The translations under genes were made by a program, and so were the position numbers. The notes under the pieces were generated by a model, which was given only the letters and a program-made list of their open reading frames with translations, ran no database searches and had not been told where the DNA came from. This document shows, piece after piece, positions 1 to 64,000 of a stretch of 64,000 nucleotides of DNA. How positions within the stretch are numbered: the first letter of the stretch is position 1; the number at the start of each line of letters is the position of its first letter. The DNA is from Mucilaginibacter mali. Its GTDB lineage: Bacteria; Bacteroidota; Bacteroidia; Sphingobacteriales; Sphingobacteriaceae. Location of the stretch: positions 1,736,001-1,800,000 of the forward strand of contig NZ_CP054139.1 in the NCBI RefSeq assembly GCF_013283875.1, in the 5' to 3' direction.

Positions 1-27
1 TCCGACTTTCCGTCTTCCGGACTAAAT
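1..27. repeat. Partial palindromic repeat (family C), right-arm fragment
   Basis: The first bases resemble the right arm of the long palindrome at 52063-52162 (shared words TCCGACTT, TTCCGGACTAAA). The left arm, if present, lies outside the window. This is a similarity read by eye. Confidence 0.4.
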
Positions 28-82
28 TACTTCACACTTTCTTCATAAAGAAACAGCAGTTTTACAGCGATTAGGTTTTGGT

Positions 83-110
83 TAGTATGTTTTGTGCAAA
101 GAACATACTA
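83..110. repeat. Perfect 9-bp inverted repeat
   Basis: TAGTATGTT at 83-91 is followed after 10 bases by its exact reverse complement at 102-110. It lies directly ahead of the terminator at 116-144. It may be an extra hairpin of the same 3' untranslated region or an operator; the sequence does not decide. Confidence 0.4.
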
Positions 111-115
111 TGATT

Positions 116-144
116 CCCCCGCCGCCCGGTGGGGGATTTTTTTT
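116..144 (+). terminator. Rho-independent terminator of an upstream gene
   Basis: An 8-bp GC-rich stem (116-123 with 128-135, one G-T pair, loop GCCC) is followed by A and eight T. It ends transcription entering from left of the window and isolates glnII. From 145 to 385 the DNA is AT-rich with no ORF; the glnII promoter must lie there, but no clear TAnnTTTG box was picked. Confidence 0.8.
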
Positions 145-385
145 GTCGATTTTATAAAAGTTCCGATAATTTATGTTTTTGATGTCTTAAAATTCTGTGT
201 TTTGCTGATTTTGCCCTTGTTTGTGGTTTATTTTCCACATTTTCTATAATTATTTAACATTATCTGATTTTTTTTAAAAAAAATACAACAATTGATAAAA
301 ATTTTATAATTTAGTCGAAAATATCAGGTTTCAATATTTAAAAAGCTAACTAAACTTATAAAACCTTAGAAAATTAGATTAAAAA

Positions 386-1393
386 ATGGCAAAATTAGAG
401 TACATCTGGCTGGATGGCTACAAACCAACCCAAAGCCTGCGCAGCAAAACAAAAATTGTTAAAGATTTCGGTGGTACACTGGAAGAATGTCCGGATTGGA
501 GCTTTGATGGTTCATCTACCGAGCAAGCATTAGGCGGTTCGTCAGATTGTATCTTAAGGCCGGTATTTATTTGCGCAGATCCTCAACGTAAAGATGGTTA
601 CCTGGTGATGTGCGAAGTTTACGCAGCTGATGGTACTCCACACGAGTCTAACGGGCGTGCAACCATCCAGGATGATGATAACGATTTCTGGTTTGGTTTT
701 GAGCAGGAGTATTTCCTGTGGGATCCAAAAACTAACAAACCACTTGGTTTCCCTGAAGGTGGCTACCCTGCACCACAAGGCCCATACTACTGTTCGGTAG
801 GCGCTAACAACGCTTTCGGCCGCGAAATTGTTGAAGAACACTTAGACGTATGTTTAGAAGCTGGCCTGAACGTTGAAGGTATCAACGCTGAGGTTGCTGC
901 CGGTCAGTGGGAGTTCCAGATCTTCTCTAAAGGCGCTAAAGATGCTGGCGACCAGATTTGGGTTGCACGTTATTTATTAGAGCGTATTGGCGAAAGCTAC
1001 GGTGTATCAATCAACTGGCATTGCAAACCGCTGGGTACTTTAGATTGGAACGGTTCGGGTATGCACGCTAACTTCTCTAACACTACGCTGCGTACTGCTG
1101 CAAGCAAAGAGAAATTCACCGCTATTTGCGAGTCTTTCCGTCCGGTTGTTGCTGAATGTATCGCTGTTTACGGCGCCCATAACGAGCAACGCTTAACCGG
1201 TAAACACGAAACCGCTTCTATCCACGATTACAGCTACGGCGTATCAGATCGTGGTGCTTCTATCCGTATCCCGCTGTACTCGGTACAAAAAGGATGGAGC
1301 GGCTACCTGGAAGATCGTCGCCCTAACTCGGCTGCCGATCCATACAAAGTAGCTTCGGTTATCATCAAAACTGTAAAATCAGCAAAATTATAA
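386..1393 (+). CDS. glnII: Type II (eukaryotic-type) glutamine synthetase
   Basis: Makes glutamine from glutamate, ammonia and ATP in the cytoplasm. The 335-residue product has the short GSII layout: an N-terminal beta-grasp (YIWLDGYKPTQSLRSK), the segment DGSSTEQALGGSSD, then catalytic blocks FGFEQEYFL, VGANNAFGREIVEEH, NGSGMHANFS, YSYGVSDRGASIRIP and the end motif LEDRRPNSAADPY. The length matches GSII (about 330-370) and not GSI or GSIII. The ATG follows an AT-rich leader. The gene stood before a terminator hairpin that is now split by an IS1182 element 25 bp beyond the stop codon. A second, PuuA-like GS-fold gene lies 3.2 kb downstream. Assignment is firm; regulation cannot be read. Confidence 0.95.
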   Translation: MAKLEYIWLDGYKPTQSLRSKTKIVKDFGGTLEECPDWSFDGSSTEQALGGSSDCILRPVFICADPQRKDGYLVMCEVYAADGTPHESNGRATIQDDDNDFWFGFEQEYFLWDPKTNKPLGFPEGGYPAPQGPYYCSVGANNAFGREIVEEHLDVCLEAGLNVEGINAEVAAGQWEFQIFSKGAKDAGDQIWVARYLLERIGESYGVSINWHCKPLGTLDWNGSGMHANFSNTTLRTAASKEKFTAICESFRPVVAECIAVYGAHNEQRLTGKHETASIHDYSYGVSDRGASIRIPLYSVQKGWSGYLEDRRPNSAADPYKVASVIIKTVKSAKL

Positions 1394-1472
1394 TTTAGCT
1401 GTCCAGCAGATACAGAAATGCCCTTGTGAAAGCGAGGTCACTGAAAAAGTAGCTCAATAAAACGGCGCACTT

Positions 1473-1518
1473 AAAGCGATCAAGAGAAAGGCAACCTTTA
1501 CTTGGTCGCTTTTTTATT
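1473..1518 (+). terminator. Terminator just inside the left end of the IS1182 element
   Basis: AAAGCGATCAAG (1473-1484) pairs with CTTGGTCGCTTT (1501-1512) with one G-T pair. An inner stem AAAGG/CCTTT (1487-1491/1495-1499) completes the hairpin, and T6 follows. It would stop transcripts running from glnII into the element antisense to the transposase. Confidence 0.75.
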
Positions 1519-1606
1519 TGAGTTTACAGGAGGAAGATTATTTGTCGTTGATGATACAGGCCAGTTAGGGTAGCGATGTGCGGCTAAGCGCTATTTTAGC
1601 TAAGAC

Positions 1607-3058
1607 TTAGCTCATCAATTTGATGATCCTTTTCAGATTGACGGTGAAGATAGCCAAGGCGCCCTGCATCTGCATATTTTCGATTCCGTAGGCTATTGCC
1701 CGGTCATAACCATGAGCATTTTTCAACTCGCTGTTCTTGGCTTCGATCTTATACCTGTGTTTGCTGCTTTGTTTATACTCGTCAGTTTCCTGAAATGCCA
1801 TTTGCTGTTGGTGCAGACCTGATTTAATGCTAACGGAATAGGTTTTGGTTTTGGCCCCAGGCTTATAGCAACCATCTCTCAATGGACATACCTTACACTT
1901 TTCAACATCAAAGTAATAAGTATCAACCTGATTCTCTCCGATATCCTTTTTACCCCCGCGCGCCTTCCGGATAGCCAGATGCCCGGCCGGGCAGACGAAC
2001 CGATCAGCATCTTTATTGTAATCAAACTTATTTTCATCTTTTCTGAAGCCCTGGGTGATCGACGGGTTGAGTTTAGCCACCAGTTTGATATCTTGTTCAT
2101 TTGTCATTTCAAGGTTCTCTTTCCCTGAATAAGCAGAATCCCCGATGATCGTTTTTACGTCAATGCCATTCTGCTGACTGATCTCCAAAAGCTTAGGGAG
2201 TTCCGGGCCATCGCCTTTTTCACCCGAGGTGACCACCGCTGCGGTAATGATGCGTTCTTCGGTCATCGCCAGATGGGTCTTATAGCCAAAGAAGGAGCTA
2301 TCAGCCGATTTATGGCCGGTTTTAGCATCCTTGTCTTTGGATAACGTATAGTGCTCCTGCGTGTCTGCTACCGTCTCCTTCAACAGGTTCAGCTTTTCTT
2401 TTACCGCAGGTATCTGGCTTAACGGCGGGTCGGCTTCAATATACTTTTCCAATGCACTGCAATAGGCAAGTTCTTTTTCCAGTTCATCCGTGGTGTTCTT
2501 TTCCGGCATCCCTGCCTTCATATCTTCATCTATGGCATACACCGCTTTGCGAAGCCGTTTCGAGCGCTCCCTTAATACTTCTAAGGCTGAATACGGATTT
2601 GATCTTGACAGGGAATGTGTAGCATCAACTGTAATGGACTTTGACCGGATGATCCCCTTTTCAATGGCGATGGTTACCGTTTTATTGATGAGCAGGTTTA
2701 ACAGATCGTTATCCTTCAGCCGAAGCTTTCTGAACTTGGTCAATGAGCTCGGATCGATAACCCCTTCCTCTGGAGACATCTCCAGAAAATATTTGAAGGA
2801 CATGTCATACTGCGAACGTTCCACCACATCTACATCTGAAACCGTATAGATCGTTTTCAACAGCAGATATTTGAACATCCGTACAGGGCTTTCGGCTGTC
2901 CGCCCATTGGTTGTGCAATATTTGCTGATCAATTCCTCGTAGATAAACGTAAAATCTATCAGGTCATTGATCTTCCGCAGAAGATTATCTTTCGGAACGA
3001 TCAGGTCATATAACCCTGAGTATGCACTGAACTGGATCTGCTGTTGCTGAATGAGCAT
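1607..3058 (-). CDS. IS1182-family transposase
   Basis: DDE transposase of 483 residues, full length for the family, that would cut and insert the surrounding element. The N-terminal part (about 40-120) is the DUF772 region (SPVRMFKYLLLK, FLEMSPEEGVIDPSSLTKFR). The catalytic core shows Asp in SITVDATHS, Asp in IIGDSAYSGKENLE and Glu in IEAKNSELKNAHG. A Cys-rich segment, CKVCPLRDGC, lies near residue 390. The frame is intact, so the element may be active. A hairpin (3062-3067 with 3076-3081) sits just before the ATG and overlaps the expected ribosome-binding region, which may limit expression. Incoming transcription is blocked by the terminator at 3091-3125. Confidence 0.93.
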   Translation of the reverse strand: MLIQQQQIQFSAYSGLYDLIVPKDNLLRKINDLIDFTFIYEELISKYCTTNGRTAESPVRMFKYLLLKTIYTVSDVDVVERSQYDMSFKYFLEMSPEEGVIDPSSLTKFRKLRLKDNDLLNLLINKTVTIAIEKGIIRSKSITVDATHSLSRSNPYSALEVLRERSKRLRKAVYAIDEDMKAGMPEKNTTDELEKELAYCSALEKYIEADPPLSQIPAVKEKLNLLKETVADTQEHYTLSKDKDAKTGHKSADSSFFGYKTHLAMTEERIITAAVVTSGEKGDGPELPKLLEISQQNGIDVKTIIGDSAYSGKENLEMTNEQDIKLVAKLNPSITQGFRKDENKFDYNKDADRFVCPAGHLAIRKARGGKKDIGENQVDTYYFDVEKCKVCPLRDGCYKPGAKTKTYSVSIKSGLHQQQMAFQETDEYKQSSKHRYKIEAKNSELKNAHGYDRAIAYGIENMQMQGALAIFTVNLKRIIKLMS

Positions 3059-3090
3059 CTTAGTGTCTTTCTTTTGACACTTTAATATAC

Positions 3091-3130
3091 TAAAAAAGGA
3101 GCAGAAAACTTTCGCCTTCTGCTCCCTTTT
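3091..3130 (-). terminator. Terminator just inside the right end of the IS1182 element
   Basis: GGAGCAGAA (3098-3106) pairs perfectly with TTCTGCTCC (3117-3125). Read on the minus strand the stem is followed by T6, so it ends transcripts coming from outside before they reach the transposase. On the plus strand CTTTT follows, giving a weaker reverse terminator. Confidence 0.75.
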
Positions 3131-3175
3131 CCCTATTGGACTTTTTCAGTGCCCTCGTGAAAGCAAGGGCATTTT

Positions 3176-3571
3176 TTATGGCTGATATTTTCCGGATGGG
3201 ATCAGTGGGAAGCCGTCAAGCGGTAAGTTATACAGGTAAATCCAGCAGTCAACAATACCCTGGCCGGTATTTATGGCAAGCATTTTCCTGATAAACAGGT
3301 TGGGTTGTTCCTCATCTTCGCCGAAGCCCTCGTACGCATCTATCGTTTTTAATACGACCGGATCATTGTTTAGTTTAACAATGATTCCGTAAACGCGGCT
3401 GTTTGTCTGGGGTTGATGGATGGCGCCGGGATACTCGCCTAAATCATACAATAAGCCGGCAAAGTTACCTTTAGCAAAAGGTGTAGAGTTGGCCCTTAAA
3501 TACGCGCCAAACTCGTTACCGGCCACCAATAAGGTGCCGTAAATAAACAAGTATTTGCAATTGCTGTTCAT
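3176..3571 (-). CDS. Gamma-glutamylcyclotransferase-like (AIG2/GGCT fold) protein
   Basis: 131 residues of the GGCT/AIG2-like fold. The substrate-loop motif YGTLL is at about residues 11-15, and a conserved acidic region IDAYEGFG at about 97-104 holds a plausible catalytic Glu. Family members release 5-oxoproline from gamma-glutamyl amino acids or amines, act on glutathione, or have unknown roles. The substrate cannot be read here. It converges with glnII at the IS1182-split terminator, and its 5' end faces a GS-fold ligase gene across an IS982 element. This places it among genes that would make or break gamma-glutamyl bonds. Fold confident, reaction inferred. Confidence 0.8.
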   Translation of the reverse strand: MNSNCKYLFIYGTLLVAGNEFGAYLRANSTPFAKGNFAGLLYDLGEYPGAIHQPQTNSRVYGIIVKLNNDPVVLKTIDAYEGFGEDEEQPNLFIRKMLAINTGQGIVDCWIYLYNLPLDGFPLIPSGKYQP

Positions 3572-3583
3572 TTATTAGTTTTG
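3554..3583 (+). promoter_or_regulatory. Candidate native promoter of the GS-like ligase operon
   Basis: TTTG (3554-3557), an 18-base spacer and TAGTTTTG (3576-3583) match the Bacteroidota -33/-7 consensus. It points toward the ligase gene at 4611 and overlaps the first codons of the divergent cyclotransferase-like gene. The IS982 element now separates it from the ligase; without the insertion the -7 box would lie about 95 bases before the start codon. Confidence 0.5.
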
Positions 3584-3652
3584 CCGCCCATTTAAGCAAA
3601 ATAATAAATAGGATACGGCAACACAACATTGCGGCTTTATTTTTATTTTGCC

Positions 3653-4589
3653 TAATTAACTCAAGTTGCGGGTTAAAAGAAGGATAAAGAGTAAGCATCA
3701 AAAGTAAGAACTTTGGTTTACCACAACTAAAGGATACAATGATGCTTACCAAGGATAAAATTATAGGAATATTTTGTTTTATAGATGACCTGTTGAAAAC
3801 GAGCGGTCATCATGAAGATAGCCGCAGGCAGGTTAGTGATAGCGAGGTCATCACAACGGCGATAGTTAGTTCTTTATATTTTGGAGGGCACCAGGATAGG
3901 TCGCGGTGTTTTATGAAGATGATGAATTTCGTTCCCCGGATGCTGGACAAGAGCCGGTTCAACCGCAGGCTGCATGCACTGGCCGAATTGATCTGCAGTT
4001 TGTTCATGCAGATCGGCTGGTATTTTAAATATATCAGCTGTGAGATGAGTTACGTATTGGATTCGTTCCCAGTAGCGGTTTGTGATAATATCCGGATCAG
4101 TAATTGCAAACTGCTCCAAGGCAAACAATGGCGGGGTAAACAGAGCAGTATGCGAAGGTATTTTTATGGCATCAAGGTCCAACTGCTGGTCACTAAAGAC
4201 GGCATACCGGTAGAGTTCGGTTATGTACCGGGGAGTGAGAACGATTCGGTAAGCTTGAAGAAGTTACCGATGAACCTGCCTGCTGAAAGTGAGGTATTTG
4301 CAGATTCGGCCTATACCAACTATGAGATCGAAGACCAATTAATGGAGTGCGACCAGATCGCATTAAAAGTGCACCGTAAATCAAATGCAAAAAGAAAAGA
4401 CAGCGCAAGCGCTGCCTTTATTAAAGAATATATGCGTAAAAGGGTGGAGACCACGATCAGTGAGATCAAGGGCTTGTTCCTAAGGAAAATTCATGCCGTT
4501 ACTTTCAAAGGTTGGCTACTGAAGATCACCCTGTTTATCTTCGCTTTTACGCTAAATAAAATTGTATAACTAACAACTTGAGTTAATTA
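3653..4589. mobile_element. IS982-family insertion sequence
   Basis: The element spans about 3659-4583 (925 bp). Its ends are ACTCAAGTTG (3659-3668) and CAACTTGAGT (4574-4583), with a direct repeat TAATTA on each side (3653-3658 and 4584-4589) as the likely target duplication. One intact plus-strand transposase gene lies inside. TAATTA is itself palindromic, so the exact edges can move by a few bases. The right end is 21 bases from the start codon of the GS-like ligase. Confidence 0.85.
3739..4569 (+). CDS. IS982-family transposase
   Basis: 276-residue DDE transposase, full length for the family. Catalytic acids are visible in SYVLDSFPVAVCD, EVFADSAYTNYE and RVETTISEIKGLF. The N-terminal segment SDSEVITTAIVSSLYFGG is typical of IS982. 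The reading frame is unbroken, so the element may be mobile. ATG-ATG gives two equivalent starts three bases apart. It is co-directional with the ligase gene downstream and stops 42 bases before it, so read-through could contribute to ligase transcription; no terminator is visible between them. Confidence 0.92.
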   Translation: MMLTKDKIIGIFCFIDDLLKTSGHHEDSRRQVSDSEVITTAIVSSLYFGGHQDRSRCFMKMMNFVPRMLDKSRFNRRLHALAELICSLFMQIGWYFKYISCEMSYVLDSFPVAVCDNIRISNCKLLQGKQWRGKQSSMRRYFYGIKVQLLVTKDGIPVEFGYVPGSENDSVSLKKLPMNLPAESEVFADSAYTNYEIEDQLMECDQIALKVHRKSNAKRKDSASAAFIKEYMRKRVETTISEIKGLFLRKIHAVTFKGWLLKITLFIFAFTLNKIV

Positions 4590-4610
4590 AATATTTCAGC
4601 CTTTACAGCT

Positions 4611-5969
4611 ATGGATAAGCAACAGATAGAAGCCTGGATACAGGATAAGGATATACAAAAAATAAAATTCGCATTTGCCGATATCGACGGCGTACTGCGC
4701 GGTAAACTCATCAACAAGGAAAAGTTTTTAGGCGGATTAAAAGATGGCTATGGCTTTTGCGATGTGGTTTTCGGCTGGGATAGCGCCGATGCCTGCTACG
4801 ATAATGTGCAGGTGACCGGTTGGCATTCTGGCTACCCGGATAAGTACGCCCGTATCGATCTGTCGACCATGCGCAATATCCCATGGCAAAACGATCAGCC
4901 TTTTTTCCTGGCCGATTTTACCCAGCCCGATGGCAGCAGCGTGGCGGCCTGTCCGCGCAGCTTACTAAAACGCGTAGCTGCCGACTGCGAAGCGATGGGT
5001 TATCATCCCGAATTTGCCCAAGAGTTTGAATGGTTCAACTTTAACGAGACACCGCAAACGTTACAGGATAAGGAATTTACCAAGTTGCAGCCCATTTCGC
5101 CGGGCATGTTCGGATATTCCATACTCCGCCCATCACAGCACAGCGATTTTTATTACGATCTGTTTAACCTGTTAAAAGGCTTCGGCGTACCGCTGGAGGG
5201 CTTACATACCGAAACTGGTCCGGGGGTTTACGAAGCCGCCATAGCGCACGATCATGTTTTGGTTGCTGCCGATATGGCCGTTCTGTTCAAAACCGGCGTA
5301 AAGGAAATAGCATCCAAACACGGTATCACCGCCACCTTTATGGCCAAATGGAACGCCAACCTGCCGGGCTGTAGCGGGCATATCCATCAAAGCCTGTGGA
5401 ATAAGGATAAAAGCGAAAATCTGTTCTACGGCGCCAGTGATGCCAATAAGATGAGCGACCTGCATAAGCATTATCTCGCCGGGCAATTATACTGCCTGCC
5501 CCATGTCCTGCCCATGTATGCGCCAACAATCAACAGTTACAAACGATTAGTAGAAGGCGCCTGGGCACCAACCACCATCACCTGGGGCCTGGATAACCGT
5601 ACCACCGCCATCCGTGTAATTAACGATACGCCAAACCACACCCGCTTAGAAACCCGCATTCCTGGTTCGGATACCAACCCGTATTTAGCCATGTCGGCCG
5701 CGCTGGCTTCGGGACTATACGGCGTTAAACATAAACTGGAATTAAACATCCCGAACACCATCGGTAACGGTTACCAGGATAAAACGCATGGTCAGCTGGC
5801 TGCCAATTTGGAGGATGCAGCGACGGCCATGCAAAACTCAACAGTAGCCAAAGAACTGTTCGGCGATGATTTTGTACAGCATTTTACCAATACCCGCCTG
5901 TGGGAGTGGCGGCAGTTTATTAAGCAGGTGACGGATTGGGAGTTGAAGCGGTATTTCGAAATAATATAA
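4611..5969 (+). CDS. Glutamine-synthetase-family ligase (PuuA-like gamma-glutamylamide synthetase)
   Basis: 452-residue GS-fold ligase of the GSI-like branch that includes gamma-glutamylputrescine synthetase. Expected catalytic blocks are intact: metal ligands in FAQEFEWFNF (E138, E140), TETGPGVYEAA, the His block GCSGHIHQSL, the Arg block NSYKRLVEG, NRTTAIRV, and RLETRIPGSDTNPYL. It is clearly not the housekeeping enzyme, since glnII lies nearby, so it probably joins glutamate to an amine other than ammonia. The amine cannot be read. It appears to head a group with a kinase and a HAD hydrolase, interrupted by the GxxExxY element, and its upstream region has been altered by IS982. Confidence 0.85.
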   Translation: MDKQQIEAWIQDKDIQKIKFAFADIDGVLRGKLINKEKFLGGLKDGYGFCDVVFGWDSADACYDNVQVTGWHSGYPDKYARIDLSTMRNIPWQNDQPFFLADFTQPDGSSVAACPRSLLKRVAADCEAMGYHPEFAQEFEWFNFNETPQTLQDKEFTKLQPISPGMFGYSILRPSQHSDFYYDLFNLLKGFGVPLEGLHTETGPGVYEAAIAHDHVLVAADMAVLFKTGVKEIASKHGITATFMAKWNANLPGCSGHIHQSLWNKDKSENLFYGASDANKMSDLHKHYLAGQLYCLPHVLPMYAPTINSYKRLVEGAWAPTTITWGLDNRTTAIRVINDTPNHTRLETRIPGSDTNPYLAMSAALASGLYGVKHKLELNIPNTIGNGYQDKTHGQLAANLEDAATAMQNSTVAKELFGDDFVQHFTNTRLWEWRQFIKQVTDWELKRYFEII

Positions 5970-5980
5970 ATTGCGGTGAT

Positions 5981-6516
5981 GGTGGCAATTTAACCACAAA
6001 GGACGCGAAGATTTTTTTCACAAAGAGCACAAAGCTTTTATGACTGAACAAGAGATTTCTAACATTGTTATTGGATTAGGTATAGAAGTTCATAAAGCTT
6101 TGGGGCCAGGGTTATTGGAGAGTGCTTATAAAGAGTGCTTGTATTATAAGATATTAAAGTCAGGGTTGTATGCTGAAAAAGAAAAAGTGATGCCTTTGAT
6201 TTTTGAAGAAGTTAAATTAGACGTTGGTTATAGAATAGATATTTTAGTTGATAATAAACTCGTGATAGAAGTTAAAAGTGTTGAAGAATTGACCGACGTA
6301 CACATGGCACAAACACTTACTTATATGAAACTTGGGCAATATAAGTTGGGATTACTGATGAACTTTAACGTGATCAAATTAAAAGATGGTATAAAAAGAG
6401 TGATAAACGGCGCATTATAAATGTAGCTTTGTGCCTAAAATAAACCTTATAAAACTCGCAAAGCCTTTGTGTTCTTTGTGAAAAATCTTTGTGCCCTTTG
6501 TGGTTAATTTGCCACC
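5981..6516. mobile_element. GxxExxY gene between long terminal inverted repeats (putative mobile unit)
   Basis: Left end 5981-6038 and right end 6458-6516 are imperfect inverted repeats of about 58 bp. Both begin GGTGGCAA, continue TTAACCACAAAGG, then an AAGATTTTT and CACAAAG block, and end near CACAAAG-CTTT. The only gene inside is the GxxExxY protein. The right edge lies 18 bases before the start codon of the kinase gene, so the unit splits what looks like an operon. No convincing target duplication was seen. The same TTAACCACA(A)AG end motif bounds gene-free palindromes at 18187-18378 and 56768-56882. Confidence 0.65.
6040..6420 (+). CDS. GxxExxY protein, PD-(D/E)XK nuclease-like
   Basis: 126 residues, the usual size of the family. 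The naming motif is GLLESAY (G24, E27, Y30). A nuclease-like core follows: Asp in GYRIDILVD (D67), then VIEVKS (E77, K79), which fits the D...ExK arrangement of PD-(D/E)XK enzymes. No substrate or host role is established for the family as far as I know. The gene fills the space between two long inverted repeats and its ATG begins directly at the left repeat. Its coding sequence is more AT-rich than the neighbours (for example the run from 6160 to 6270), in line with a separate origin. A link between the nuclease and the repeats is inference. Confidence 0.85.
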   Translation: MTEQEISNIVIGLGIEVHKALGPGLLESAYKECLYYKILKSGLYAEKEKVMPLIFEEVKLDVGYRIDILVDNKLVIEVKSVEELTDVHMAQTLTYMKLGQYKLGLLMNFNVIKLKDGIKRVINGAL

Positions 6517-6534
6517 AAGGAAAAAAATGAGCGA

Positions 6535-7572
6535 ATGGACTACGATAATATCATAAAAAAAGCCTGGGAAGGATACGACGCCTCTAAAACCATCAAGAAG
6601 ATAGAGGATATCAGCGCGATGGTTTCTACCAACCATGTGTTCAGGATTACTTTTGATGACGACGACATCATCATTGCCAAGCTATCAAACTTTGGTAAGT
6701 ACGAGTATTTTAAGGAAGATCACCGCATCATCCATAGCTTATCTAACAACCTGCTTTACCCGTTCGAGAATCTGCTGGCTAAATCGCTGCTGAAGAATAA
6801 CCGGGTATATGTTTACCGCCACAAACAGGCGGGCGAGGAAGCATGGGTGGTGTTTTACAATCCTACCCGCATTATGGACAGGTTGCCGCGACGTTTGGGC
6901 GAAGAGCATATCAAGCGCTTCGGGCAGCAGATCGGGAAGTTTCATAAAGCCTGCGCTAAGTTGCGGCATGTGCTGCCTAAGTCATCCAAAACCTTGCGGA
7001 CGGATATTAATGCCTTGCTGCAGCAGATCGATCAAAATGAGCAGAGCTTCGGCTCGCGCATGCAGGCTGATTACCTGAAGTATCATTGCGAGCAATTCAT
7101 TAAAAACCGTACGAAGTATAATGTAAACACGTTCGAGATCATCCCCGTGTTTATCGACTGGAACATCGGCAACTTCTCGGTAACTAATAAGCAGGAGTTA
7201 TATTCGCGCTGGGATTACGATTGGTTCAGGATGAGCTACCGCATGCTGGATTTCTACTTTTTCAGCAGGGTGGTGTCCGACGCCGGCGACCGTACGGTGT
7301 TCAGTTACCGTATCGACCCGATGAACGAGCCGCGGTTTATCCTGTTTCTGCAGGAGTATCACAAAGTGAACCCTATAAAAGCCGATGAATTACGCTTTTT
7401 AAAGGAAGTATACCGGTTTTTTATCCTAAATTATGTGATTAAAGACGGTAAGTACTTTTTTAACGACCAGTACGCTGATAAGCTACAAGCCGAAGCTTAT
7501 GATATTTACCTGCCATCGGTTGATCGGGATTTTAACGCCGATTTGTTGATAGACGCTTTAAAAATTAAATAA
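6535..7572 (+). CDS. Phosphotransferase, aminoglycoside/choline-kinase (APH) fold
   Basis: 345-residue soluble protein of the APH-like kinase fold. A degenerate N-lobe with IIIAKLSNFGKYEYF (possible ATP-site Lys) is followed by the catalytic loop FIDWNIGNFSV, in which Asp and Asn fit the HxDxxxxN pattern with the His replaced, and RWDYDWFRM as the metal-binding DxD. The substrate is unknown. ATG at 6535 follows AAGGA at 6517-6521, which lies just beyond the GxxExxY unit, so the ribosome site was kept. An ATG at 6527 is out of frame and stops at once. The gene stands 3 bases before the HAD gene and is probably co-transcribed with it and with the GS-like ligase. Confidence 0.8.
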   Translation: MDYDNIIKKAWEGYDASKTIKKIEDISAMVSTNHVFRITFDDDDIIIAKLSNFGKYEYFKEDHRIIHSLSNNLLYPFENLLAKSLLKNNRVYVYRHKQAGEEAWVVFYNPTRIMDRLPRRLGEEHIKRFGQQIGKFHKACAKLRHVLPKSSKTLRTDINALLQQIDQNEQSFGSRMQADYLKYHCEQFIKNRTKYNVNTFEIIPVFIDWNIGNFSVTNKQELYSRWDYDWFRMSYRMLDFYFFSRVVSDAGDRTVFSYRIDPMNEPRFILFLQEYHKVNPIKADELRFLKEVYRFFILNYVIKDGKYFFNDQYADKLQAEAYDIYLPSVDRDFNADLLIDALKIK

Positions 7573-7575
7573 TAC

Positions 7576-8424
7576 ATGCAGATCAGTTGCGATTTTAAGT
7601 CGATAGTAGACCGTTACGATATTATTTTCTTCGATGCCTTTGGCGTTATTAAAAACTATAAAGGTTTGGTGCCGGGTATCGAGGGCACATTTGCCTATCT
7701 CGAAGCACAAAACAAAGAGTACTACATCGTTACCAATGATGCTTCGCGCAGCCCGTTTCAATTGGCTGAGTCATACCATAACAAAGGATTGCACGCCATT
7801 ACGCACGACAGGATCATATCCTCAGGCATGCTGGCCAAAGATTATCTTGATTTGAAAGTGCCTCAAGGGATTGTTGCCTACCTGGGTACGCCCGATTCGG
7901 CTCATTATATCGAAAGCCAGGGCTTGCATACCTTGCCCATCAGCCAGGTAAATGATGATAATATCAACGAGGTAAGCGCGCTGGTGTTTTTAGATGACGA
8001 GGGCTTCGATTGGTTTAGCGATCTGAATAAATGCGTTAACCTGCTGCGAAAACGCAATATTCCGGCCATTGTGGCCAATACAGACAGGGCGTACCCCCTC
8101 AACCTGCACGATGTTTCCATCGCCATTGGCGGGTTAGCCAACATGATCGAGAATATCGTCGGTAAAAAGTTTATCCGCTTCGGTAAACCCGATTCGCAAA
8201 TGTTCATGTTCGCTTACGACCTGATCCGCGAGCGGCGCCCCATCGACAAAAAAAATATCGTAATGGTAGGGGATACCCTGCAAACCGATATTATGGGCGG
8301 CAATAAATTTGGGTTCGATACAGTGTTGGTACTATCGGGCAATACCCAAAAAGTGGATGCCAAAACCCGTATCAATTCCACGGGCATCGTACCCACTTAT
8401 ATCTGCGAGTCGGCTGTTATTTAA
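7576..8424 (+). CDS. HAD-superfamily subfamily IIA hydrolase
   Basis: 282 residues with HAD-IIA motifs: motif I FFDAFGVI, motif II YIVTNDASRS, the Lys of motif III before PDSQMF, and motif IV VMVGDTLQTDIMGGN. The second Asp of motif I, the usual acid/base, is Phe. A similar change (DxWG) is known in the TIGR01459-like IIA group, so activity may differ from NagD-type phosphatases. The gene follows the kinase gene by 3 bases and ends 8 bases inside the convergent outer-membrane gene. A sugar- or amide-phosphate phosphatase in the same pathway as the ligase and kinase is inferred from position only. Confidence 0.83.
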   Translation: MQISCDFKSIVDRYDIIFFDAFGVIKNYKGLVPGIEGTFAYLEAQNKEYYIVTNDASRSPFQLAESYHNKGLHAITHDRIISSGMLAKDYLDLKVPQGIVAYLGTPDSAHYIESQGLHTLPISQVNDDNINEVSALVFLDDEGFDWFSDLNKCVNLLRKRNIPAIVANTDRAYPLNLHDVSIAIGGLANMIENIVGKKFIRFGKPDSQMFMFAYDLIRERRPIDKKNIVMVGDTLQTDIMGGNKFGFDTVLVLSGNTQKVDAKTRINSTGIVPTYICESAVI

Positions 8425-9187
8425 ACCGCCGGCCTAAAATGATTTTAATAATACCGCTGTCGCCGCTTTGAGTAAGACCGACGCCGTAGCCGGCATTAAA
8501 CTCCCAGTTCTCGCCAAAGTTAAGATCGGTAGCCAGGTAAACCGCATGTTCCTGCTGTTGGATGGGGGAATAATGAAAGAAGCGGCCTGTAGCTCCATAA
8601 TATTCAAAACCCAGGGCCACAACATTGCTTACATCGTAGCTGGCCTTAAGGTTGGGCTCAAAAACAAAGCCGATATCCGAATCTTCGCCGGCAAAACTTT
8701 TACCCAGGGTGGGGTTGAATGAGACATACAGCTTGTTCCATTTTTTATCAACTATCGGCCTGATCTCCAAATCGAACGTACTGCCGGCAAAGGCCGCCTT
8801 TTGAAAACCAAATTCGGTAGAGAGGCTAACACCAACAGGCCAGTGCCATGATTCGGGTGCGGCAACGCGCGGGCGCAGGTGAGAGCCTACATAGGCCGTG
8901 CGTCCATCGTTACCAACCGAATTGAAGATATAAAAGCCGGTTTCGAAACAGGAGGTCCAGCCGTGGGTGATCTCGATGGTTTCGTGAAAAACGTGATTAG
9001 TTGGTAGTACACCATTTACGGTAGTCTTGCTGCCATCGAAGGTAAAGTTACTATGAAGTTCTACCATCGTTTGCCCTTTTTCTACTGTGGACGATCCGTA
9101 AACCTGTATTTCGTAGTTATCCTGGGCCTGGCTGGTGCTTATAAAAAATAAAATAAAAATAATTGCGGTTAGTAAAGGTTTGATCAT
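8417..9187 (-). CDS. Secreted outer-membrane beta-barrel-like protein
   Basis: About 256 residues from the ATG at 9187. That start gives a clean signal peptide (MIKPLLTAIIFILF, cleavage near SQAQ); the longer frame to 9241 adds 18 unlikely residues. The mature part is rich in alternating aromatic and small residues (FETGFYIFNSV, VSLSTEFGFQKAAF, VVALGFEYYGATGRF) and ends in GRRFK, with a pattern of beta strands typical of a small outer-membrane barrel. I do not recognise a specific family; it may be a transporter-like or phenol-degradation-type barrel. Its stop overlaps the HAD gene by 8 bases tail to tail. Confidence 0.7.
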   Translation of the reverse strand: MIKPLLTAIIFILFFISTSQAQDNYEIQVYGSSTVEKGQTMVELHSNFTFDGSKTTVNGVLPTNHVFHETIEITHGWTSCFETGFYIFNSVGNDGRTAYVGSHLRPRVAAPESWHWPVGVSLSTEFGFQKAAFAGSTFDLEIRPIVDKKWNKLYVSFNPTLGKSFAGEDSDIGFVFEPNLKASYDVSNVVALGFEYYGATGRFFHYSPIQQQEHAVYLATDLNFGENWEFNAGYGVGLTQSGDSGIIKIILGRRFK

Positions 9188-9359
9188 AGTTTGATTAATG
9201 GGGTGATATATAATTGGTTTAAAGGTAATTATAAACCACAATCAATACTATTTGTAAACGATATTTTGCAAAGAGGGGCAGCGAAAATAAAAATAATTGA
9301 TACATCAGGAAACCAAACACAATTTTACATCGTTATATAAGTGTGATAAGGTTTAGGTT

Positions 9360-9420
9360 GGTCGCAGCCTGAGGAGGTTGCGACCGAAACCCCTGCCGCC
9401 AGGCAGGGGTTTCTTTTTTT
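9360..9420 (+). ncRNA. Two tandem hairpins ending in a terminator; candidate small RNA 3' end
   Basis: Stem 1 pairs 9360-9370 with 9375-9385 (11 bp, one G-T) with loop GAGG. Stem 2 is a perfect 11-bp stem, 9387-9397 with 9402-9412, loop GCCA, followed by C and T7. No plus-strand gene lies upstream, since the preceding gene is on the minus strand, so this terminator should end an independent transcript that starts between 9242 and 9340. The rest of 9242-9716 shows no ORF or clear promoter. It could also be a relict 3' end. Confidence 0.45.
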
Positions 9421-9716
9421 ATAATTATTCCACAATTGTTGTTAAAATGTCATAGCTTTATGACTTTATGATGATATTACATTAGTTTAACATAGCAATA
9501 ATATCATTGTAGCAGCAAGGAATACTTTGAACTTACCCCGCCAAATTATCTCCCGCTATTTTTTTAGATTATTCACTGATTGTTAAATGCTTTGATGGAT
9601 GTTAATTTTATATTAAAATATTTTCTTAAATTTTAACCCTGAATACACTAAGCACAAAGCGTTAACGTTCTTTTAAAGATATATCCTAATCAAAACCAAG
9701 TATTATACCCTAATTT

Positions 9717-10712
9717 ATGGCCATTAAAAAAACAGATTTTACCTATTCAGCACATTCCGAACCACACAAGATCCGAACTAAACAAATTTTAAAAGAGCAT
9801 CCGGACATGCGGAAACTGATAGGCAAAAACCCGTATACCATATTTGCCATAATAGGTTTAGTCGCTTTTCAAATCACAGCCGCGTGGCTGGTATCGGCAC
9901 AATCGTGGTGGGTGGTGTTCGCCGTAGCTTATTTCCTGGGTGCCTTTGCCGATCACTCGTTGTTTGTAATGATACACGAGTGTACGCACCAGTTATTATT
10001 TAAAAACCGTGCTGCTAACCGTTGGGCCAGTATTTTGGCCAATACACCACAAATATTCCCAAGCGCTATCTCGTTCGAACATTTTCACCTGAAGCACCAT
10101 TCGTTCCAGGGTGTGCATGAGCTGGATGCCGATCTGCCCAGCAAATGGGAGGCAAAACTCATCAATAACAGTTTTTTAGGCAAGGCTATCTGGCTGCTGT
10201 TCTTCCCGTTGTTTCAATTCTTCAGGTTGCCGCGTTTAAAGGAAATTAAAAGTGTTGATGGCTGGGTGATCACCAATTTTGTGGTACAGGTTGTCTTCAC
10301 AGTAGCTATCTGCTACTTCTTCGGCTGGCATGGTTTGGCTTATCTGTTGTTAAGCTTCTTCTTCTCGGTAGGCTTGCACCCGCTTGGTGCCCGCTGGATC
10401 CAGGAACATTATCTAACCCATAACGAAGAGCAGGAAACTTACAGCTACTACGGTGTGCTGAACAACGTGTCATTCAACGTAGGCTACCATAACGAACATC
10501 ACGATTTCCCATCCATCCCATGGAATAAATTGCCACAGATCAAATCGACAGCTCCGGCTTATTACGATTCGCTGCAATCGCACAAATCGTGGACGAAGCT
10601 TTGGCTGCGCTTTTTGTTCGATAGGGAGATCTCGCTGTTTAACCGGATCCTGCGTAAAGAACGTGGCAGCATTAGCGTAAAACAATCGTACAACAGCACG
10701 CTGCAACAATAA
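9717..10712 (+). CDS. Fatty acid desaturase resembling sphingolipid delta-4 desaturase (DEGS1-like)
   Basis: 331-residue membrane di-iron desaturase/hydroxylase. Three His boxes are complete: HECTH (87-91), HLKHH (124-128) and HNEHH (258-262). Hydrophobic segments lie at about 40-60, 63-80, 155-170 and 185-215. The segment TYSYYGVLNNVSFNVGYHNE, the following HHDFPSIP, and GLHPLGARWIQEHY closely match human dihydroceramide desaturase as I recall its sequence; length and box spacing also fit. Sphingobacteriaceae make dihydroceramides, so insertion of a C4 double bond or hydroxyl is a reasonable role. Acyl-chain desaturation is the alternative. ATG was chosen as the first start after a non-coding leader. 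Confidence 0.85.
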   Translation: MAIKKTDFTYSAHSEPHKIRTKQILKEHPDMRKLIGKNPYTIFAIIGLVAFQITAAWLVSAQSWWVVFAVAYFLGAFADHSLFVMIHECTHQLLFKNRAANRWASILANTPQIFPSAISFEHFHLKHHSFQGVHELDADLPSKWEAKLINNSFLGKAIWLLFFPLFQFFRLPRLKEIKSVDGWVITNFVVQVVFTVAICYFFGWHGLAYLLLSFFFSVGLHPLGARWIQEHYLTHNEEQETYSYYGVLNNVSFNVGYHNEHHDFPSIPWNKLPQIKSTAPAYYDSLQSHKSWTKLWLRFLFDREISLFNRILRKERGSISVKQSYNSTLQQ

Positions 10713-10724
10713 TTTATTTGTGAT

Positions 10725-10754
10725 TATATTTGGCATAACAGCTTTGTTATGCCA
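10725..10754 (+). promoter_or_regulatory. TAnnTTTG box and start-codon hairpin before the 10749 gene
   Basis: TATATTTG (10725-10732) fits the Bacteroidota -7 box. Overlapping it, TGGCATAACA (10731-10740) pairs perfectly with TGTTATGCCA (10745-10754), loop GCTT, so the ATG at 10749 lies inside the right arm. It could be an operator on DNA, or an RNA stem that hides the start. Confidence 0.4.
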
Positions 10755-11183
10755 AACAGATCATTTCTTTCGTTAGCCGGTTTTATCCTGTTGATAGCCG
10801 CTACCTATTGCCCGCTCATCAAGCCTTTCGGGATCTTCCCGGCTATGGATATTTACGATCTGAAGCAGGCCTTCGGTATTACGCTTTTGCTGGTAGGTGT
10901 CATCGGCATTTTGGGGATCGTATTGCGTCAGCGGGGCATCGCTAAATTATGCGCATGGGCTTCGCTATTGTTGATCGTAATATTTTATGCGGGTGTGCAA
11001 TTCCAGGTACATCATTTCTTTACGTTTATTCCCTTTGGTTCGGTAGCGCGGTTTTTAACCCGGCAGATCCGGCTTAAGTGGGGATGGTATTTATTATTTG
11101 CCGGGCCTGTTTTGGCAATAGCCGGAATTTATACAACTAAACGAAGTAACACAGCTTCAAATAATCAACAAAAACAAAACTGA
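10749..11183 (+). CDS. Hypothetical integral membrane protein
   Basis: 144 residues with about four hydrophobic segments (near 6-22, 35-56, 64-82, 110-128) and a short basic tail (TTKRSNTASNNQQKQN). No catalytic motif or family is recognised. It follows the desaturase gene by 36 bases and may be co-transcribed, but it has its own candidate promoter and a hairpin over the start codon. Confidence 0.65.
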   Translation: MPNRSFLSLAGFILLIAATYCPLIKPFGIFPAMDIYDLKQAFGITLLLVGVIGILGIVLRQRGIAKLCAWASLLLIVIFYAGVQFQVHHFFTFIPFGSVARFLTRQIRLKWGWYLLFAGPVLAIAGIYTTKRSNTASNNQQKQN

Positions 11184-11279
11184 TTTGACAGCAACTTGTA
11201 TAAATACTTAATTTGCGATAAGTATAAGCTATCTTTATCATCGTTTGTATTTAAAGCAACATCATTAAACCGCTGTTAA

Positions 11280-14200
11280 ATGTTTAAATTCTCTTTTCGT
11301 AATCAGGTTCTTTTAGGGTTTGCGATATCTATTCTATTGGTATTTGCCGTTGGCCTGTTATCTAATAACAGCATTAAAGAGTTAGAGGGCGACATGGGCA
11401 TGGTTGAGCACACCCAACAGGTGATCAATACATCCGACGAACTTTTACAAAACTTAATTGACGCCGAAACAGGGATGCGTGGGTATTGCGCATCGGAAAG
11501 GAAAGTGTTCCTGGAGCCCTATAACCAGGCACTACCCACCATTAACGAGAATTTGCGTAACCTGAAGGGGTATATCAGGGATAACCCTGCACAGGTACAA
11601 CGTACAGATACACTTGCCAAATATGTAAGCGGCGAATTGGCGATTTTAAAAGAAAATATCGAGACCCGCGATTCCAAAGGCTTAGAGTACATGGTTCAAA
11701 ACCAAATGTTTTTGAACGGAAAACGAAATATGGACATGATCCGCAGCGTGCTTTCGGAGATAAAAAAGACCGAGAGCAAGCTGATGACCGACAGAAAGAA
11801 CAGCACCCAATCTGCAGCTGATGCCGCCATCAAAATTATTTTCATGGGTTCGGCAGCGTTCCTGGCCATCATCATCATGCTGTTTATCTTTATCCAAAAA
11901 ACGTTTAACCAGCAGCGCAAAGCAGAGGAGACGATAAGGGTAGCTAATACCCAGCTTGAAGCAGTATTGGCTGAAAACGAATCCAAAAACTGGCAACTGA
12001 CCGGCACAAGCCAATTGAATGATAAAATGCAAGGCCAGCAAAGCGAAAAGGAACTATCTGAAACTATACTGGCCGAGGTTTGTAAATATACCAACGCTAT
12101 CACCGGTACACTATACCTGTTTAATGAGCAGGAACAGGCGTTAGATCTATATGCTTATTACGCCTTCCACGATCTTTCGGTAGTTAAAAAACGCATCTCA
12201 TTATCCGAAGGCTGGTTGGGTCAGGTAGCAAAAGATCAGAAGCCGGCTGTTATACAGGGTACGCTTAATGATAAACTGGGACTGGAAACTTCCATCATTA
12301 GCCAGGAACTGGCCGAGATCATGATCGTGCCGTTCTTCTTCGATAGGAAATTGAAAGGTGTTGTGGAGATCGCTTTCCAAAACCAGTTACAGGCAAACGT
12401 TAAAGATTATATCCTTGCCGTTGCAAATACCATGGGTATTGCTATCAATACCGCGCAGGCCCGCACCATTATGCACGATCTGTTTGAGGAAACTCAACAG
12501 CAGGCCGAGGAACTGGAAGCGCAACAGGAAGAAATGCGCGTAACCAACGAAGAGTTACTGAACAAAACCGAAATGCTGCAGGCGTCGGAAGAGGAACTGC
12601 GTGTGCAGCAGGAGGAATTGCGTACCATTAATGTTGAACTGGAAGAAAAAGCCAGCCTGCTTGAAGAAAAGAACCAGGCCATTGAAGAGGCCCGCGCGTC
12701 TATCAACGTTAAGGTGCAGGAGCTGGAAACTACCGGCAAATACAAATCGGAGTTTTTGGCCAACATGAGCCACGAATTACGCACACCGCTGAACAGTATT
12801 CTGGTGCTTGCGCGGATCCTGAAGGATAACAAGAGCGATAACCTGTCGGACGATCAGATCAAATACGCCAGTGTGATATTTAACGCCGGTAACGACCTGC
12901 TGACCCTGATCAACGATATCCTCGACCTGTCGAAGATAGAATCGGGCAAGCTGGAGATCATGAACGACCAGATAGCCGTGAAGGATATCCTTGATGATAT
13001 GGAAATGCTGTTCTCGGAAATGGCGGCCAACAAAAAGATCAACTTCACAAATACAGTTACCGACGTTCCGGCTAAGATATTTACCGATAAGATGCGGGTA
13101 GAGCAGGTGATCAAGAACATGCTTTCAAACGCGTTTAAGTTTACGCCTGAGGGTGGTTCGATAGCCATTAACGTTACCCCGGGCGCTGTGGCCAAAACCA
13201 TCAACTTTACTATAAAAGATAGCGGTATTGGTATAGCTCCTGAAAAACAGAAACTGATCTTCGAGGCGTTCCAGCAGGCGGATGGTTCAACCAGCCGCAA
13301 ATACGGCGGTACGGGCCTGGGCTTATCCATCAGCCGCGAATTGTCGTCGTTATTGGGCGGCCGTATCTCGGTAGCAAGTGAGCCGGGTAAAGGCAGCGAG
13401 TTTACGTTGACCATCCCTTTTGAAGCCGAAGTTAATCCCGGCCAGGAAGAAGCCTTGCCAACTGCCGAAACCTTTGTACCATCGAAAGAATTTTTAAAAC
13501 CGGCGGCACAGATAGAACGCAGAGACCCTAACAAGGAGCCCTTAGTGGTGATCGTAGAAGATGATAAAAACTTTGCCGAGATCCTGAAGGATTATGCTAA
13601 AGAACACGGCTACCGGGCTATTACCATTAACGAGGGTACACATGCCTTTGAAACCATTAAAGAGAACCAGCCCGACGCGGTAATACTGGATATTATGTTG
13701 CCGGGTAAGGATGGCTGGCAGATACTGAAAGAACTGAAGAGCGCGAGTGAAACATCGTCAATACCGGTACATTTAATGTCGGCGGGCGAGGCTGCGGCCA
13801 ATAGGGTACGCAGGGAAGGCGCCATCAGCTTTATGAAGAAGCCGATAGATACCGGTACGCTTGACAAACTATTTGGAGAGATGACAAAGCAGAGCGGGGT
13901 TGTATTTAAGCAAATATTGCTGATCGAGGACCATAAAGCACAAAGCGAAGCTTTGAAGCAGATGATGGAGAAGCAGGGCATCACGGTAGACCAGGCTTTT
14001 GATGGCGCGTCGGCATTTGAGATGCTGAATGAGCACGAATACCAGTGTGTGATACTGGATTTGAACCTGCCCGATATCTCAGGGCTCGACCTTTTAGATA
14101 AGATAAAGGCGGTTGATAAATTCGCGGGCTTACCAGTGATCGTAAATACGGCGATGGAACTGGATAAAACATCGGTAAACAGGCTGATGCAGTATGCCAA

Positions 14201-14717
14201 TGCCATGGTGGTAAAAACTACCAAATCATCAGACAGGCTGATAGATGAGGTAAACCTATTCCTGCATAAAATAAGCAGTACCCAGCAACAGGCACCGGCT
14301 GCAGGCGGCAGGCCAAGCCCGGTATCGCAGGGTAAGGAAAAACTAAAAGGCAAAAAAGTACTGGTGGTTGATGATGATATGCGTAATATCTTTGCGCTGA
14401 CAAGCGCCCTGCAAACCTTTGATCTGGTGGTGGAAATAGCCAACGATGGGGAAGAGGCCATAGCTAAATTAGAGGAAAATAGTGATATAGATATTGTGCT
14501 GATGGATATCATGATGCCAAAAATGGATGGCTACGAAGCCACACGTTATATCCGCAAGCAAAACAAATGGGCTAAGCTGCCTGTAATAGCATTAACAGCA
14601 AAGGCAATGCGGGACGACCGGGAGAAATGCATTGCTGCCGGCGCCAGTGATTATATCACCAAACCGGTAGATATCGACAGGCTGATATCCCTGATGCAAT
14701 TGTGGCTGGAAAAATAA
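11280..14717 (+). CDS. Hybrid sensor histidine kinase: CHASE3, GAF, HisKA, HATPase and three receiver domains
   Basis: 1145-residue inner-membrane sensor. Order: transmembrane segment 9-28, periplasmic CHASE3 about 35-180, transmembrane 186-208, GAF about 255-400, a Glu/Gln-rich coiled coil about 405-490, HisKA with phospho-acceptor H498 in NMSHELRTP, HATPase about 610-725 (GTGLGLSI), then three receivers with phospho-Asp D804 (VILDIMLPG), D927 (VILDLNLPD) and D1076 (VLMDIMMPK). It starts a four-gene block with cheR, cheB and a second hybrid kinase, the first gap being 3 bases. Such kinases integrate several phosphorelays; the ligand is unknown. No DNA-binding output is encoded in the block. 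Confidence 0.93.
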   Translation: MFKFSFRNQVLLGFAISILLVFAVGLLSNNSIKELEGDMGMVEHTQQVINTSDELLQNLIDAETGMRGYCASERKVFLEPYNQALPTINENLRNLKGYIRDNPAQVQRTDTLAKYVSGELAILKENIETRDSKGLEYMVQNQMFLNGKRNMDMIRSVLSEIKKTESKLMTDRKNSTQSAADAAIKIIFMGSAAFLAIIIMLFIFIQKTFNQQRKAEETIRVANTQLEAVLAENESKNWQLTGTSQLNDKMQGQQSEKELSETILAEVCKYTNAITGTLYLFNEQEQALDLYAYYAFHDLSVVKKRISLSEGWLGQVAKDQKPAVIQGTLNDKLGLETSIISQELAEIMIVPFFFDRKLKGVVEIAFQNQLQANVKDYILAVANTMGIAINTAQARTIMHDLFEETQQQAEELEAQQEEMRVTNEELLNKTEMLQASEEELRVQQEELRTINVELEEKASLLEEKNQAIEEARASINVKVQELETTGKYKSEFLANMSHELRTPLNSILVLARILKDNKSDNLSDDQIKYASVIFNAGNDLLTLINDILDLSKIESGKLEIMNDQIAVKDILDDMEMLFSEMAANKKINFTNTVTDVPAKIFTDKMRVEQVIKNMLSNAFKFTPEGGSIAINVTPGAVAKTINFTIKDSGIGIAPEKQKLIFEAFQQADGSTSRKYGGTGLGLSISRELSSLLGGRISVASEPGKGSEFTLTIPFEAEVNPGQEEALPTAETFVPSKEFLKPAAQIERRDPNKEPLVVIVEDDKNFAEILKDYAKEHGYRAITINEGTHAFETIKENQPDAVILDIMLPGKDGWQILKELKSASETSSIPVHLMSAGEAAANRVRREGAISFMKKPIDTGTLDKLFGEMTKQSGVVFKQILLIEDHKAQSEALKQMMEKQGITVDQAFDGASAFEMLNEHEYQCVILDLNLPDISGLDLLDKIKAVDKFAGLPVIVNTAMELDKTSVNRLMQYANAMVVKTTKSSDRLIDEVNLFLHKISSTQQQAPAAGGRPSPVSQGKEKLKGKKVLVVDDDMRNIFALTSALQTFDLVVEIANDGEEAIAKLEENSDIDIVLMDIMMPKMDGYEATRYIRKQNKWAKLPVIALTAKAMRDDREKCIAAGASDYITKPVDIDRLISLMQLWLEK

Positions 14718-14720
14718 TAT

Positions 14721-15557
14721 ATGGATGATGCTAACCCTTACGGCAACATAACTACGCCGCAACTACTCGAACTTATTGACCTGGTAAAACGGGTGCATGG
14801 GTTCGATTTTTCTCAGTATACCAAGGCCTCGCTGAAGCGCAGGCTGGCCCGTATTATGCAGTTTAAAAAACTGTCGTTTTACGATTTGAAGCATGTGCTG
14901 GTGAACGATCAGCAGATCTTCCAGGATTTTTTGGAAGAGATCACCGTCAATGTTACCGAAATGTTCCGCGATCCATCGTTCTATAAATCGCTGAACAACC
15001 ATGTGCTGCCTTATCTGTCGTCATATCAGCATATAAAAATATGGAGCGCCGGCTGCTCGTCGGGCGAAGAGGTTTACTCGCTGGCTATTTTATTGAAAGA
15101 AGCCAATTTGCGCCAAAAATCATTTATATACGGCACCGATATCAATACCGAAGTACTTAAGGAAGCGCGCATGGGGATATATAGTTTGCGCAAAATAAAA
15201 ACCTATGCCGAGAATTATTCGTTTACAGGTTTGCCGGGCACGATAACCGATCATTTTACCATTATGTACGATGCGGCCAGCATCCATAGCGAGTATAAGC
15301 AAAACACGCTGTTCTCGGTACATAATTTAATATCGGATACGGTGTTTAACGAGTTTCAGCTCATCAGCTGCCGAAACGTGTTTATTTACTTCGAATCGGA
15401 GTTGCAGGAGCGCATACTGGAACTGTTTTACAAAAGCCTGTGCCCGCTGGGTTTCCTGTGCCTGGGCAGTAAAGAGGCCATACGGTCGGACTTTTTCAGG
15501 AAGCGGTTTAAAGTAATAGACCAAAAAGAGAATATATACCAAAAAATTGGCACTTAA
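14721..15557 (+). CDS. cheR: CheR-type protein-glutamate methyltransferase
   Basis: 278 residues. An N-terminal helical domain (about 1-75) with the TEMFRD motif is followed by a Rossmann methyltransferase domain: SAM-binding IWSAGCSSGEEVYSLA, acidic YGTDIN, and ISCRNVFIYF. It would transfer methyl groups to glutamyl side chains of a receptor-like partner. No methyl-accepting protein, CheA or CheW is in the window, so the target may be the coiled coil of the neighbouring kinase, as suggested for other CheR/CheB-kinase sets. The stop overlaps the cheB start by 11 bases. Confidence 0.92.
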   Translation: MDDANPYGNITTPQLLELIDLVKRVHGFDFSQYTKASLKRRLARIMQFKKLSFYDLKHVLVNDQQIFQDFLEEITVNVTEMFRDPSFYKSLNNHVLPYLSSYQHIKIWSAGCSSGEEVYSLAILLKEANLRQKSFIYGTDINTEVLKEARMGIYSLRKIKTYAENYSFTGLPGTITDHFTIMYDAASIHSEYKQNTLFSVHNLISDTVFNEFQLISCRNVFIYFESELQERILELFYKSLCPLGFLCLGSKEAIRSDFFRKRFKVIDQKENIYQKIGT

Positions 15558-16134
15558 TAAAGATATCGTTCAACGCTGGCACAACTCGCAGGTTGTGCTG
15601 ATCGGCGGCTCCGCCGGGTCTTTCAAACCTATATTTCGTGCTGTTAAAAATTTTACCGATAGCCTCAACAAGTCTGTAATTATCGTCATCCACCGGAAAA
15701 AGAATTTTTTTAGCGAAATAGAAAAACTGTTTGCCGAAAATAGTCGTATGTTGCTGAAGGAGATATCGGATAAAGATGTGATCAGGAATAATACCGTTTA
15801 CATTGCGCCGGCTAACTATCATGTACTGATAGAAAGTGAAAAGGTGTTCAGCCTGGATGTTTCAGACGCGGTGTGGTATTCAAAACCATCGATAGATGTA
15901 ACATTTGAAAGTGCCGCCGATGTTTATGGCAGTCAATGTACGGCCATACTATTATCAGGTGCTAACCAGGATGGTGCCGAAGGCTTGCTGAAGCTAAAAA
16001 CTGCAGGAGCTTTAACCATAGTGCAGGATCCGGATGAAGCCGACATGGCAGAAATGCCGCTATCAGCCATTCATTTAGGTGCTGCCAGGTATATCCTGTC
16101 AAACGATGAAATATTTGAATTATTAAAAATATAA
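15547..16134 (+). CDS. cheB: Stand-alone CheB methylesterase domain protein
   Basis: 195 residues, catalytic domain only, with no receiver. The triad is visible: Ser22 in IGGSAGS, His49 in VIHRKK, and Asp142 in LLSGANQDGAEG. It would remove methyl groups added by the CheR encoded just upstream. The frame begins with TTG at 15547, overlapping cheR by 11 bases; no in-frame ATG lies before the catalytic Ser, so a non-ATG start is needed. Without a receiver its control must come from partners, probably the kinases on either side. Confidence 0.9.
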   Translation: MALNKDIVQRWHNSQVVLIGGSAGSFKPIFRAVKNFTDSLNKSVIIVIHRKKNFFSEIEKLFAENSRMLLKEISDKDVIRNNTVYIAPANYHVLIESEKVFSLDVSDAVWYSKPSIDVTFESAADVYGSQCTAILLSGANQDGAEGLLKLKTAGALTIVQDPDEADMAEMPLSAIHLGAARYILSNDEIFELLKI

Positions 16135-16179
16135 TACACTTACATAGCTCAATCCTTACCTCACATTAGGAATATTCAC

Positions 16180-18105
16180 ATGGCCCCTGTTAATATTTTA
16201 ATTGTGGATGATCGCGAGGAGAACATTATTGCCCTCGAGGCTTTATTGAACCGCGACGACATCCGCATGTTTTCAACCACCTCGCCCAACGATGCTTTAA
16301 AGATCGCGTGGGAGAACCCCATTGCTATCGCGCTTGTCGACGTTCAGATGCCCGAAATGGATGGCTTTGAACTGGTGGAGATGCTGAAAGCTAATCCCAA
16401 AACAAAGGATATATTGGTAATATTTGTAACCGCTATATCAAAAGAATCTAAATACGTTGTAAAGGGTTTAGGCACCGGCGCGGTAGATTACCTGTATAAA
16501 CCATTAGATCCGTATATCACATCGGCCAAGGTTGATGCATTTATACAACTGGCCCGCAACCAGGCCGAGATAAAGGAAAAGAACATCGAGCTTCAGAATT
16601 TTGCCATTGTTGTAAAAAACTCGGCCGATATGATTTGCGCTATCGACGCGCAAACCCTGCGCATTGCCAGCATAAACCCCGCTATCGAAAAAATAATGGG
16701 TTTTAAGCCCGATGAGGTGATTGGCAGGGGCGTGGTGGATCTGGCAATTGACGAAGATCAGGTTCCGTTCAGGAAAAAATTGGGTGAGATCATAAAAGAT
16801 AACCTGCAATTTGCGGTTTTTGAGTACCGCTTTGAAACCTTTGAAAAGCGTGTGATCTGGGCTGAGTGCCGGATGTCGTACCGTAACAAAACTATTTTCC
16901 TCAATATCAGCGATATCTCCCCGCAAAAAAGTTTCCAGGAGCAACTGATCAAATCGAAAGAAGCGGCCGAGTACGGCAAAAAAGTGAAAGAGACTTTTTT
17001 GGCCAACATGAGTCATGAATTACGTACCCCGGTAAACGGTATCATCGGTATCACCAACCTGCTGCGTAAAACCAATATCGATGAGCAGCAAAAAAGTATG
17101 CTCGATCTGCTGGAAACATCCTCACAGTCGCTTTTAGGGGTGATAAATGATGTGCTGGATATCTCGAAGATAGAGGCCGGTAAATTCAGCATTGTACGCA
17201 CGCCAAATAACCTGCGCGCTATTGTAAAGGCTGTTTACGATTTGCTGAAGTTTAAAGCCGATGAACACAATATTGAGTTTTTACTGGAAATAGCCGAGGA
17301 TGCGCCCCAATACATACAGGTAGATTCGCTGCGTTTGAACCAGATACTGATGAACCTGCTGAGCAATGCCATTAAGTTTACCGACAGGGGGCACGTGAAG
17401 CTGAAGGTTACGGTAATGCAAAAGCATAACAATAAGGTAAAGCTTAAATTTAGTATAGAAGATACCGGTATCGGTATCGCGTCGGACAAGATCGCTACCA
17501 TATTCGAATCGTTTGAACAGGCCGAAGACGATACGACCGCTAAATATGGCGGAACGGGCCTGGGGCTAACAATTGTAAAGAAACTAATTGAGTTAAAAGG
17601 CGGCGACCTGACGGTGAGCAGCCAGGTGGGCAAGGGTAGCGTATTTAATTTTACTAACTGGTACGAAGTGGTAGACCAACCAAAGGAAAAAGCAACTGTG
17701 CGCGATGTGCCGCGGGTATTAGCGCCGTTTAAAGAGAATATAAGCGTTTTAGTGGTAGAAGATAACCTGGTGAACCAGTTTATGCTATCGAAGATATTAA
17801 AGGAGTGGAACGTTAGCGTTGATATGGTTGACAATGGCCGCAAAGCATTGGACAAACTAAAAGAAAACGATTACGACGTGGTGCTTATGGATACCCACAT
17901 GCCCGAAATGAGCGGTTACCAAACTGCCAAAACCATCCGTGTTGATTTTGAGGAGCCGAAGCGTAGCGTTCCTATTATCTCGTTATCAGCCGCCTCCTAC
18001 GATCATGAGCAACAGCAGGCCATATCTGCCGGTATGAATGATGTGCTGGCCAAGCCTTTTATGCCGTATGAATTGCATGAGAAGATATTGAAGCTACTTA
18101 AGTAG
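16180..18105 (+). CDS. Hybrid histidine kinase with N-terminal receiver, PAS, HisKA, HATPase and C-terminal receiver
   Basis: 641 residues, no membrane segment, so cytoplasmic. Receiver 1 (about 4-125) has D54 in ALVDVQMPEMDG. A PAS domain spans about 135-250 (ADMICAIDAQ). HisKA has H279 in NMSHELRTPVNG, HATPase has GTGLGLTIV, and receiver 2 (about 520-640) has D571 in VLMDTHMPEMSG. Two receivers around a kinase suggest a relay node that takes phosphate from the CHASE3/GAF kinase upstream and passes it on. It ends the signalling block; downstream lies a gene-free repeat region. Confidence 0.92.
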   Translation: MAPVNILIVDDREENIIALEALLNRDDIRMFSTTSPNDALKIAWENPIAIALVDVQMPEMDGFELVEMLKANPKTKDILVIFVTAISKESKYVVKGLGTGAVDYLYKPLDPYITSAKVDAFIQLARNQAEIKEKNIELQNFAIVVKNSADMICAIDAQTLRIASINPAIEKIMGFKPDEVIGRGVVDLAIDEDQVPFRKKLGEIIKDNLQFAVFEYRFETFEKRVIWAECRMSYRNKTIFLNISDISPQKSFQEQLIKSKEAAEYGKKVKETFLANMSHELRTPVNGIIGITNLLRKTNIDEQQKSMLDLLETSSQSLLGVINDVLDISKIEAGKFSIVRTPNNLRAIVKAVYDLLKFKADEHNIEFLLEIAEDAPQYIQVDSLRLNQILMNLLSNAIKFTDRGHVKLKVTVMQKHNNKVKLKFSIEDTGIGIASDKIATIFESFEQAEDDTTAKYGGTGLGLTIVKKLIELKGGDLTVSSQVGKGSVFNFTNWYEVVDQPKEKATVRDVPRVLAPFKENISVLVVEDNLVNQFMLSKILKEWNVSVDMVDNGRKALDKLKENDYDVVLMDTHMPEMSGYQTAKTIRVDFEEPKRSVPIISLSAASYDHEQQQAISAGMNDVLAKPFMPYELHEKILKLLK

Positions 18106-18106
18106 T

Positions 18107-18165
18107 GATTAATGATCAGTTAATCAGACATTAGTATCCAAATATCTGCTAATCTCTGATCACTT
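18107..18165. repeat. Degenerate palindrome of the TGATTAGT/ACTAATCA type (family B)
   Basis: GTGATTAATGATCAGTTAATCAGA is mirrored imperfectly by TCTGCTAATCTCTGATCAC. It is a weaker copy of the repeat at 18921-19015 and lies between the hybrid-kinase stop and the composite element at 18170. Confidence 0.4.
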
Positions 18166-18169
18166 ATTA

Positions 18170-18408
18170 ACTTAAGTTGCGGGTTATTTAACCACAAAGT
18201 GCACAAAGATTTGCAAAATCGATTGACACAAAGGTCACAAAGAGCAAATCAATCAGCAGATTTAAGTTTTTTTAAGGGCAACAAAGCTTTGTGGTCTCTC
18301 TTTTTCTTTTGATTATCAAAGCCTCTGTGAACTTTGTGCTTCAACATCGGGCATATCTTTGTGCGCTTTGTGGTTAAATCGTCTGTTTTGTTAACCCGCA
18401 ACTTGGGT
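18170..18408. mobile_element. Gene-free 239-bp element with IS982-like ends (putative MITE)
   Basis: The left end ACTTAAGTTGCGGGTTA (18170-18186) and the right end, whose reverse complement reads ACCCAAGTTGCGGGTTAA (18391-18408), match the left end of the IS982 element at 3659 (ACTCAAGTTGCGGGTTAA) with one or two differences. No transposase or other ORF lies inside. The flanks TTATTA and TAATTA resemble the TAATTA duplication of the full IS. This fits a non-autonomous derivative that the IS982 transposase could move. Confidence 0.7.
18187..18378. repeat. TTAACCACAAAG palindrome nested in the MITE (family E, no gene)
   Basis: TTTAACCACAAAG plus TGCACAAAGAT (18187-18210) is mirrored by ATCTTTGTGCGC and TTTGTGGTTAAA (18355-18378), with more CACAAAG and CTTTGTG words between. 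The arms match the ends of the GxxExxY unit at 5981-6516, but no coding frame lies inside. Confidence 0.65.
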
Positions 18409-18427
18409 TAATTAACTAATCACTAAC

Positions 18428-18910
18428 CTAAAACAAACTCGTTTGCCCTACGCCTTGTACGCGGGCTTCCAGTTCAAGCAGGTATTGTTTGCGCCACAGG
18501 CCGCCTGCATAACCGGTAAGGCTGCCGTCTGATCCGATGACGCGGTGGCAGGGAACCACTATCCACATGCTGTTTCGGCCATTGGCCGACGCGATGGCGC
18601 GGATGGCTAACGGGTTATTCATCCGTTTGGATAAGGTAGCATAACTGATAGTCTCGGCATAGCTGATCTGGAATAGATGCTTCCAAACCTCCTGCTGAAA
18701 ATCGGTACCCTTTTGTTGAAAGGGGAAATCGAATATCTTTCTTTTACCTGCGAAATATTCATCTAACTGTTTTGCCGCATCGTTAATGGCCGGTGAGGTA
18801 TCAGTCGCGTCATCGACCGGTATCTCGTGCACGGTTACCGAACAGATCATGCCATCCTCGTCTTCAATGCGGGCAAGGCCAATAGGTGTGGTGTGGTAAA
18901 TAACGGGCAT
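18428..18910 (-). CDS. ogt: Methylated-DNA--protein-cysteine methyltransferase
   Basis: 160 residues. It repairs O6-alkylguanine by taking the alkyl group onto a cysteine. The active site is IVVPCHRV with C121, the DNA-binding helix with its Arg finger is RAIASANGRN, and the C-terminal motif GYAGGLWRKQYLL is present. A short N-terminal domain (1-60) precedes the catalytic part, as in Ogt; there is no Ada regulatory domain. The gene is isolated: repeats of family B lie just upstream and the MITE lies downstream. Confidence 0.93.
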   Translation of the reverse strand: MPVIYHTTPIGLARIEDEDGMICSVTVHEIPVDDATDTSPAINDAAKQLDEYFAGKRKIFDFPFQQKGTDFQQEVWKHLFQISYAETISYATLSKRMNNPLAIRAIASANGRNSMWIVVPCHRVIGSDGSLTGYAGGLWRKQYLLELEARVQGVGQTSLF

Positions 18911-18920
18911 GGGGCTAAGG

Positions 18921-19015
18921 TAGTGATTAGTAATCAGAGATTAGTTAATCAGTGATTAGTAACTCACCAGAGCACAATTAAAACTAATCTCTGATTAACT
19001 AATCACTAATCACTA
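18921..19015. repeat. Palindromic repeat family B
   Basis: TAGTGATTAG with TAATCAGAGATTAGTT (18921-18946) is mirrored by AACTAATCTCTGATTA and CTAATCACTA (18982-19015, with an internal duplication of AATCACTA). The repeat fills the gap between ogt and ccmB. Confidence 0.6.
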
Positions 19016-19027
19016 ATTTAGCGCCCA

Positions 19028-19711
19028 ATGGGATTTATCAAACAAACACGCCACTTGCTGCAAAAGGAAATACTGATAGAATGGCGGTCGAAATATGCCT
19101 TTAACAGCGTGCTGCTGTATGTGGCTTCGACGGTGTTTGTGTGCTATATATCGTTTAAGCTGAGTCCGGGCTTTAAGGAGAGTGAGGGTTACCCGATAGT
19201 ATGGAACGTATTGTTTTGGATCATCATGCTCTTCGCCGCGGTAAACGCCATCGCCAAAAGCTTCGCGACGGAAAGCAAAGGCCGGATGTTGTACTATTAT
19301 GCCATCACCGATGCCCGGGCCATTATCCTATCGAAAACTATTTATAACGGGCTGCTGATGTTGATCATCAGTATCCTTACGCTTGTTATCTACCTGCTAT
19401 TCTTTAATAATACTATCGGTAACCCGGTTTATTATTTTATAGCGGTATTGCTGGGCAGCATCAGCTTTTCAACGGTTTTTACCATGGTATCGGCCATCGC
19501 CTCTAAGGCGGGCAACAGCAGCGGGTTAATGGCGATATTAAGTTTCCCGGTGATCATCCCGGTTATACTGGTACTGATCAAACTGGCAAAAAACGCCATG
19601 GATGGCATAGATAACAGCTTTAATTACGAGCAGATCATTTTACTGGTGGCTATTAATGTTATTGTGGTAGCTACATCGCTGTTGCTGTTTCCCTATTTGT
19701 GGCGGGATTAA
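19028..19711 (+). CDS. ccmB: Heme exporter protein CcmB
   Basis: 227 residues with six hydrophobic segments. It begins with the typical cytoplasmic stretch FIKQTRHLLQKEILIEWRSK, followed by membrane helices at about 20-40, 50-68, 95-123, 130-152, 155-180 and 195-222. It is the membrane subunit of the CcmAB ABC exporter needed to release heme-loaded CcmE. The ATPase gene ccmA is not in the window. TAATTTAG, one base off the consensus -7 box, ends 6 bases before the ATG. A family A palindrome separates it from the next gene. Confidence 0.88.
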   Translation: MGFIKQTRHLLQKEILIEWRSKYAFNSVLLYVASTVFVCYISFKLSPGFKESEGYPIVWNVLFWIIMLFAAVNAIAKSFATESKGRMLYYYAITDARAIILSKTIYNGLLMLIISILTLVIYLLFFNNTIGNPVYYFIAVLLGSISFSTVFTMVSAIASKAGNSSGLMAILSFPVIIPVILVLIKLAKNAMDGIDNSFNYEQIILLVAINVIVVATSLLLFPYLWRD

Positions 19712-19719
19712 CCCAAACC

Positions 19720-19804
19720 GTCATCCTGAGCGATAGCGAAGGATCCCCGGTAAGCAGAAACGGAATTGCTTAGTCTGGGATCCTTCGCTATCGCTCAGCA
19801 TGAC
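19720..19804. repeat. Palindromic repeat family A, copy 1
   Basis: GTCATCCTGAGCGATAGCGA plus AGGATCCC (19720-19748) is mirrored at 19776-19804 with few differences. The centre reads TAAGCAGAAACGGAATTGC. A second copy in opposite orientation lies at 47641-47724 and keeps the same centre (TAAGCAGAGCGGAATTGC when reversed). Confidence 0.75.
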
Positions 19805-19867
19805 GATCTGATAATGAAAATAATCGTTACAGATAACACGGATTTAAAATAACCGTTATTTTTACCC

Positions 19868-21076
19868 ATGCGTTTTTATATACCCCTGTTATTTTTACTG
19901 TTCCCGCTGATGGTGCTGGCCCAAACCGGCAGTATTACCGGTAAGGTTATCCGCATGGATAATAAAAGCCCCATGGCCAAGGCCAGCGTTTTCCTTAGCA
20001 ACTCATCATACGGAACAATAACTAACGACGACGGTACTTTTACGCTTAGCGGGCTTAAACCCGGTCAGTATGAGTTGGTGGTGACATCCGTAGGCTTCGA
20101 AGATTTCAATAAAACCATTATGGTGCCGCGCGACGCGAAGGAACCGGTGCGGGTTGATGTGGAAATGATTGTTAAAACCACGCAATTGCACGAGGTGGTG
20201 ATCACCACGCCCGAGAACTGGAAGCGCAACTACGAGCAGTTTGTGAAGTTGTTTTTAGGCGAATCGGCTAACGCGAAGAAGTGCAAGATCTTAAATCCGC
20301 ATTCGCTTAGTTTTTTAAATCATAAGGCAAAGCAATCGCTGGAGGCATGGTCGGATGAGTTTATCGAGATAGAGAATAAAGCGCTGGGCTACAAGGTGAA
20401 GTTTTTGCTGAAGGAGTTTAATTACAATGGTATCGATAATATCATATCCTGGGAGGGAAAGATCTTGTTTAACGAGTTGCCGGGCAGTGTATCGCAAAAA
20501 AAGCAATGGGAGGAGAAGCGCAACGATATCTATTACGGATCGAACATGCACTTTTTCCGTTCGCTGCAAAACGCTAAGCTGAGTGAAGATGGCTTCGCGG
20601 TGATGATTCTGGAACGTAAGCCAAACCCAAACCGCCCGCAGCAGGAGATGCTGATGAAGAAGATAAACTTTTGGGGACAGAATAATATTGACTCGGCAAA
20701 TAAATACCGGCGGCTTTATAATTTGCCTAAATACGATGAGAACCTGATCCGCCAGCCCTTAAAGGAAACCGACATTGCCCGTGCTACCGAACAACCCGGC
20801 GTGTTTGTCATCGGCTTCCCCGAGCATTTGTATGTAATGTACACCAAAAAGCGCGAGGAAGAATATATGGCCGATATTTACCGCCCGCTGGATATGCCCA
20901 ATTACCAGGTAAGCATTATTACCCTGCATACCCAATATTCAATGTTTGATATGAATGGTTCGATCATATCCACACCACCGCCATTATTTGAAGGCACCTG
21001 GTCTAAAAATAAAGTGGCCGAATTGCTGCCTGTAGATTATGTTCCGGGCGAACTGGTATTAAAGGAAAAGCTGTAA
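19868..21076 (+). CDS. Secreted protein with carboxypeptidase-like regulatory domain
   Basis: 402 residues. The signal peptide is MRFYIPLLFLLFPLMVLAQ. A carboxypeptidase-regulatory-like beta-sandwich spans about 20-105 (GSITGKVIRMDNKSPMAKAS, SYGTITNDDGTFTLSGLKPG). The rest (110-402) is unassigned, with many charged and aromatic residues and no barrel signature, so this is not a TonB receptor. Such proteins are common surface or periplasmic proteins of Bacteroidota with unknown roles. It sits between ccmB and ccmC with palindromes on both sides, so a link to cytochrome maturation is not implied. Confidence 0.75.
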   Translation: MRFYIPLLFLLFPLMVLAQTGSITGKVIRMDNKSPMAKASVFLSNSSYGTITNDDGTFTLSGLKPGQYELVVTSVGFEDFNKTIMVPRDAKEPVRVDVEMIVKTTQLHEVVITTPENWKRNYEQFVKLFLGESANAKKCKILNPHSLSFLNHKAKQSLEAWSDEFIEIENKALGYKVKFLLKEFNYNGIDNIISWEGKILFNELPGSVSQKKQWEEKRNDIYYGSNMHFFRSLQNAKLSEDGFAVMILERKPNPNRPQQEMLMKKINFWGQNNIDSANKYRRLYNLPKYDENLIRQPLKETDIARATEQPGVFVIGFPEHLYVMYTKKREEEYMADIYRPLDMPNYQVSIITLHTQYSMFDMNGSIISTPPPLFEGTWSKNKVAELLPVDYVPGELVLKEKL

Positions 21077-21092
21077 GATTCAGACGTGAGCT

Positions 21093-21171
21093 GTTAGATA
21101 TGAGATTTGAGACAGGCAGGCGTATAAAATCAGTGTAAAGTACACATTGTATCTCAAATCTCATATCTAAC
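21093..21171. repeat. Palindromic repeat family D
   Basis: A perfect 20-bp inverted repeat, GTTAGATATGAGATTTGAGA (21093-21112) and its complement (21152-21171), with a further partial repeat CATCTCATATCTAA to 21184. It lies in the gap ahead of ccmC. Confidence 0.7.
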
Positions 21172-21188
21172 ATCTCATATCTAATACC

Positions 21189-21196
21189 TAACTTTG
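21189..21196 (+). promoter_or_regulatory. TAnnTTTG -7 box of ccmC
   Basis: TAACTTTG ends 12 bases before the ccmC ATG at 21209. The box overlaps the TTG that would extend the frame by five residues, which argues for the ATG start. Confidence 0.55.
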
Positions 21197-21208
21197 CTTC
21201 ATCAAAAA

Positions 21209-21880
21209 ATGGCGATAATTTATAAAACGTGGTGGAAAGTGCTGGCTGTTGTACTGGTACTTTACACGTTGGTAGCCGGGATACTGATACCTGTGCCTGC
21301 CAAATACATCCTTAACGAAACGATACGCAACCTGTATTTCCACGTACCCATGTGGATGGCTATGTTTTCGGTATTTACCATATCGGTTATTTACAGCCTT
21401 AAATATTTACGATCGGGCAAGATAGAAGACGACCTGGTGGTGGTTGAATGCGTAAACACCGGCATGATGTTTTATGTGCTGGGTTTGCTAACCGGTATGC
21501 TTTGGGCCAAATACACCTGGGGCGAATATTGGAGCGGCGACCCTAAACAAAACAGCGCGGCCATTGCCTTTTTACTGTATTGTGCCTATTTGGTACTGCG
21601 CAATTCGATAGATGAGGAGCAGAAGCGGGCCAAGATATCAGCTATCTACAACATCTTCGCGTTCCCAATAATGATCGTGCTCCTGTTTGTGCTGCCGCGT
21701 ATGACCGACTCGCTGCATCCCGGCAATGGTGGTAATCCTGGCTTTAACAGCTACGATCTGGATAAGAATATGCGCTTTGTGCTGTACCCCGCATTCATCG
21801 GCTGGAGTTTATTAGGGGTGTGGATAGCAACCTTACGCTACCGTATGCGTATAATAGAATATAAGAACGAATCTGTATAA
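21209..21880 (+). CDS. ccmC: CcmC/CcsA-family heme-handling protein
   Basis: About 223 residues from ATG 21209. Six hydrophobic segments and the tryptophan-rich WWD-type loop WAKYTWGEYWSGDPKQNSAA between helices identify the heme-handling family; conserved His in YFHVPMWM and in SLHPGNGG are the likely axial ligands. CcmC loads heme onto CcmE at the outer face of the inner membrane. The ccmD gene follows after 9 bases, giving a ccmC-ccmD unit. The extension to TTG 21194 lies in the promoter box and was rejected. Confidence 0.9.
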   Translation: MAIIYKTWWKVLAVVLVLYTLVAGILIPVPAKYILNETIRNLYFHVPMWMAMFSVFTISVIYSLKYLRSGKIEDDLVVVECVNTGMMFYVLGLLTGMLWAKYTWGEYWSGDPKQNSAAIAFLLYCAYLVLRNSIDEEQKRAKISAIYNIFAFPIMIVLLFVLPRMTDSLHPGNGGNPGFNSYDLDKNMRFVLYPAFIGWSLLGVWIATLRYRMRIIEYKNESV

Positions 21881-21889
21881 GTATTTATA

Positions 21890-22102
21890 ATGAAAAAACT
21901 GGTGTTTTTGTTGATGTGCCTTTTAAGCGGCATCGCGGCCTTTGCTCAGCAGGCTGGTCCGGGTATGGATGATACCTTCCGCAGCTCGGGTAAAATTTAT
22001 GTAGTAATTACAATTATCGTAATAATCTTTGTTGGATTAGCCCTTTATTTATTTTCGATGGACAAAAGGCTTAGGAAAATTGAGAAATTTGAAAAAAATT
22101 AA
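21890..22102 (+). CDS. ccmD: CcmD-family small membrane protein
   Basis: 70 residues. An N-terminal hydrophobic, signal-like segment (MKKLVFLLMCLLSGIAAFAQ) is followed by a membrane helix (about 37-55, IYVVITIIVIIFVGLALYLF) and a basic tail with LRKIEKFEK. CcmD proteins help release CcmE from CcmC. The position directly after ccmC supports the call. The Ala-Gln cleavage-like site after the first segment is a feature of Bacteroidota versions. Confidence 0.8.
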   Translation: MKKLVFLLMCLLSGIAAFAQQAGPGMDDTFRSSGKIYVVITIIVIIFVGLALYLFSMDKRLRKIEKFEKN

Positions 22103-22257
22103 TAAGGCGAAAAAATAGCCCTATTGCGTTTAAACATAGATTATGGGCTGTTTGTTATGATGTGTAATTAAAACACCAACCCTTAAAGCATTTGCAACTA
22201 TGGATAAAAATACCGCACATTTGCACACTTTTTCAAACCAATTATTTACATAATACT

Positions 22258-23691
22258 ATGGCTAATACCAACAAAGCTGCTATGCAGGACGGGCATTTCT
22301 TTGCCGACGTATGCAAAAACTTCGACTATGCGGCTCAATTTACCAATCACGATGCCGGCTTATTAGATCAGATCAAATCTTGCAACAGCGTTTACCGCTT
22401 TCGCTTCCCTATCCGCAAGGGCAATGGTTTCGAGGTGATCGACGCGTGGCGTGTAGAGCACTCGCACCACCAGTCGCCAACTAAAGGCGGTATCCGCTAC
22501 AGCGAAATGGTGAACGAGGACGAAGTAATGGCGCTTGCCGCGCTGATGACCTACAAATGCGCCATTGTGAATGTGCCATTTGGCGGTGCAAAAGGTGGTA
22601 TCTGCATCAACCCTAAAAACTATACCGTACAGGAGTTGGAGAACATTACCCGCCGTTACACGGTAGAGCTTGTTAAAAAGAATTTCATCGGCCCAAGCAT
22701 CGACGTGCCTGCACCTGATTATGGATCGGGCGAGCGCGAGATGAGCTGGATAGCCGATACCTATGCTACCATGAACCCGGGCCAACTGGATGCCATGGGC
22801 GTAGTTACCGGTAAACCACTGGCCTTACATGGTATTGCCGGCCGCCGCGAAGCTACCGGCCGTGGTGTGGCTATTGCCGCCCGCGAGTGCGTAAGCTTTG
22901 GCGAGGATATGGAAAAAATTGGTTTAACCGCCGGTTTAGCAGGCAAAAAGGTTATTGTACAGGGTTTAGGTAATGTAGGTTACTACTCTGCAAAATACCT
23001 GGCCGAATTTGGCGCTACCATTGTTGGCCTGTGCGAATACGAAGGCGCTGTTTACAATGCTGATGGTTTGGATTACGACGCGGTATTCCAGCACCGTAAA
23101 ACTACCGGTTCAATACTGAACTACCCCGGTGCGCAATCATTCACCCGTTCGGGCGAAGGTTTAGAGCAGCCTTGCGATATCCTGGTACCGGCCGCGCTGG
23201 AAAACCAGATCACTATCGAGAACATCCGCAACATTAAAGCAAAAATTATAGTAGAGGGCGCTAACGGCCCAACCACCCCTGAGGCTGAAAAAGTATTTTA
23301 CGAAAACGGGGGCATCATCGTTCCGGATATGTATGCCAACGCCGGCGGTGTAACCGTATCGTACTTCGAGTGGCTGAAAAACCTGTCGCACGTAGCCTTT
23401 GGCCGTATGAACAGACGCTTTGAAGAAAACTCGAATATGAACCTGGTGAACATGGTTGAAGGTATCACCGGCGTATCGCTGAACGCTCAGCAACGTGCTA
23501 CCATTGTTAAAGGCGCATCAGAATTAGAACTGGTTAACTCGGGTTTAGAGGATACGATGATCCGCTCGTACCACGAGATCCGCGAAACCTATCTGACCAC
23601 ACCTAAAATTGATACCTTGCGTACTGCCGCGTTTGTGGGCGCCATCAACAAGATAGCTGTATCTTACTCAAACCTTGGTGTTTGGCCGTGA
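22258..23691 (+). CDS. gdhA: Glu/Leu/Phe/Val-type glutamate dehydrogenase
   Basis: 477 residues from ATG 22258; the longer frame from TTG 22192 adds 22 residues with no family match and was rejected. It interconverts glutamate and 2-oxoglutarate plus ammonia. Visible motifs: the substrate region PTKGGIRYS, the catalytic-Lys segment MTYKCAIVNVPFGGAKGGI, the Asp in DVPAPDYGSGEREMSWI, the nucleotide fold VQGLGNVGYYSA, and EGANGPTTPEAE. A terminator follows. It sits between ccmD and ccmE, but its function points to nitrogen metabolism together with glnII rather than cytochrome maturation. Confidence 0.93.
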   Translation: MANTNKAAMQDGHFFADVCKNFDYAAQFTNHDAGLLDQIKSCNSVYRFRFPIRKGNGFEVIDAWRVEHSHHQSPTKGGIRYSEMVNEDEVMALAALMTYKCAIVNVPFGGAKGGICINPKNYTVQELENITRRYTVELVKKNFIGPSIDVPAPDYGSGEREMSWIADTYATMNPGQLDAMGVVTGKPLALHGIAGRREATGRGVAIAARECVSFGEDMEKIGLTAGLAGKKVIVQGLGNVGYYSAKYLAEFGATIVGLCEYEGAVYNADGLDYDAVFQHRKTTGSILNYPGAQSFTRSGEGLEQPCDILVPAALENQITIENIRNIKAKIIVEGANGPTTPEAEKVFYENGGIIVPDMYANAGGVTVSYFEWLKNLSHVAFGRMNRRFEENSNMNLVNMVEGITGVSLNAQQRATIVKGASELELVNSGLEDTMIRSYHEIRETYLTTPKIDTLRTAAFVGAINKIAVSYSNLGVWP

Positions 23692-23717
23692 TATATAACT
23701 AAACTAAAACTGATCTT

Positions 23718-23752
23718 GAAAAAGCCATCCGAAAGGGTGGCTTTTTTGTTTT
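23718..23752 (+). terminator. Terminator of glutamate dehydrogenase gene
   Basis: AAAAAGCCATCC (23719-23730) pairs with GGGTGGCTTTTT (23735-23746, one T-G pair), loop GAAA, followed by a T-rich run. Confidence 0.85.
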
Positions 23753-23783
23753 TGGCTTATATTTAAGCACTGTAAATAGTAAT

Positions 23784-24305
23784 ATGAATCGGGATATCCG
23801 TCAAAAAAATGAGCGAAGAATAAAAGCGGCGAAGGAAAAGAATTTAAACTACGTTAAGAACAGCTTATATGTTCTGGGTTTTCTTTCGTTATTCTATACC
23901 TACAACGTTTATGATGCTACGTTTATTAAATGGCAAACAATATTATGTATAGGATTGATCCCCGCTTTACTATGTATTATTTTCTTTCGCATAAAGTTTA
24001 AGGAATACGGTTTTACATTATTTCTTTGGGGAAGTTTATTTGCCGGGGGATTCTTTTTCATCAATAGCTTTTCGGCGGAGCAACCTACTAACGTTAAGTT
24101 AAATATTTTTAACAGGTCGAGGCACCTAAAATCGCGTAGGCCCTATACATCTGTTGATGTAGAATACGACCGCGTTGAAAAAAGTATCGAAGTAGACAAA
24201 AATATCGGGCTAATATTTTACGAGATGCCATATCTGTCCGTTACGGTTAAAAAGGGATGTTTAGGATATTATACCATCGAAAGCCAGAAGTTGGTGATGA
24301 AGTAA
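23784..24305 (+). CDS. Hypothetical membrane protein
   Basis: 173 residues: a basic N-terminus, then three hydrophobic segments (about 28-40, 52-68, 75-95), then a soluble C-terminal part of about 75 residues with many Lys, Arg and Tyr. No family was recognised. It lies alone between the gdhA terminator and the ccmE promoter. Base composition is more AT-rich than the Ccm genes. It may be lineage-specific. Confidence 0.6.
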   Translation: MNRDIRQKNERRIKAAKEKNLNYVKNSLYVLGFLSLFYTYNVYDATFIKWQTILCIGLIPALLCIIFFRIKFKEYGFTLFLWGSLFAGGFFFINSFSAEQPTNVKLNIFNRSRHLKSRRPYTSVDVEYDRVEKSIEVDKNIGLIFYEMPYLSVTVKKGCLGYYTIESQKLVMK

Positions 24306-24425
24306 AATATCGCAAGATTGCTTGCACTGGTCGAAGTTTTTAAACCTCAACCAGTTGTTCTTTATCAATAACAATTCTAAATAAGAAACATCCCTTGCAA
24401 TAACCTTTATTAGCTTAACGTTTTG

Positions 24426-24433
24426 TATTTTTG
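24426..24433 (+). promoter_or_regulatory. TAnnTTTG -7 box of ccmE-ccmF
   Basis: TATTTTTG ends 29 bases before the ccmE start. Upstream, CTTTA at 24405-24409 is a weak -33 candidate. Confidence 0.5.
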
Positions 24434-24462
24434 CATCACTTTTTCATAACCAATAAAATACA

Positions 24463-24873
24463 ATGAAAAAAAGCTCAATATTTGGTTTGGTGGTTATTGC
24501 TATCGCTATAGCGGTTATCATCAGTACCTATTCAAGTTCAAGTACTTACGGTTCGTTTAACGATGCTAAGAAAAGTGAAGCTACCCTGCAGGTAGTGGGC
24601 CACCTGAATAAGCAAAAGGAATTATATTACGATGCCACCAAGGATGCCAACTATTTCTCGTTCTACATGAAGGACAATAAGGGGCAGGAGTGCAAAGTGA
24701 TCTTCACCGGCACTAAACCACAGGATTTTGAACGCTCGGAGCAGGTGGTGCTTACCGGCAAGATGGTGGGCAGCGAGTTTCACGCGTCTAAGATCTTGAT
24801 GAAGTGCCCATCTAAATACACCCAGGATAAAATTGAAGTAACAGAGGTCAACGCTAAACAGGCCAGCATATAA
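24463..24873 (+). CDS. ccmE: CcmE heme chaperone, cysteine (CxxxY) type
   Basis: 136 residues: an N-terminal membrane anchor (about 6-21, SIFGLVVIAIAIAVII) and a periplasmic OB-fold domain. The heme-attachment motif, normally HxxxY, reads CPSKY (C115, Y119) after ILMK, so the usual heme-binding His is Cys. This CxxxY form is known from Desulfovibrio and archaea, in Ccm systems that also lack CcmG and CcmH. It carries heme from CcmC to CcmF. It stands 7 bases before ccmF and shares its promoter. Confidence 0.9.
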   Translation: MKKSSIFGLVVIAIAIAVIISTYSSSSTYGSFNDAKKSEATLQVVGHLNKQKELYYDATKDANYFSFYMKDNKGQECKVIFTGTKPQDFERSEQVVLTGKMVGSEFHASKILMKCPSKYTQDKIEVTEVNAKQASI

Positions 24874-24880
24874 ACACTTA

Positions 24881-27343
24881 ATGGATACAGCTTTTAAAGG
24901 TGAACACCTTGTGCCGGGCCACTTAGGCCAGTTCTTTATTATTTTGGCCTTTGGCGCCGCATTATTATCAGCCATCAGCTACTACTTCGCGGCAACCAGT
25001 ACCGATAAACTCGATAAATCCTGGTTGCGGTTGGGGCGTTTAGGCTACTGGATCAATACCGCTTCTGTTATTGGTATCGGTGTCTGCCTGTTCTATATCA
25101 TCTACAACCATCTTTTCGAATATCATTATGCCTACGCGCATTCATCGCGCGCGCTGCCGGTATACTATATCATTTCCAGCTACTGGGAAGGGCAGGAGGG
25201 CAGCTTTTGGCTGTGGACCTTTTGGCAGGCCGTGTTGGGGAATGTGCTGATATGGAAGGCAAAATCGTGGGAGAAGCCGGTAATGACCGTCGTTTCCCTT
25301 TCGCAGGTGTTGCTGTCATCTATGCTTATCGGTGTCGAATTATTTGGCACACGTGTGGGTAGTTCGCCATTTATTTTGCTGCGCGATGTGATGCAGGGCG
25401 CGCCAATATTCAGCCGTCCCGATTATATGGCTTATATAAAAGACGGTAACGGCCTGAACCCGCTGCTGCAAAACTACTGGATGGTGATACACCCGCCAAC
25501 CCTGTTCCTGGGTTTCGCGTCGATGGTGGTGCCATTTGCTTACGCCATAGCCGGCCTTTGGCAAAAGAAATATAAAGACTGGGTAAACCCGGCCATTTCA
25601 TACGCCCTGTTCGCGGTGATGGTGTTGGGTACCGGCATTATCATGGGTTCGTTCTGGGCTTACGAGTCGCTTAACTTCGGCGGCTTCTGGGCTTGGGACC
25701 CGGTAGAGAACGCCTCGCTGATCCCGTGGTTAACGCTGATTGGCGCGGTACACGTAATGATCGTGTATAAAAATACCGGCCACGCTTATTTTACCGCTCT
25801 GTTCCTTACACTCATTAGCTTTGTGCTGGTGCTTTATGCATCGTTCCTTACCCGTAGCGGTATCCTTGGCGAAACCTCTGTCCACTCTTTTACCGACGCG
25901 GGCATGTTTTGGCACCTGGTGGCCGATGTAGTGCTGTTCCTGCTTTTAGCTATCGTACTGATCGTTATCCGCTGGAAGGAATTGCCTATCAGTCAAAAGG
26001 AAGAAGAAACCTATTCGCGCGAGTTTTGGATGTTTGTGGGTTCGGTGTTTTTGGCCTTGTCATGTTTACAATTGGTGTTCGTGACCTCGATACCGGTTTG
26101 GAATGCCATGTTCGGTACCAAGATAGCGCCGCCAAATGATAAGGTTACGCTGTACAACGTATTCCAGGGCGCTTTCGCTGTAGTGATTGCATTGTTTATG
26201 GGCTTTACCCAGTTTATGAAGTATAAAAAGACGGATACCACCCGTTTCTTCATTACATCGGGCATATACCTGGTAACTTCATTGGTAATCAGTGCCATTA
26301 TAATTTATATTACGGGTATTTATAAATTGCACGTAGTATATATGCTGCTGATGTTTACTGCTACTTATTCGGTAATGTCGAACGCGAAAGTACTGTCGGA
26401 TGCCATCAAAGGAAAGTTTAAACTTGCCGGTTCGGCAGTGGCGCATATCGGTTTTGGTTTGTTGCTTATCGGGGCGTTGATCTCGGCCGGTACCAGCAAA
26501 GTAGTATCTGAAAATACTACGGGTGAACAGTATAGCGCCGAGTTTGCTAAAGCCAACGATCCGCGCGAGAATATCATTATGTACAAGAACCAACCGGTAC
26601 AAATGGGAGGGTATGAGGTAACTTACATCGGCGACTCGATCTCGTTACCTAATCACTATTTTAAGGTTGACTACAAAAAACGCGATAAGAGCGGTAAAAT
26701 TACCGAAGAGTTTGTGCTGAAGCCAAACTCGCAGGCTAACCGCAAGATGGGTTTGGTTTCATCGCCGGATACCAAGCACTATCTTTTCCACGACTTGTAT
26801 ACCCACGTAAGCATGGCGCCCATTAAATATGATGATGAACTGCGCGAAGAATCGATGGGGCACGAGGGTGAGGCTAATGACGATAAAAACTACGACGCGC
26901 CGGTAGCACACGCTGTACAGGTAGGGGATACCATCCGCTTTAGGGAGGGTTTTATGGTATTGAAGGCGCTTAACAAAAACGCCCACGTGCAGGATATTAA
27001 ACTAAGCGGTAACGATGTTGCCATCGGTGCCGACCTGGAAATTGTATCGCACGGAAAGACCTATATGGCCGAGCCTGTTTATATGATAAAGGGCAGCAAC
27101 GGTTACGATTTTGCCCGCAAGGTTGATGATGTTGGCCTGAAGCTGCGCCTATCGCAAATATTGCCTAAGGAAGGTAAAATAGAGATAACCGTTTACCAGC
27201 AACCCGAAAGCAAGAAGCCCTATATTGTAATGCGTGCTATATCGTTCCCTTATATCAACTTCTTCTGGTCGGGTACTATCATTATGGTTATCGGCTTCCT
27301 GATGTCGATATTCAGGAGGAATAAGGAGTTGAAGACAGTTTAG
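24881..27343 (+). CDS. ccmF: Cytochrome c heme lyase subunit CcmF
   Basis: 820 residues with about 14 hydrophobic segments. It attaches heme to apocytochrome c on the periplasmic side. The WWD heme-handling loop is GSFWAYESLNFGGFWAWDPV (about residues 256-275), with an earlier loop SYWEGQEGSFWLW. A large soluble domain (about 550-790) lies before the last helix, and the protein ends in a basic tail (IFRRNKELKTV). It is longer than proteobacterial CcmF (about 640-660) because of that domain. It follows ccmE by 7 bases. CcmG and CcmH genes were not found nearby. Confidence 0.92.
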   Translation: MDTAFKGEHLVPGHLGQFFIILAFGAALLSAISYYFAATSTDKLDKSWLRLGRLGYWINTASVIGIGVCLFYIIYNHLFEYHYAYAHSSRALPVYYIISSYWEGQEGSFWLWTFWQAVLGNVLIWKAKSWEKPVMTVVSLSQVLLSSMLIGVELFGTRVGSSPFILLRDVMQGAPIFSRPDYMAYIKDGNGLNPLLQNYWMVIHPPTLFLGFASMVVPFAYAIAGLWQKKYKDWVNPAISYALFAVMVLGTGIIMGSFWAYESLNFGGFWAWDPVENASLIPWLTLIGAVHVMIVYKNTGHAYFTALFLTLISFVLVLYASFLTRSGILGETSVHSFTDAGMFWHLVADVVLFLLLAIVLIVIRWKELPISQKEEETYSREFWMFVGSVFLALSCLQLVFVTSIPVWNAMFGTKIAPPNDKVTLYNVFQGAFAVVIALFMGFTQFMKYKKTDTTRFFITSGIYLVTSLVISAIIIYITGIYKLHVVYMLLMFTATYSVMSNAKVLSDAIKGKFKLAGSAVAHIGFGLLLIGALISAGTSKVVSENTTGEQYSAEFAKANDPRENIIMYKNQPVQMGGYEVTYIGDSISLPNHYFKVDYKKRDKSGKITEEFVLKPNSQANRKMGLVSSPDTKHYLFHDLYTHVSMAPIKYDDELREESMGHEGEANDDKNYDAPVAHAVQVGDTIRFREGFMVLKALNKNAHVQDIKLSGNDVAIGADLEIVSHGKTYMAEPVYMIKGSNGYDFARKVDDVGLKLRLSQILPKEGKIEITVYQQPESKKPYIVMRAISFPYINFFWSGTIIMVIGFLMSIFRRNKELKTV

Positions 27344-27370
27344 GGGCTTATGGAAGCCAGGCCTGTGCGA

Positions 27371-27402
27371 TTCCCTCCCATGGGGAGGGTGTAGGGAGGG
27401 GT
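27371..27402. repeat. Short G/C-rich repeat CCCTCCCATGGGGAGGG
   Basis: CCTCCCC-like words read in both directions (CCCTCCCATGGGGAGGG, then GTAGGGAGGGG). It lies between ccmF and the PhyH gene and resembles dispersed intergenic repeats of Bacteroidota. No second copy was seen in this window. Confidence 0.35.
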
Positions 27403-27406
27403 TATA

Positions 27407-28093
27407 ATGGATAAGGGTTTTACCATCATAAACAATGTTTACACCGCTGCCGACGTTGAACAGATCATCAACTGTATCAATAAGGCCGATGCTGATAAGC
27501 CAACCTTCCGTAAAAGCGACGACCTGTTTGCCATCCGCCAGTTTTTAAAAGAAGTGCCGGGAGTTTTCCCGTTGATCTTTAACGACAGGCTTAAGGCAAT
27601 CATTAATGAATTCGGCTCCGGCTATTTCGTTACAAAATCCATTTATTTTGATAAGCCCGGCCTATCGAATTGGTTTGTAGCGTATCACCAGGACCTGACC
27701 ATCTCTGTATGTAAAAAAGCCGATATTCCCGGTTATGGGCCATGGACAGTTAAACAAAATCAGTTTGCAGTACAACCACCACTGGATATCCTGCATAAAA
27801 ACTTTACGATACGCATTCACTTAGATGATACCGATCAGTATAACGGCGCGTTAAAAGTTGTTCCTGGCTCTCATCTGAAAGGAATTTATCGCCCCGAAAC
27901 CATCGACTGGACAATGGAGCAGGAGCACATTTGCAAGGTAAAAGCAGGCGGTGTGATGGTTATGTCGCCATTGTTGCTACACGCGTCAAACCGTACCACC
28001 AATCAGCAAAAGCGGCGTGTTATCCATATCGAATTTAGCAATGTGGACCTTGCCGGCGGCTTAAACTGGTCGGAGCGTATAGATCTAAACTAA
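27407..28093 (+). CDS. Phytanoyl-CoA dioxygenase (PhyH) family protein
   Basis: 228 residues of the double-stranded beta-helix Fe(II)/2-oxoglutarate oxygenase fold. The facial triad is visible: H94 and D96 in YHQDLTI and H192 in LLLHASNRTT, with R196 placed to hold 2-oxoglutarate. GALKVVPGSHLKG is the conserved turn before the last strands. The substrate is unknown; PhyH proteins hydroxylate lipids, amino acids or antibiotics. It stands alone between a G/C-rich repeat and a convergent alpha/beta hydrolase gene. Confidence 0.87.
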   Translation: MDKGFTIINNVYTAADVEQIINCINKADADKPTFRKSDDLFAIRQFLKEVPGVFPLIFNDRLKAIINEFGSGYFVTKSIYFDKPGLSNWFVAYHQDLTISVCKKADIPGYGPWTVKQNQFAVQPPLDILHKNFTIRIHLDDTDQYNGALKVVPGSHLKGIYRPETIDWTMEQEHICKVKAGGVMVMSPLLLHASNRTTNQQKRRVIHIEFSNVDLAGGLNWSERIDLN

Positions 28094-28099
28094 AGCAAA

Positions 28100-29023
28100 T
28101 TATTTAGCTTGCAAAAAAGCCAGTATCCGTTTATTCACTATACCAGGCTGCTCAACCGATGGCAAATGGCCTGCATCGTCAACAGGGAAAAACTGAGCAT
28201 TCAATACCGTGCGTATCGAATCGCTATAGCTAAACGGATCGGTGGTATCCTCACGCCCCCAAATTAATAATACAGGCTTGTGTTGGTTATTCAAACGTAA
28301 ATTGCTTGCCCGGCCATCGCACTGGTAATTGTACATGGTTGATATCAATGCATTAATAAAGCCTTTATACTGCATTTGTACTTTGTATTTAGCTATCCAG
28401 TCGGGATGTCGTTCGGGATATTTAAAATCGGCCATTTGCACCTCTGCGCGTTCGCGCGGGTGTATGGTTTCGTAATAGCGGGTTACAGCCTGTGGTTTAT
28501 CGGGTTCCATTTCATGGTAGCCGGGGTCAAGGAGTATTACTTTATCTACCAATGCCGGGTATTGCGAGGTGAAATCGGTAGCCAGGCGGCCGCCAAAAGA
28601 TATGCCCGCCAAATGAAACGGCGTTTTTAAATGCAAGGCGCTTATTAATTGGTTGATCTGGTTAAAGTAAAAGGCCTTGTTATAAACACTGTTGGGCCTG
28701 TCTGAGTAACCGCGACCATAATAATCGTATCGTAAAACCCGGTAACCATGGCGGGCCAGGTACTCAAAAGTGCCGTCCCAGATATAGTATGGCACACTAA
28801 AGCCCGATAATAAAACCACTACTTTACCAGTATCGGGGCCTGCAAGCTGATAATGGGTAAAGCCATCCTTCAGCTTAATAAAGCTACCCGGCACATGTTG
28901 CCGTTCGGCGGCAGATAAAGTTTTTTTCTCGGTATTCCGGTATAAATAAAGGCCGCCGAGTATAACAGTGGTAATAGTTACCAAAAAAAGTATGGCAACA
29001 AAAATCAGTCGGAAATAGCGCAT
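28100..29023 (-). CDS. Alpha/beta hydrolase, membrane-anchored or exported
   Basis: 307 residues. An N-terminal hydrophobic helix (about 4-27) looks like an anchor or uncleaved signal. The hydrolase core has VVLLSGFSVPYYIWD (oxyanion region), the nucleophile elbow LAGISFGGRLA, an acid in GREDTTDPF and the His in DDAGHLPSVEQP. The triad is complete. Members cleave esters, lactones or haloalkanes; the substrate cannot be read. It converges with the PhyH gene, 6 bases between stops. Confidence 0.87.
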   Translation of the reverse strand: MRYFRLIFVAILFLVTITTVILGGLYLYRNTEKKTLSAAERQHVPGSFIKLKDGFTHYQLAGPDTGKVVVLLSGFSVPYYIWDGTFEYLARHGYRVLRYDYYGRGYSDRPNSVYNKAFYFNQINQLISALHLKTPFHLAGISFGGRLATDFTSQYPALVDKVILLDPGYHEMEPDKPQAVTRYYETIHPRERAEVQMADFKYPERHPDWIAKYKVQMQYKGFINALISTMYNYQCDGRASNLRLNNQHKPVLLIWGREDTTDPFSYSDSIRTVLNAQFFPVDDAGHLPSVEQPGIVNKRILAFLQAK

Positions 29024-29119
29024 CCGTATAGTTTATAATTTGGTGATATAAATATATATAATTTATATCTCAATGTTTTCAAACCATTTTATACGAAATT
29101 TGAAGCTTTCTGTTAACAT

Positions 29120-29902
29120 ATGCGTATCACCCTTATCGGATCGGGCAACGTGGCCACACATTTAGGCGCGGCATTTAAAAATGCGGGCCACCAAATAGTA
29201 CAGGTTTATAGTCCAAATTTGCAAAATGCCGCATTATTGGCCTATCATATCAAAGCCGAAGCTATTGACGATCTGCAACAAATTAACCCCAATACCGAAG
29301 CTTTCATTATTTCGGTAAAGGATGATGTTATTGAGGGTATCGCGCAACAATTGGCAGCACATGATAAGCTGATCCTGCATACATCAGGCAGTACAGATAT
29401 CAGTGTGCTGTTGAAGTACAATGTAAAAGCAGGCGTATTTTATCCGCTGCAAACCTTCAGCCGTACTAAGGAACTTAACTTTTGGAATGTGCCGCTTTGC
29501 CTTGAGGGTGCTAACGAAAATATTTTTAAGATCATTACCGAACTGGCCCAAACCGTAAGCAACAACGTTTACCCGGTTAATTCAGCCCAGCGCAGGGTGC
29601 TGCATTTGGCGGCCGTTTTTGCCTGCAATTTCCCCAATTATCTGTACAGCATAGCACAAGGGCTACTGGCAGATAACCACTTGGAATTTGACATGCTGAA
29701 GCCGCTGATTTTGGAAACTGCCGATAAGGTACAACAGCAATTACCCGCCGCGGTGCAAACCGGCCCTGCAGTACGTAACGACGAAACAACCATGAACAGG
29801 CACCTGGAAATGCTGCAAAACCAGCCCATGTTACAGCAGATTTATCAATTGCTTAGTCAGGGTATTATCAAAATGGACAAAGGCACTAACGGCAAAGCGT
29901 AA
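29120..29902 (+). CDS. Rossmann-fold DUF2520 protein
   Basis: 260 residues. An N-terminal NAD(P)-binding Rossmann domain starts ITLIGSGNVATHLGAAF and is followed by a helical DUF2520 domain (about 130-255, with RVLHLAAVFACNFPNYLY). It resembles F420/NADP oxidoreductase and ketopantoate-reductase-like proteins, but no reaction is established. It starts a co-directional run with ferredoxin, IscX, KdsC-like, Maf and HAD genes, often seen together in Sphingobacteriia as I recall. ATG at 29120 directly precedes the glycine-rich loop. Confidence 0.85.
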   Translation: MRITLIGSGNVATHLGAAFKNAGHQIVQVYSPNLQNAALLAYHIKAEAIDDLQQINPNTEAFIISVKDDVIEGIAQQLAAHDKLILHTSGSTDISVLLKYNVKAGVFYPLQTFSRTKELNFWNVPLCLEGANENIFKIITELAQTVSNNVYPVNSAQRRVLHLAAVFACNFPNYLYSIAQGLLADNHLEFDMLKPLILETADKVQQQLPAAVQTGPAVRNDETTMNRHLEMLQNQPMLQQIYQLLSQGIIKMDKGTNGKA

Positions 29903-29908
29903 TTTTAT

Positions 29909-29916
29909 TACTTTTG
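29909..29916 (+). promoter_or_regulatory. TAnnTTTG box directly before the ferredoxin start
   Basis: TACTTTTG ends 5 bases before ATG 29922 and lies just after the DUF2520 stop. No good -33 element was seen. Confidence 0.4.
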
Positions 29917-29921
29917 CTTTG

Positions 29922-30254
29922 ATGAATATTTTTAAAGTTAAAATAAACTTTGAGGAAAAGGACCACGAATCGGTGGAACTACCGGGTGCCGAGGGCGAAT
30001 CGGTGCTGGATATTTGCCTGGAGAACGGTATAGAACTACAGCATAACTGTGGCGGCGTTTGCGGTTGCAGCACCTGCCACGTTTACGTAAACAAGGGCGA
30101 GGACAATATCCAGGAAATATCTGACAAGGAAGAGGACTTTATCGACCGCGCGGTTAACCCCCGCATCAACAGTCGCCTGGGTTGCCAGTGTGTACTGATC
30201 GACGGCGATATCGAGATCACTATCCCGGATCAGTCGGATTTTATGGGCCATTAA
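29922..30254 (+). CDS. fdx: 2Fe-2S ferredoxin, adrenodoxin type
   Basis: 110 residues from ATG 29922. The cluster ligands are C43, C49 and C52 in NCGGVCGCSTC and C88 in RLGCQC. Acidic residues dominate (EEKDHESVELPG, DKEEDFID), as in ISC-type ferredoxins. It would donate electrons in Fe-S cluster assembly, supported by the iscX gene that follows after 44 bases. TACTTTTG ends 5 bases before the ATG, so its mRNA may have almost no leader; it may also be transcribed from the DUF2520 promoter. Confidence 0.92.
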   Translation: MNIFKVKINFEEKDHESVELPGAEGESVLDICLENGIELQHNCGGVCGCSTCHVYVNKGEDNIQEISDKEEDFIDRAVNPRINSRLGCQCVLIDGDIEITIPDQSDFMGH

Positions 30255-30298
30255 CAGCCGCTTACAGTTTTTAAATAAGTACATCTTACAACCTTAAA

Positions 30299-30541
30299 AT
30301 GATACAAGACAAATTCGCGTTACCCATCCACTGGAATGACTATGAAGACATTGCCATGGGGCTTTATGAAAAGTTTGGTGATGATTTTAGCGAATCGAAA
30401 ATATACCGCATCCGCTTCACCGACCTGCTGGAGTGGGTATTGAGCCTGCCCAATTTTAAAGGCACCCGCGAAGAATCGAACGAAGGCCACCTGGAGCAGA
30501 TCCAAAGCGCCTGGGTATACGAATGGCGCGATAACCAATAA
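30299..30541 (+). CDS. iscX: Fe-S cluster assembly protein IscX
   Basis: 80 residues, close to the usual IscX length of about 66-80. Conserved features are the IHWNDYEDIAMGLYEKF start, the acidic helix and the C-terminal SAWVYEWRDNQ. IscX binds IscS and iron and modulates cluster formation. It lies between the ferredoxin gene and a KdsC-like gene; the other isc or suf genes are not in the window. Confidence 0.88.
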   Translation: MIQDKFALPIHWNDYEDIAMGLYEKFGDDFSESKIYRIRFTDLLEWVLSLPNFKGTREESNEGHLEQIQSAWVYEWRDNQ

Positions 30542-30549
30542 TATTCCTG

Positions 30550-31080
30550 GTGAGATCAGACAAACCATTTCTCCAACAGCTTCACACCATCACCACATTT
30601 GTTTTTGATGTGGATGGCGTGCTGACGGATGGCGGTGTGTTTGTATCTGATAGCGGCGAGCGCATGCGCCAATACAATATTAAGGATGGCTATGCCCTGC
30701 AACTGGCTGTGAAATGCGGTTATAGGGTATGCGCTATATCCGGCGCCGGTTCTGAAAGCATCCGCATCCGCCTGAACGGACTTGGAATCAACGATGTTTT
30801 TATTGGCTGTAAAGATAAGGTAGCTACACTGAACGATTATTTGTCTGCCAATCAAATCGACCTGCAAACGGTTATGTTTATGGGGGATGATATTCCCGAT
30901 TTGAAAATAATGCAGCAAGTTGGCCTGCCTGTTTGCCCGGCCGACGCTGTTGAAGATATCAAAGCCATCAGCACCTATATTTCGCCTATTGCAGGCGGTA
31001 AGGGCTGCGTACGCGATGTGATTGAAAAAGTGCTGAAGGTGCAGGGCAAATGGCTTAATGCCGAAGCGTATAGCTGGTGA
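30550..31080 (+). CDS. kdsC: KdsC-like HAD phosphatase (KDO-8-phosphate phosphatase family)
   Basis: 176 residues, cap-less HAD of the KdsC/C0 type. Motif I is FDVDGVLTDGG, motif II lies in ISGAGS, and motif IV is MFMGDDIPDL. In lipopolysaccharide synthesis the enzyme removes phosphate from KDO-8-phosphate. The second half, GLPVCPADAVEDIKAISTYI, is typical of the family. The start is GTG at 30550, 8 bases after iscX; there is no ATG before motif I. The family also includes sialic-acid phosphatases, so the substrate is probable rather than proven. Confidence 0.88.
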   Translation: MRSDKPFLQQLHTITTFVFDVDGVLTDGGVFVSDSGERMRQYNIKDGYALQLAVKCGYRVCAISGAGSESIRIRLNGLGINDVFIGCKDKVATLNDYLSANQIDLQTVMFMGDDIPDLKIMQQVGLPVCPADAVEDIKAISTYISPIAGGKGCVRDVIEKVLKVQGKWLNAEAYSW

Positions 31081-31085
31081 GAAAA

Positions 31086-31184
31086 TCCGCAAGACCGGAA
31101 GTCGGTAAGTCCGAAAGATGGTTTTAGGTAGCAAATCAATCCCAATAAGATCTTCCGGACTTCCGGTCTCTCCGACTTCCGGAC
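31086..31184. repeat. Palindromic repeat family C, copy between kdsC-like and maf
   Basis: The left arm (31086-31119) contains AAGACCGGAAGTCGGTAAGT and CCGAAAGAT. The right arm (31150-31184) reads ATCTTCCGGACTTCCGGTCT with TCCGACTTCCGGA. Arms pair imperfectly. Words are shared with 1-27 and 52063-52162. Confidence 0.55.
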
Positions 31185-31200
31185 TAATGACAACTGACCA

Positions 31201-31767
31201 ATGACTAAAATCATTCTCGCATCAAAATCACCACGCCGGCAGGAACTCCTGACGCAAATGGACGTAGATTTCCGCATTGTACTGAAGGACGTTGATGAAA
31301 GCTATCCCGATGGTCTCACCCCAACCGAAATTGCTGTTTACATTGCCGAAAAGAAAGCTTTAGCTTTTGACGAAGAAGCCGGTGATGAAATTGTCATTAC
31401 CGCCGACACTATTGTAGAAATTGATGGCCTGATACTGGGTAAACCCGAAACTCCCGAACATGCTGTGGAGATGTTGAAGCTATTATCGGGCAGGGTGCAC
31501 CGCGTGGTGACCGGCGTTTGTTTGATGTATAAGGGCCACGTCAATAAATTCTTTGATGTATCCGAAGTGTTCTTCCGTAAGTTAACCGATGCTGAGATCG
31601 TTAATTACGTGGAGAAATACAAGCCGATGGATAAGGCCGGATCTTACGGTATCCAGGAGTGGATAGGCGTAACCGCTATCGAACGTATCAACGGTTCGTA
31701 CACCAATGTAGTTGGCCTGCCTACCGAAAAGGTATATCAGCAACTACTTAAAATGGCCGCCCTGTAA
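31201..31767 (+). CDS. maf: Maf-like nucleotide pyrophosphatase
   Basis: 188 residues. The diagnostic start ILASKSPRRQELL is present, followed by KDVDESYPDGLTP, VITADTIVEIDGLILGKPE and the late motif DKAGSYGIQEWIG. Maf proteins hydrolyse dTTP, UTP and modified nucleotides to monophosphates and are linked to septation or housecleaning. It follows the family C repeat and is 2 bases ahead of a HAD gene. Confidence 0.93.
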   Translation: MTKIILASKSPRRQELLTQMDVDFRIVLKDVDESYPDGLTPTEIAVYIAEKKALAFDEEAGDEIVITADTIVEIDGLILGKPETPEHAVEMLKLLSGRVHRVVTGVCLMYKGHVNKFFDVSEVFFRKLTDAEIVNYVEKYKPMDKAGSYGIQEWIGVTAIERINGSYTNVVGLPTEKVYQQLLKMAAL

Positions 31768-31769
31768 GC

Positions 31770-32405
31770 ATGAAATTTAACACCATTATTTTTGATTTGG
31801 ACGGCACCTTAGCCGATACACTTCCGCTTTGTATCGCCGCTTTTAAAAAAAGTGTTGAGCCATTACTTGGAAAGGAGATAAGCGATAAGGAGATCATCGC
31901 TACTTTTGGCCCGTCTGAAGAAGGAACTATCCGTAGACTGATCCCCACGCAAGAGGAAGCAGGCGTGCAGGCTTATCTGCAACACTATGCTGATATGCAC
32001 CATATGTGCCCAGCTCCATTCCCGGGTATTGCCGGTCTGCTGAAATATTTGAGGGCTAATGGCGTTCGGTTGGCCATGGTAACCGGTAAAGGTATCCACA
32101 GTACAAGGTTATCGCTTCAGCAATTCGGGTTGGCGCAATACTTCGAAGTTTTGGAAACCGGCAAGCCGGAGGGGCCTGATAAGATAAATGGCATCCGCCG
32201 CGTGCTCGCAAAATTGAATATGCCGGCTGCGGAATGCCTGTATGTAGGCGATGCGCCAAGCGATATAAAATATTGCAAGGAGGTAGGCATCCCCATAGCC
32301 GCGGTAACCTGGGCCAGCACAACAAATGCCGAGGAACTGCTGCCCTTAAATCCCGAATGGATGTTCAGTTCGGTAACGGAGTTTAAGAATTGGTTAGCTG
32401 AATAG
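31770..32405 (+). CDS. HAD hydrolase, phosphoglycolate-phosphatase-like (subfamily IA)
   Basis: 211 residues. Motif I is IFDLDGTLADTLP with an inserted helical cap (about 15-85), motif II MVTGKG, motif III Lys in ETGKPEGPDK, and motif IV LYVGDAPSDIKYC. All catalytic residues are present. The family acts on phosphoglycolate, pyrophosphate or sugar phosphates; the substrate is undetermined. It is probably translated with maf (gap of 2 bases). Confidence 0.88.
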   Translation: MKFNTIIFDLDGTLADTLPLCIAAFKKSVEPLLGKEISDKEIIATFGPSEEGTIRRLIPTQEEAGVQAYLQHYADMHHMCPAPFPGIAGLLKYLRANGVRLAMVTGKGIHSTRLSLQQFGLAQYFEVLETGKPEGPDKINGIRRVLAKLNMPAAECLYVGDAPSDIKYCKEVGIPIAAVTWASTTNAEELLPLNPEWMFSSVTEFKNWLAE

Positions 32406-32424
32406 TTTTATCGTTTAATTGCGT

Positions 32425-32518
32425 CTGTCGGTCACGGGATGTTATGGTGAGCCTGTCAAACCATGGTGGGCAAGCCTATCGCGCACAGTCTTCGACAAGC
32501 TCAGACTGACAGTCCACC
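32425..32518. repeat. Degenerate repeat containing CTTCGACAAGCTCAG
   Basis: GTCTGTCGGTC at the left is mirrored by GACTGACAG at the right. The right arm holds TCTTCGACAAGCTCAGACTG, a word widely dispersed in bacterial genomes, and the left arm has GTGAGCCTGTCAAACCATG. It lies between two convergent genes. Confidence 0.4.
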
Positions 32519-32521
32519 TAA

Positions 32522-34944
32522 CTATGACCCATTCCCCACACGCTGTATCACATCACCCGCGCTGCCATCCGATCGCTTGGAGGCCTTATAAGCCTTGCCG
32601 AAGCGATAGGTGAACGATAGGGTTACCACCCTTGTGTCCCTTGTCAGTTTAAAGTATTCGGTGGCGTTGGGGAAGGTGGTTAATCCTTCGTAAGCTACAG
32701 TGTAGAAAACATCGCGCGCAGTCAATCTCAAAGTCCCCTTCTTTTGCATTACCGGCCGGGAAATACCTAGTGATAACTGTCCTGATGGATAAACCAGTTC
32801 TTGCAGATCCACCCGCATTTTGGTGGTGTAATTGCCCGATACTTCGGCGGTATAGGTTTTGGATAAGGTGAGCTGGTTATTCAGGTTAAGGTTTAGCTGA
32901 TCGATGGTGGTCGTGTAGTTGTTCCCGTTAAAACCCTTCATTTGCTTGTGGTTATAAACCGCCTGCCATGTAAACGACCACCAGTGGGCCGGCGAAGCGA
33001 TAATCATGCTCGACAGCCCGAAGTTATAAGCATGCCCCACGTTACCCTGGGTGTAAAGTAATATGCCCTTGGTGGCATCTTCTAAAAATATCTGCGAAAA
33101 ATAATCAGAGATATCGGCAAACGATACGGTGTTGGTCAGCCAGTTTTTGTATTGATGGCTCAGTTCAAAATTAAGGCTGTATTGCGGCAGGATGTAGGCG
33201 TTACCGGTTTGGTAAGTATACTTATTAATGATCTGGTAAAACGGGTTCAGCTTTTGAAAGGCAGGACGGTCTATGCGCCGACCGACGGTCAGCGTAAAAT
33301 TATTAGCGGTATCGGCCTGATAACTCAAATAACCGCTGGGGAACAGGCTGCCGTACTTACGCGAAAATGCCGAATCTTTTTGTATGGCATTACCCAACTG
33401 GTGTGCATGGTAGCTGGTATACTCGTACCGCAAGCCAAACTGCCCGCTGAATTTCCCCTTCTTTTTATCCCATGACGCGTAGGCTGCGCTCACGTTCTCG
33501 CTGTAAATAAAATGGTTGCTGCGGTTGTTGTCAACCGTCCAGGTGCCGCCGGTAAAGTTTTGGTAATCGGCTGAGTTATCGGTACTGCTGTGCGAGGCCT
33601 TGGCGCCAAATTGCAGCGTAGTGTTGCTGTTCTGCTTCAGTGTATAATCGATCTTACCCGATGTGATATTGATGGTCGTTGGAATTTCAGATTGTGATAA
33701 CTGGTTATAGCCGCCCGGTGCCAGCAGGTGATTATTGTAATCCTGGTTGGCACCTATGCTGTAGCGTAGCAGGTCAAGGTCGGCAGACAGGTCCTGCGTA
33801 GCCGATATGGTATGCCGGGCATTCAGGTTAATGAGGCCGTTTTTAAAGGTATTGTCGTTTTTATTAGTAGTGGCAATGGCCGAATCCACACCGCCGCCGC
33901 TATTTAGCCAGGTGGCGGTGGCCGTGTTATTGCCATTACGGGTATTGGTGCTGCCGGTAAGCGCTATGCCTATGGTTGTTTTTGGGGTGATATAATAATC
34001 GAGCCCGGTTTTTATGGTGTTGTTAAACAGCTTGCCTGCAAAGTACGATGGCTGATCTAAAATAGCTGTAACAGTGTTGCTGTTGTTATAATACCTGCGG
34101 TAGGCATAAATATCTGTCAGGTATTTTACGTAGCCTAAGGTATAGTTAAAAAAGGTGTTCACCTTGCCCACGCGGTAGTTCAGCACCAGGCTGTTGTTGC
34201 TTTTGGGGTAAACGCCCTGTCCTTCGGCCGTAGTGAACGAGCCGTTGAAGCCAACCTGTTTGTTCTTCTTGGTTTTAATGTTGATGATACCGGCATTGCC
34301 GCTGGCATCGTACTTGGCGGTTGGGTTAGTGATCAGCTCTATCTGCGCCACCTGTGTCGAATTCATGCCGTTCAGCATATCATTCAGGTCCGAGCCGGAT
34401 AGGTAGGTAGGTTTATCGTCAATCATTACCATCACGCCCGATTTACCTTGTAGGCTGATGCCGCCATTCTTATCAACAATTACACCCGGCGATTTCTCCA
34501 ATATCTCCAACACACTTAAACCGGTATTGGTAACCGACGCCTCAACATCCAGTACCACCTTACCATCTTTATGTTGAATGGGCGGGTTGCGGGTAACTAC
34601 GCTCACTTCCTGCAACATGGTATTTAACGGCTGTAGCCTGATGGTGTCACGCTTTTGGCCTGATGGTAACCGGTAAACTTTAGTGGTTTGTGGTTTATAG
34701 CCTGTATGACTTATAAGGAATGTGTAATTACCGTTTTGCAGGTTTTCAAACAAGGCCATCCCCCTGGCATTGGCGGCTACGCCCTTGATGACCTGGTTAT
34801 CCTTTAATAGCTTCACGGTAGCGCCATCTACGGGCTGCGATTTGTCATTTATCACCACAATAGCAAACGACACGGTGCCTGGCCGCGACCAGGAACAGTT
34901 AAAAAAAGCAAGGTGGCAAGGACGATCAGTTTAATAATGCGCAT
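32522..34944 (-). pseudogene. Outer-membrane beta-barrel (TonB-receptor-like) gene with frameshift at the signal peptide
   Basis: The main frame (32522-34873, 783 residues from a GTG) encodes a carboxypeptidase-like N-domain (SFAIVVINDKSQPVDGATVK), a plug-like region (VSVVTRNPPIQ, GVMVMIDDKPTYLSGSDLND) and a long barrel ending TLSFTYRFGKAYKA, as in OMP_b-brl_3-type receptors. It has no signal peptide. One frame over, the ATG at 34944 opens a textbook signal (MRIIKLIVLATLLFLTVPGR, then GQA) that stops after about 30 codons. Adding one base near 34875-34880 joins them. Either the gene is broken or the assembly has a one-base error. Confidence 0.7.
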
Positions 34945-35256
34945 AAGGTGGCACTAATATAATTAAATATATGCAGCCGTGCTTAAAGCCTGTAAATAAG
35001 TGATTTTCGCATATTTAATACCGCGGGATTACTTATGATATTTATGGCTAATAAACTAAGCAGTATCTTAATGTGCGTGCTAATAATGCTCGTTAATATA
35101 AAGTTGCTTACGGTGTAAACTATATTAATTACACCTTTGATGATGTAATGGCTGATGTCGTAAGAATTTCTGAAAAATATTTGTGACATGAGCGCTTAAA
35201 TTATCAAAAGCCATTTTAAAAAATTATCTTGGCTCTTATATCTATTAAAAAGCGCT
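34945..35256. other. Gene-free AT-rich interval
   Basis: 312 bases between the divergent barrel gene and the batA-like gene. A minus-strand frame of 68 codons (34983-35189) has no ribosome site, no family resemblance and a composition like random AT-rich DNA, so it was not called. Promoters for both flanking genes must lie here, but no clear TAnnTTTG box was found. Confidence 0.5.
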
Positions 35257-37305
35257 ATGCACTTCTTATACCCGGCTTTCCTGTTTGCTTTAGCGGCCCT
35301 GGCCATTCCTGTAATTGTGCATTTGTTCAATTTCCGCCGTTACCAAAAGGTTTACTTCAGCAATGTGCAGTTTCTTAAGGAATTGCAGGAGCAGCAAGCA
35401 TCGCGCCGTAATTTAAAGGAGCGCCTGATACTGGCCGCGCGATTACTATCGGTATTGTTTTTAGTTTTTGCTTTTGCCAAGCCGTTTATCCCTGCAAACC
35501 AGGCCGCTGTGGTAAGCAAACAGCAGATCGTAAGCATTTTTGTAGATAATTCTTACTCCATGCAAACCCTAAGCAAGGAGGGTTCGCTGTTAGATGAAGC
35601 CAAACATCATGCTAAAGAAATAGCTGCTAACTACGGTATAAACGATCGTTTTCAACTGCTCACACAGGATTTTGAGGGGAAACATCAACGCCTTTTGAGT
35701 CGCGATGAGTTTGACGACGCGGTTGATGCCGTAAAGATCAGTCCGCAAAGCCGCAGCCTGCAACAAGTGATAGACCGGCAGCAAAGCCTCATCAAAACGC
35801 AATCGGCTACATCATCCATATACATCCTTTCCGATTACCAGGCCAATATGGGCAAGCAGCATGCGCTAAAGGTAGATTCGGCCGTATCGTTAAACCTGGT
35901 GCAATTGAAAGCCAATAAATTGCCCAATATTGCTATCGATTCGGTTTGGCTGTTAAGCGCGGTGCATCGTCCGGATGAAAATGAAAAACTGATTGTACGC
36001 CTGCATAACTACGCCGATGAAAAAGCCGAGCGTATTCCGTTGAAATTGAGCATTAATAAAGAACAAAAAGCTTTGGGTAGTTTTAGCCTTGGCCCGCGCG
36101 CGGTGCAGAATGATACGCTTTCGTTCTCGGGCTTGAAGGCCGGATGGCAATTAGGCGAATTACAATTGCAGGATAACCCGGTAACCTTTGATAACCAGTT
36201 CTATTTCACCTTTAATGTGAAAAGTCAGATGCCGGTCTTGCTGATAAACGGCGGCACTGTTAACCCATATTTAAAGGCCGCTTTCGCTACCGATCAGTTT
36301 TTTGTGGTGAATAACGTGCAGGACGGTAATGTAGATTACGCGGCCATGAACAGCTATCCGCTGATCGTTTTAAGTGATATCAAAGCCATTTCAGCCGGGT
36401 TAACCCAACAGTTAAAAACTTATGTAGATAAAGGTGGCTCGCTGATGGTATTCCAATCGCCGGATGAGGATGTGAAGACCTACCAGGCACTGCTTCAACC
36501 CCTGAACGCTGCTTATCCCGAAAAGCTGATGAACGAACCGACTAAGGTTTCGGGCATTAATGTGCAAAGCCATGTGTTTAAAAACGTGTTTGAGCAATTG
36601 CCCGATAACCCCGATCTGCCCGTGGTTAAAAAATATTACCAGCTAAATACATCCACCCGTGGCATCAGCGAGAACCTGATGCAGTTGAATGGTAACCAGC
36701 CATTTTTCGCATCATATAAAAGTGGCCGTGGGCAGGTATATGTGTGCGCTGTTCCGCTGAATGAAGATTTTAGCAATCTGCCGCGCCATGCCATGCTGTT
36801 GCCCATGATGTTCAGGATAGCATTATTAAGCGGGCACGATCAGCCTTTATTTTACACCCTCGGGCAGGATGAAACCATCGAAGCGCCGACCATTCAGCTA
36901 AACGAAAAGCAAATATTGAAGCTGGTTAAGGGTAATACCAGCATCATTCCCGATGCCCGGCAACAGGAGGGAAGCACGCTGTTGTTCGTGTCGGACCAAT
37001 TAAAAGAAACCGGTAATTACGAATTGCGTAAAAAGGATAGTGTGCTGAGCGTCATCGCTTTTAATGATAACCGTAAAGAATCGGATCTGAGTTACCTAAC
37101 CGAAGCCGAATTGAAGACCATGGCCCCGAAAGGTAATTTTATTAATGGTGCGACACCCTCCTTACGGTCGGAGTTAAGCAGTGTGAGCCTTGGCCTGCAA
37201 TTATGGAAACTTTGCATAATTTTGGCGCTGGTATTTATTGCCGCCGAGATATTACTGGTGCGTTTTTACAAAGTTGATGTGCAGCGCGCCACAGTTCAGG
37301 TATAA
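35257..37305 (+). CDS. BatA/vWA-like membrane protein with N-terminal double-transmembrane domain
   Basis: 682 residues. The N-terminus matches the Bacteroidota double-transmembrane domain (TIGR02226-like): FLYPAFLFALAALAIPVIVH, NFRRYQKVYFSNVQFL, then a second helix (about 62-78). A von Willebrand A-like region begins at about 92 (VSIFVDNSYSMQT), giving the DxSxS metal-site form. A C-terminal helix lies at about 650-670. BatA-like proteins are linked to aerotolerance, gliding or envelope functions, none proven for this variant. It is followed 30 bases later by the dihydroorotase-like gene. Confidence 0.83.
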   Translation: MHFLYPAFLFALAALAIPVIVHLFNFRRYQKVYFSNVQFLKELQEQQASRRNLKERLILAARLLSVLFLVFAFAKPFIPANQAAVVSKQQIVSIFVDNSYSMQTLSKEGSLLDEAKHHAKEIAANYGINDRFQLLTQDFEGKHQRLLSRDEFDDAVDAVKISPQSRSLQQVIDRQQSLIKTQSATSSIYILSDYQANMGKQHALKVDSAVSLNLVQLKANKLPNIAIDSVWLLSAVHRPDENEKLIVRLHNYADEKAERIPLKLSINKEQKALGSFSLGPRAVQNDTLSFSGLKAGWQLGELQLQDNPVTFDNQFYFTFNVKSQMPVLLINGGTVNPYLKAAFATDQFFVVNNVQDGNVDYAAMNSYPLIVLSDIKAISAGLTQQLKTYVDKGGSLMVFQSPDEDVKTYQALLQPLNAAYPEKLMNEPTKVSGINVQSHVFKNVFEQLPDNPDLPVVKKYYQLNTSTRGISENLMQLNGNQPFFASYKSGRGQVYVCAVPLNEDFSNLPRHAMLLPMMFRIALLSGHDQPLFYTLGQDETIEAPTIQLNEKQILKLVKGNTSIIPDARQQEGSTLLFVSDQLKETGNYELRKKDSVLSVIAFNDNRKESDLSYLTEAELKTMAPKGNFINGATPSLRSELSSVSLGLQLWKLCIILALVFIAAEILLVRFYKVDVQRATVQV

Positions 37306-37309
37306 TGCG

Positions 37310-37317
37310 TACCTTTG
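37310..37317 (+). promoter_or_regulatory. TAnnTTTG -7 box of the dihydroorotase-like gene
   Basis: TACCTTTG ends 18 bases before ATG 37336. It overlaps the TTG that would otherwise extend the frame, which supports the ATG start. Confidence 0.55.
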
Positions 37318-37335
37318 TATCATAAAGCAACAACT

Positions 37336-38586
37336 ATGAATTTGCTTATCACTTCTGCCACTATTATCGATCCCAATTCTCCGTTCCATCAACAAAAAGC
37401 CGATATTTTAATTGAAAATGGCGTCATCAAACAGATAGCCGCGGGTATCACCAGCGATCATGAAAAGTTTGATGGGACCGGCAAATATGTTTCTCCCGGC
37501 TTTTTCGACCTGAATTGCAACATCGGCGAACTGGGCAAAGAAACTAAAGAAGATCTGGAAACCGGCACCAGGGCCGCTGCCGCAGGTGGTTTCACCGGGC
37601 TGGCGCTGATGCCCAATGCCAATGCCGTACATTCAAAAACTGAGGTGGAATATTTGGTAAACAAAGCCAAAAACAATCTGGTTGATGTTTATCCGCTGGG
37701 TACAATTTCGCAAAAGCGCGAGGGCAAGGATTTGGCCGAAATGTATGATATGCACCTGAGCGGCGCGAAAGCTTTTACAGATGGTAACCGCCCCGTGCAG
37801 GATGCCGGCCTGATGGAACGCGCGCTGCTATATGCGCAGGGTTTTGACGGCCTGGTATTCTCGTACCCGGAGGATACCGCCATAGCTGGAAAAGCCAAGG
37901 TACATGAAGGTGAAGTAAGCACCCTGTTGGGCATGAAGGGCATCCCGTCGCTGGCCGAGGAACTGATGATAGCCCGTGATCTTTACCTGGCAGAGTACAC
38001 CGGTTCGCCCATACATTTCAGTACGATATCGACAAAACGCTCGGCCGAACTGATCGGCGAAGCGAAGAAGAAGGGCTTAAAGGTAACCTGCGATGTTGCC
38101 GCTCACCACTTAACCCTTACCGATGAAGCCCTGGTTGGTTTCGATAGCCAGTATAAGGTAAAGCCACCCCTGCGTACCCAAAGTGATGTGGATGCGCTGA
38201 TAGCCGGGCTAAATGACGATACCATAGACGCTATCGTATCCCAACACACCCCGCACGAAGTAGAGTTTAAAGATGTAGAGTTTGAAATAGCCGAATATGG
38301 TATGATCTCGCTGCAAACAGCATTGTCTACCATATTGCGATCCGGACTTGCTTATGAGAAGATCGTACAGAAAATGGCTGTCGCTCCACGCCAAATATTA
38401 GGAATTGAAGCTGCGGTTATAAACGAGGGGCAAAAAGCTAACCTTGTAATCGCAGATACTGCAAGCGAGTGGGCGTATAACAAAGAAGGCAATATGTCAA
38501 GATCGTACAATTCGCCGTTTATGGGGCAAACCTTAACGGGAAAAGTATTGTTGACTTGTAACAATAATCAGGTATTTAAATCTTAA
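37336..38586 (+). CDS. Dihydroorotase homologue lacking metal ligands
   Basis: 416 residues with the amidohydrolase fold and type I dihydroorotase landmarks: PGFFDLN, ETGTRAAAAGGFTG, IHFSTISTKRSAELI, and VSQHTPHEVEFK. The metal-binding HxH after PGFxD is NCN (N60, N62); the His of the usual SHCED segment is Tyr (FSYPED); and the Asp of the usual ADHAPH segment is Gln (SQHTPH). So it is probably not a working zinc dihydroorotase. Inactive homologues are known to pair with aspartate transcarbamoylase. Start chosen at ATG 37336, after the -7 box. Confidence 0.85.
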   Translation: MNLLITSATIIDPNSPFHQQKADILIENGVIKQIAAGITSDHEKFDGTGKYVSPGFFDLNCNIGELGKETKEDLETGTRAAAAGGFTGLALMPNANAVHSKTEVEYLVNKAKNNLVDVYPLGTISQKREGKDLAEMYDMHLSGAKAFTDGNRPVQDAGLMERALLYAQGFDGLVFSYPEDTAIAGKAKVHEGEVSTLLGMKGIPSLAEELMIARDLYLAEYTGSPIHFSTISTKRSAELIGEAKKKGLKVTCDVAAHHLTLTDEALVGFDSQYKVKPPLRTQSDVDALIAGLNDDTIDAIVSQHTPHEVEFKDVEFEIAEYGMISLQTALSTILRSGLAYEKIVQKMAVAPRQILGIEAAVINEGQKANLVIADTASEWAYNKEGNMSRSYNSPFMGQTLTGKVLLTCNNNQVFKS

Positions 38587-38593
38587 TAAAAAC

Positions 38594-39262
38594 ATGATCG
38601 ATCCAAAGATACAGACCTCCATTGGAGCAGCGCTGAGCGCTTTTACCAAGTATGGCAGCTATAACGCGGTACCCGCCACAGATAAGCTGATCGCTGTTTT
38701 TTCTACCGATAAGCCCTTTATGGACAAGGTGGACGACCTGGACGAAGTATTTGATAACGAGCCCAAATTGGAGGAACTTCGCGAAGTGTTCTTTGATCTG
38801 TTGATGATCAACTTCTTTAGCGCTGATGCTATTAAGCTGGAAGATGACTACCTGGAAAGCCCGGAATGGGAGGCCATCGAAGAAGAAACGCTGGATAGAG
38901 GCACCGAATTGCTGAACCTGCTGTTATACCTTACCGAATGTATCGATGAAGAGATCGAACCCGAACTGGAAGATTACCTGAAAGAGTTTTTACTGGTTGA
39001 TGATGACGAGTTTCAGGATGAATACAGCATTTACGAACCGGTTATCGAAAACCAGATCTTAATGGAAAGTCCGTTAGCCGAGATAACTAAGGTGGCCCAA
39101 AAGCTGCCGGCCGACGCGGAACTGAAAGCCCTTTTCTACCCGATGATGGCTTTCTTTCAGCATATCGATGCATCCGAAGAAACAGAAAAAGCGGTGGCAC
39201 AGCACGCGGTGGCCAGGGATTTTGATATGGCAGTGTATGGAATTTTAATTAACTTTAAATAA
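38594..39262 (+). CDS. Conserved acidic hypothetical protein
   Basis: 222 residues, strongly acidic (EEETLDRGTELLN, LVDDDEFQDEYSIYE), predicted soluble and mostly helical. No motif or family recognised. It follows the dihydroorotase-like gene by 7 bases and precedes DUF4199 by 8, so the three are probably one transcript. Confidence 0.7.
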   Translation: MIDPKIQTSIGAALSAFTKYGSYNAVPATDKLIAVFSTDKPFMDKVDDLDEVFDNEPKLEELREVFFDLLMINFFSADAIKLEDDYLESPEWEAIEEETLDRGTELLNLLLYLTECIDEEIEPELEDYLKEFLLVDDDEFQDEYSIYEPVIENQILMESPLAEITKVAQKLPADAELKALFYPMMAFFQHIDASEETEKAVAQHAVARDFDMAVYGILINFK

Positions 39263-39270
39263 AAACCACA

Positions 39271-39825
39271 ATGAACCCATTTGACCCAAAACCTAACTCC
39301 ACTAAAGTGGCCACAAAGTGGGCGCTTATTTACACCGCGGTATCTATTGTACTGACGTTCACTTTCCAATTTTTAAATGTCGATCAAACGTCGCCTATAA
39401 AATATGTGTCGTTTATACCATTTATCGCTTTCCTGGTGCTTGCCCAAACCGAGTACAAGCAGCAGCTAAAAGGTTTTATTACTTATGGTGAGGCCTTTTC
39501 TGCCGGTTTCAGGTATGCCTTATTTGCCGGCCTGATACTGGGTGTTTTTATGTACATCTATTTAGGCTTCATTAATCCAAATATGCTGGTTCAGGCAATG
39601 GAGGCTCAGCATGATAAGTATGTTGAAGCGGGTATGAGCGATGAACAGATTGAAAAAGCTACGGCAATGGGCACAAAATACGGTGCTATCTTCGGCGCTT
39701 TCGGCGCGGCTGTAGGATCAGCTATTTCAGGTGTCATCGTAAGCTTGATCTCTGCCGCGATCGTTAAAAAGGAAAAATCGCCAATGGATATTGCTGATGA
39801 GTTAGATTCGACCCCAACCGAATAA
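39271..39825 (+). CDS. DUF4199 membrane protein
   Basis: 184 residues with four hydrophobic segments (about 15-30, 40-58, 80-100, 128-155). The stretch around GEAFSAGFRYALFAGLILGV and the GAIFGAFGAAVGSAISGVIV helix fit the Bacteroidota DUF4199 family. Function unknown. It ends the probable operon, followed by a strong terminator. Confidence 0.8.
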   Translation: MNPFDPKPNSTKVATKWALIYTAVSIVLTFTFQFLNVDQTSPIKYVSFIPFIAFLVLAQTEYKQQLKGFITYGEAFSAGFRYALFAGLILGVFMYIYLGFINPNMLVQAMEAQHDKYVEAGMSDEQIEKATAMGTKYGAIFGAFGAAVGSAISGVIVSLISAAIVKKEKSPMDIADELDSTPTE

Positions 39826-39844
39826 TCGAAACGGAATGATATCT

Positions 39845-39887
39845 AAAGCATCCCCGGGGCCATCAGGCTTTTGGGGATGCTTTTTTT
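39845..39887 (+). terminator. Terminator after DUF4199
   Basis: AAAGCATCCCC (39845-39855) pairs perfectly with GGGGATGCTTT (39873-39883), then T5. Its right arm overlaps the end of the convergent TMEM175-like gene. Confidence 0.85.
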
Positions 39888-40603
39888 CTGGAGAATATTC
39901 TAAGAATCACCGGCTTGCTATCGCTTGTTGCTTCGTTAGGGTAAAGTTTCCTTACCACTACACCATTCACTACACCAAAAAACGCCATAATATATATATA
40001 CAAAAGCGGTGGTAACTCGAAGTAATTAGCTAATATCAGCACAAGGAAGAAAAAGCCAAGTGAGCCGATCATAAACTTTGTCGATTTCCATCGTAGTTCA
40101 TTCTCAATTTTGTCGGGGGCTACGCATAGCGTATTTTTATTTAAAACCAGGTACCTGATCAGCAGGGATTGAGTCAACGTACCTGCAAAGAAGATGGTGA
40201 TATAAGTGGTCATCCCCCAGCCATATTGCACCGAACCTGGCTTAAAAGTACCGGTGATTAAAGTTACGCCAAACGGAAATAACGACACGCAGAACAAGAA
40301 GGCAAGGTTCAGCATCAGCAATTTGTTGTTATAATCCTTCAGGAAGCTGAAGATCTTCAAATGCGTCATCCAAAAGCGGGCAACTATAAAAAAGCTAACC
40401 AGGTAACCGGTAAATTTCAACACCACCTCGGCAATCGCGTGATGCAGCTCTGGGCTGTGGAGCTTCATTTCCTTTATGGTTTCGGGAAACTTCAGCTCAA
40501 TCACCATAATAGTAATAATGATGGCAAAAACGGCGTCGCTAAAAAGTATAACCCGCTCTAACTGAAACTCTTTTTTAATTTCCTGTTCTTCTTCTAAATT
40601 CAT
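39863..40603 (-). CDS. TMEM175-family (DUF1211) potassium channel-like protein
   Basis: 246 residues from ATG 40603. The family hallmark in the first helix is RVILFSDAVFAI, followed by TIMVIELKFPE. Six hydrophobic segments follow and the protein ends in a basic tail (RIFSRKKASPKA). Bacterial TMEM175 proteins conduct potassium. A TTG at 40630 would extend the frame but overlaps a divergent start and was rejected. The stop lies within the terminator of the convergent DUF4199 gene. Confidence 0.88.
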   Translation of the reverse strand: MNLEEEQEIKKEFQLERVILFSDAVFAIIITIMVIELKFPETIKEMKLHSPELHHAIAEVVLKFTGYLVSFFIVARFWMTHLKIFSFLKDYNNKLLMLNLAFLFCVSLFPFGVTLITGTFKPGSVQYGWGMTTYITIFFAGTLTQSLLIRYLVLNKNTLCVAPDKIENELRWKSTKFMIGSLGFFFLVLILANYFELPPLLYIYIMAFFGVVNGVVVRKLYPNEATSDSKPVILRIFSRKKASPKA

Positions 40604-40617
40604 AGTTCCTAATTTAA

Positions 40618-40625
40618 TATTTTTG
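40618..40625 (+). promoter_or_regulatory. TAnnTTTG box 4 bases before a start codon
   Basis: TATTTTTG followed by CACA and ATG at 40630. The same TAnnTTTG-CACA-ATG layout precedes queG. Confidence 0.5.
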
Positions 40626-40629
40626 CACA

Positions 40630-40758
40630 ATGGCTAACAAAAAAGAAGATTATTCCTTCTGGACCAAATACAAGCGCTTCGCCCAAAACGAATTACTGCT
40701 TTATATTGTAATGGTGGTGGGCATTATATTGGGCATAGTTATCTTCAGTTATTTTTAA
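40630..40758 (+). CDS. 42-residue single-span membrane peptide
   Basis: Begins MANKKEDYSFWTKYKRFAQN and continues into one hydrophobic helix (about residues 22-41, LLLYIVMVVGIILGIVIFSY), ending TAA at 40756-40758. Below common gene-finder cutoffs. In its favour are a basic, polar N-terminus followed by a clean helix, typical codon use, a perfect TAnnTTTG box 4 bases before the ATG, and a fit between its neighbours: it starts 27 bases from the divergent TMEM175-like gene and ends 14 bases inside the convergent DUF3857 gene. No family recognised. Confidence 0.65.
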   Translation: MANKKEDYSFWTKYKRFAQNELLLYIVMVVGIILGIVIFSYF

Positions 40759-42655
40759 CCAAAGCTACCGTATAGCTATCCGCATCGGCTACGGCCTGGT
40801 AAAAATCAACCAGATCCTGGTAGTTATCCTTACTGTAAGTGCCATCGTTCATTTGTAAATGCCTTTTGTACACCAGGTGCTGTCCGTTCACCTGCATGCT
40901 CACCGTATACTTGCCAAAAGGCTTTTCAATGCTCTTATTTAACAGCGATTTATCCGAATGGTAACCGACGGGCAAGGTATAGCTGATCTCGTCTTCCTCC
41001 ACATACCCGCGGTTAATATAAACATCGGTATTGCGATTGCGCACTTCATCGGGTACGTGGTTTATGCGATTGGCCAGGTTAACCTTAAAATAATACTTCC
41101 CCGAATTAAGCGAGGCAAATTCCCGGGCTTTTAGTTTAATGTTCTCGGTAGTTACAGCTTCGGTACTTTTGGCTTTGGTGAATTCCAATTTTTCGATATC
41201 GAGATTACTGATAGGGTAGGCTGCCTTGATGCCTTTTAACTGTTCGGTATAGGCCTCGTCGATAAAGCTGTCGCGGACATCATAATCCGTACCGCCAAAT
41301 TTGGTGATCATGGTACCCGAAAGCTCGCCCGCCGCGTCGATATTCAGATCGGCTTTGCGGCTGGTAATGTTTGCCGCGGCTGTATATTTTGGCGTATGCA
41401 TCAATTTGCCGCCGTTGGGCGTACAGGCCAATACCCAGCGGTCATCGGTAAAATCACCTAAAAAACCAAACGGGATAGTTTGGCTGGTGCACTCCAGCCA
41501 GGTAGTATCGCTTTTAAAAGGCACGCATAGTATCACATGGTCTCCCTGGTCCATGCTGGCAAAATCAGTCATAAAGCTTTTCTTTTTCGAGCCTGATTTT
41601 ACCACGCAATACCACGATTCGATATCTACCGCCTTCAACAGCGCATGCGTGTAATTTACTAAAGCCTTGCAATCGCCATAACTTGACTGATCTACATCCG
41701 AAGCTAAAAAGGGTTGGTACCCGCCAATGCCCACTTGTATGCTTACATAGCGGGTTTTTTGCTGCATGTATTCGTATATCTTTTTCGCCTTTAGTTTGGG
41801 GTCGGTAATGCCGGCCGTCAGTTGCTTCATGTTTGCCACGGTCTCATCCGGTAACTTATCACGGTTTAACAATAGCTTATCGTAGATCCATTTGCCCAGT
41901 TCCTGCCAGTTGGTGAACGAACCGCCGATACCCTCATAGCTGAATTTCTCCGGCGCTATCTTTACCATGGTCAGGTATTTGGATGCATCTGGACTATAAG
42001 GCTCGTACTTAACCGATTTTAAATTGCCCAAATGCCAGGCATAGGTTTTAAGCCCCTCTTTGTTGGTGCTTATTTCAACAGGGTTAGGGCTGTTGATCTC
42101 TTTATAATTGATCTTAAAACCGGGCTTGGCGGTAAACGAGAAATAGCTTTTCTCTACCGATACGCCGGTGCCTGGGTTGGGCTCCCAATCGTAAAAGTTA
42201 AGGGTTTGTTTCGATCGTACCTCATATTCGTACTCAACTGTGTACGGATAATCAATAACAGCAGGCTGGTAATGCTTCACACGGGAATCTTCAAACAGCG
42301 AGGAGTTGCTGGCAGCGCTGGCATCCTCGAAATCCTTTTCGGCAAATTTGCCTGTTAGTTTGCCGGCCGAATTATAAACCGCGCCTTTAATATACCTGAT
42401 GGTACAGCTTTTATTGTGCCAAACGCCAATTTCGGCATGCTGGTCGCCATTTTTGTTAAGGATGGTAATGGCCTCTTTGATATGATAGATCGTATTATCC
42501 AGATCCTTTACCTCAATCTCCTGGTCGCTATAACGGATCACCGCGCTTGAGTAAGCCAGCAGTGGCTGGGGGATAAGTGATGCATCATAATTTTGCTGCG
42601 CCCGTGCCGAAATAAAATACAGGCATGCGCCTGCTAATAACAAAAAGGCTCTCAT
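40745..42655 (-). CDS. DUF3857 transglutaminase-like secreted protein
   Basis: 636 residues. Signal peptide MRAFLLLAGACLYFISARAQ. A DUF3857 domain (about 55-220) is followed by a transglutaminase-like core (about 265-370) with the catalytic Cys in QSSYGDCKALVNYTHALL and a His in GDHVILC; the C-terminal part is a beta-rich domain. Such proteins occur in tandem pairs in Bacteroidota and their role is unknown. It follows its paralogue with no spacing: the stop TAG is joined directly to this ATG. Confidence 0.85.
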   Translation of the reverse strand: MRAFLLLAGACLYFISARAQQNYDASLIPQPLLAYSSAVIRYSDQEIEVKDLDNTIYHIKEAITILNKNGDQHAEIGVWHNKSCTIRYIKGAVYNSAGKLTGKFAEKDFEDASAASNSSLFEDSRVKHYQPAVIDYPYTVEYEYEVRSKQTLNFYDWEPNPGTGVSVEKSYFSFTAKPGFKINYKEINSPNPVEISTNKEGLKTYAWHLGNLKSVKYEPYSPDASKYLTMVKIAPEKFSYEGIGGSFTNWQELGKWIYDKLLLNRDKLPDETVANMKQLTAGITDPKLKAKKIYEYMQQKTRYVSIQVGIGGYQPFLASDVDQSSYGDCKALVNYTHALLKAVDIESWYCVVKSGSKKKSFMTDFASMDQGDHVILCVPFKSDTTWLECTSQTIPFGFLGDFTDDRWVLACTPNGGKLMHTPKYTAAANITSRKADLNIDAAGELSGTMITKFGGTDYDVRDSFIDEAYTEQLKGIKAAYPISNLDIEKLEFTKAKSTEAVTTENIKLKAREFASLNSGKYYFKVNLANRINHVPDEVRNRNTDVYINRGYVEEDEISYTLPVGYHSDKSLLNKSIEKPFGKYTVSMQVNGQHLVYKRHLQMNDGTYSKDNYQDLVDFYQAVADADSYTVALVKNN

Positions 42656-44629
42656 CTATTTCTTCTTCAAAATAACTTCGGTGTTCTCAGCCTGGATGAT
42701 CTTATTGAAAATTTCCTTCAGGTAAGGATACTCACTGGGCGAATAAATAGAGCGATTAAACTGGGTGCTATGCGAAAATGTTAAGCCATCCTCCAGTTTC
42801 TCGTACGACACAATAAAGCGGCCACCACTTAATGGCATAGACAGCGCCACATTTTGCGGCATGGTTTCCACCTCAAAATCCTTGGGGAGGTGCAGTGTTA
42901 AGATAAATTTATCATCGTACATGGCACCCCTGTCTACCGGGTAATTACGTTCCTGCAGCTTGAATGGATTCTCGCCAACACGGTCCACAATGAATGGATT
43001 AAAAGAAAAACGCGAGTTGTTCAGATCGCTATAAGCATCTATCTCGATCTCGTATTTTTCGGACAGTGGCTTATCGAGACTATCAAGGCCAATTATTTCC
43101 GATTTTAAGATCTTTATCTTCTTCAGTTTGTTATCCAGGTTCTCTACATACTCATCAACCGAGTTGAATTTTTTAATGGCCCTGCGTTTATCAAGGGCTT
43201 CGTAACCAAACGAATAATTCATCATCGTACCCTTGATCTTACCATTATCCTGCAGGGTAAGATCAAATGCATAGGTCCTTGTTTTCTTGGCCGGCGCTAC
43301 CAGGTCTATCCAGTACGATGGCTTATCCATATTCATCACCCGGCCCTGGTCGTTAATACAATCCATAGGGATCAGGCCAAAGGGCAGCAGCGGATCGGTG
43401 GCATCCAACAGGTAGCTTTTATCGCCGATGTTGGCTTTTGCTATCACATAGTTAAAGTCGCTTTCCACAGGATATAGCTTGTTTACCACACCATGATCAC
43501 GCGTAGACAGCAGTACCGCCTCTGTGTTGATATTGGCGGCATTTAAAGCGGCTATCAGCGATAAGTTAATATCAGCCACGCTGCCCGAGTGGCTTTCAAA
43601 AGCCTTTTTTATACCATCATCGCTGCCCCAGCCGTAAAATTTATTCCATTTGAAGTTTTTTTGCACCAATTGATAAATCGCCTGCGCTTTGGCTAAGTCG
43701 TCTTTTTTACCAGCTATTGCATCCTGTATCTTATCCTTCATAGCCCCGGTGCGCCTTACCTGGTTGCCAAAATTCTCGTCGTGCTTCATGTCATAATCAA
43801 CATCTTTCCAATCTTTGGTTACCCGCATTTTCGCGCCGGTATTTAAATCGGTGTAATCAGACATTTCGAAATAAATGGCCGACATGAAATTCTTCGGCGC
43901 GGTCATATAATCCTCGGGGATAAACGCCGGGATATCGGCCATAATATAGTTGATCTTCGAACAATCGCACTTGATGCCGCCACCCGGCGAAAAGCACTCC
44001 CTTTCCAGCTCGGCTGGGTTTTTGGTGAGCTTGAGCGAGCCGCGTAACGATACATTGTAGTTGTAGATGGCCGGCAAATGCGCCTCGTACTCCGAATATA
44101 TTTTGGGTATGGTAGACTGGAAGTGCCAGGTCCTGAACGTAAAGCGCAGCGGCGTTTCTAAATGATATTTGTATTCGATAATGCTACCCTTACGCAGGTT
44201 GGGCATGGTGAATTTTACGATATCCCAATACCGGTTCTCCTTAACGTGGAAGATCTGCTTCGGGTCGAGTTCGGTTTTATGTACTGCCCCGCTTTCGTCC
44301 TGGTAATAGGTTACCGCTTCAATTTGGCTGACTTCCTCGTAGCTGTTATTGTCGATCTTATAAATGGGTATTTCGATGGTCCCCTGGGCAAAGGCGGTAT
44401 TGTCGAATATTTTTATCTTGCTGTGATATTCAAATACCAGCGGGATGTGTTCGCCGCTGCTGATCCATGCCTTGCCAAACTCTTTCAACACCACCGCGTG
44501 CGCTGATGTGTCTTTGGCATATTTCTGCATATTTATTTCCTCAAGACTGTATTGGCCAAATGGGAAATCCTGTGCCTTAAGCACAAAAGGGGCTGTGAAT
44601 AGGAGTAATAATAGTAAAGGTTTTTTCAT
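42656..44629 (-). CDS. DUF3857 transglutaminase-like paralogue, catalytic Cys missing
   Basis: About 657 residues from ATG 44629, which opens a signal peptide (MKKPLLLLLLFTAPFVLKAQ); the frame runs another 104 codons upstream without support. A DUF3857 domain comes first. In the transglutaminase-like region the expected Gly-x-Cys-x-Asp reads SGSVADINLSLI, with Val in place of Cys; the His-like part is STRDHGVVNKLYP. It appears to be an inactive partner of the downstream protein, with which it is joined TAG-ATG. Confidence 0.83.
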   Translation of the reverse strand: MKKPLLLLLLFTAPFVLKAQDFPFGQYSLEEINMQKYAKDTSAHAVVLKEFGKAWISSGEHIPLVFEYHSKIKIFDNTAFAQGTIEIPIYKIDNNSYEEVSQIEAVTYYQDESGAVHKTELDPKQIFHVKENRYWDIVKFTMPNLRKGSIIEYKYHLETPLRFTFRTWHFQSTIPKIYSEYEAHLPAIYNYNVSLRGSLKLTKNPAELERECFSPGGGIKCDCSKINYIMADIPAFIPEDYMTAPKNFMSAIYFEMSDYTDLNTGAKMRVTKDWKDVDYDMKHDENFGNQVRRTGAMKDKIQDAIAGKKDDLAKAQAIYQLVQKNFKWNKFYGWGSDDGIKKAFESHSGSVADINLSLIAALNAANINTEAVLLSTRDHGVVNKLYPVESDFNYVIAKANIGDKSYLLDATDPLLPFGLIPMDCINDQGRVMNMDKPSYWIDLVAPAKKTRTYAFDLTLQDNGKIKGTMMNYSFGYEALDKRRAIKKFNSVDEYVENLDNKLKKIKILKSEIIGLDSLDKPLSEKYEIEIDAYSDLNNSRFSFNPFIVDRVGENPFKLQERNYPVDRGAMYDDKFILTLHLPKDFEVETMPQNVALSMPLSGGRFIVSYEKLEDGLTFSHSTQFNRSIYSPSEYPYLKEIFNKIIQAENTEVILKKK

Positions 44630-44715
44630 CAAGGTTAATATAATAACGGGTATTAAGTTATCAATTAGTTTAATCAAAATAAAAAAAAGGGAAAAATAGA
44701 CACCCGTATTATGCA

Positions 44716-44723
44716 TACTTTTG
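44716..44723 (+). promoter_or_regulatory. TAnnTTTG -7 box of the 44754 exonuclease gene
   Basis: TACTTTTG ends 30 bases before the ATG at 44754, in the divergent gap between this gene and the DUF3857 pair. Confidence 0.5.
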
Positions 44724-44753
44724 CTGACCTTTGCCATCGAATTTACTGCCTGA

Positions 44754-45758
44754 ATGAAATTAAAACTAAAAAGACCGCTCGCGTTTTTCGATATCGAAGC
44801 AACGGGAATTAATATAGGTGCCGATCGTATTGTTGAACTGTCTGTTATTAAGCTACACCCCGATGGCAGCGAAGAGGTAAAAACCTGGCGCGTTAACCCG
44901 GGTATGCCCATCCCGCTGGAATCATCGTTGATACATGGCATTTATGATGAACATATTGCGAACGAGCAATTGTTTAAGGCCTTAGGTACCGAAATAGCCG
45001 AATTTATTGGCGATAGCGACCTTGCCGGATATAATTCAAACAAGTTTGATATCCCCATGCTGATGGAGGAGTTTATGCGTGCGGGGATTGATTTTAGTTT
45101 AGATAACCGCCATTTTGTAGATGTGCAAAACATCTTCCACCAGATGGAGCAGCGCACATTGAAGGCCGCCTACCAGTTTTATTGCCAAAAGGATATTATA
45201 AACGCCCACTCGGCCGAGGCGGATACCCGTGCCACCATGGAAGTTTTGCTGGCGCAGATAGAAAAATACGAACTGACGGAGTGGGAAGATAAACAAGGCA
45301 AACGCAGTATCCCGGTTGTAGGTGATGTGGAAGCATTGCACAAGTTCACTAACCTTAACCGCACAGTTGATTTTGCCGGCCGTATGGTTTACGACGAAGA
45401 GGGTAACGAACTCTTCAACTTCGGTAAGCACAAAGGTAAAAAGGTAGAGGAGGTGTTCAGCATCGAACCAAGTTATTACTCATGGATGATGCAGGGCGAT
45501 TTTCCTTTATATACCAAAAAGCAACTGGAAGGTATTTATAACCGCTGGAACACCAAGCGCCAGGCCGAACGCCAGTCGCGCCCGGCGCAGCCACCCAAGC
45601 CATCTGCCGAAGTTCAGCAGAAAAAGGAAGCCGTAAGGGATTTTAAGAATAACAATAACTATCAGCAAAAGCCTTTTAAACGTAAGGATGACACCCCGGC
45701 CAAACCGGTTAACGACGATATGCTGGCCGCGCTAAAGGATAAGTTTAAAAAAGGTTAA
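44754..45758 (+). CDS. DEDDh 3'-5' exonuclease (DnaQ-like) with C-terminal extension
   Basis: 334 residues. The exonuclease domain (about 8-175) shows Exo I FFDIEATGI, Exo II NSNKFDIPML and Exo III HSAEADTRATME, so the DEDDh set is complete. A second small domain (about 215-262, LFNFGKHKGKKVEEVF, YSWMMQGDFPLYTKKQ) matches the extension found in ExoX-like proteins. A low-complexity polar tail (Pro, Lys, Gln, Asn) follows. Likely role is DNA repair or proofreading, not the Pol III core. The stop overlaps the convergent gene by 14 bases. Confidence 0.88.
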   Translation: MKLKLKRPLAFFDIEATGINIGADRIVELSVIKLHPDGSEEVKTWRVNPGMPIPLESSLIHGIYDEHIANEQLFKALGTEIAEFIGDSDLAGYNSNKFDIPMLMEEFMRAGIDFSLDNRHFVDVQNIFHQMEQRTLKAAYQFYCQKDIINAHSAEADTRATMEVLLAQIEKYELTEWEDKQGKRSIPVVGDVEALHKFTNLNRTVDFAGRMVYDEEGNELFNFGKHKGKKVEEVFSIEPSYYSWMMQGDFPLYTKKQLEGIYNRWNTKRQAERQSRPAQPPKPSAEVQQKKEAVRDFKNNNNYQQKPFKRKDDTPAKPVNDDMLAALKDKFKKG

Positions 45759-46599
45759 GGAATTTCTTAGCCGGATAGTAAGGTTTATTGATCGGTCCCT
45801 CGTCGCTGAGGAGTACGTTGAGCGTTGGTGATGAAAGTACTTTCCGAATATCCATCTTTTTGCCGTTCACCCAAACATCGCGCTGAATGAGGCGTATGCC
45901 GTGGCTGTAATCGGCCCAGGTGTTTAAGTGTTTGGCATACACCAGCTGTATAGCCTTGCCGTTTAACCTATGCCAGCCGTATATAACTACATGATAAGCA
46001 GAGGTGTCGTTGTAGATGCGATTAGATATAATTACATCCTTTTTATCACCTGCCGTTAAATTGCCTTGTGTATACCTGTTACCCAAGCTATCCAATTGAG
46101 ACCGTACCATTTGGTTGTGCCTGATAAATATCGGCATCGTTGTCATTGCCTGTGTGGGCGGAATTGGCAAAGGTGAAAGCTTAATTTGGGCATACTGATA
46201 GATCGTGTCTGAGAGTTGTCTCGTCGGCAGGCTGCACTTTAACTTATTGGCCACACGCTGCGCCAGGCCGGGCGTCATCGGGCAATAAAAGTAATCGGCA
46301 TCGGTACCTATAGCAATATAATCGGGCAACACATAATAACTGATCACCATTCGCTGATAATTAACCTTCATCGAATCGGTTATTAATACCAACTTCCGGT
46401 AAAAATTGGGGATATTGCCTTGTTTGATGGCTTTGTAGATAATGTTCTCCCTATCCTTTAAACTTAACGCGGTGTCGCTTACCGACTGAGCGAACTGGCT
46501 GCCAGTCAACGCGTCAGGCCTTCTGTCCCTTATTTTTAAAACCTGGGCATTTATACAGATGGGGATAAACAGTGCGAATAGGAGCAGGCGTAACATCAT
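45745..46599 (-). CDS. Secreted hypothetical protein
   Basis: 284 residues with a signal peptide ([19 protein letters not shown]). The mature part is soluble, mixed alpha/beta, without recognised motif; conserved-looking stretches are [20 protein letters not shown] and [17 protein letters not shown]. It overlaps the end of queG by 4 bases (ATGA), so the two are translated together, but a functional tie to tRNA modification is unlikely for an exported protein. Confidence 0.65.
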
Positions 46600-47522
46600 T
46601 TTATAAAATCAATATTACGCTTTAATCCGGCAAATTTGGTACGCTTTACCGCCGATCCTTTAAATAACTTCTGAAAAGTTTCTTCGGTGATATCCTCCCA
46701 TTCTTTTTTGCTGATGCCCAACAGATCGGGATGGGGTTTAAAAGCCGGTTCGTTATGCAATACTGAGAACTTGTTCCATGGACAAACATCCTGGCAAACA
46801 TCGCACCCGAACATCCAGTCGTTGTTTTGCCCTTTAAATTCCTGTGGTAACTCGTTTTTTAATTCGATGGTGAGATAAGAGATACAGCGGCTGCCATCAA
46901 CCACATAAGGCGCCACGATAGCCTCGGTAGGGCAGGCGTCGATACAGCGGGTGCAGGTACCGCAATGATCGGCGGTGGGTTCTATATCGTATTCCAGGTC
47001 AATATCTACGATCAGTTCGGCCAGGAAGAAGAACGAGCCCGAACGTTGATTGATGAGATTGGTGTTTTTGCCTATCCAACCTAAACCAGCCTTTTTGGCC
47101 CAGGCCTTATCCAACACCGGTGCCGAATCTACAAAGGCCCTGCCGCCAACCTCGCCTATATTATCCTGCATAAATTGCAGCAGTTGCTTCAGTTTGTCTT
47201 TAATAACGGTATGATAATCGGTACCGTAAGCATATTTAGATATTTTGGGTGCCGATGGATCGGCTTGCTTTTCATCAGTATAATAATTCAAAGCCATGGA
47301 TATAACTGACTTTGCCCCATCAACCAGCAGGCGCGGATCGAGGCGCTTATCAAAGTAGTTTTCCATGTACTGCATCTCGCCGTGCCTGCCGGCTTTAAGC
47401 CAGGCCTCTAAGCGCGGGGCTTCGTCCTCCAAAAAGCCAGCCCTGGCAATACCGCAAAACATAAAGCCCAGGCGTTTGGCCTCGGCTTTTATTAGTTTGC
47501 TGTATTCGGCACGGTTAAGCAT
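46596..47522 (-). CDS. queG: Epoxyqueuosine reductase
   Basis: 308 residues; performs the last step of queuosine synthesis in tRNA. Two 4Fe-4S motifs are complete: [15 protein letters not shown] and [11 protein letters not shown]. The catalytic-Asp region and corrinoid site lie in [20 protein letters not shown] with [10 protein letters not shown]. Length is slightly short of the E. coli enzyme (379), which carries C-terminal HEAT repeats absent here, as in many QueG. TATCTTTG ends 4 bases before the ATG, suggesting an almost leaderless mRNA. Confidence 0.93.
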
Positions 47523-47526
47523 TGTG

Positions 47527-47534
47527 CAAAGATA
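47527..47534 (-). promoter_or_regulatory. TAnnTTTG box 4 bases before queG
   Basis: On the minus strand TATCTTTG is followed by CACA and the queG ATG, the same arrangement as at 40618. Confidence 0.5.
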
Positions 47535-47584
47535 GGGTTTAATGATTAGAGATTAGTTGGTTGAAGATCAGGTTCTACTCCAAA

Positions 47585-47622
47585 CAAAAAAGACTTACGA
47601 AGTTTTTTAAACTTCGTAAGTC
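47585..47622 (-). terminator. Terminator of the polysaccharide deacetylase gene
   Basis: GACTTACGAAGTTT (47592-47605) and AAACTTCGTAAGTC (47609-47622) form a perfect 14-bp stem. On the minus strand TTTTTTGTTTG follows. Confidence 0.8.
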
Positions 47623-47640
47623 CCGAATAATTATCTACCC

Positions 47641-47724
47641 GTCATGTTGAGCGATAGCGAAACATCCCCGGCTGTGCAATTCCGCTCTGCTTATCGGGGA
47701 TCCTTCGCTGCCGCTCAGGATGAC
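47641..47724. repeat. Palindromic repeat family A, copy 2 (inverted)
   Basis: GTCATGTTGAGCGATAGCGA plus AACATCCCCG (47641-47670) is mirrored by 47695-47724 with several differences. The centre, read in reverse, is TAAGCAGAGCGGAATTGC, shared with copy 1 at 19720-19804. Confidence 0.75.
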
Positions 47725-47742
47725 GAACTATTGCAATAGGCC

Positions 47743-48573
47743 TTAAAAACTCTGCCTGATACTCGTACTCAAAGTCTTGGGGCTCCAGTAACCGCTGGTA
47801 ATAATACGGCGAATGGTAAACAGCGGATCCTGAGGGTCGCGTTTATCAGCCAATGAGAATGCCGCCTTAAAGCCATGCTCCTTGATACCGGCAATAGCCG
47901 ACTTGTTCCACAAACCGAACGGATAGGCGAAGTATTGCAGTTTTTTACCGGTGATCTCTTCCAGCTTTTTGGTTGGCTTATCAATTTGGGTAACCCAATC
48001 GTCGGTTGGCTTGGTAGTAACCTTGCCATTTTTGCCGATGATCTTCAATACCGAGTTGTGCGAGTATTTGGTAACCATGTGGTGGTCCCAGGTATGGCTG
48101 CCGATGATGTTACCCTCGTCAGATAGTTTTTTGACCATGTCAGGCGTCATGTAATGCGGGCGGCCTAATGATACGGTCATCACAAAATAAACCGCTTTAA
48201 AGTGGTATTTCTTCAACTCAGGATTGGCGATAGTGAATTGGTCCAGGTCGGTATCGTCAAACGTTAGCATGATGGGTTTGCTCGGTAAAGCTGCGCCGGT
48301 TGTAAGATATGCGTATAATTGATCGGGCAGGATGGTATGATAACCGCTATCGGCCAGCATTTTCATGTGCGCTTTAAAAACGCCGATAGGGCAGATATAG
48401 TCCTTAGCATTTTTTGAATCTTTAGCGGTCCAGTCGCGTATTTGGTGATAGCATAAAATAGGTACTTGTTTACGGGCCAGTATAGCAGCGGCATTTCCCT
48501 GCGCCGAAGCTGATGATACCATGCCTGAAAATAATAAACCGGCCAAAGCGGCCTTTACGGATATTTTAAACAT
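47743..48573 (-). CDS. Secreted polysaccharide deacetylase (NodB-like)
   Basis: 276 residues with a signal peptide (MFKISVKAALAGLLFSGMVS, cleavage near ASA-QG). NodB motifs: CYHQIRD near the start, motif 1 LTFDDTDLD with the catalytic base and metal Asp, motif 2 SHTWDHH with the metal His pair, and AYPFGLWN later. It would remove acetyl groups from cell-wall or exopolysaccharide in the periplasm or outside. The family A repeat and terminator lie downstream. Confidence 0.87.
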   Translation of the reverse strand: MFKISVKAALAGLLFSGMVSSASAQGNAAAILARKQVPILCYHQIRDWTAKDSKNAKDYICPIGVFKAHMKMLADSGYHTILPDQLYAYLTTGAALPSKPIMLTFDDTDLDQFTIANPELKKYHFKAVYFVMTVSLGRPHYMTPDMVKKLSDEGNIIGSHTWDHHMVTKYSHNSVLKIIGKNGKVTTKPTDDWVTQIDKPTKKLEEITGKKLQYFAYPFGLWNKSAIAGIKEHGFKAAFSLADKRDPQDPLFTIRRIITSGYWSPKTLSTSIRQSF

Positions 48574-48685
48574 ATTATGCGGGTATTGTGATTAAACAGA
48601 GGCTAAAATAAATTTATTTAAACAGGATAAAAATTTAAGTTTTAAACAACCCATATAAATTTTTACCCTGTTTAATTGATGGCGA

Positions 48686-50971
48686 TTACTTTTCGGTAGA
48701 TAATGAATAGGGTACCGCGTTGTCCTTAATACCCCGTTGCTTATTTGGTACCGGGGCCATTTTGATGTCGATCACCGCGCCTTTTTGCAGGGCCGAATGG
48801 CTTAGCCAGGTCATATCGTAAGGTTTGCCGTTATAGGTCAGACTGCTTACATAGCGGTTGCCGGCGCTGTTAGTTGGCGAATTGATCACCACTTTTTTGC
48901 CGTTTTCTAAATTGAGCGTCGCTTTCTTAAACAGCGGTGCGCCTAATACATACTGATCGGTTGCCGGGCAAACAGGGTAGAAGCCCATAGCCGAGAATAC
49001 ATACCAAGCCGATGTTTGGCCATTATCTTCGTCGCCGCAATAGCCATCAGGGGTAGCTTTGTACAGGCGGTTCATGGCTTCGCGCACCCAGTATTGAGTT
49101 TTCCATGGCGCGCCGGCATAGTTATACAGGTAAAGCATATGCTGAATAGGCTGGTTACCATGCGCGTACTGGCCCATATTCATGATCTGCATCTCGCGGA
49201 TCTCGTGGATCACATCGCCATAATAGCTGTCGTCAAATATCGGCGGCAGGGTGAACACCGAATCCAGTTTATTTACAAAGGCCTTTTTGCCGCCCATTAA
49301 ACCGATAAGGCCGTTGATATCGTGGAAAACGCTCCAGCTATAGTGCCAGCTGTTGCCCTCGGTAAAGGCATCACCCCATTTAAACGGATTAAACGGCGAC
49401 TGGAAGCTGCCATCCTTATTTTTACCGCGCATTAAACCTGTCTGCGGGTCGAACAGGTTTTTGTAGTTCATCGCGCGCTTTTTGTAGATCTCAATTTCAG
49501 ACGCAGGTTTGCCCAGTTTTTTACCTAATTGGTAGATGGTAAAATCATCATAAGCATATTCCAGCGTACGGGCGGCGTTCTCATTGATCTTCACATCATA
49601 AGGCACATAACCCAGTGTGTTGTAATATTCAACACCGGTACGGCCGGTACCGCCCGGGCCAACGGCATTAGCACCGTGTATAAGCGCCTCGTAAAGTTTG
49701 TTGATATCATAGCCACGACCGCCCTTAATATAAGCGTCGGACACGATGGATGCCGAGTTGTTACCTATCATGATCGGCGCGTAACCCGGGCTGCTCCACT
49801 CGGGTAGCCAGCCGCCCTCTTTGTAATCGTTTATCAAACCTTCTTGCATCTCCTTGTTAATGGATGGATACATCAGGTTAAGGAATGGGTACAGCGCGCG
49901 GAAGGTATCCCAAAAACCGGTCCCTGCAAACATATAGCCCGGGTAGGTTTGGCCGGTGTACGGGCTCCAGTGCACGGGTTTGTTGTTCGCATCAATCTCA
50001 TATAACTTGTTGGGGAAGAACAGCATGCGGTACAGGCAGCTATAAAAAGTGCGTGCCTGATCTACCGAACCACCCTCAACCTGTATGCGGCTCAGGGTTT
50101 TATTCCAGGTGGCTTTGGCGTTGGTCATGGTGGTGTTGAAGCTGTTGCTCCCGATCTCGCGTTTTAGGTTCAGTTCAGCTTGCTCAAAGCTGATGAACGA
50201 TGAAGCCACACGCATGTTCACCGTTTCGCCCTTGCGCGTTTTAAAGCCGATAACCGCGCCTACGTGGTTAGCCGTTAATTCTAAGGAGTCTTTCACAATT
50301 ATCGAATCCTTCCAGGCGCTGGCCAGCGTAAACGGCTTATCTACATAAATAACAAAGTAGTTTTTAAAGTTGGTTAACCTGCTGCGGGCATATTTTTTGG
50401 TATACCCGATGATCTTGTTTTCGGCCGGGATGATCTTGATATACGATCCGCGGTCTAAGGCATCGATAACGATGGTCGAATTATCACTTTTGGGATAAGT
50501 GAACCGGAATTGCGCCGCACGTTCGGTGGCGGTCATTTCGGTAGTGATATCATGATCGGCAAGGTAAACGCTGTAATAATAAGGCTTAGATACCTCGGCT
50601 TTATGACTGAACCAGCTGGCCCGCGCGTTCTCCGAAAGCTTGATGCCACCGGTAGCCGGCATAATACAAAACTGACCGTAATCATTCATCCACGGCGATG
50701 GCTGGTGGGTTTGTTTGAAGCCCTTCAGCTTGTCGGCATCGTAGGTATAGGCCCAGCCGTTACCCATTTTGCCGGTTTGCGGCGTCCAGAAATTCATGCC
50801 CCAGGGCACAGCTACAGCAGGGTAGGTGTTACCGTTAGACAGATCGGGCTTTGATGCCGAACCCATCAGCGGGTTGGCATATTCTACCGGATCAATAACC
50901 TTGTTAACCATTTGCGCTTGCGAAGCGATCGCCGCTCCGGCAAAAAGCATCGTCAATAATGTTTTTCTCAT
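48686..50971 (-). CDS. GH92 family alpha-mannosidase
   Basis: 761 residues with signal peptide MRKTLLTMLFAGAAIASQAQ. GH92 landmarks are VEYANPLMGSASKPD, GNTYPAVAVPWGMNFWTPQ, the catalytic-domain stretch GTGFWDTFRALYPFLN, and GYCGDEDNGQTSAWYVFSAM with FYPVCP. These calcium-dependent exo-acting enzymes cleave alpha-mannosides of N-glycans or mannans outside the cytoplasm. No SusCD pair or regulator is adjacent, so it is not in a typical polysaccharide-utilisation locus. Confidence 0.92.
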   Translation of the reverse strand: MRKTLLTMLFAGAAIASQAQMVNKVIDPVEYANPLMGSASKPDLSNGNTYPAVAVPWGMNFWTPQTGKMGNGWAYTYDADKLKGFKQTHQPSPWMNDYGQFCIMPATGGIKLSENARASWFSHKAEVSKPYYYSVYLADHDITTEMTATERAAQFRFTYPKSDNSTIVIDALDRGSYIKIIPAENKIIGYTKKYARSRLTNFKNYFVIYVDKPFTLASAWKDSIIVKDSLELTANHVGAVIGFKTRKGETVNMRVASSFISFEQAELNLKREIGSNSFNTTMTNAKATWNKTLSRIQVEGGSVDQARTFYSCLYRMLFFPNKLYEIDANNKPVHWSPYTGQTYPGYMFAGTGFWDTFRALYPFLNLMYPSINKEMQEGLINDYKEGGWLPEWSSPGYAPIMIGNNSASIVSDAYIKGGRGYDINKLYEALIHGANAVGPGGTGRTGVEYYNTLGYVPYDVKINENAARTLEYAYDDFTIYQLGKKLGKPASEIEIYKKRAMNYKNLFDPQTGLMRGKNKDGSFQSPFNPFKWGDAFTEGNSWHYSWSVFHDINGLIGLMGGKKAFVNKLDSVFTLPPIFDDSYYGDVIHEIREMQIMNMGQYAHGNQPIQHMLYLYNYAGAPWKTQYWVREAMNRLYKATPDGYCGDEDNGQTSAWYVFSAMGFYPVCPATDQYVLGAPLFKKATLNLENGKKVVINSPTNSAGNRYVSSLTYNGKPYDMTWLSHSALQKGAVIDIKMAPVPNKQRGIKDNAVPYSLSTEK

Positions 50972-51015
50972 CTCAATGGATGTATTAGTCAGTAAATATA
51001 ATAGTTAAGTAAATG

Positions 51016-52038
51016 CTAAAACAAGGTTTGGCTTGCGCCGGGTTTAAACAGGCCTAAGTGTTTATAGGCATGTTCAGTAGCTTCCCGTCCGCGCGATGTA
51101 CGCATCAGGAAGCCTTCCTGTATCAAAAATGGCTCGTAAACTTCTTCAATGGTGCCCTCATCTTCACCAACGGCGGTCGCTATGGTCTTCAATCCGACAG
51201 GCCCGCCCTTAAACTTCTCGATGATGGTTGTCAGGATCTTATTGTCCATCTCATCCAGGCCATGCTCGTCTACATTCAACGCGTTCAGCGCATATTGAGC
51301 TATTTCGGTGTCGATAGTGCCGTTACCCTTTATCTGGGCAAAATCGCGGGTGCGGCGTAACAGCGCGTTGGCAATACGTGGCGTACCACGGCTGCGGCGG
51401 GCAATCTCATAAGCACCCTCATCGCTGATGGGCGTTTTCAGTATCGATGCCGACCGCAGCAAAATAGTGGTCAATAACTTAGCATCGTAATACTCTAATC
51501 GAGAATTGATGCCAAAGCGGGCACGCAGCGGGGCGGTCAACAAACCGGAGCGGGTAGTGGCACCAACCAGCGTAAACGGATTTAAGGATAATTGCACCGA
51601 GCGGGCGTTGGGGCCACTTTCCAGCATAATATCTATCTTAAAATCCTCCATAGCCGAATACAAGTATTCTTCTACCAGCGGACTTAAGCGGTGTATCTCA
51701 TCAATAAAAAGGATATCGCCGGTTTCAAGGTTGGTAAGCAGGCCGGCCAGATCGCCGGGTTTGTCCAGCACGGGTCCTGAGGTGATCTTGATGCCTACGC
51801 CCATTTCGTTGGCGATGATGTGCGACAGGGTGGTTTTACCCAATCCCGGAGGGCCGTGCAGTAAAACATGGTCAAGCGCTTCGCCACGTTGGCGGGCAGC
51901 CTGAACAAACACCTTAAGATTGGCTAATATTTTATGCTGACCGGTAAAATCTTCGAAAGCCTGGGGCCGTAAAACTTTTTCTATATCATACTCTGCTGAT
52001 GATAGTCGCTCACGGTCGGGATTCAAATTTTCATTCAT
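51016..52038 (-). CDS. ruvB: Holliday junction branch migration helicase RuvB
   Basis: 340 residues from ATG 52038. Motifs: Walker [13 protein letters not shown], Walker [11 protein letters not shown], sensor-1 [17 protein letters not shown], and the C-terminal winged helix with [19 protein letters not shown] and [11 protein letters not shown]. RuvB is the hexameric motor that with RuvA moves Holliday junctions. The frame extends three codons to 52047 but MNEN is the usual kind of start. A family C palindrome fills the gap upstream. Confidence 0.95.
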
Positions 52039-52062
52039 GGATAACAAAAATAGGATTATTTA

Positions 52063-52162
52063 TTTAGTCCGGAAGTCCGTAAGACCGAAAGTCCAAAAGA
52101 GCGGAGTGCAAATAACAAGCATTATCTTGCGGACTTTCGGTCTTACGGACTTTCCGACTAAA
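52063..52162. repeat. Palindromic repeat family C, best copy
   Basis: Arms of 32 bases (52063-52094 and 52131-52162) pair with only two differences; the core word is AGTCCGTAAGACCGAAAGTC. The element fits exactly between the stop of the glycosyltransferase gene at 52164 and the start region of ruvB. Confidence 0.75.
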
Positions 52163-52163
52163 A

Positions 52164-52895
52164 TCATCCTTCAGGATACTTCCTGAAAATGCTGTTGATC
52201 TTCATCTGGATAACGCCAAAAAAGGCTTCATAGAAGATACCGCCTGACATTTTGGATGTACCAACTGTGCGGTCGGTAAAAATAATAGGGATCTCTACCA
52301 CGTTAAATCCATGTTTCACAGTGGTATACTTCATTTCTATCTGAAAGGCATAGCCCACAAATTTTATCTTATGCAGTTGGATGGTTTGTAAAACCTTACG
52401 CTTATAACAAACAAAACCCGCGGTAGAATCCTGGATATTAAGGCCTGTAATAAAACGCACATAAACCGATGCGAAATAACTCATCAGCACCCGGCTCATG
52501 GGCCAGTTAACTACGTTCACTCCTTTTATATAGCGTGAACCTACCGACATATCGGCCCCATCCTCACACGCATCGCGCAACCTGATCAGGTCATCGGGGT
52601 TGTGTGAGAAATCGCAGTCCATTTCAAAAATGTATTCGTATTGGCGTTCCAGGCACCAGCGGAAACCATGTATATAGGCGGTACCTAAACCTTGCTTGCC
52701 TGTCCGTTCTTCGATAAATAATCTTCCGGAAAATTCGGTCTGTAATTGTTTAACGATAGCGGCGGTGCCATCTGGTGAGCCATCGTCAATGATCAGCAGG
52801 TCAAATTCGGGAGTGAGCGACATCACCTTACGGATCATGCGCTCAACATTTTCCTTTTCGTTGTAAGTAGGTATAATAACAATGCTGTCCGACAC
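52164..52895 (-). CDS. Polyprenol-phosphate mannosyltransferase-like GT2 glycosyltransferase
   Basis: About 243 residues from GTG 52895. GT2 fold: SIVIIPTYNEKENVERMI, LLIIDDGSPDGTAAIV, EMDCDFSHNPDDL (DxD-type metal site), GSRYIKGVNVVNWPMSR, and the C-terminal helix typical of dolichol-phosphate-mannose synthase-like enzymes. It would load a sugar, probably mannose, onto polyprenol phosphate at the inner membrane. The longer frame to 52955 adds a hydrophobic stretch without a family counterpart and lies next to a terminator, so GTG is preferred; the start is uncertain. Confidence 0.88.
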   Translation of the reverse strand: MSDSIVIIPTYNEKENVERMIRKVMSLTPEFDLLIIDDGSPDGTAAIVKQLQTEFSGRLFIEERTGKQGLGTAYIHGFRWCLERQYEYIFEMDCDFSHNPDDLIRLRDACEDGADMSVGSRYIKGVNVVNWPMSRVLMSYFASVYVRFITGLNIQDSTAGFVCYKRKVLQTIQLHKIKFVGYAFQIEMKYTTVKHGFNVVEIPIIFTDRTVGTSKMSGGIFYEAFFGVIQMKINSIFRKYPEG

Positions 52896-52949
52896 CTGTA
52901 GAATGTAGTTTAGTAAATAAAAAGGCGAAGCTAAAGCTAATATTGCAAT

Positions 52950-53003
52950 AAGCAAAAATAATAAATGCCATTTAACTTGTTTTAACAGTTAAATGGCATT
53001 TAT
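52950..53003 (-). terminator. Terminator of the POT transporter gene
   Basis: A perfect 16-bp stem, ATAAATGCCATTTAAC (52961-52976) with 52988-53003, followed on the minus strand by TATTTTTGC. It also covers the region where the longer form of the glycosyltransferase gene would start. Confidence 0.8.
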
Positions 53004-53022
53004 GCATTAAGTATTAATTATT

Positions 53023-54513
53023 TTACAGTTTCTCTGTTTCTGATACTACTTTGTTTTCGTTTTCAGCGTCATCAATGTAGTTATGTTCTTTTAAACGTGG
53101 TGCTATGAACATAAACAACACAATAAACACAGCTATAAACCCTACAAAGAACCAGTAGTAATTGGCACCGGCCAAATGGGCTTCAAAATAACCGTGATTT
53201 TTGATGTTGTTGTTAACCGCGGCGGTAATCAAATTACCCAATGCCACCACCAGGAACCAAATGCCCGACATGGTACTCTTCATAGAAGCAGGCGAGTGGG
53301 TGTAGGCATACTGCAAACCGGTGATCGACACCAATACTTCAGCAGCTGAAAGTACCGCGTAAGCCAGGATTTGCCACCAGATAGATGGCGAACCGCCGTG
53401 ATCGATATTGGCCTGTATCATGGCAATAATAACAAACGAAAGCGCCGTTAATATCAAACCAACACCTAATCTTCTTAAAGGAGTGGTTTTTAAGCCGATC
53501 TTATCGAAGAAAGGATAGATGCCATAATTGAATATTGGGATAAATATCAGCAGGAAGATAGTGTTTACTGTATTTACCTGTCCGGCTATCACATCAAATT
53601 TGGTGAAGCCCAGGTTAACAGACAGGTTCATTTTTGCAGCTTGCAATACCCACTCTGATAAGCACTGATCCCAAACGGCCCAAAACGCCAGCGCGAAGAA
53701 GAACACAGCCATTACACGGTAAACCGCTTTTACGCCCTCTACTTTTTCCGGATCGTACTCACCCTTGGCAACATCTAATAACGACTGGCCTGCTTTCTTT
53801 TGGCTCATATGGGTTAAAGCGTAAAACGAGATGAACACAAAATTATTTCTGTTAACGCCTTTAGGCGGAACGCGCACATATTTTTTACGACCTAGGAAGA
53901 AGATCAGCGTAGCCAAACCCATCAGGATGCCCGGGATACCGAAAGCCCATTGCGCGCCATAATATTTATACACCCATGGAATAAGCATAGTAGAAAACAT
54001 GGAACCCGCGTTAATACTGAAGTAGAACCAGCCATATACCTTTGAAAGCAGGTCCTGATTGGTGGCATCAAACTGATCGCCTACGTTGGCCGATACGCAG
54101 GATTTGATACCGCCCGCGCCGATGGCAACTAAAACCAAACCCGCGATAAAGCCATTGATATTGCTATCAAATAAAGCCAGGCATAAGTGGCCAAAGCAAT
54201 ACACCATTGATATGTAAAGGATCAATTTGTACTTGCCGGTGAACCAGTCGGCAACTAAACCACCCACAAACGGGAGCGTATAGGCCAGCGTTACAAAAAA
54301 GTGCGTACTCTCGTTAGCATGAGCTTCGGCTACGGTTGTTAATGCCTTATCGCCGGTAGGGTTGTAAAATTGCGCCACCAAAAAGGTAACCAAAATAGAG
54401 CGCATACCATAAAAGCTGAAGCGCTCGGCGGCCTCATTACCAATGATATACGGGACGCTTTTTGGGTAACGCGGTTTCTTTTCTGCAGGAACAGTTAGTG
54501 TATCGTTTGTCAT
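53023..54513 (-). CDS. POT-family proton-coupled oligopeptide transporter
   Basis: 496 residues with about 12-14 membrane segments. Family signatures: IGNEAAERFSFYGMRSILV in the first helix (the ExxER-type motif reads EAAERFSFYG) and the PTR2 segment GAGGIKSCVSANVGDQFD, followed by GWFYFSINAGSMFSTML. It imports di- and tripeptides with protons across the inner membrane. It stands alone, with its own terminator. Confidence 0.93.
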   Translation of the reverse strand: MTNDTLTVPAEKKPRYPKSVPYIIGNEAAERFSFYGMRSILVTFLVAQFYNPTGDKALTTVAEAHANESTHFFVTLAYTLPFVGGLVADWFTGKYKLILYISMVYCFGHLCLALFDSNINGFIAGLVLVAIGAGGIKSCVSANVGDQFDATNQDLLSKVYGWFYFSINAGSMFSTMLIPWVYKYYGAQWAFGIPGILMGLATLIFFLGRKKYVRVPPKGVNRNNFVFISFYALTHMSQKKAGQSLLDVAKGEYDPEKVEGVKAVYRVMAVFFFALAFWAVWDQCLSEWVLQAAKMNLSVNLGFTKFDVIAGQVNTVNTIFLLIFIPIFNYGIYPFFDKIGLKTTPLRRLGVGLILTALSFVIIAMIQANIDHGGSPSIWWQILAYAVLSAAEVLVSITGLQYAYTHSPASMKSTMSGIWFLVVALGNLITAAVNNNIKNHGYFEAHLAGANYYWFFVGFIAVFIVLFMFIAPRLKEHNYIDDAENENKVVSETEKL

Positions 54514-54614
54514 GTAATCTTAAAAAATTTTCCTAAAATACTATTAATCTTCTAAATCAGAATTTTATACTGAATTAATTGCCGTTGATAATATAAATAT
54601 TGGTAAATGCTGTG

Positions 54615-55523
54615 TTATTGTTGTATTTTCTCAGGCGGCAGGGCTTGTTTATCAAGTTCCTTCGATTTTTTTGGGTCGTTAAATTGAGTCTCTTTGCCAT
54701 CGGGTATGTTTTTCATATCCAGGTTAGATACAAATTGCCAGTGCCCGTTTTGCAGCTTATAGCCGTCGTAACTCAGATCGGGCCCAAAAGTTTGTGGTCT
54801 GTCTTTCATCTTTTTATCTGGTGGTACCAAATGATCGAAAACGATAAGGTTTTGCTCGGGCACATATCGCAGCAGCATAGATACTGTGCGGGTGTACTCA
54901 AACACCACTCGCCTGCGTGTTTTGCTGTTGCCATCAAAAACGGGCAGGCCAAACTGTGGTTTGTTATCAACAAAAGATAAAACCTCGATCACTTTTTTGG
55001 TCGATTCTACCGTATTGCCTTTCCATCCCAATAAAACATAGTAAGGCTTTTGCGCATAAACGGGGATGATCTTATAGTACTGCGCGCCAAACCACTTGCG
55101 GTTATTTACCACCGAATCTTCAGGGTTGGTTTGCAGCGGCGAATAGTCTTCCAGCCCATGCAAAACCAAAGGGCCACCGGTGTTCATTTGTATGCTGCCG
55201 TAAAAGCGGTAACTGCCGTCATCGTGCATTACATACCAGCTAAAAATGCGGAACTTGTTATCGGGCGAATTAAGAATGCTGATGGTTTTTAACGAATCGA
55301 ACTTAAACAGGAATGAGTTATTGATCTTCAGCGCGCTAACCAGCGTTTTAATAAAAGCGTAATTAGCGTTTTTGCGCTCCAGTTCAATTGGCTCGTTGAT
55401 CATTTTCAGGCCCAGTTTTTTCAAACTATCCTGGTAAATGTTCAGCTGTTTTACCGATGCCTGCTGCGCGAAGGCGGCATTGGCCGTTATGACTATTAAA
55501 AGTATCAGCAGTGTTTTTTTCAT
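54615..55523 (-). CDS. Secreted hypothetical protein
   Basis: About 302 residues from ATG 55523, giving the signal peptide MKKTLLILLIVITANAAFAQ. The 20-codon extension ([10 protein letters not shown]...) is a shadow of the thiolase end and was rejected. The mature part contains FRIFSWYVMHDDGSYRFYGS and YKIIPVYAQKPYYVLLGWKG, a pattern I recall in uncharacterised Bacteroidota proteins. It starts 8 bases after the thiolase stop and is probably co-transcribed with it. The function is unknown. Confidence 0.7.
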   Translation of the reverse strand: MKKTLLILLIVITANAAFAQQASVKQLNIYQDSLKKLGLKMINEPIELERKNANYAFIKTLVSALKINNSFLFKFDSLKTISILNSPDNKFRIFSWYVMHDDGSYRFYGSIQMNTGGPLVLHGLEDYSPLQTNPEDSVVNNRKWFGAQYYKIIPVYAQKPYYVLLGWKGNTVESTKKVIEVLSFVDNKPQFGLPVFDGNSKTRRRVVFEYTRTVSMLLRYVPEQNLIVFDHLVPPDKKMKDRPQTFGPDLSYDGYKLQNGHWQFVSNLDMKNIPDGKETQFNDPKKSKELDKQALPPEKIQQ

Positions 55524-55531
55524 CACTTCAA

Positions 55532-56710
55532 TTAACGCAAATTTTCGATAACAATTGCGCTTGCGCCGCCGCCGCCGTTGCAAATGCCCGCTACGCCATA
55601 TTTACCTTTATTTTGTTGAAGTACATGTGCCAAAGTCACAATTATACGCGCGCCCGAAGCACCCAGCGGGTGGCCTAAGGAAACAGCACCGCCATTAACG
55701 TTTACCCTGGCCGGATCCAATTTTAATAGTTGATTATTGGCGAGAGCCACAACCGAGAAAGCCTCGTTGATCTCGAAGAAGTCGATATCATCGGCAGTTA
55801 GGGTTGCATTATGCAAGGCTAAAGGGATGGCTTTCGACGGCGCGGTGGTGAACCATTCCGGCGCCTGCTGCGCATCGGCATAAGCAACAACACGGGCAAT
55901 AGGTTTAATACCCATTGCATCGGCCCTTTCGCGGCTCATTAAAACTAAAGCGGCAGCGCCATCATTCAGGGTTGATGCATTGGCGGCGGTAACTGTACCA
56001 TCCTTTTTAAATACCGGTTTAAGGGTTGGGATCTTATCAAACTTTACAGCAGCGGCTTCTTCGTCGGTACTGAAAAAGGTAACCTCACCTTTACGGTCTT
56101 TTATTTCAACCGGGGTTATCTCAGCAGCAAATTTGCCATCGGCGATAGCCTGCTGCGAACGTTTGTACGATTCGATGGCGAATGCGTCCTGCTCTTCGCG
56201 GCTGATATTGCAATCAACAGCACACAATTCAGCTGCCGAACCCATGTGGTAATCATTATATACATCCCAAAGGCCATCTTTAACCAGGCCATCTGTAATC
56301 TGACCATGACCTAAACGGTAACCGGTACGGGCTTTATCCAAATAGTAGGGCACATTGCTCATGCTCTCCATGCCACCGGCCACAACAATATCCTGCTGAC
56401 CTAAGGCAATACTTTGCGCGGCCAGCATCACGGCCTTCATTCCCGATGCACAAACTTTGTTGATGGTAGTGGCGGGCAAGTCGGGCAGACCGGCAAATTT
56501 GGCTGCCTGGGTAGCCGGCGCCTGGCCCAAATTGGCCGACATCACGTTGCCGAAATACACCTCCTGCACCTGTTCTGGCTTTAAACCAGCCTTTTCAACA
56601 ACGCTTTTTATTACTACTGCGCCCAGTTGTGTGGCGCTTAACGATGCCAGCGAACCCCCGAAGCTGCCGATAGGCGTACGGGTAGCCGCAACAATAACTA
56701 CTTCCTTCAT
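55532..56710 (-). CDS. Thiolase (acetyl-CoA C-acyltransferase)
   Basis: 392 residues, typical thiolase length. The nucleophilic Cys lies in [12 protein letters not shown] (about residue 88), the His in [14 protein letters not shown], and the second Cys in [11 protein letters not shown]. It condenses or cleaves acyl-CoA with acetyl-CoA; biosynthetic (PhaA/AtoB-like) or degradative (FadA-like) use cannot be told from sequence, though length and NGGGGASA favour the acetoacetyl-CoA type. TACCTTTG lies 19 bases before the ATG. Confidence 0.93.
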
Positions 56711-56729
56711 AAATTTTAAATTGGTGCCG

Positions 56730-56737
56730 CAAAGGTA
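56730..56737 (-). promoter_or_regulatory. TAnnTTTG -7 box of the thiolase gene
   Basis: Minus-strand TACCTTTG, 19 bases before the ATG at 56710. It lies close to the family E palindrome that starts at 56768. Confidence 0.55.
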
Positions 56738-56767
56738 GATTTTTTTAACCGGCTTATAGTAGTAGAT

Positions 56768-56882
56768 TTTTAACCACAGAAAAAAACACAGAGTACACAG
56801 CGTTTTCTTGTTTAGCTATCTGGTTAAAAATAACAAAACGCTGTGTACTCTGTGTTTTTTTCTCTGTGTCTTTGTGGTTAAA
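56768..56882. repeat. TTAACCACAGAAA palindrome (family E, no gene)
   Basis: The left arm 56768-56806 (TTTAACCACAG, then ACACAGAGTACACAGCGTTT) pairs with 56835-56882 (AAACGCTGTGTACTCTGTGT ... CTTTGTGGTTAAA). The inner 22 bases are perfect and an 11-base word CTCTGTGTCTT is extra in the right arm. The end motif is that of the GxxExxY unit at 5981-6516. No ORF lies inside. Confidence 0.65.
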
Positions 56883-56888
56883 TCACCA

Positions 56889-58271
56889 CTAAACCCCAGC
56901 CATCTCCCACACCAAATCCAGCTTCTTAGCCGGGTAACGTTCTACATGGGCCAGCACCAGGTTGCGGATATAACCATTATCAGGGTAGGGTAAAAGAAGC
57001 GCTTTCAGCGCTTCGAAATTATCTACCTGGAAATCGTTGGTGATATAGCCCATGCCGTAAAAGCGGCCGTTCTCTATCAGCATACAGCTTTGCTCATCGT
57101 AGTTGCGGCCTTTATCGCGCAGGGCAAAGGTAGGCAGCTGCTCCTTTAAGCTGTTGATGGCGTTATCCACCTTTTGATTGTAGGCTTCGGCGTCCTCCAC
57201 ACCCTCGCAGGCGCATTGTTCCTTCAGGCTGCCGGTGCAGGTATCATTATTTTTTTGGATGAAGCATAGCTTGGGGCATAACTCAAACTCTTCTATCAAC
57301 TGGTTAAGGATACCGTAACCTTCCAAAAGCGATTTGCAGTTATGCACGGCATCGGCATATTTGCGGTGCTTATCCACCGCCAGGCGCAGGTAGCCGCGCT
57401 GATCTTTATAGGTATACAGGCCAAAGCGATGCTCAAAGCGTTTAAGCGAGCGGTTGTATTTTGGCCACAAGCGTTTGATCTCTACCGCTTCCATCGCCAG
57501 CGACATCAGTTCGGTTCCGCATTCCTGGTAGGTAATGTGGTGGATATTGCGCAAAAACTCCTGCCGTTGCTGGTTAGGATTATTCCCGCTGAAATGGCTG
57601 CGTACCCGTTTTTTAATGTTTACGGCCTTGCCTACGTAAATCACCTTACCCTTTTGATCGTGAAAATAATATACGCCCGGCATCAGCGGCAGCGATTCAA
57701 TTACGTTTTTAGGCAAATGCGGCGGCAGGTTCTGCTCCTTGCTGTTGTGTTTAAGCGATGCCAGGATATGCTTATTGGTATCGCTGCGCAACAGCAAGCC
57801 AAACAACTCTGCGGTAGCATCGGCATCGCCCCCCGCGCGGTGGCGACTGGCATTGGCGATACCTAAATGATGGCACAATTTGCCCAAACTATAGGAGGGC
57901 AGCCCCGGCAATATTTTACGCCCAAGGCGAACGGTACAAAGCTTATTGCAGTTGAGATCATACCCCGAAGCCGACAGGTGATAGCGCAGGAAAGAATAAT
58001 CAAAATTGACATTATGCGCCACGAAGATCTTATCATGCAGTAACTGGTAAATCTCGTGCGCCACTTGCCCAAAGTAGGGGGCACCCTGCACCATCTCATT
58101 ACTAATGCCGGTTAGGGCACGTATATAAACCGGGATGTCACGCCCGGGATTAACCAACGTTTCGTAGCGGTGCGTAACCTGCATACCATCATGAATACAG
58201 ATAGCCACCTCGGTTATTCCGTTGGCGCTGGCGTGGCCGCCGGTGGTCTCTATATCTACAATCGCGTACAT
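56889..58271 (-). CDS. DnaQ-like exonuclease fused to a UvrC-like GIY-YIG nuclease domain
   Basis: About 460 residues from ATG 58271. The N-terminal DEDDh exonuclease (1-170) has AIVDIETTGG, AHNVNFDYSFL and HRAGGDADATAEL. A GIY-YIG domain follows (about 195-275): GVYYFHDQKGKVIYVGKA, IKKRVRSHFSG and a Glu in MAMEAVEIKRLWP-type context (SLAMEAVEIKRLW). The last 180 residues resemble the UvrC/Cho middle part, including LCPKLCFIQKN with Cys residues. Such fusions are known in several bacterial phyla and are thought to act in DNA repair. A Mg-dependent incision activity is inferred. Confidence 0.88.
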   Translation of the reverse strand: MYAIVDIETTGGHASANGITEVAICIHDGMQVTHRYETLVNPGRDIPVYIRALTGISNEMVQGAPYFGQVAHEIYQLLHDKIFVAHNVNFDYSFLRYHLSASGYDLNCNKLCTVRLGRKILPGLPSYSLGKLCHHLGIANASRHRAGGDADATAELFGLLLRSDTNKHILASLKHNSKEQNLPPHLPKNVIESLPLMPGVYYFHDQKGKVIYVGKAVNIKKRVRSHFSGNNPNQQRQEFLRNIHHITYQECGTELMSLAMEAVEIKRLWPKYNRSLKRFEHRFGLYTYKDQRGYLRLAVDKHRKYADAVHNCKSLLEGYGILNQLIEEFELCPKLCFIQKNNDTCTGSLKEQCACEGVEDAEAYNQKVDNAINSLKEQLPTFALRDKGRNYDEQSCMLIENGRFYGMGYITNDFQVDNFEALKALLLPYPDNGYIRNLVLAHVERYPAKKLDLVWEMAGV

Positions 58272-58314
58272 TGCTAACAAAGTTAGTTATTTTTGGTGAT
58301 CGGAGGTTAGTTAA

Positions 58315-58869
58315 TTAAAGATTAGTTTCAATTCCGTTTTCATCTAAAATATAGATATTGTGCTCAAAGTCTTTTAAATAGATCCTATCGTCCATTATTT
58401 CAAAGGAACTTTCTCCATCCGGGGTTGCAAATATATCCCGCGCACCGAACTGCCATTTGATATTACCATTAAAATCGATACGGCTTATTTCAAGTTCGCC
58501 ATGTACCAGCATATCGTTTTTAAATGGATATATAGCAAAACAAGTTGCCGAATCTGCTTTTAATTGCCATGAAAGAGTGAGTTCGGGGATTTTCAATGCG
58601 AAAACATGGTTTGCACAACAGATGAAGATATTTTCATCACCAATTAAAAAAGAATGTTTATGTATTGTAGTTGCACCAGCGGTGCAAGCAACAATTGCAC
58701 TGGATAGTTCAGTATCGTCCTTGTTTATCCTTATACCATGCTGTGATCCATACCAGGTACCAGATGCATCGTATTGAAATTTATAGTTATTTATGTTATC
58801 AGCCGAACCAAAGGTGTATCGCTGGTCATGTACCACCTCTATCACATATTCTTTGTAATACGTGGTCAT
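58315..58869 (-). CDS. Hypothetical beta-rich protein
   Basis: 184 residues, no signal peptide, no membrane segment. Repeating strands such as NIFICCANHVFALKIPELTL, RIDFNGNIKWQFGAR and IYLKDFEHNIYILDENG look like blades of a PQQ/WD-like propeller, but fewer than a full ring. Not assigned to a family. More AT-rich than its neighbours. It stands 22 bases after the TlpA-like gene in the same direction. Confidence 0.6.
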   Translation of the reverse strand: MTTYYKEYVIEVVHDQRYTFGSADNINNYKFQYDASGTWYGSQHGIRINKDDTELSSAIVACTAGATTIHKHSFLIGDENIFICCANHVFALKIPELTLSWQLKADSATCFAIYPFKNDMLVHGELEISRIDFNGNIKWQFGARDIFATPDGESSFEIMDDRIYLKDFEHNIYILDENGIETNL

Positions 58870-58891
58870 TTTTTACAGGTCGTTATTGCTA

Positions 58892-60142
58892 TTATATCCG
58901 TTCTATTATCGCTTTTTTCACCTCGGCATCGGTGGGGTTTATGGCTATTATCTTGCCATCCTTGTCCACCAACACCATCATACCTGCCCCGTTACTGATG
59001 CCGAATTTATTCCATATCTCATTTTTATCATCCATCTCTACCAAATTTATCCAGGGGTATTTTTCGCGCTTAAGGGCATTGGCAAGGTCATTGGTGCTTT
59101 TAAATTCGCGGGCTATACCAACCAGGGTAAAGCCTTTATCTTTAAACTCGTAATAAATAGGTAACATGGTACGCGTGGCCGAAATGCAGGGCCCGCACCA
59201 TGATCCCCAAAGGTCGATCAGTGTTATTTTGCCTTTAGATAATTCGGATAACTGATATGATCTGCCTGAAAGATCGGAAGCTGTAAGATCCATTATTTGC
59301 TGGCCTACTTTGATCTTAAAAAGACTGTTCAACTCGTTGCCAATAATTTTTGTGTAACTATGCTGAGGGAATTTAGCGGCATAAGCAGGGTACGCTTTGT
59401 TCATTTCTTCCGCAACATCCGGCCTGTCTTTCGAATAAAAAGCATCCTGTAACATCAAATAATAAGAAAACTCGTTGAGGTTCTTATTGATATACGCATA
59501 TTTCCATTTATTCACCCTGCGGGCAATGGCCTTACTTTCCAGCGATAGTAATTTACCTTTTGGTGTGTATTCATCACCTGTTTTACGCAATTCTGCCAGT
59601 TTAAGATATACCGATCTGTCTACCTTGTCATGTGATTTATTGCTTAGCGCAGCTATTACACTATCATATGCAGCGCTTCGATATTCGTGGTTCTTTGTCA
59701 GAATATCCTCTTTATCCTTTAGTACTTTATATTCAGGATCGAATGTGGTTTTCTGCATCGATAAGAAATTATAAAGCTCTTTATTCAGTTTTCCTCCGGT
59801 AACCTCGTTCTTTCCCGAGTTTTCCATATCGTAAATTTTAAACGATATACCGCCCCCTACAGGGAAAAAGATAACCGGGTGCCACGAGCCATGGTCTATC
59901 TCGTCTTTAAAGATCAATTGATAAGCTTCTGTTTCAGTAACATCAAATGTGTATTCAAAAGCATTATCTTTTATATCGATGACCTGCCTGTTGGCATCAC
60001 GCGCGTCAGACGCTTTTGTGAGGTACAATACCTTGCTGTTCCGGTTTATAATGGCGCCTTTAATAGTGCATTTAAAACTTGGGTTGCCAAAGCACAGTAT
60101 CGTGTTTAGCAAGATGCAAATGGTTAGTAGCTTTGTTTTCAT
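58892..60142 (-). CDS. TlpA-like thiol-disulfide protein with DUF4369-like N-domain
   Basis: About 416 residues from ATG 60142 (signal MKTKLLTICILLNTILCFG). The N-terminal part (25-130), with FKCTIKGAIINRNSKVLYLT, fits DUF4369; a helical linker follows. The C-terminal thioredoxin domain (about 275-416) has the active site LWGSWCGPCISATR with CGPC. It reduces or maintains cysteines in the periplasm; this family is sometimes tied to cytochrome c maturation, but the Ccm genes are over 30 kb away. Confidence 0.87.
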   Translation of the reverse strand: MKTKLLTICILLNTILCFGNPSFKCTIKGAIINRNSKVLYLTKASDARDANRQVIDIKDNAFEYTFDVTETEAYQLIFKDEIDHGSWHPVIFFPVGGGISFKIYDMENSGKNEVTGGKLNKELYNFLSMQKTTFDPEYKVLKDKEDILTKNHEYRSAAYDSVIAALSNKSHDKVDRSVYLKLAELRKTGDEYTPKGKLLSLESKAIARRVNKWKYAYINKNLNEFSYYLMLQDAFYSKDRPDVAEEMNKAYPAYAAKFPQHSYTKIIGNELNSLFKIKVGQQIMDLTASDLSGRSYQLSELSKGKITLIDLWGSWCGPCISATRTMLPIYYEFKDKGFTLVGIAREFKSTNDLANALKREKYPWINLVEMDDKNEIWNKFGISNGAGMMVLVDKDGKIIAINPTDAEVKKAIIERI

Positions 60143-60183
60143 GATATTGAATGGCAGGTTCACCGAATATACAAATTACACAA

Positions 60184-60217
60184 ACAAAAAATGCCACGAC
60201 GATCGTCGTGGCATTTT
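60184..60217 (-). terminator. Terminator of yidC, bidirectional
   Basis: AAATGCCACGAC / GATC / GTCGTGGCATTT forms a perfect stem (arms 60188-60200 and 60205-60217) with A-runs on one side and T-runs on the other, so it works in both directions. Confidence 0.85.
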
Positions 60218-60237
60218 TTAGCTAAAAGCTTGTTTAG

Positions 60238-62061
60238 TTATTTGCCCTTTTTAGCTGCCGCTGCTTGTTGCTGGCGCATCATTTCTTCCATGCGGGCGCT
60301 AAAGCCTGATTTTTTCTTTTTCTCTTCGGGCTTCTTTTTGTTTTCCTGTATCTGGGCATGGATCTTTTTGTCATCAACCATAAATTTGATGAGATACTGC
60401 TGCAGGAAGGTCATCATGTTGGCCAGGAAGTAGTAATAATTCAGACCTGATGGATAACCATTCAGCGCGCCGAAGAAGATGATAGGGGTAATGTAGCCTA
60501 TGTATTTCATCTGCCCGGTTGCGCCCGAGATCTGGTTATTGAAATAGGTGTAGATCAGCGTACTGATGGTCATCAGTAAACACATCGCGCTGATGTGATC
60601 GCCCAGTACCGGGATGCTGGTGCCAAATTTTATAACCGAATCGTAGGTAGAAAGATCGTGCATCCATAGGAAGCTTTGACCACGCAGCTCGAACAAGCTT
60701 GGGAAAAAGCGGAAGAACGCGATCACGATCGGCATTTGGATCAGCAATGGTAAACAGCCCCCCAGCGGGTTAACGCCGGCTTTTTTGTACAGCTTCAGGT
60801 ATTCCTGTTGCAGCAGGGTAGGGTTGTCTTCGCCAACCTTGGCTTTTATCTCGTCCATTTCCGGCTTCAGCACACGCATTTTAGCCATCGACAGGTACGA
60901 TTTGTAGGTAAGTGGCGATAACACCAATTTCAATATCAGCGTTAACAGCAGGATGATGATACCATAGTTCCAGTTAAACTTATCGAAGAACGAAAACACC
61001 GGTAACACCGCGAAGCGGTTGATGTATTTTAACGGTCCCCAGCCCAGGTCAACCTGTTTTTCAAGGTCGTAGCCTTGCAGTTGCAGGGTAGAGAAGCGGT
61101 TAGGGCCAAAGTAAAACTCCAGCGGGTAGTTGCCTGTGTTGTCCTTGTTCAGCACCACATCGGCCTTCATGGCTTTTACAATGCTGGTATCGGCGGCATC
61201 GGTAGCTACTGAAAGGTTTGCATTGCTGAAACCCTGCTTAGAGATGATCACGTTAGAGAAGAAGTGCTGTTTGAACGAGAACCATTGCAGTTTTTTATCG
61301 CTAATAGTTTTCTGCTCGTCAGAACTGGTGCTCAGGTTGTAAACATCATTATCGGCGTTCTTGTAGTACACGGTCGAATACTGGCGCTCCAGCTTCATGT
61401 CCTTTTCCTGCTTTTGCAGGTTGGCGCTCCATTGCAGGTTTAGGGTGTTGCCCATCACGTTATCCAAACCGGTAGGCTTAATTACCAGGTCAACCTTGTT
61501 GCTAACACCTTTTATGCTGTACACGTAATCGATGTATTGCGTAGGGCTATAGCTTAAGCGCATGGTAAGCGATGCCGAATCTTTATCGGCAACTACTACG
61601 CTTGGCGCGCTGGCTTTAAAGTAGTAATTGTTGGTATTGATGGTTTTATCGCCGGCTTTAAAATTTAAGCCAAACTGGTTGCCATTACCCTGGAAAAGGA
61701 TCAGCGGCTTCTTATCGAAAGTCTTCTGGTCCTTTAACTCAACCGAGTAGATGCGGCCGCCTTTAGCGCTGATCTTTACGCGCAGGTCGCGGTTCTCTAA
61801 AGTTGCCAGTTCATCAACACCGGCAGTTGCCGCGCCGAATGGCGTTTTTAATATCGCCGAATCGGTAACAACCGTTTTTTTAGTAGTATCAAATTTGGCG
61901 GCAGCCGCGGCAGGTTTTATTAAACCGGCCTTTTTCATTGAGTCAAGGTGATTGCGCTCCTGCTCTTTTTTGATATCCGCGTCCGATGGCTTCATTAAAA
62001 AGAACGATCCCACCAGGATGATCATGATCAGGAATAACCCTGTAAACGTATTTCTATCCAT
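60238..62061 (-). CDS. yidC: Membrane protein insertase YidC
   Basis: 607 residues. An N-terminal helix (about 5-22), a large periplasmic beta-domain (about 60-340) and the conserved C-terminal core: WNYGIIILLLTLILKLVLSP, PLTYKSYLSMAKM, the Arg-bearing groove helices and GCLPLLIQMPIVIAFFRFF. It ends in a Lys-rich tail with MRQQQAAAAKKGK. It inserts inner-membrane proteins with or without SecYEG. It follows pyrG by 16 bases and is probably co-transcribed. Confidence 0.95.
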   Translation of the reverse strand: MDRNTFTGLFLIMIILVGSFFLMKPSDADIKKEQERNHLDSMKKAGLIKPAAAAAKFDTTKKTVVTDSAILKTPFGAATAGVDELATLENRDLRVKISAKGGRIYSVELKDQKTFDKKPLILFQGNGNQFGLNFKAGDKTINTNNYYFKASAPSVVVADKDSASLTMRLSYSPTQYIDYVYSIKGVSNKVDLVIKPTGLDNVMGNTLNLQWSANLQKQEKDMKLERQYSTVYYKNADNDVYNLSTSSDEQKTISDKKLQWFSFKQHFFSNVIISKQGFSNANLSVATDAADTSIVKAMKADVVLNKDNTGNYPLEFYFGPNRFSTLQLQGYDLEKQVDLGWGPLKYINRFAVLPVFSFFDKFNWNYGIIILLLTLILKLVLSPLTYKSYLSMAKMRVLKPEMDEIKAKVGEDNPTLLQQEYLKLYKKAGVNPLGGCLPLLIQMPIVIAFFRFFPSLFELRGQSFLWMHDLSTYDSVIKFGTSIPVLGDHISAMCLLMTISTLIYTYFNNQISGATGQMKYIGYITPIIFFGALNGYPSGLNYYYFLANMMTFLQQYLIKFMVDDKKIHAQIQENKKKPEEKKKKSGFSARMEEMMRQQQAAAAKKGK

Positions 62062-62077
62062 TATTTCTTAAAGTACA

Positions 62078-63688
62078 TTAATTCTTGCGGGCGTAAGCCA
62101 GCGAAGCGGCGACAAAGTTAACAAAAAGTGGATGAGGATTTGCAACAGTTGATTTTAATTCGGGGTGAAATTGCGCGCCGATGAAGAACGGATGGTTTTT
62201 CAGCTCTACGATCTCCACCAAACCGTTATCCGGGTTCATGCCCGATGGGGTCATGCCGCCCTCTTTGTAAGCCTTAAGATACTCGTTATTAAACTCATAG
62301 CGATGGCGGTGGCGTTCGCTGATATGGGTTTTGCCGTAAATGGCGGCAGCCTTACTGCCGGCTTTCAGATCGCAGGCGTAGGCGCCTAAACGCATGGTAC
62401 CGCCCATATTTTTGATATTTTTCTGATCTTCCATCATGGCGATAACCGGGTGCGGGGTCTCCGGGTTCATCTCGGTACTGCTGGCATTGGTTAAACCAAG
62501 CACGTTGCGGCCGTATTCAACCACGGCACACTGCATCCCTAAACAAATGCCAAAAAACGGGATATTATTTTCGCGCACGTATTTAATAGCGGCTATTTTA
62601 CCTTCAAAACCACGCTGACCGAAGCCCGGCGCAACCAGTACACCATGCAGGCCCTTCAGCTTTTCAACAGCGTTTTCCGGTGTCATATGTTCTGATTGGA
62701 TGGTTATCACCTTAACCTTGCACTCGTTTTTAGCACCGGCGTGTACAAATGATTCGATGATGGATTTGTAAGCATCGGGCAATTCCACGTATTTACCTAC
62801 CAGGCCGATGCGTATCTCGGATAATGGATTTTTAAGGCGACCAAGGAAATCCTTCCAGTTTTCCAGGTTAGGCTCATTCTTGTTAGGCAGCTTTAATTTG
62901 GTCAGTACGGTTTTATCCAACTGCTCTTTCAGCATCAGCAGGGGTACATCGTAAATGGTTGATGCGTCTATCGATTCGATAACCGCGTTGATGTTTACGT
63001 TACAGAACAGGGCTATCTTTTTGCGCACATCCTGGTTAATGTGATGCTCGGTACGGCAAACCAAAATATCAGGCTGGATACCATACTCCAGCAACATTTT
63101 AACCGAGTGTTGGGTTGGCTTGGTCTTCAACTCGCCGGCGGCAGCCAGGTAAGGGATCAGCGTAAGGTGGATCACCAGCGCATTGCCCGAACCTACTTCC
63201 CATTTAAACTGGCGCACAGCTTCTACAAACGGCAGCGATTCGATATCGCCAACAGTGCCGCCAATTTCGGTAATAACAATATCGTATTCGCCGTTTTCGC
63301 CCAGCATACGGAAATTGCGTTTGATCTCGTCGGTAATGTGGGGTACCACCTGTACGGTTTTACCCAAAAATGCGCCCTCACGCTCGCGATTGATCACATT
63401 TTGGTAGATGCGGCCGGTAGTGATATTGTTTGATTGCGAAGTTGGGGTATTTAAAAATCGCTCATAGTGGCCCAGGTCAAGGTCGGTTTCAGCGCCGTCC
63501 TCGGTAACATAGCATTCGCCATGCTCGTAAGGGTTAAGCGTTCCCGGGTCGATATTAATGTAAGGATCGAACTTTTGAATAGTTACGCGGTAACCACGCG
63601 CCTGAAGGAGTTTTGCCAGCGATGCTGATATAATTCCCTTTCCTAACGACGAAGTAACGCCGCCCGTAACAAAGATGTATTTAGTCAT
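62078..63688 (-). CDS. pyrG: CTP synthase
   Basis: 536 residues. The amidoligase domain starts [20 protein letters not shown] and contains [20 protein letters not shown] and [16 protein letters not shown]. The glutaminase domain (about 290-536) has the nucleophile Cys in [14 protein letters not shown] and the His-Glu pair in FHPELKS. It makes CTP from UTP with glutamine as nitrogen donor, so it is a main consumer of the glutamine made by glnII. Its promoter box is at 63712-63719. Confidence 0.96.
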
Positions 63689-63711
63689 GGAGTTTGTTTG
63701 TGTACGGGATA

Positions 63712-63719
63712 CAAAAGTA
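63712..63719 (-). promoter_or_regulatory. TAnnTTTG -7 box of pyrG-yidC
   Basis: Minus-strand TACTTTTG, 23 bases before the pyrG ATG at 63688. Confidence 0.55.
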
Positions 63720-63851
63720 AGAAAAATTGCGGGATTTGGCAGTGATATTTACAATTGTGGAAAAGCTTTACTTAATAACAACCTAATTGGTTGGTATCCA
63801 TATGCAAATACTGTCTCTGGTAAATTAAACAGTACAAATACATTTATCCAC

Positions 63852-64000
63852 ATGAAATTCTTTAAAACAAGATCTTACCCCATTTTTACCCTGATCGGCT
63901 TGCTAACTGCTGGTGTAACGGCAAACGCGCAAACTAAACCGGTTTACCACATTTATGCCGGCAGTACACATGCGCATACCTCGTACACCGAATCGCACGG
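63852..64000 (+). CDS. Start of a secreted protein (truncated by window end)
   Basis: 49 codons are visible. A signal peptide with basic start (MKFFKTRSYPIFTLIGLL) ends near ANAQ, followed by HIYAGSTHAHTSYTESHG. The HAHTSY/H-x-H pattern after the signal recalls secreted DUF3604 or PHP-type metal hydrolases, but too little is present to assign it. It is divergent from pyrG. Confidence 0.55.
   Translation, partial: MKFFKTRSYPIFTLIGLLTAGVTANAQTKPVYHIYAGSTHAHTSYTESH

Follow-up and report, generated by a model that had tools for sequence, protein, structure and literature searches.

The question raised by this locus is whether a small GxxExxY gene, enclosed by long inverted repeats in the genome of Mucilaginibacter mali, is the gene-bearing form of a mobile unit, and whether its product acts on the repeats that surround it. 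The window, i.e., the whole 64-kb stretch of DNA that was analysed, contains the unit (gene plus flanking inverted arms) at 5980..6517 on the + strand, as delimited by ORF and repeat analysis. The left arm (5980..6039, + strand) starts with the outer end TGGTGGCAATTT, followed by the anchor AACC and by CACAAAG/CGCGAAG cores spaced ~9 nt; the right arm (6460..6517, - strand), identified by repeat analysis, is the left arm inverted. The outer arm segments (5980-6016/6481-6517) are 37 nt long with 89% identity, the inner ones (6014-6039/6460-6485) 26 nt long with 88% identity, and both pairs together form a single ~58-nt inverted pair. An earlier note on this DNA had described the GxxExxY gene as standing alone between long inverted repeats, and this is borne out by the ORF list and by the ~58-nt pair: the ORF at 6040..6420 (+ strand), coding for 126 aa, is the sole ORF of at least 80 aa inside the arms, and no DDE transposase was found in the unit by ORF list and Pfam. 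The upstream neighbour belongs to the glutamine synthetase family (4611..5969, + strand; PF00120), and the downstream one is a co-directional ORF without Pfam match (6535..7572, + strand; ORF list and Pfam), whose ATG lies 17 bases from the right arm, in agreement with the former description of a unit that stops just short of the next start. The same note had the unit splitting a ligase-kinase pair; the co-directional arrangement and the glutamine-synthetase family member stand, but "kinase" is that note's label only, because the ORF 6535-7572 has no Pfam match. Further upstream, two different IS-type DDE transposase genes (1607-3058 and 3739-4569) have flanking inverted repeats with scores of 36 and 32, respectively. 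A known RNA family was rejected as a candidate, since no Rfam family matched in the window at gathering scores.

The unit's protein was assigned to the PD-(D/E)XK nuclease family (E27, D67, E77, K79) from profiles, alignment and AlphaFold2. It scores 130.2 bits with TIGR04256 GxxExxY (cut-off 35) and 126.2 bits with PF13366 PDDEXK_3 (cut-off 22), which is its sole Pfam match. The D67/E77/K79 PD-(D/E)XK-like core that had been proposed holds: an alignment of 121 sequences shows all three residues to be invariant, together with H18, G22, G24, E27, Q91, Y95 and N108, and both the D-x9-E-x-K core and the predicted fold are features of the superfamily. Purifying selection on the protein is strong, with a median dN/dS of 0.049 over the 27 close pairs, out of 87, for which dS could be estimated. 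The AlphaFold2 model (mean pLDDT 95.3) is nearest to Cas4 SSO0001 (4ic1; Z 10.1, 4.5 Å over 103 residues), followed by the restriction-like protein 3ijm (Z 8.3), CinB/CidB, Hjc, another Cas4 and lambda-type exonucleases; the comparison covers the families on the fold lists, a Z under 8 may reflect merely a common arrangement, and Foldseek E-values were weak (best 5e-3). A Cas4 profile also matched weakly (E 0.0049), and searching PDB sequences with the family profile returned no match at E <= 1. The predicted fold would thus be a nuclease fold, silent on function. A defence gene was considered and rejected, since the best PADLOC match for the three proteins of the Mucilaginibacter mali genome reached only E 0.0049 and the PHROGs matches were weak and of unknown function. 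GxxExxY is present in 152 of 296 sampled Bacteroidota genomes (about half) and in 80/100 genomes of the genus of Mucilaginibacter mali. The literature search, with subscription papers and preprints outside its range, returned no paper on the role of GxxExxY, and no title or abstract among the matches listed describes the element.

The repeat ends of the unit are dispersed in the genome. TTAACCACAAAG has 183 sites in 6.04 Mb (94 forward, 89 reverse), and its reversed control has 0 forward and 0 reverse. The window holds five sites, all exact (one mismatch allowed; 0.53 expected): two at the gene-bearing unit, two at 18186-18379 and one at the 56760-56891 palindrome. These last loci are the two gene-free palindromes that had been reported to share the unit's repeat ends, and they were found as described. 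The one at 18186..18379 (motif and repeat search; no strand) has TTAACCACAAAG at both ends; the other (near 56760..56891; no strand) has CACAGAG/CACAAAG-type cores, with TTAACCACAAAG at one end and the variant TTAACCACAGAA at the other. The palindrome 18186-18379 also sits inside outer inverted repeats (18166-18186, ATTAACTTAAGTTGCGGGTTA; 18392-18412, TAACCCGCAACTTGGGTTAAT), as if it had been inserted into the loop of an older hairpin. The pairing figure was taken from the first 100 TTAACCACAAAG sites listed, 74 of which make 37 facing pairs; 36 of these pairs are spaced 75-212 nt, with no room for a gene, while the window's own is spaced 506 nt. Twenty-one palindromes, mostly fetched as listed pairs, were read out and none is within an ORF; the 20 that were classed occupy 10 tandem, 7 divergent and 3 convergent gene gaps. 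The palindromes being paired and outside ORFs, the gene-bearing unit is one of a large, otherwise gene-free palindrome family.

The previous claim that the unit lacks a target duplication was confirmed and extended, as none was found above shuffled pairings in 32 palindromes of the genome (k = 2-9; at k = 5, 4 observed against a shuffled maximum of 4). DDE transposition was rejected for the unit, which contains no DDE transposase gene and shows no target duplication. The outer end GGCAA before TTAACC was discarded as a mark of all genome copies, occurring at 10/42 half-sites of 21 pattern-selected palindromes; it is found in 0/12 orthologous elements and at one other GxxExxY locus (L113), and the figure of 39/72 for this end is biased, since most of the loci counted had been retrieved through their likeness to the window arm, and overlapping ones were included.

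Inverted arms around GxxExxY genes in general were evaluated by comparing the best inverted repeat between the 300-nt flanks with 30 dinucleotide shuffles. The Bacteroidota set included high-scoring family members at 123 loci (3 of this genome, 30 of the genus, 30 of the phylum and 60 picked from listed places); one locus was dropped for a short flank, leaving 122. All 30 shuffles were beaten by 104/122 genes, the other 18/122 having no arms above shuffles, and a score of 32 was reached by 87/122 and by no shuffle; direct flanking repeats with score >=32 occurred in 22/122, several deriving from tandem gene copies. The 122 loci fall in 60 locus clusters and therefore are not all independent. 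As controls, 5/52 genes of the window beat the shuffles, with score 32 in three of them, i.e., two IS transposase genes and the GxxExxY gene, and 9/135 neighbouring ORFs of the same loci did so, with 3 reaching score 32. In a set of named genomes from many phyla (best 80 of 582 loci, 5 dropped for short flanks), 60 of the 75 testable loci beat all shuffles and 15/75 had no arms above them; score 32 was reached by 43/75, but also by one shuffle maximum, and direct repeats reached it in 18/75. The check suggested by the earlier note, namely paired inverted repeats at other GxxExxY genes, thus came out positive against the neighbouring ORFs. Scores of at least 32 occur in 12 hand-labelled groups (proteobacterial classes merged), including Acidobacteria, Chloroflexi, Cyanobacteria, Planctomycetota, Verrucomicrobia and one of two archaeal contigs; these records are mostly metagenome bins with possible misassigned contigs, and the arms of L267/L245 and of L301/L086 are nearly identical by eye despite different labels. 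Large direct repeats (scores 283-908) flank L055, L060, L061, L084 and L103, which suggests tandem copies of the element.

A tblastn search with the relative L088 (E <= 1e-5) matched none of 50,697 phage records and eight out of 72,556 from plasmids. Phage or plasmid cargo is therefore unlikely, also considering that two of the four regions opened contain housekeeping genes (radA; fabD-fabG). Among the regions from the plasmid collection, Bacteroides finegoldii and Gemmatirosa have clear paired arms with the same grammar, while the arms of Treponema and Sphingomonas are not above shuffles. In Sphingomonas parapaucimobilis (L313), the GxxExxY gene lies between fabD and fabG, and a CGCGAAG array immediately precedes the start codon, but a matching right arm is missing.

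The arms have a common grammar and not a common sequence. By eye, they comprise a T-rich edge, an anchor AACC/ACC and ~3-5 core copies separated by gaps of 2-4 nt; autocorrelation of 72 arms gives a peak at 9 nt (z 9.7), with 8 and 10 raised too. The core varies by lineage (CACAGAG, TGATT, GAATT), and the collected GxxExxY elements have a median length of 529 nt. The Mucilaginibacter mali genome itself has three GxxExxY genes, each with its own arm sequence; one set of arms is of CAG type, and the other two are of GAATT type. The TTAACCACAAAG ends, on which the first description was based, are therefore the ends of this lineage but not of the family, being one version of a variable repeated core. 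The anchor was rejected as a regular supplier of the neighbour's stop codon, which it provides in only 11/104 and 6/35 anchor-bearing arm sides. A similar organization surrounds genes of the four-helix-bundle family TIGR02436 of the same phylum, the S23p family of intervening sequences: 27/38 loci beat shuffles and 16/38 reach score 32 (the 38 include two fragments of a single gene), and 21 arms peak at 7 and 14 nt (z 11.5 and 13.7). The sequence of these 7-nt-period arms (L042-L049, L170-L199) varies from gene to gene. In Geobacter metallireducens, paired dispersed motifs with tandem heptanucleotide sites were read by the source as putative global-regulator sites (PMC2700814); judging from that account, they may be the ends of such elements.

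Core and protein vary together. Motif counts assigned the 104 armed elements to CAG type (48), GATT type (32), GAATT type (17) and mixed (7). The nearest protein at a locus without detected shared flank has the same core in 81/96 classed elements, against 36.5 on average and at most 54 in 500 shuffles. CAG proteins have a median identity of 37-38% with the other classes, while GATT proteins do not separate from GAATT ones (median identity 59% between classes); CAG and GATT/GAATT cores thus match two protein clades, and part of the co-inheritance therefore reflects one old split. These sequence comparisons indicate that core and protein are inherited as a pair. At the level of whole genomes, the half-sites TTAACCACARAG and TCTGAACCNNGATT were counted together in 100 genomes of the genus, including Mucilaginibacter mali. 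Their number correlates with the number of genes (rho 0.57; 0.54 with genome size removed, kinship being included in both), while the reversed form of the first half-site pattern gives rho -0.02; the first pattern itself has 1041 sites, over a background of 129 for its reversed control. The medians are 18.5 half-sites in genomes with the gene and 4.5 in those without, and exact TTAACCACARAG half-sites range from 0 to 240 per genome inside this one genus. Three of the 20 gene-less genomes (G013, G042 and G047, the last 63% complete) have 28-83 half-sites, so that either copies outlast the gene or another agent makes them.

The two arms also appear to evolve in step. In 91/101 pairs of orthologous elements, the arms within an element resemble each other more than an arm resembles its counterpart in the other species, a result favoured by the choice of elements with score >=32; with no score threshold and a generous between-species score, the same was found in 121/150 pairs. 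The effect rises with divergence, from 1/10 pairs above 90% protein identity to 23/23 at 60-70%. Pairing is therefore kept while the sequence changes. Mismatches between arms on the gene strand comprise 71 G.U and 92 A.C (69 elements, p 0.12); given the lack of a G.U excess, the force is more likely to act at the DNA level, by conversion between the arms, by inversion or through a single protein that recognises them, than on RNA pairing.

Occupancy was compared at the window's own glutamine-synthetase site, with flank identity computed over 450 + 400 nt and genome collections holding one genome per species. Forty-one loci were read, five of them repeats of the same place, giving 21 distinct loci with a GxxExxY hit and 15 without. 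The other occupied loci bear 10 window-like proteins (69-79% identical), nine of another subfamily (30-38%) and one shorter protein (52%); the 15 unoccupied loci have gaps of 3 to 335 nt, several with apparent arm remnants, so that loss and absence are not always separable. Close relatives differ in occupancy: L207 has the element (gap 509) and L201 a gap of 23, with flanks 92% identical; L222 (element, gap 509) and L203 (gap 39) have flanks 93% identical; L226 and L227 differ likewise, with flanks 92% identical, and the element apparently fills the few bases between stop and start. L228 and L229, with flanks 93% identical, have elements of different subfamilies. L201 and L203 contain apparent remnants of another element, with CAG-like arms, which implies that some "empty" sites are decayed and that gain and loss cannot be ordered in every case. 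The proposed comparison of orthologous sites with and without the unit also came out positive, element-free forms being found in close relatives, although some of them resemble remnants.

Nine proteins of the sample share 70% identity or more with that of the window, and seven of them occupy the window's own site; inheritance is therefore largely vertical and movement slow. On the other hand, 218 protein pairs of at least 70% identity (90 elements, 44 locus clusters) have no detected shared flank; the flanks being just 1-1.5 kb, some of these pairs may be the same place after rearrangement. The pairs also bear on copying into the same site, as in homing: the same site is occupied in many species, yet no shared flanks were detected for the 218 pairs. 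At a second site, the orientation of the element differs among 13 loci (7 against 6), with no conflict in 72 comparisons. The possible mobile unit of the earlier note thus gains support from dispersal and from site comparison, the patterns from which mobility is deduced.

Taken together, we consider it probable (about 0.6) that the unit belongs to a family of small mobile palindromes as the member that carries the gene, and that its PD-(D/E)XK nuclease would act on the arms. Under this reading, the nuclease would most likely bind the ~9-nt cores of both inverted arms and then cut or process the DNA there; cutting would let the element copy to new intergenic places with no target duplication, perhaps, as a guess, via a hairpin or double-strand break repair. 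The gene-free copies, keeping the arms alone, would be non-autonomous derivatives served in trans. We infer the spread of the palindromes from dispersal and site comparison, and it would be the GxxExxY protein itself that recognises the arms, cuts there and causes the spread.

Three other explanations were weighed against this one. The nuclease could be a resident, domesticated enzyme serving the host, with the dispersed palindromes as its operators, terminators or targets and not as mobile DNA. The low dN/dS and the frequent inheritance at the same site would fit such a role, as would the paired dispersed motifs of Geobacter metallireducens, taken as global-regulator sites in the source (PMC2700814); but near relatives carry different subfamilies or nothing at one site, the 13 loci of the second site have both orientations, and the number of exact TTAACCACARAG half-sites is widely variable in one genus, so that a resident enzyme is judged unlikely. 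Somewhat less credit is given to an RNA-level intervening sequence, in which the arms would pair in the transcript and RNase III would excise the hairpin from the operon mRNA, the nuclease gene being a passenger. Here 80/90 classed elements do lie between co-directional genes, an excess that is modest since 39/51 gene pairs of the window are also co-directional; moreover, four-helix-bundle genes of the same phylum have a like architecture with period-7 arms, and the 23S rRNA intervening sequence of Coxiella carries an ORF in a 28-bp terminal stem, according to PMC4990558. RNA pairing should however yield an excess of G.U over A.C, which is missing; gene-free copies are also found between divergent genes (7/20 classed), and the catalytic residues are invariant.

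A third explanation, that another transposase moves the palindromes and the nuclease gene rides along, is considered very improbable. IS transposase genes do lie 1.4-4.4 kb from the unit, the genome has seven Y1_Tnp genes, four with strong inverted flanks of other sequence, and G013, G042 and G047 are rich in sites but devoid of the gene. The 1.5-kb flanks of all seven Y1_Tnp genes are, however, devoid of CACARAG-type sites, which also makes RAYT-driven REPs unlikely, and one would not expect a passenger to retain a given core alongside a given protein lineage at loci that are unrelated, or to show the same arm grammar in many phyla. As to the Y1_Tnp genes themselves, three lack notable inverted flanks, while the other four (L337-L340) are flanked by inverted repeats of other sequence with scores of 70-136, and are perhaps the genome's own RAYT/REP systems.

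Returning to the mobile palindromes with an arm-directed nuclease, a wider proposal is advanced tentatively, with slightly less than an even chance: an undescribed class of mobile elements, in many bacterial phyla and in at least one archaeal contig, in which a Cas4-like PD-(D/E)XK nuclease, as the sole protein, would read arrays of ~9-nt cores in two inverted arms, the lineage-specific cores would change in step in both arms, and a parallel four-helix-bundle (S23p) class would use 7-nt cores. The combination of dispersed palindromes and a nuclease dedicated to them is already known; a PD-(D/E)XK-type fold is not known as the lone palindrome-mobilising enzyme. A MITE with a minisatellite, reportedly found in Porphyromonas gingivalis in a published study, is a possible relative. 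If the proposal is true, cryptic palindromes of short period in bacterial genomes would represent the termini of two parallel classes of elements. A link between GxxExxY and dispersed palindromes would account for the protein as well as for one class of intergenic repeats. Should the protein be shown to move its arms, it would define a new element class; the lineage-specific cores offer a ready-made specificity series.

Comparison with known systems places the unit as follows. With Cas4 and lambda-exonuclease-like PD-(D/E)XK nucleases it shares the nearest solved folds (4ic1, as above), but the GxxExxY protein is merely 126 aa long and has no sequence relative in the PDB at the threshold used. 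Like IS elements and MITEs, it has one gene within terminal inverted repeats and shorter gene-free forms; unlike them, it lacks a DDE transposase and a target duplication, and its ends are variable and lineage-specific. The small ORF between terminal inverted repeats recalls the 23S rRNA intervening sequences with an S23p ORF, such as the 428-nt one of Coxiella (PMC4990558); however, the protein family is unrelated, the unit lies between protein genes, the period is 9 instead of 7, and there is no G.U bias. REPIN/RAYT systems, by the account in PMC3116915, consist of dispersed, mostly extragenic pairs of inverted short repeats, with the enzyme gene flanked by the same repeat; in genomes with several enzyme genes, each of these is distinct and single-copy, and the enzyme phylogeny largely follows the species at short range. 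The unit resembles them in its dispersed paired repeats shared with the gene flanks, in having few distinct enzyme genes, each with its own repeat, and in largely vertical inheritance at short range; it differs in that the enzyme is PD-(D/E)XK and not Y1/HUH, the Y1_Tnp genes lying elsewhere in the genome, and in its arms, which are arrays of few cores spaced ~9 nt. The unit is therefore a GxxExxY/PD-(D/E)XK member, and neither a REPIN/RAYT, a DDE element nor a 23S intervening sequence; as far as anatomy can say, it would work like REPIN/RAYT, and the best reading is that of a REPIN/RAYT-like mobile palindrome system in which a PD-(D/E)XK nuclease would replace the HUH transposase.
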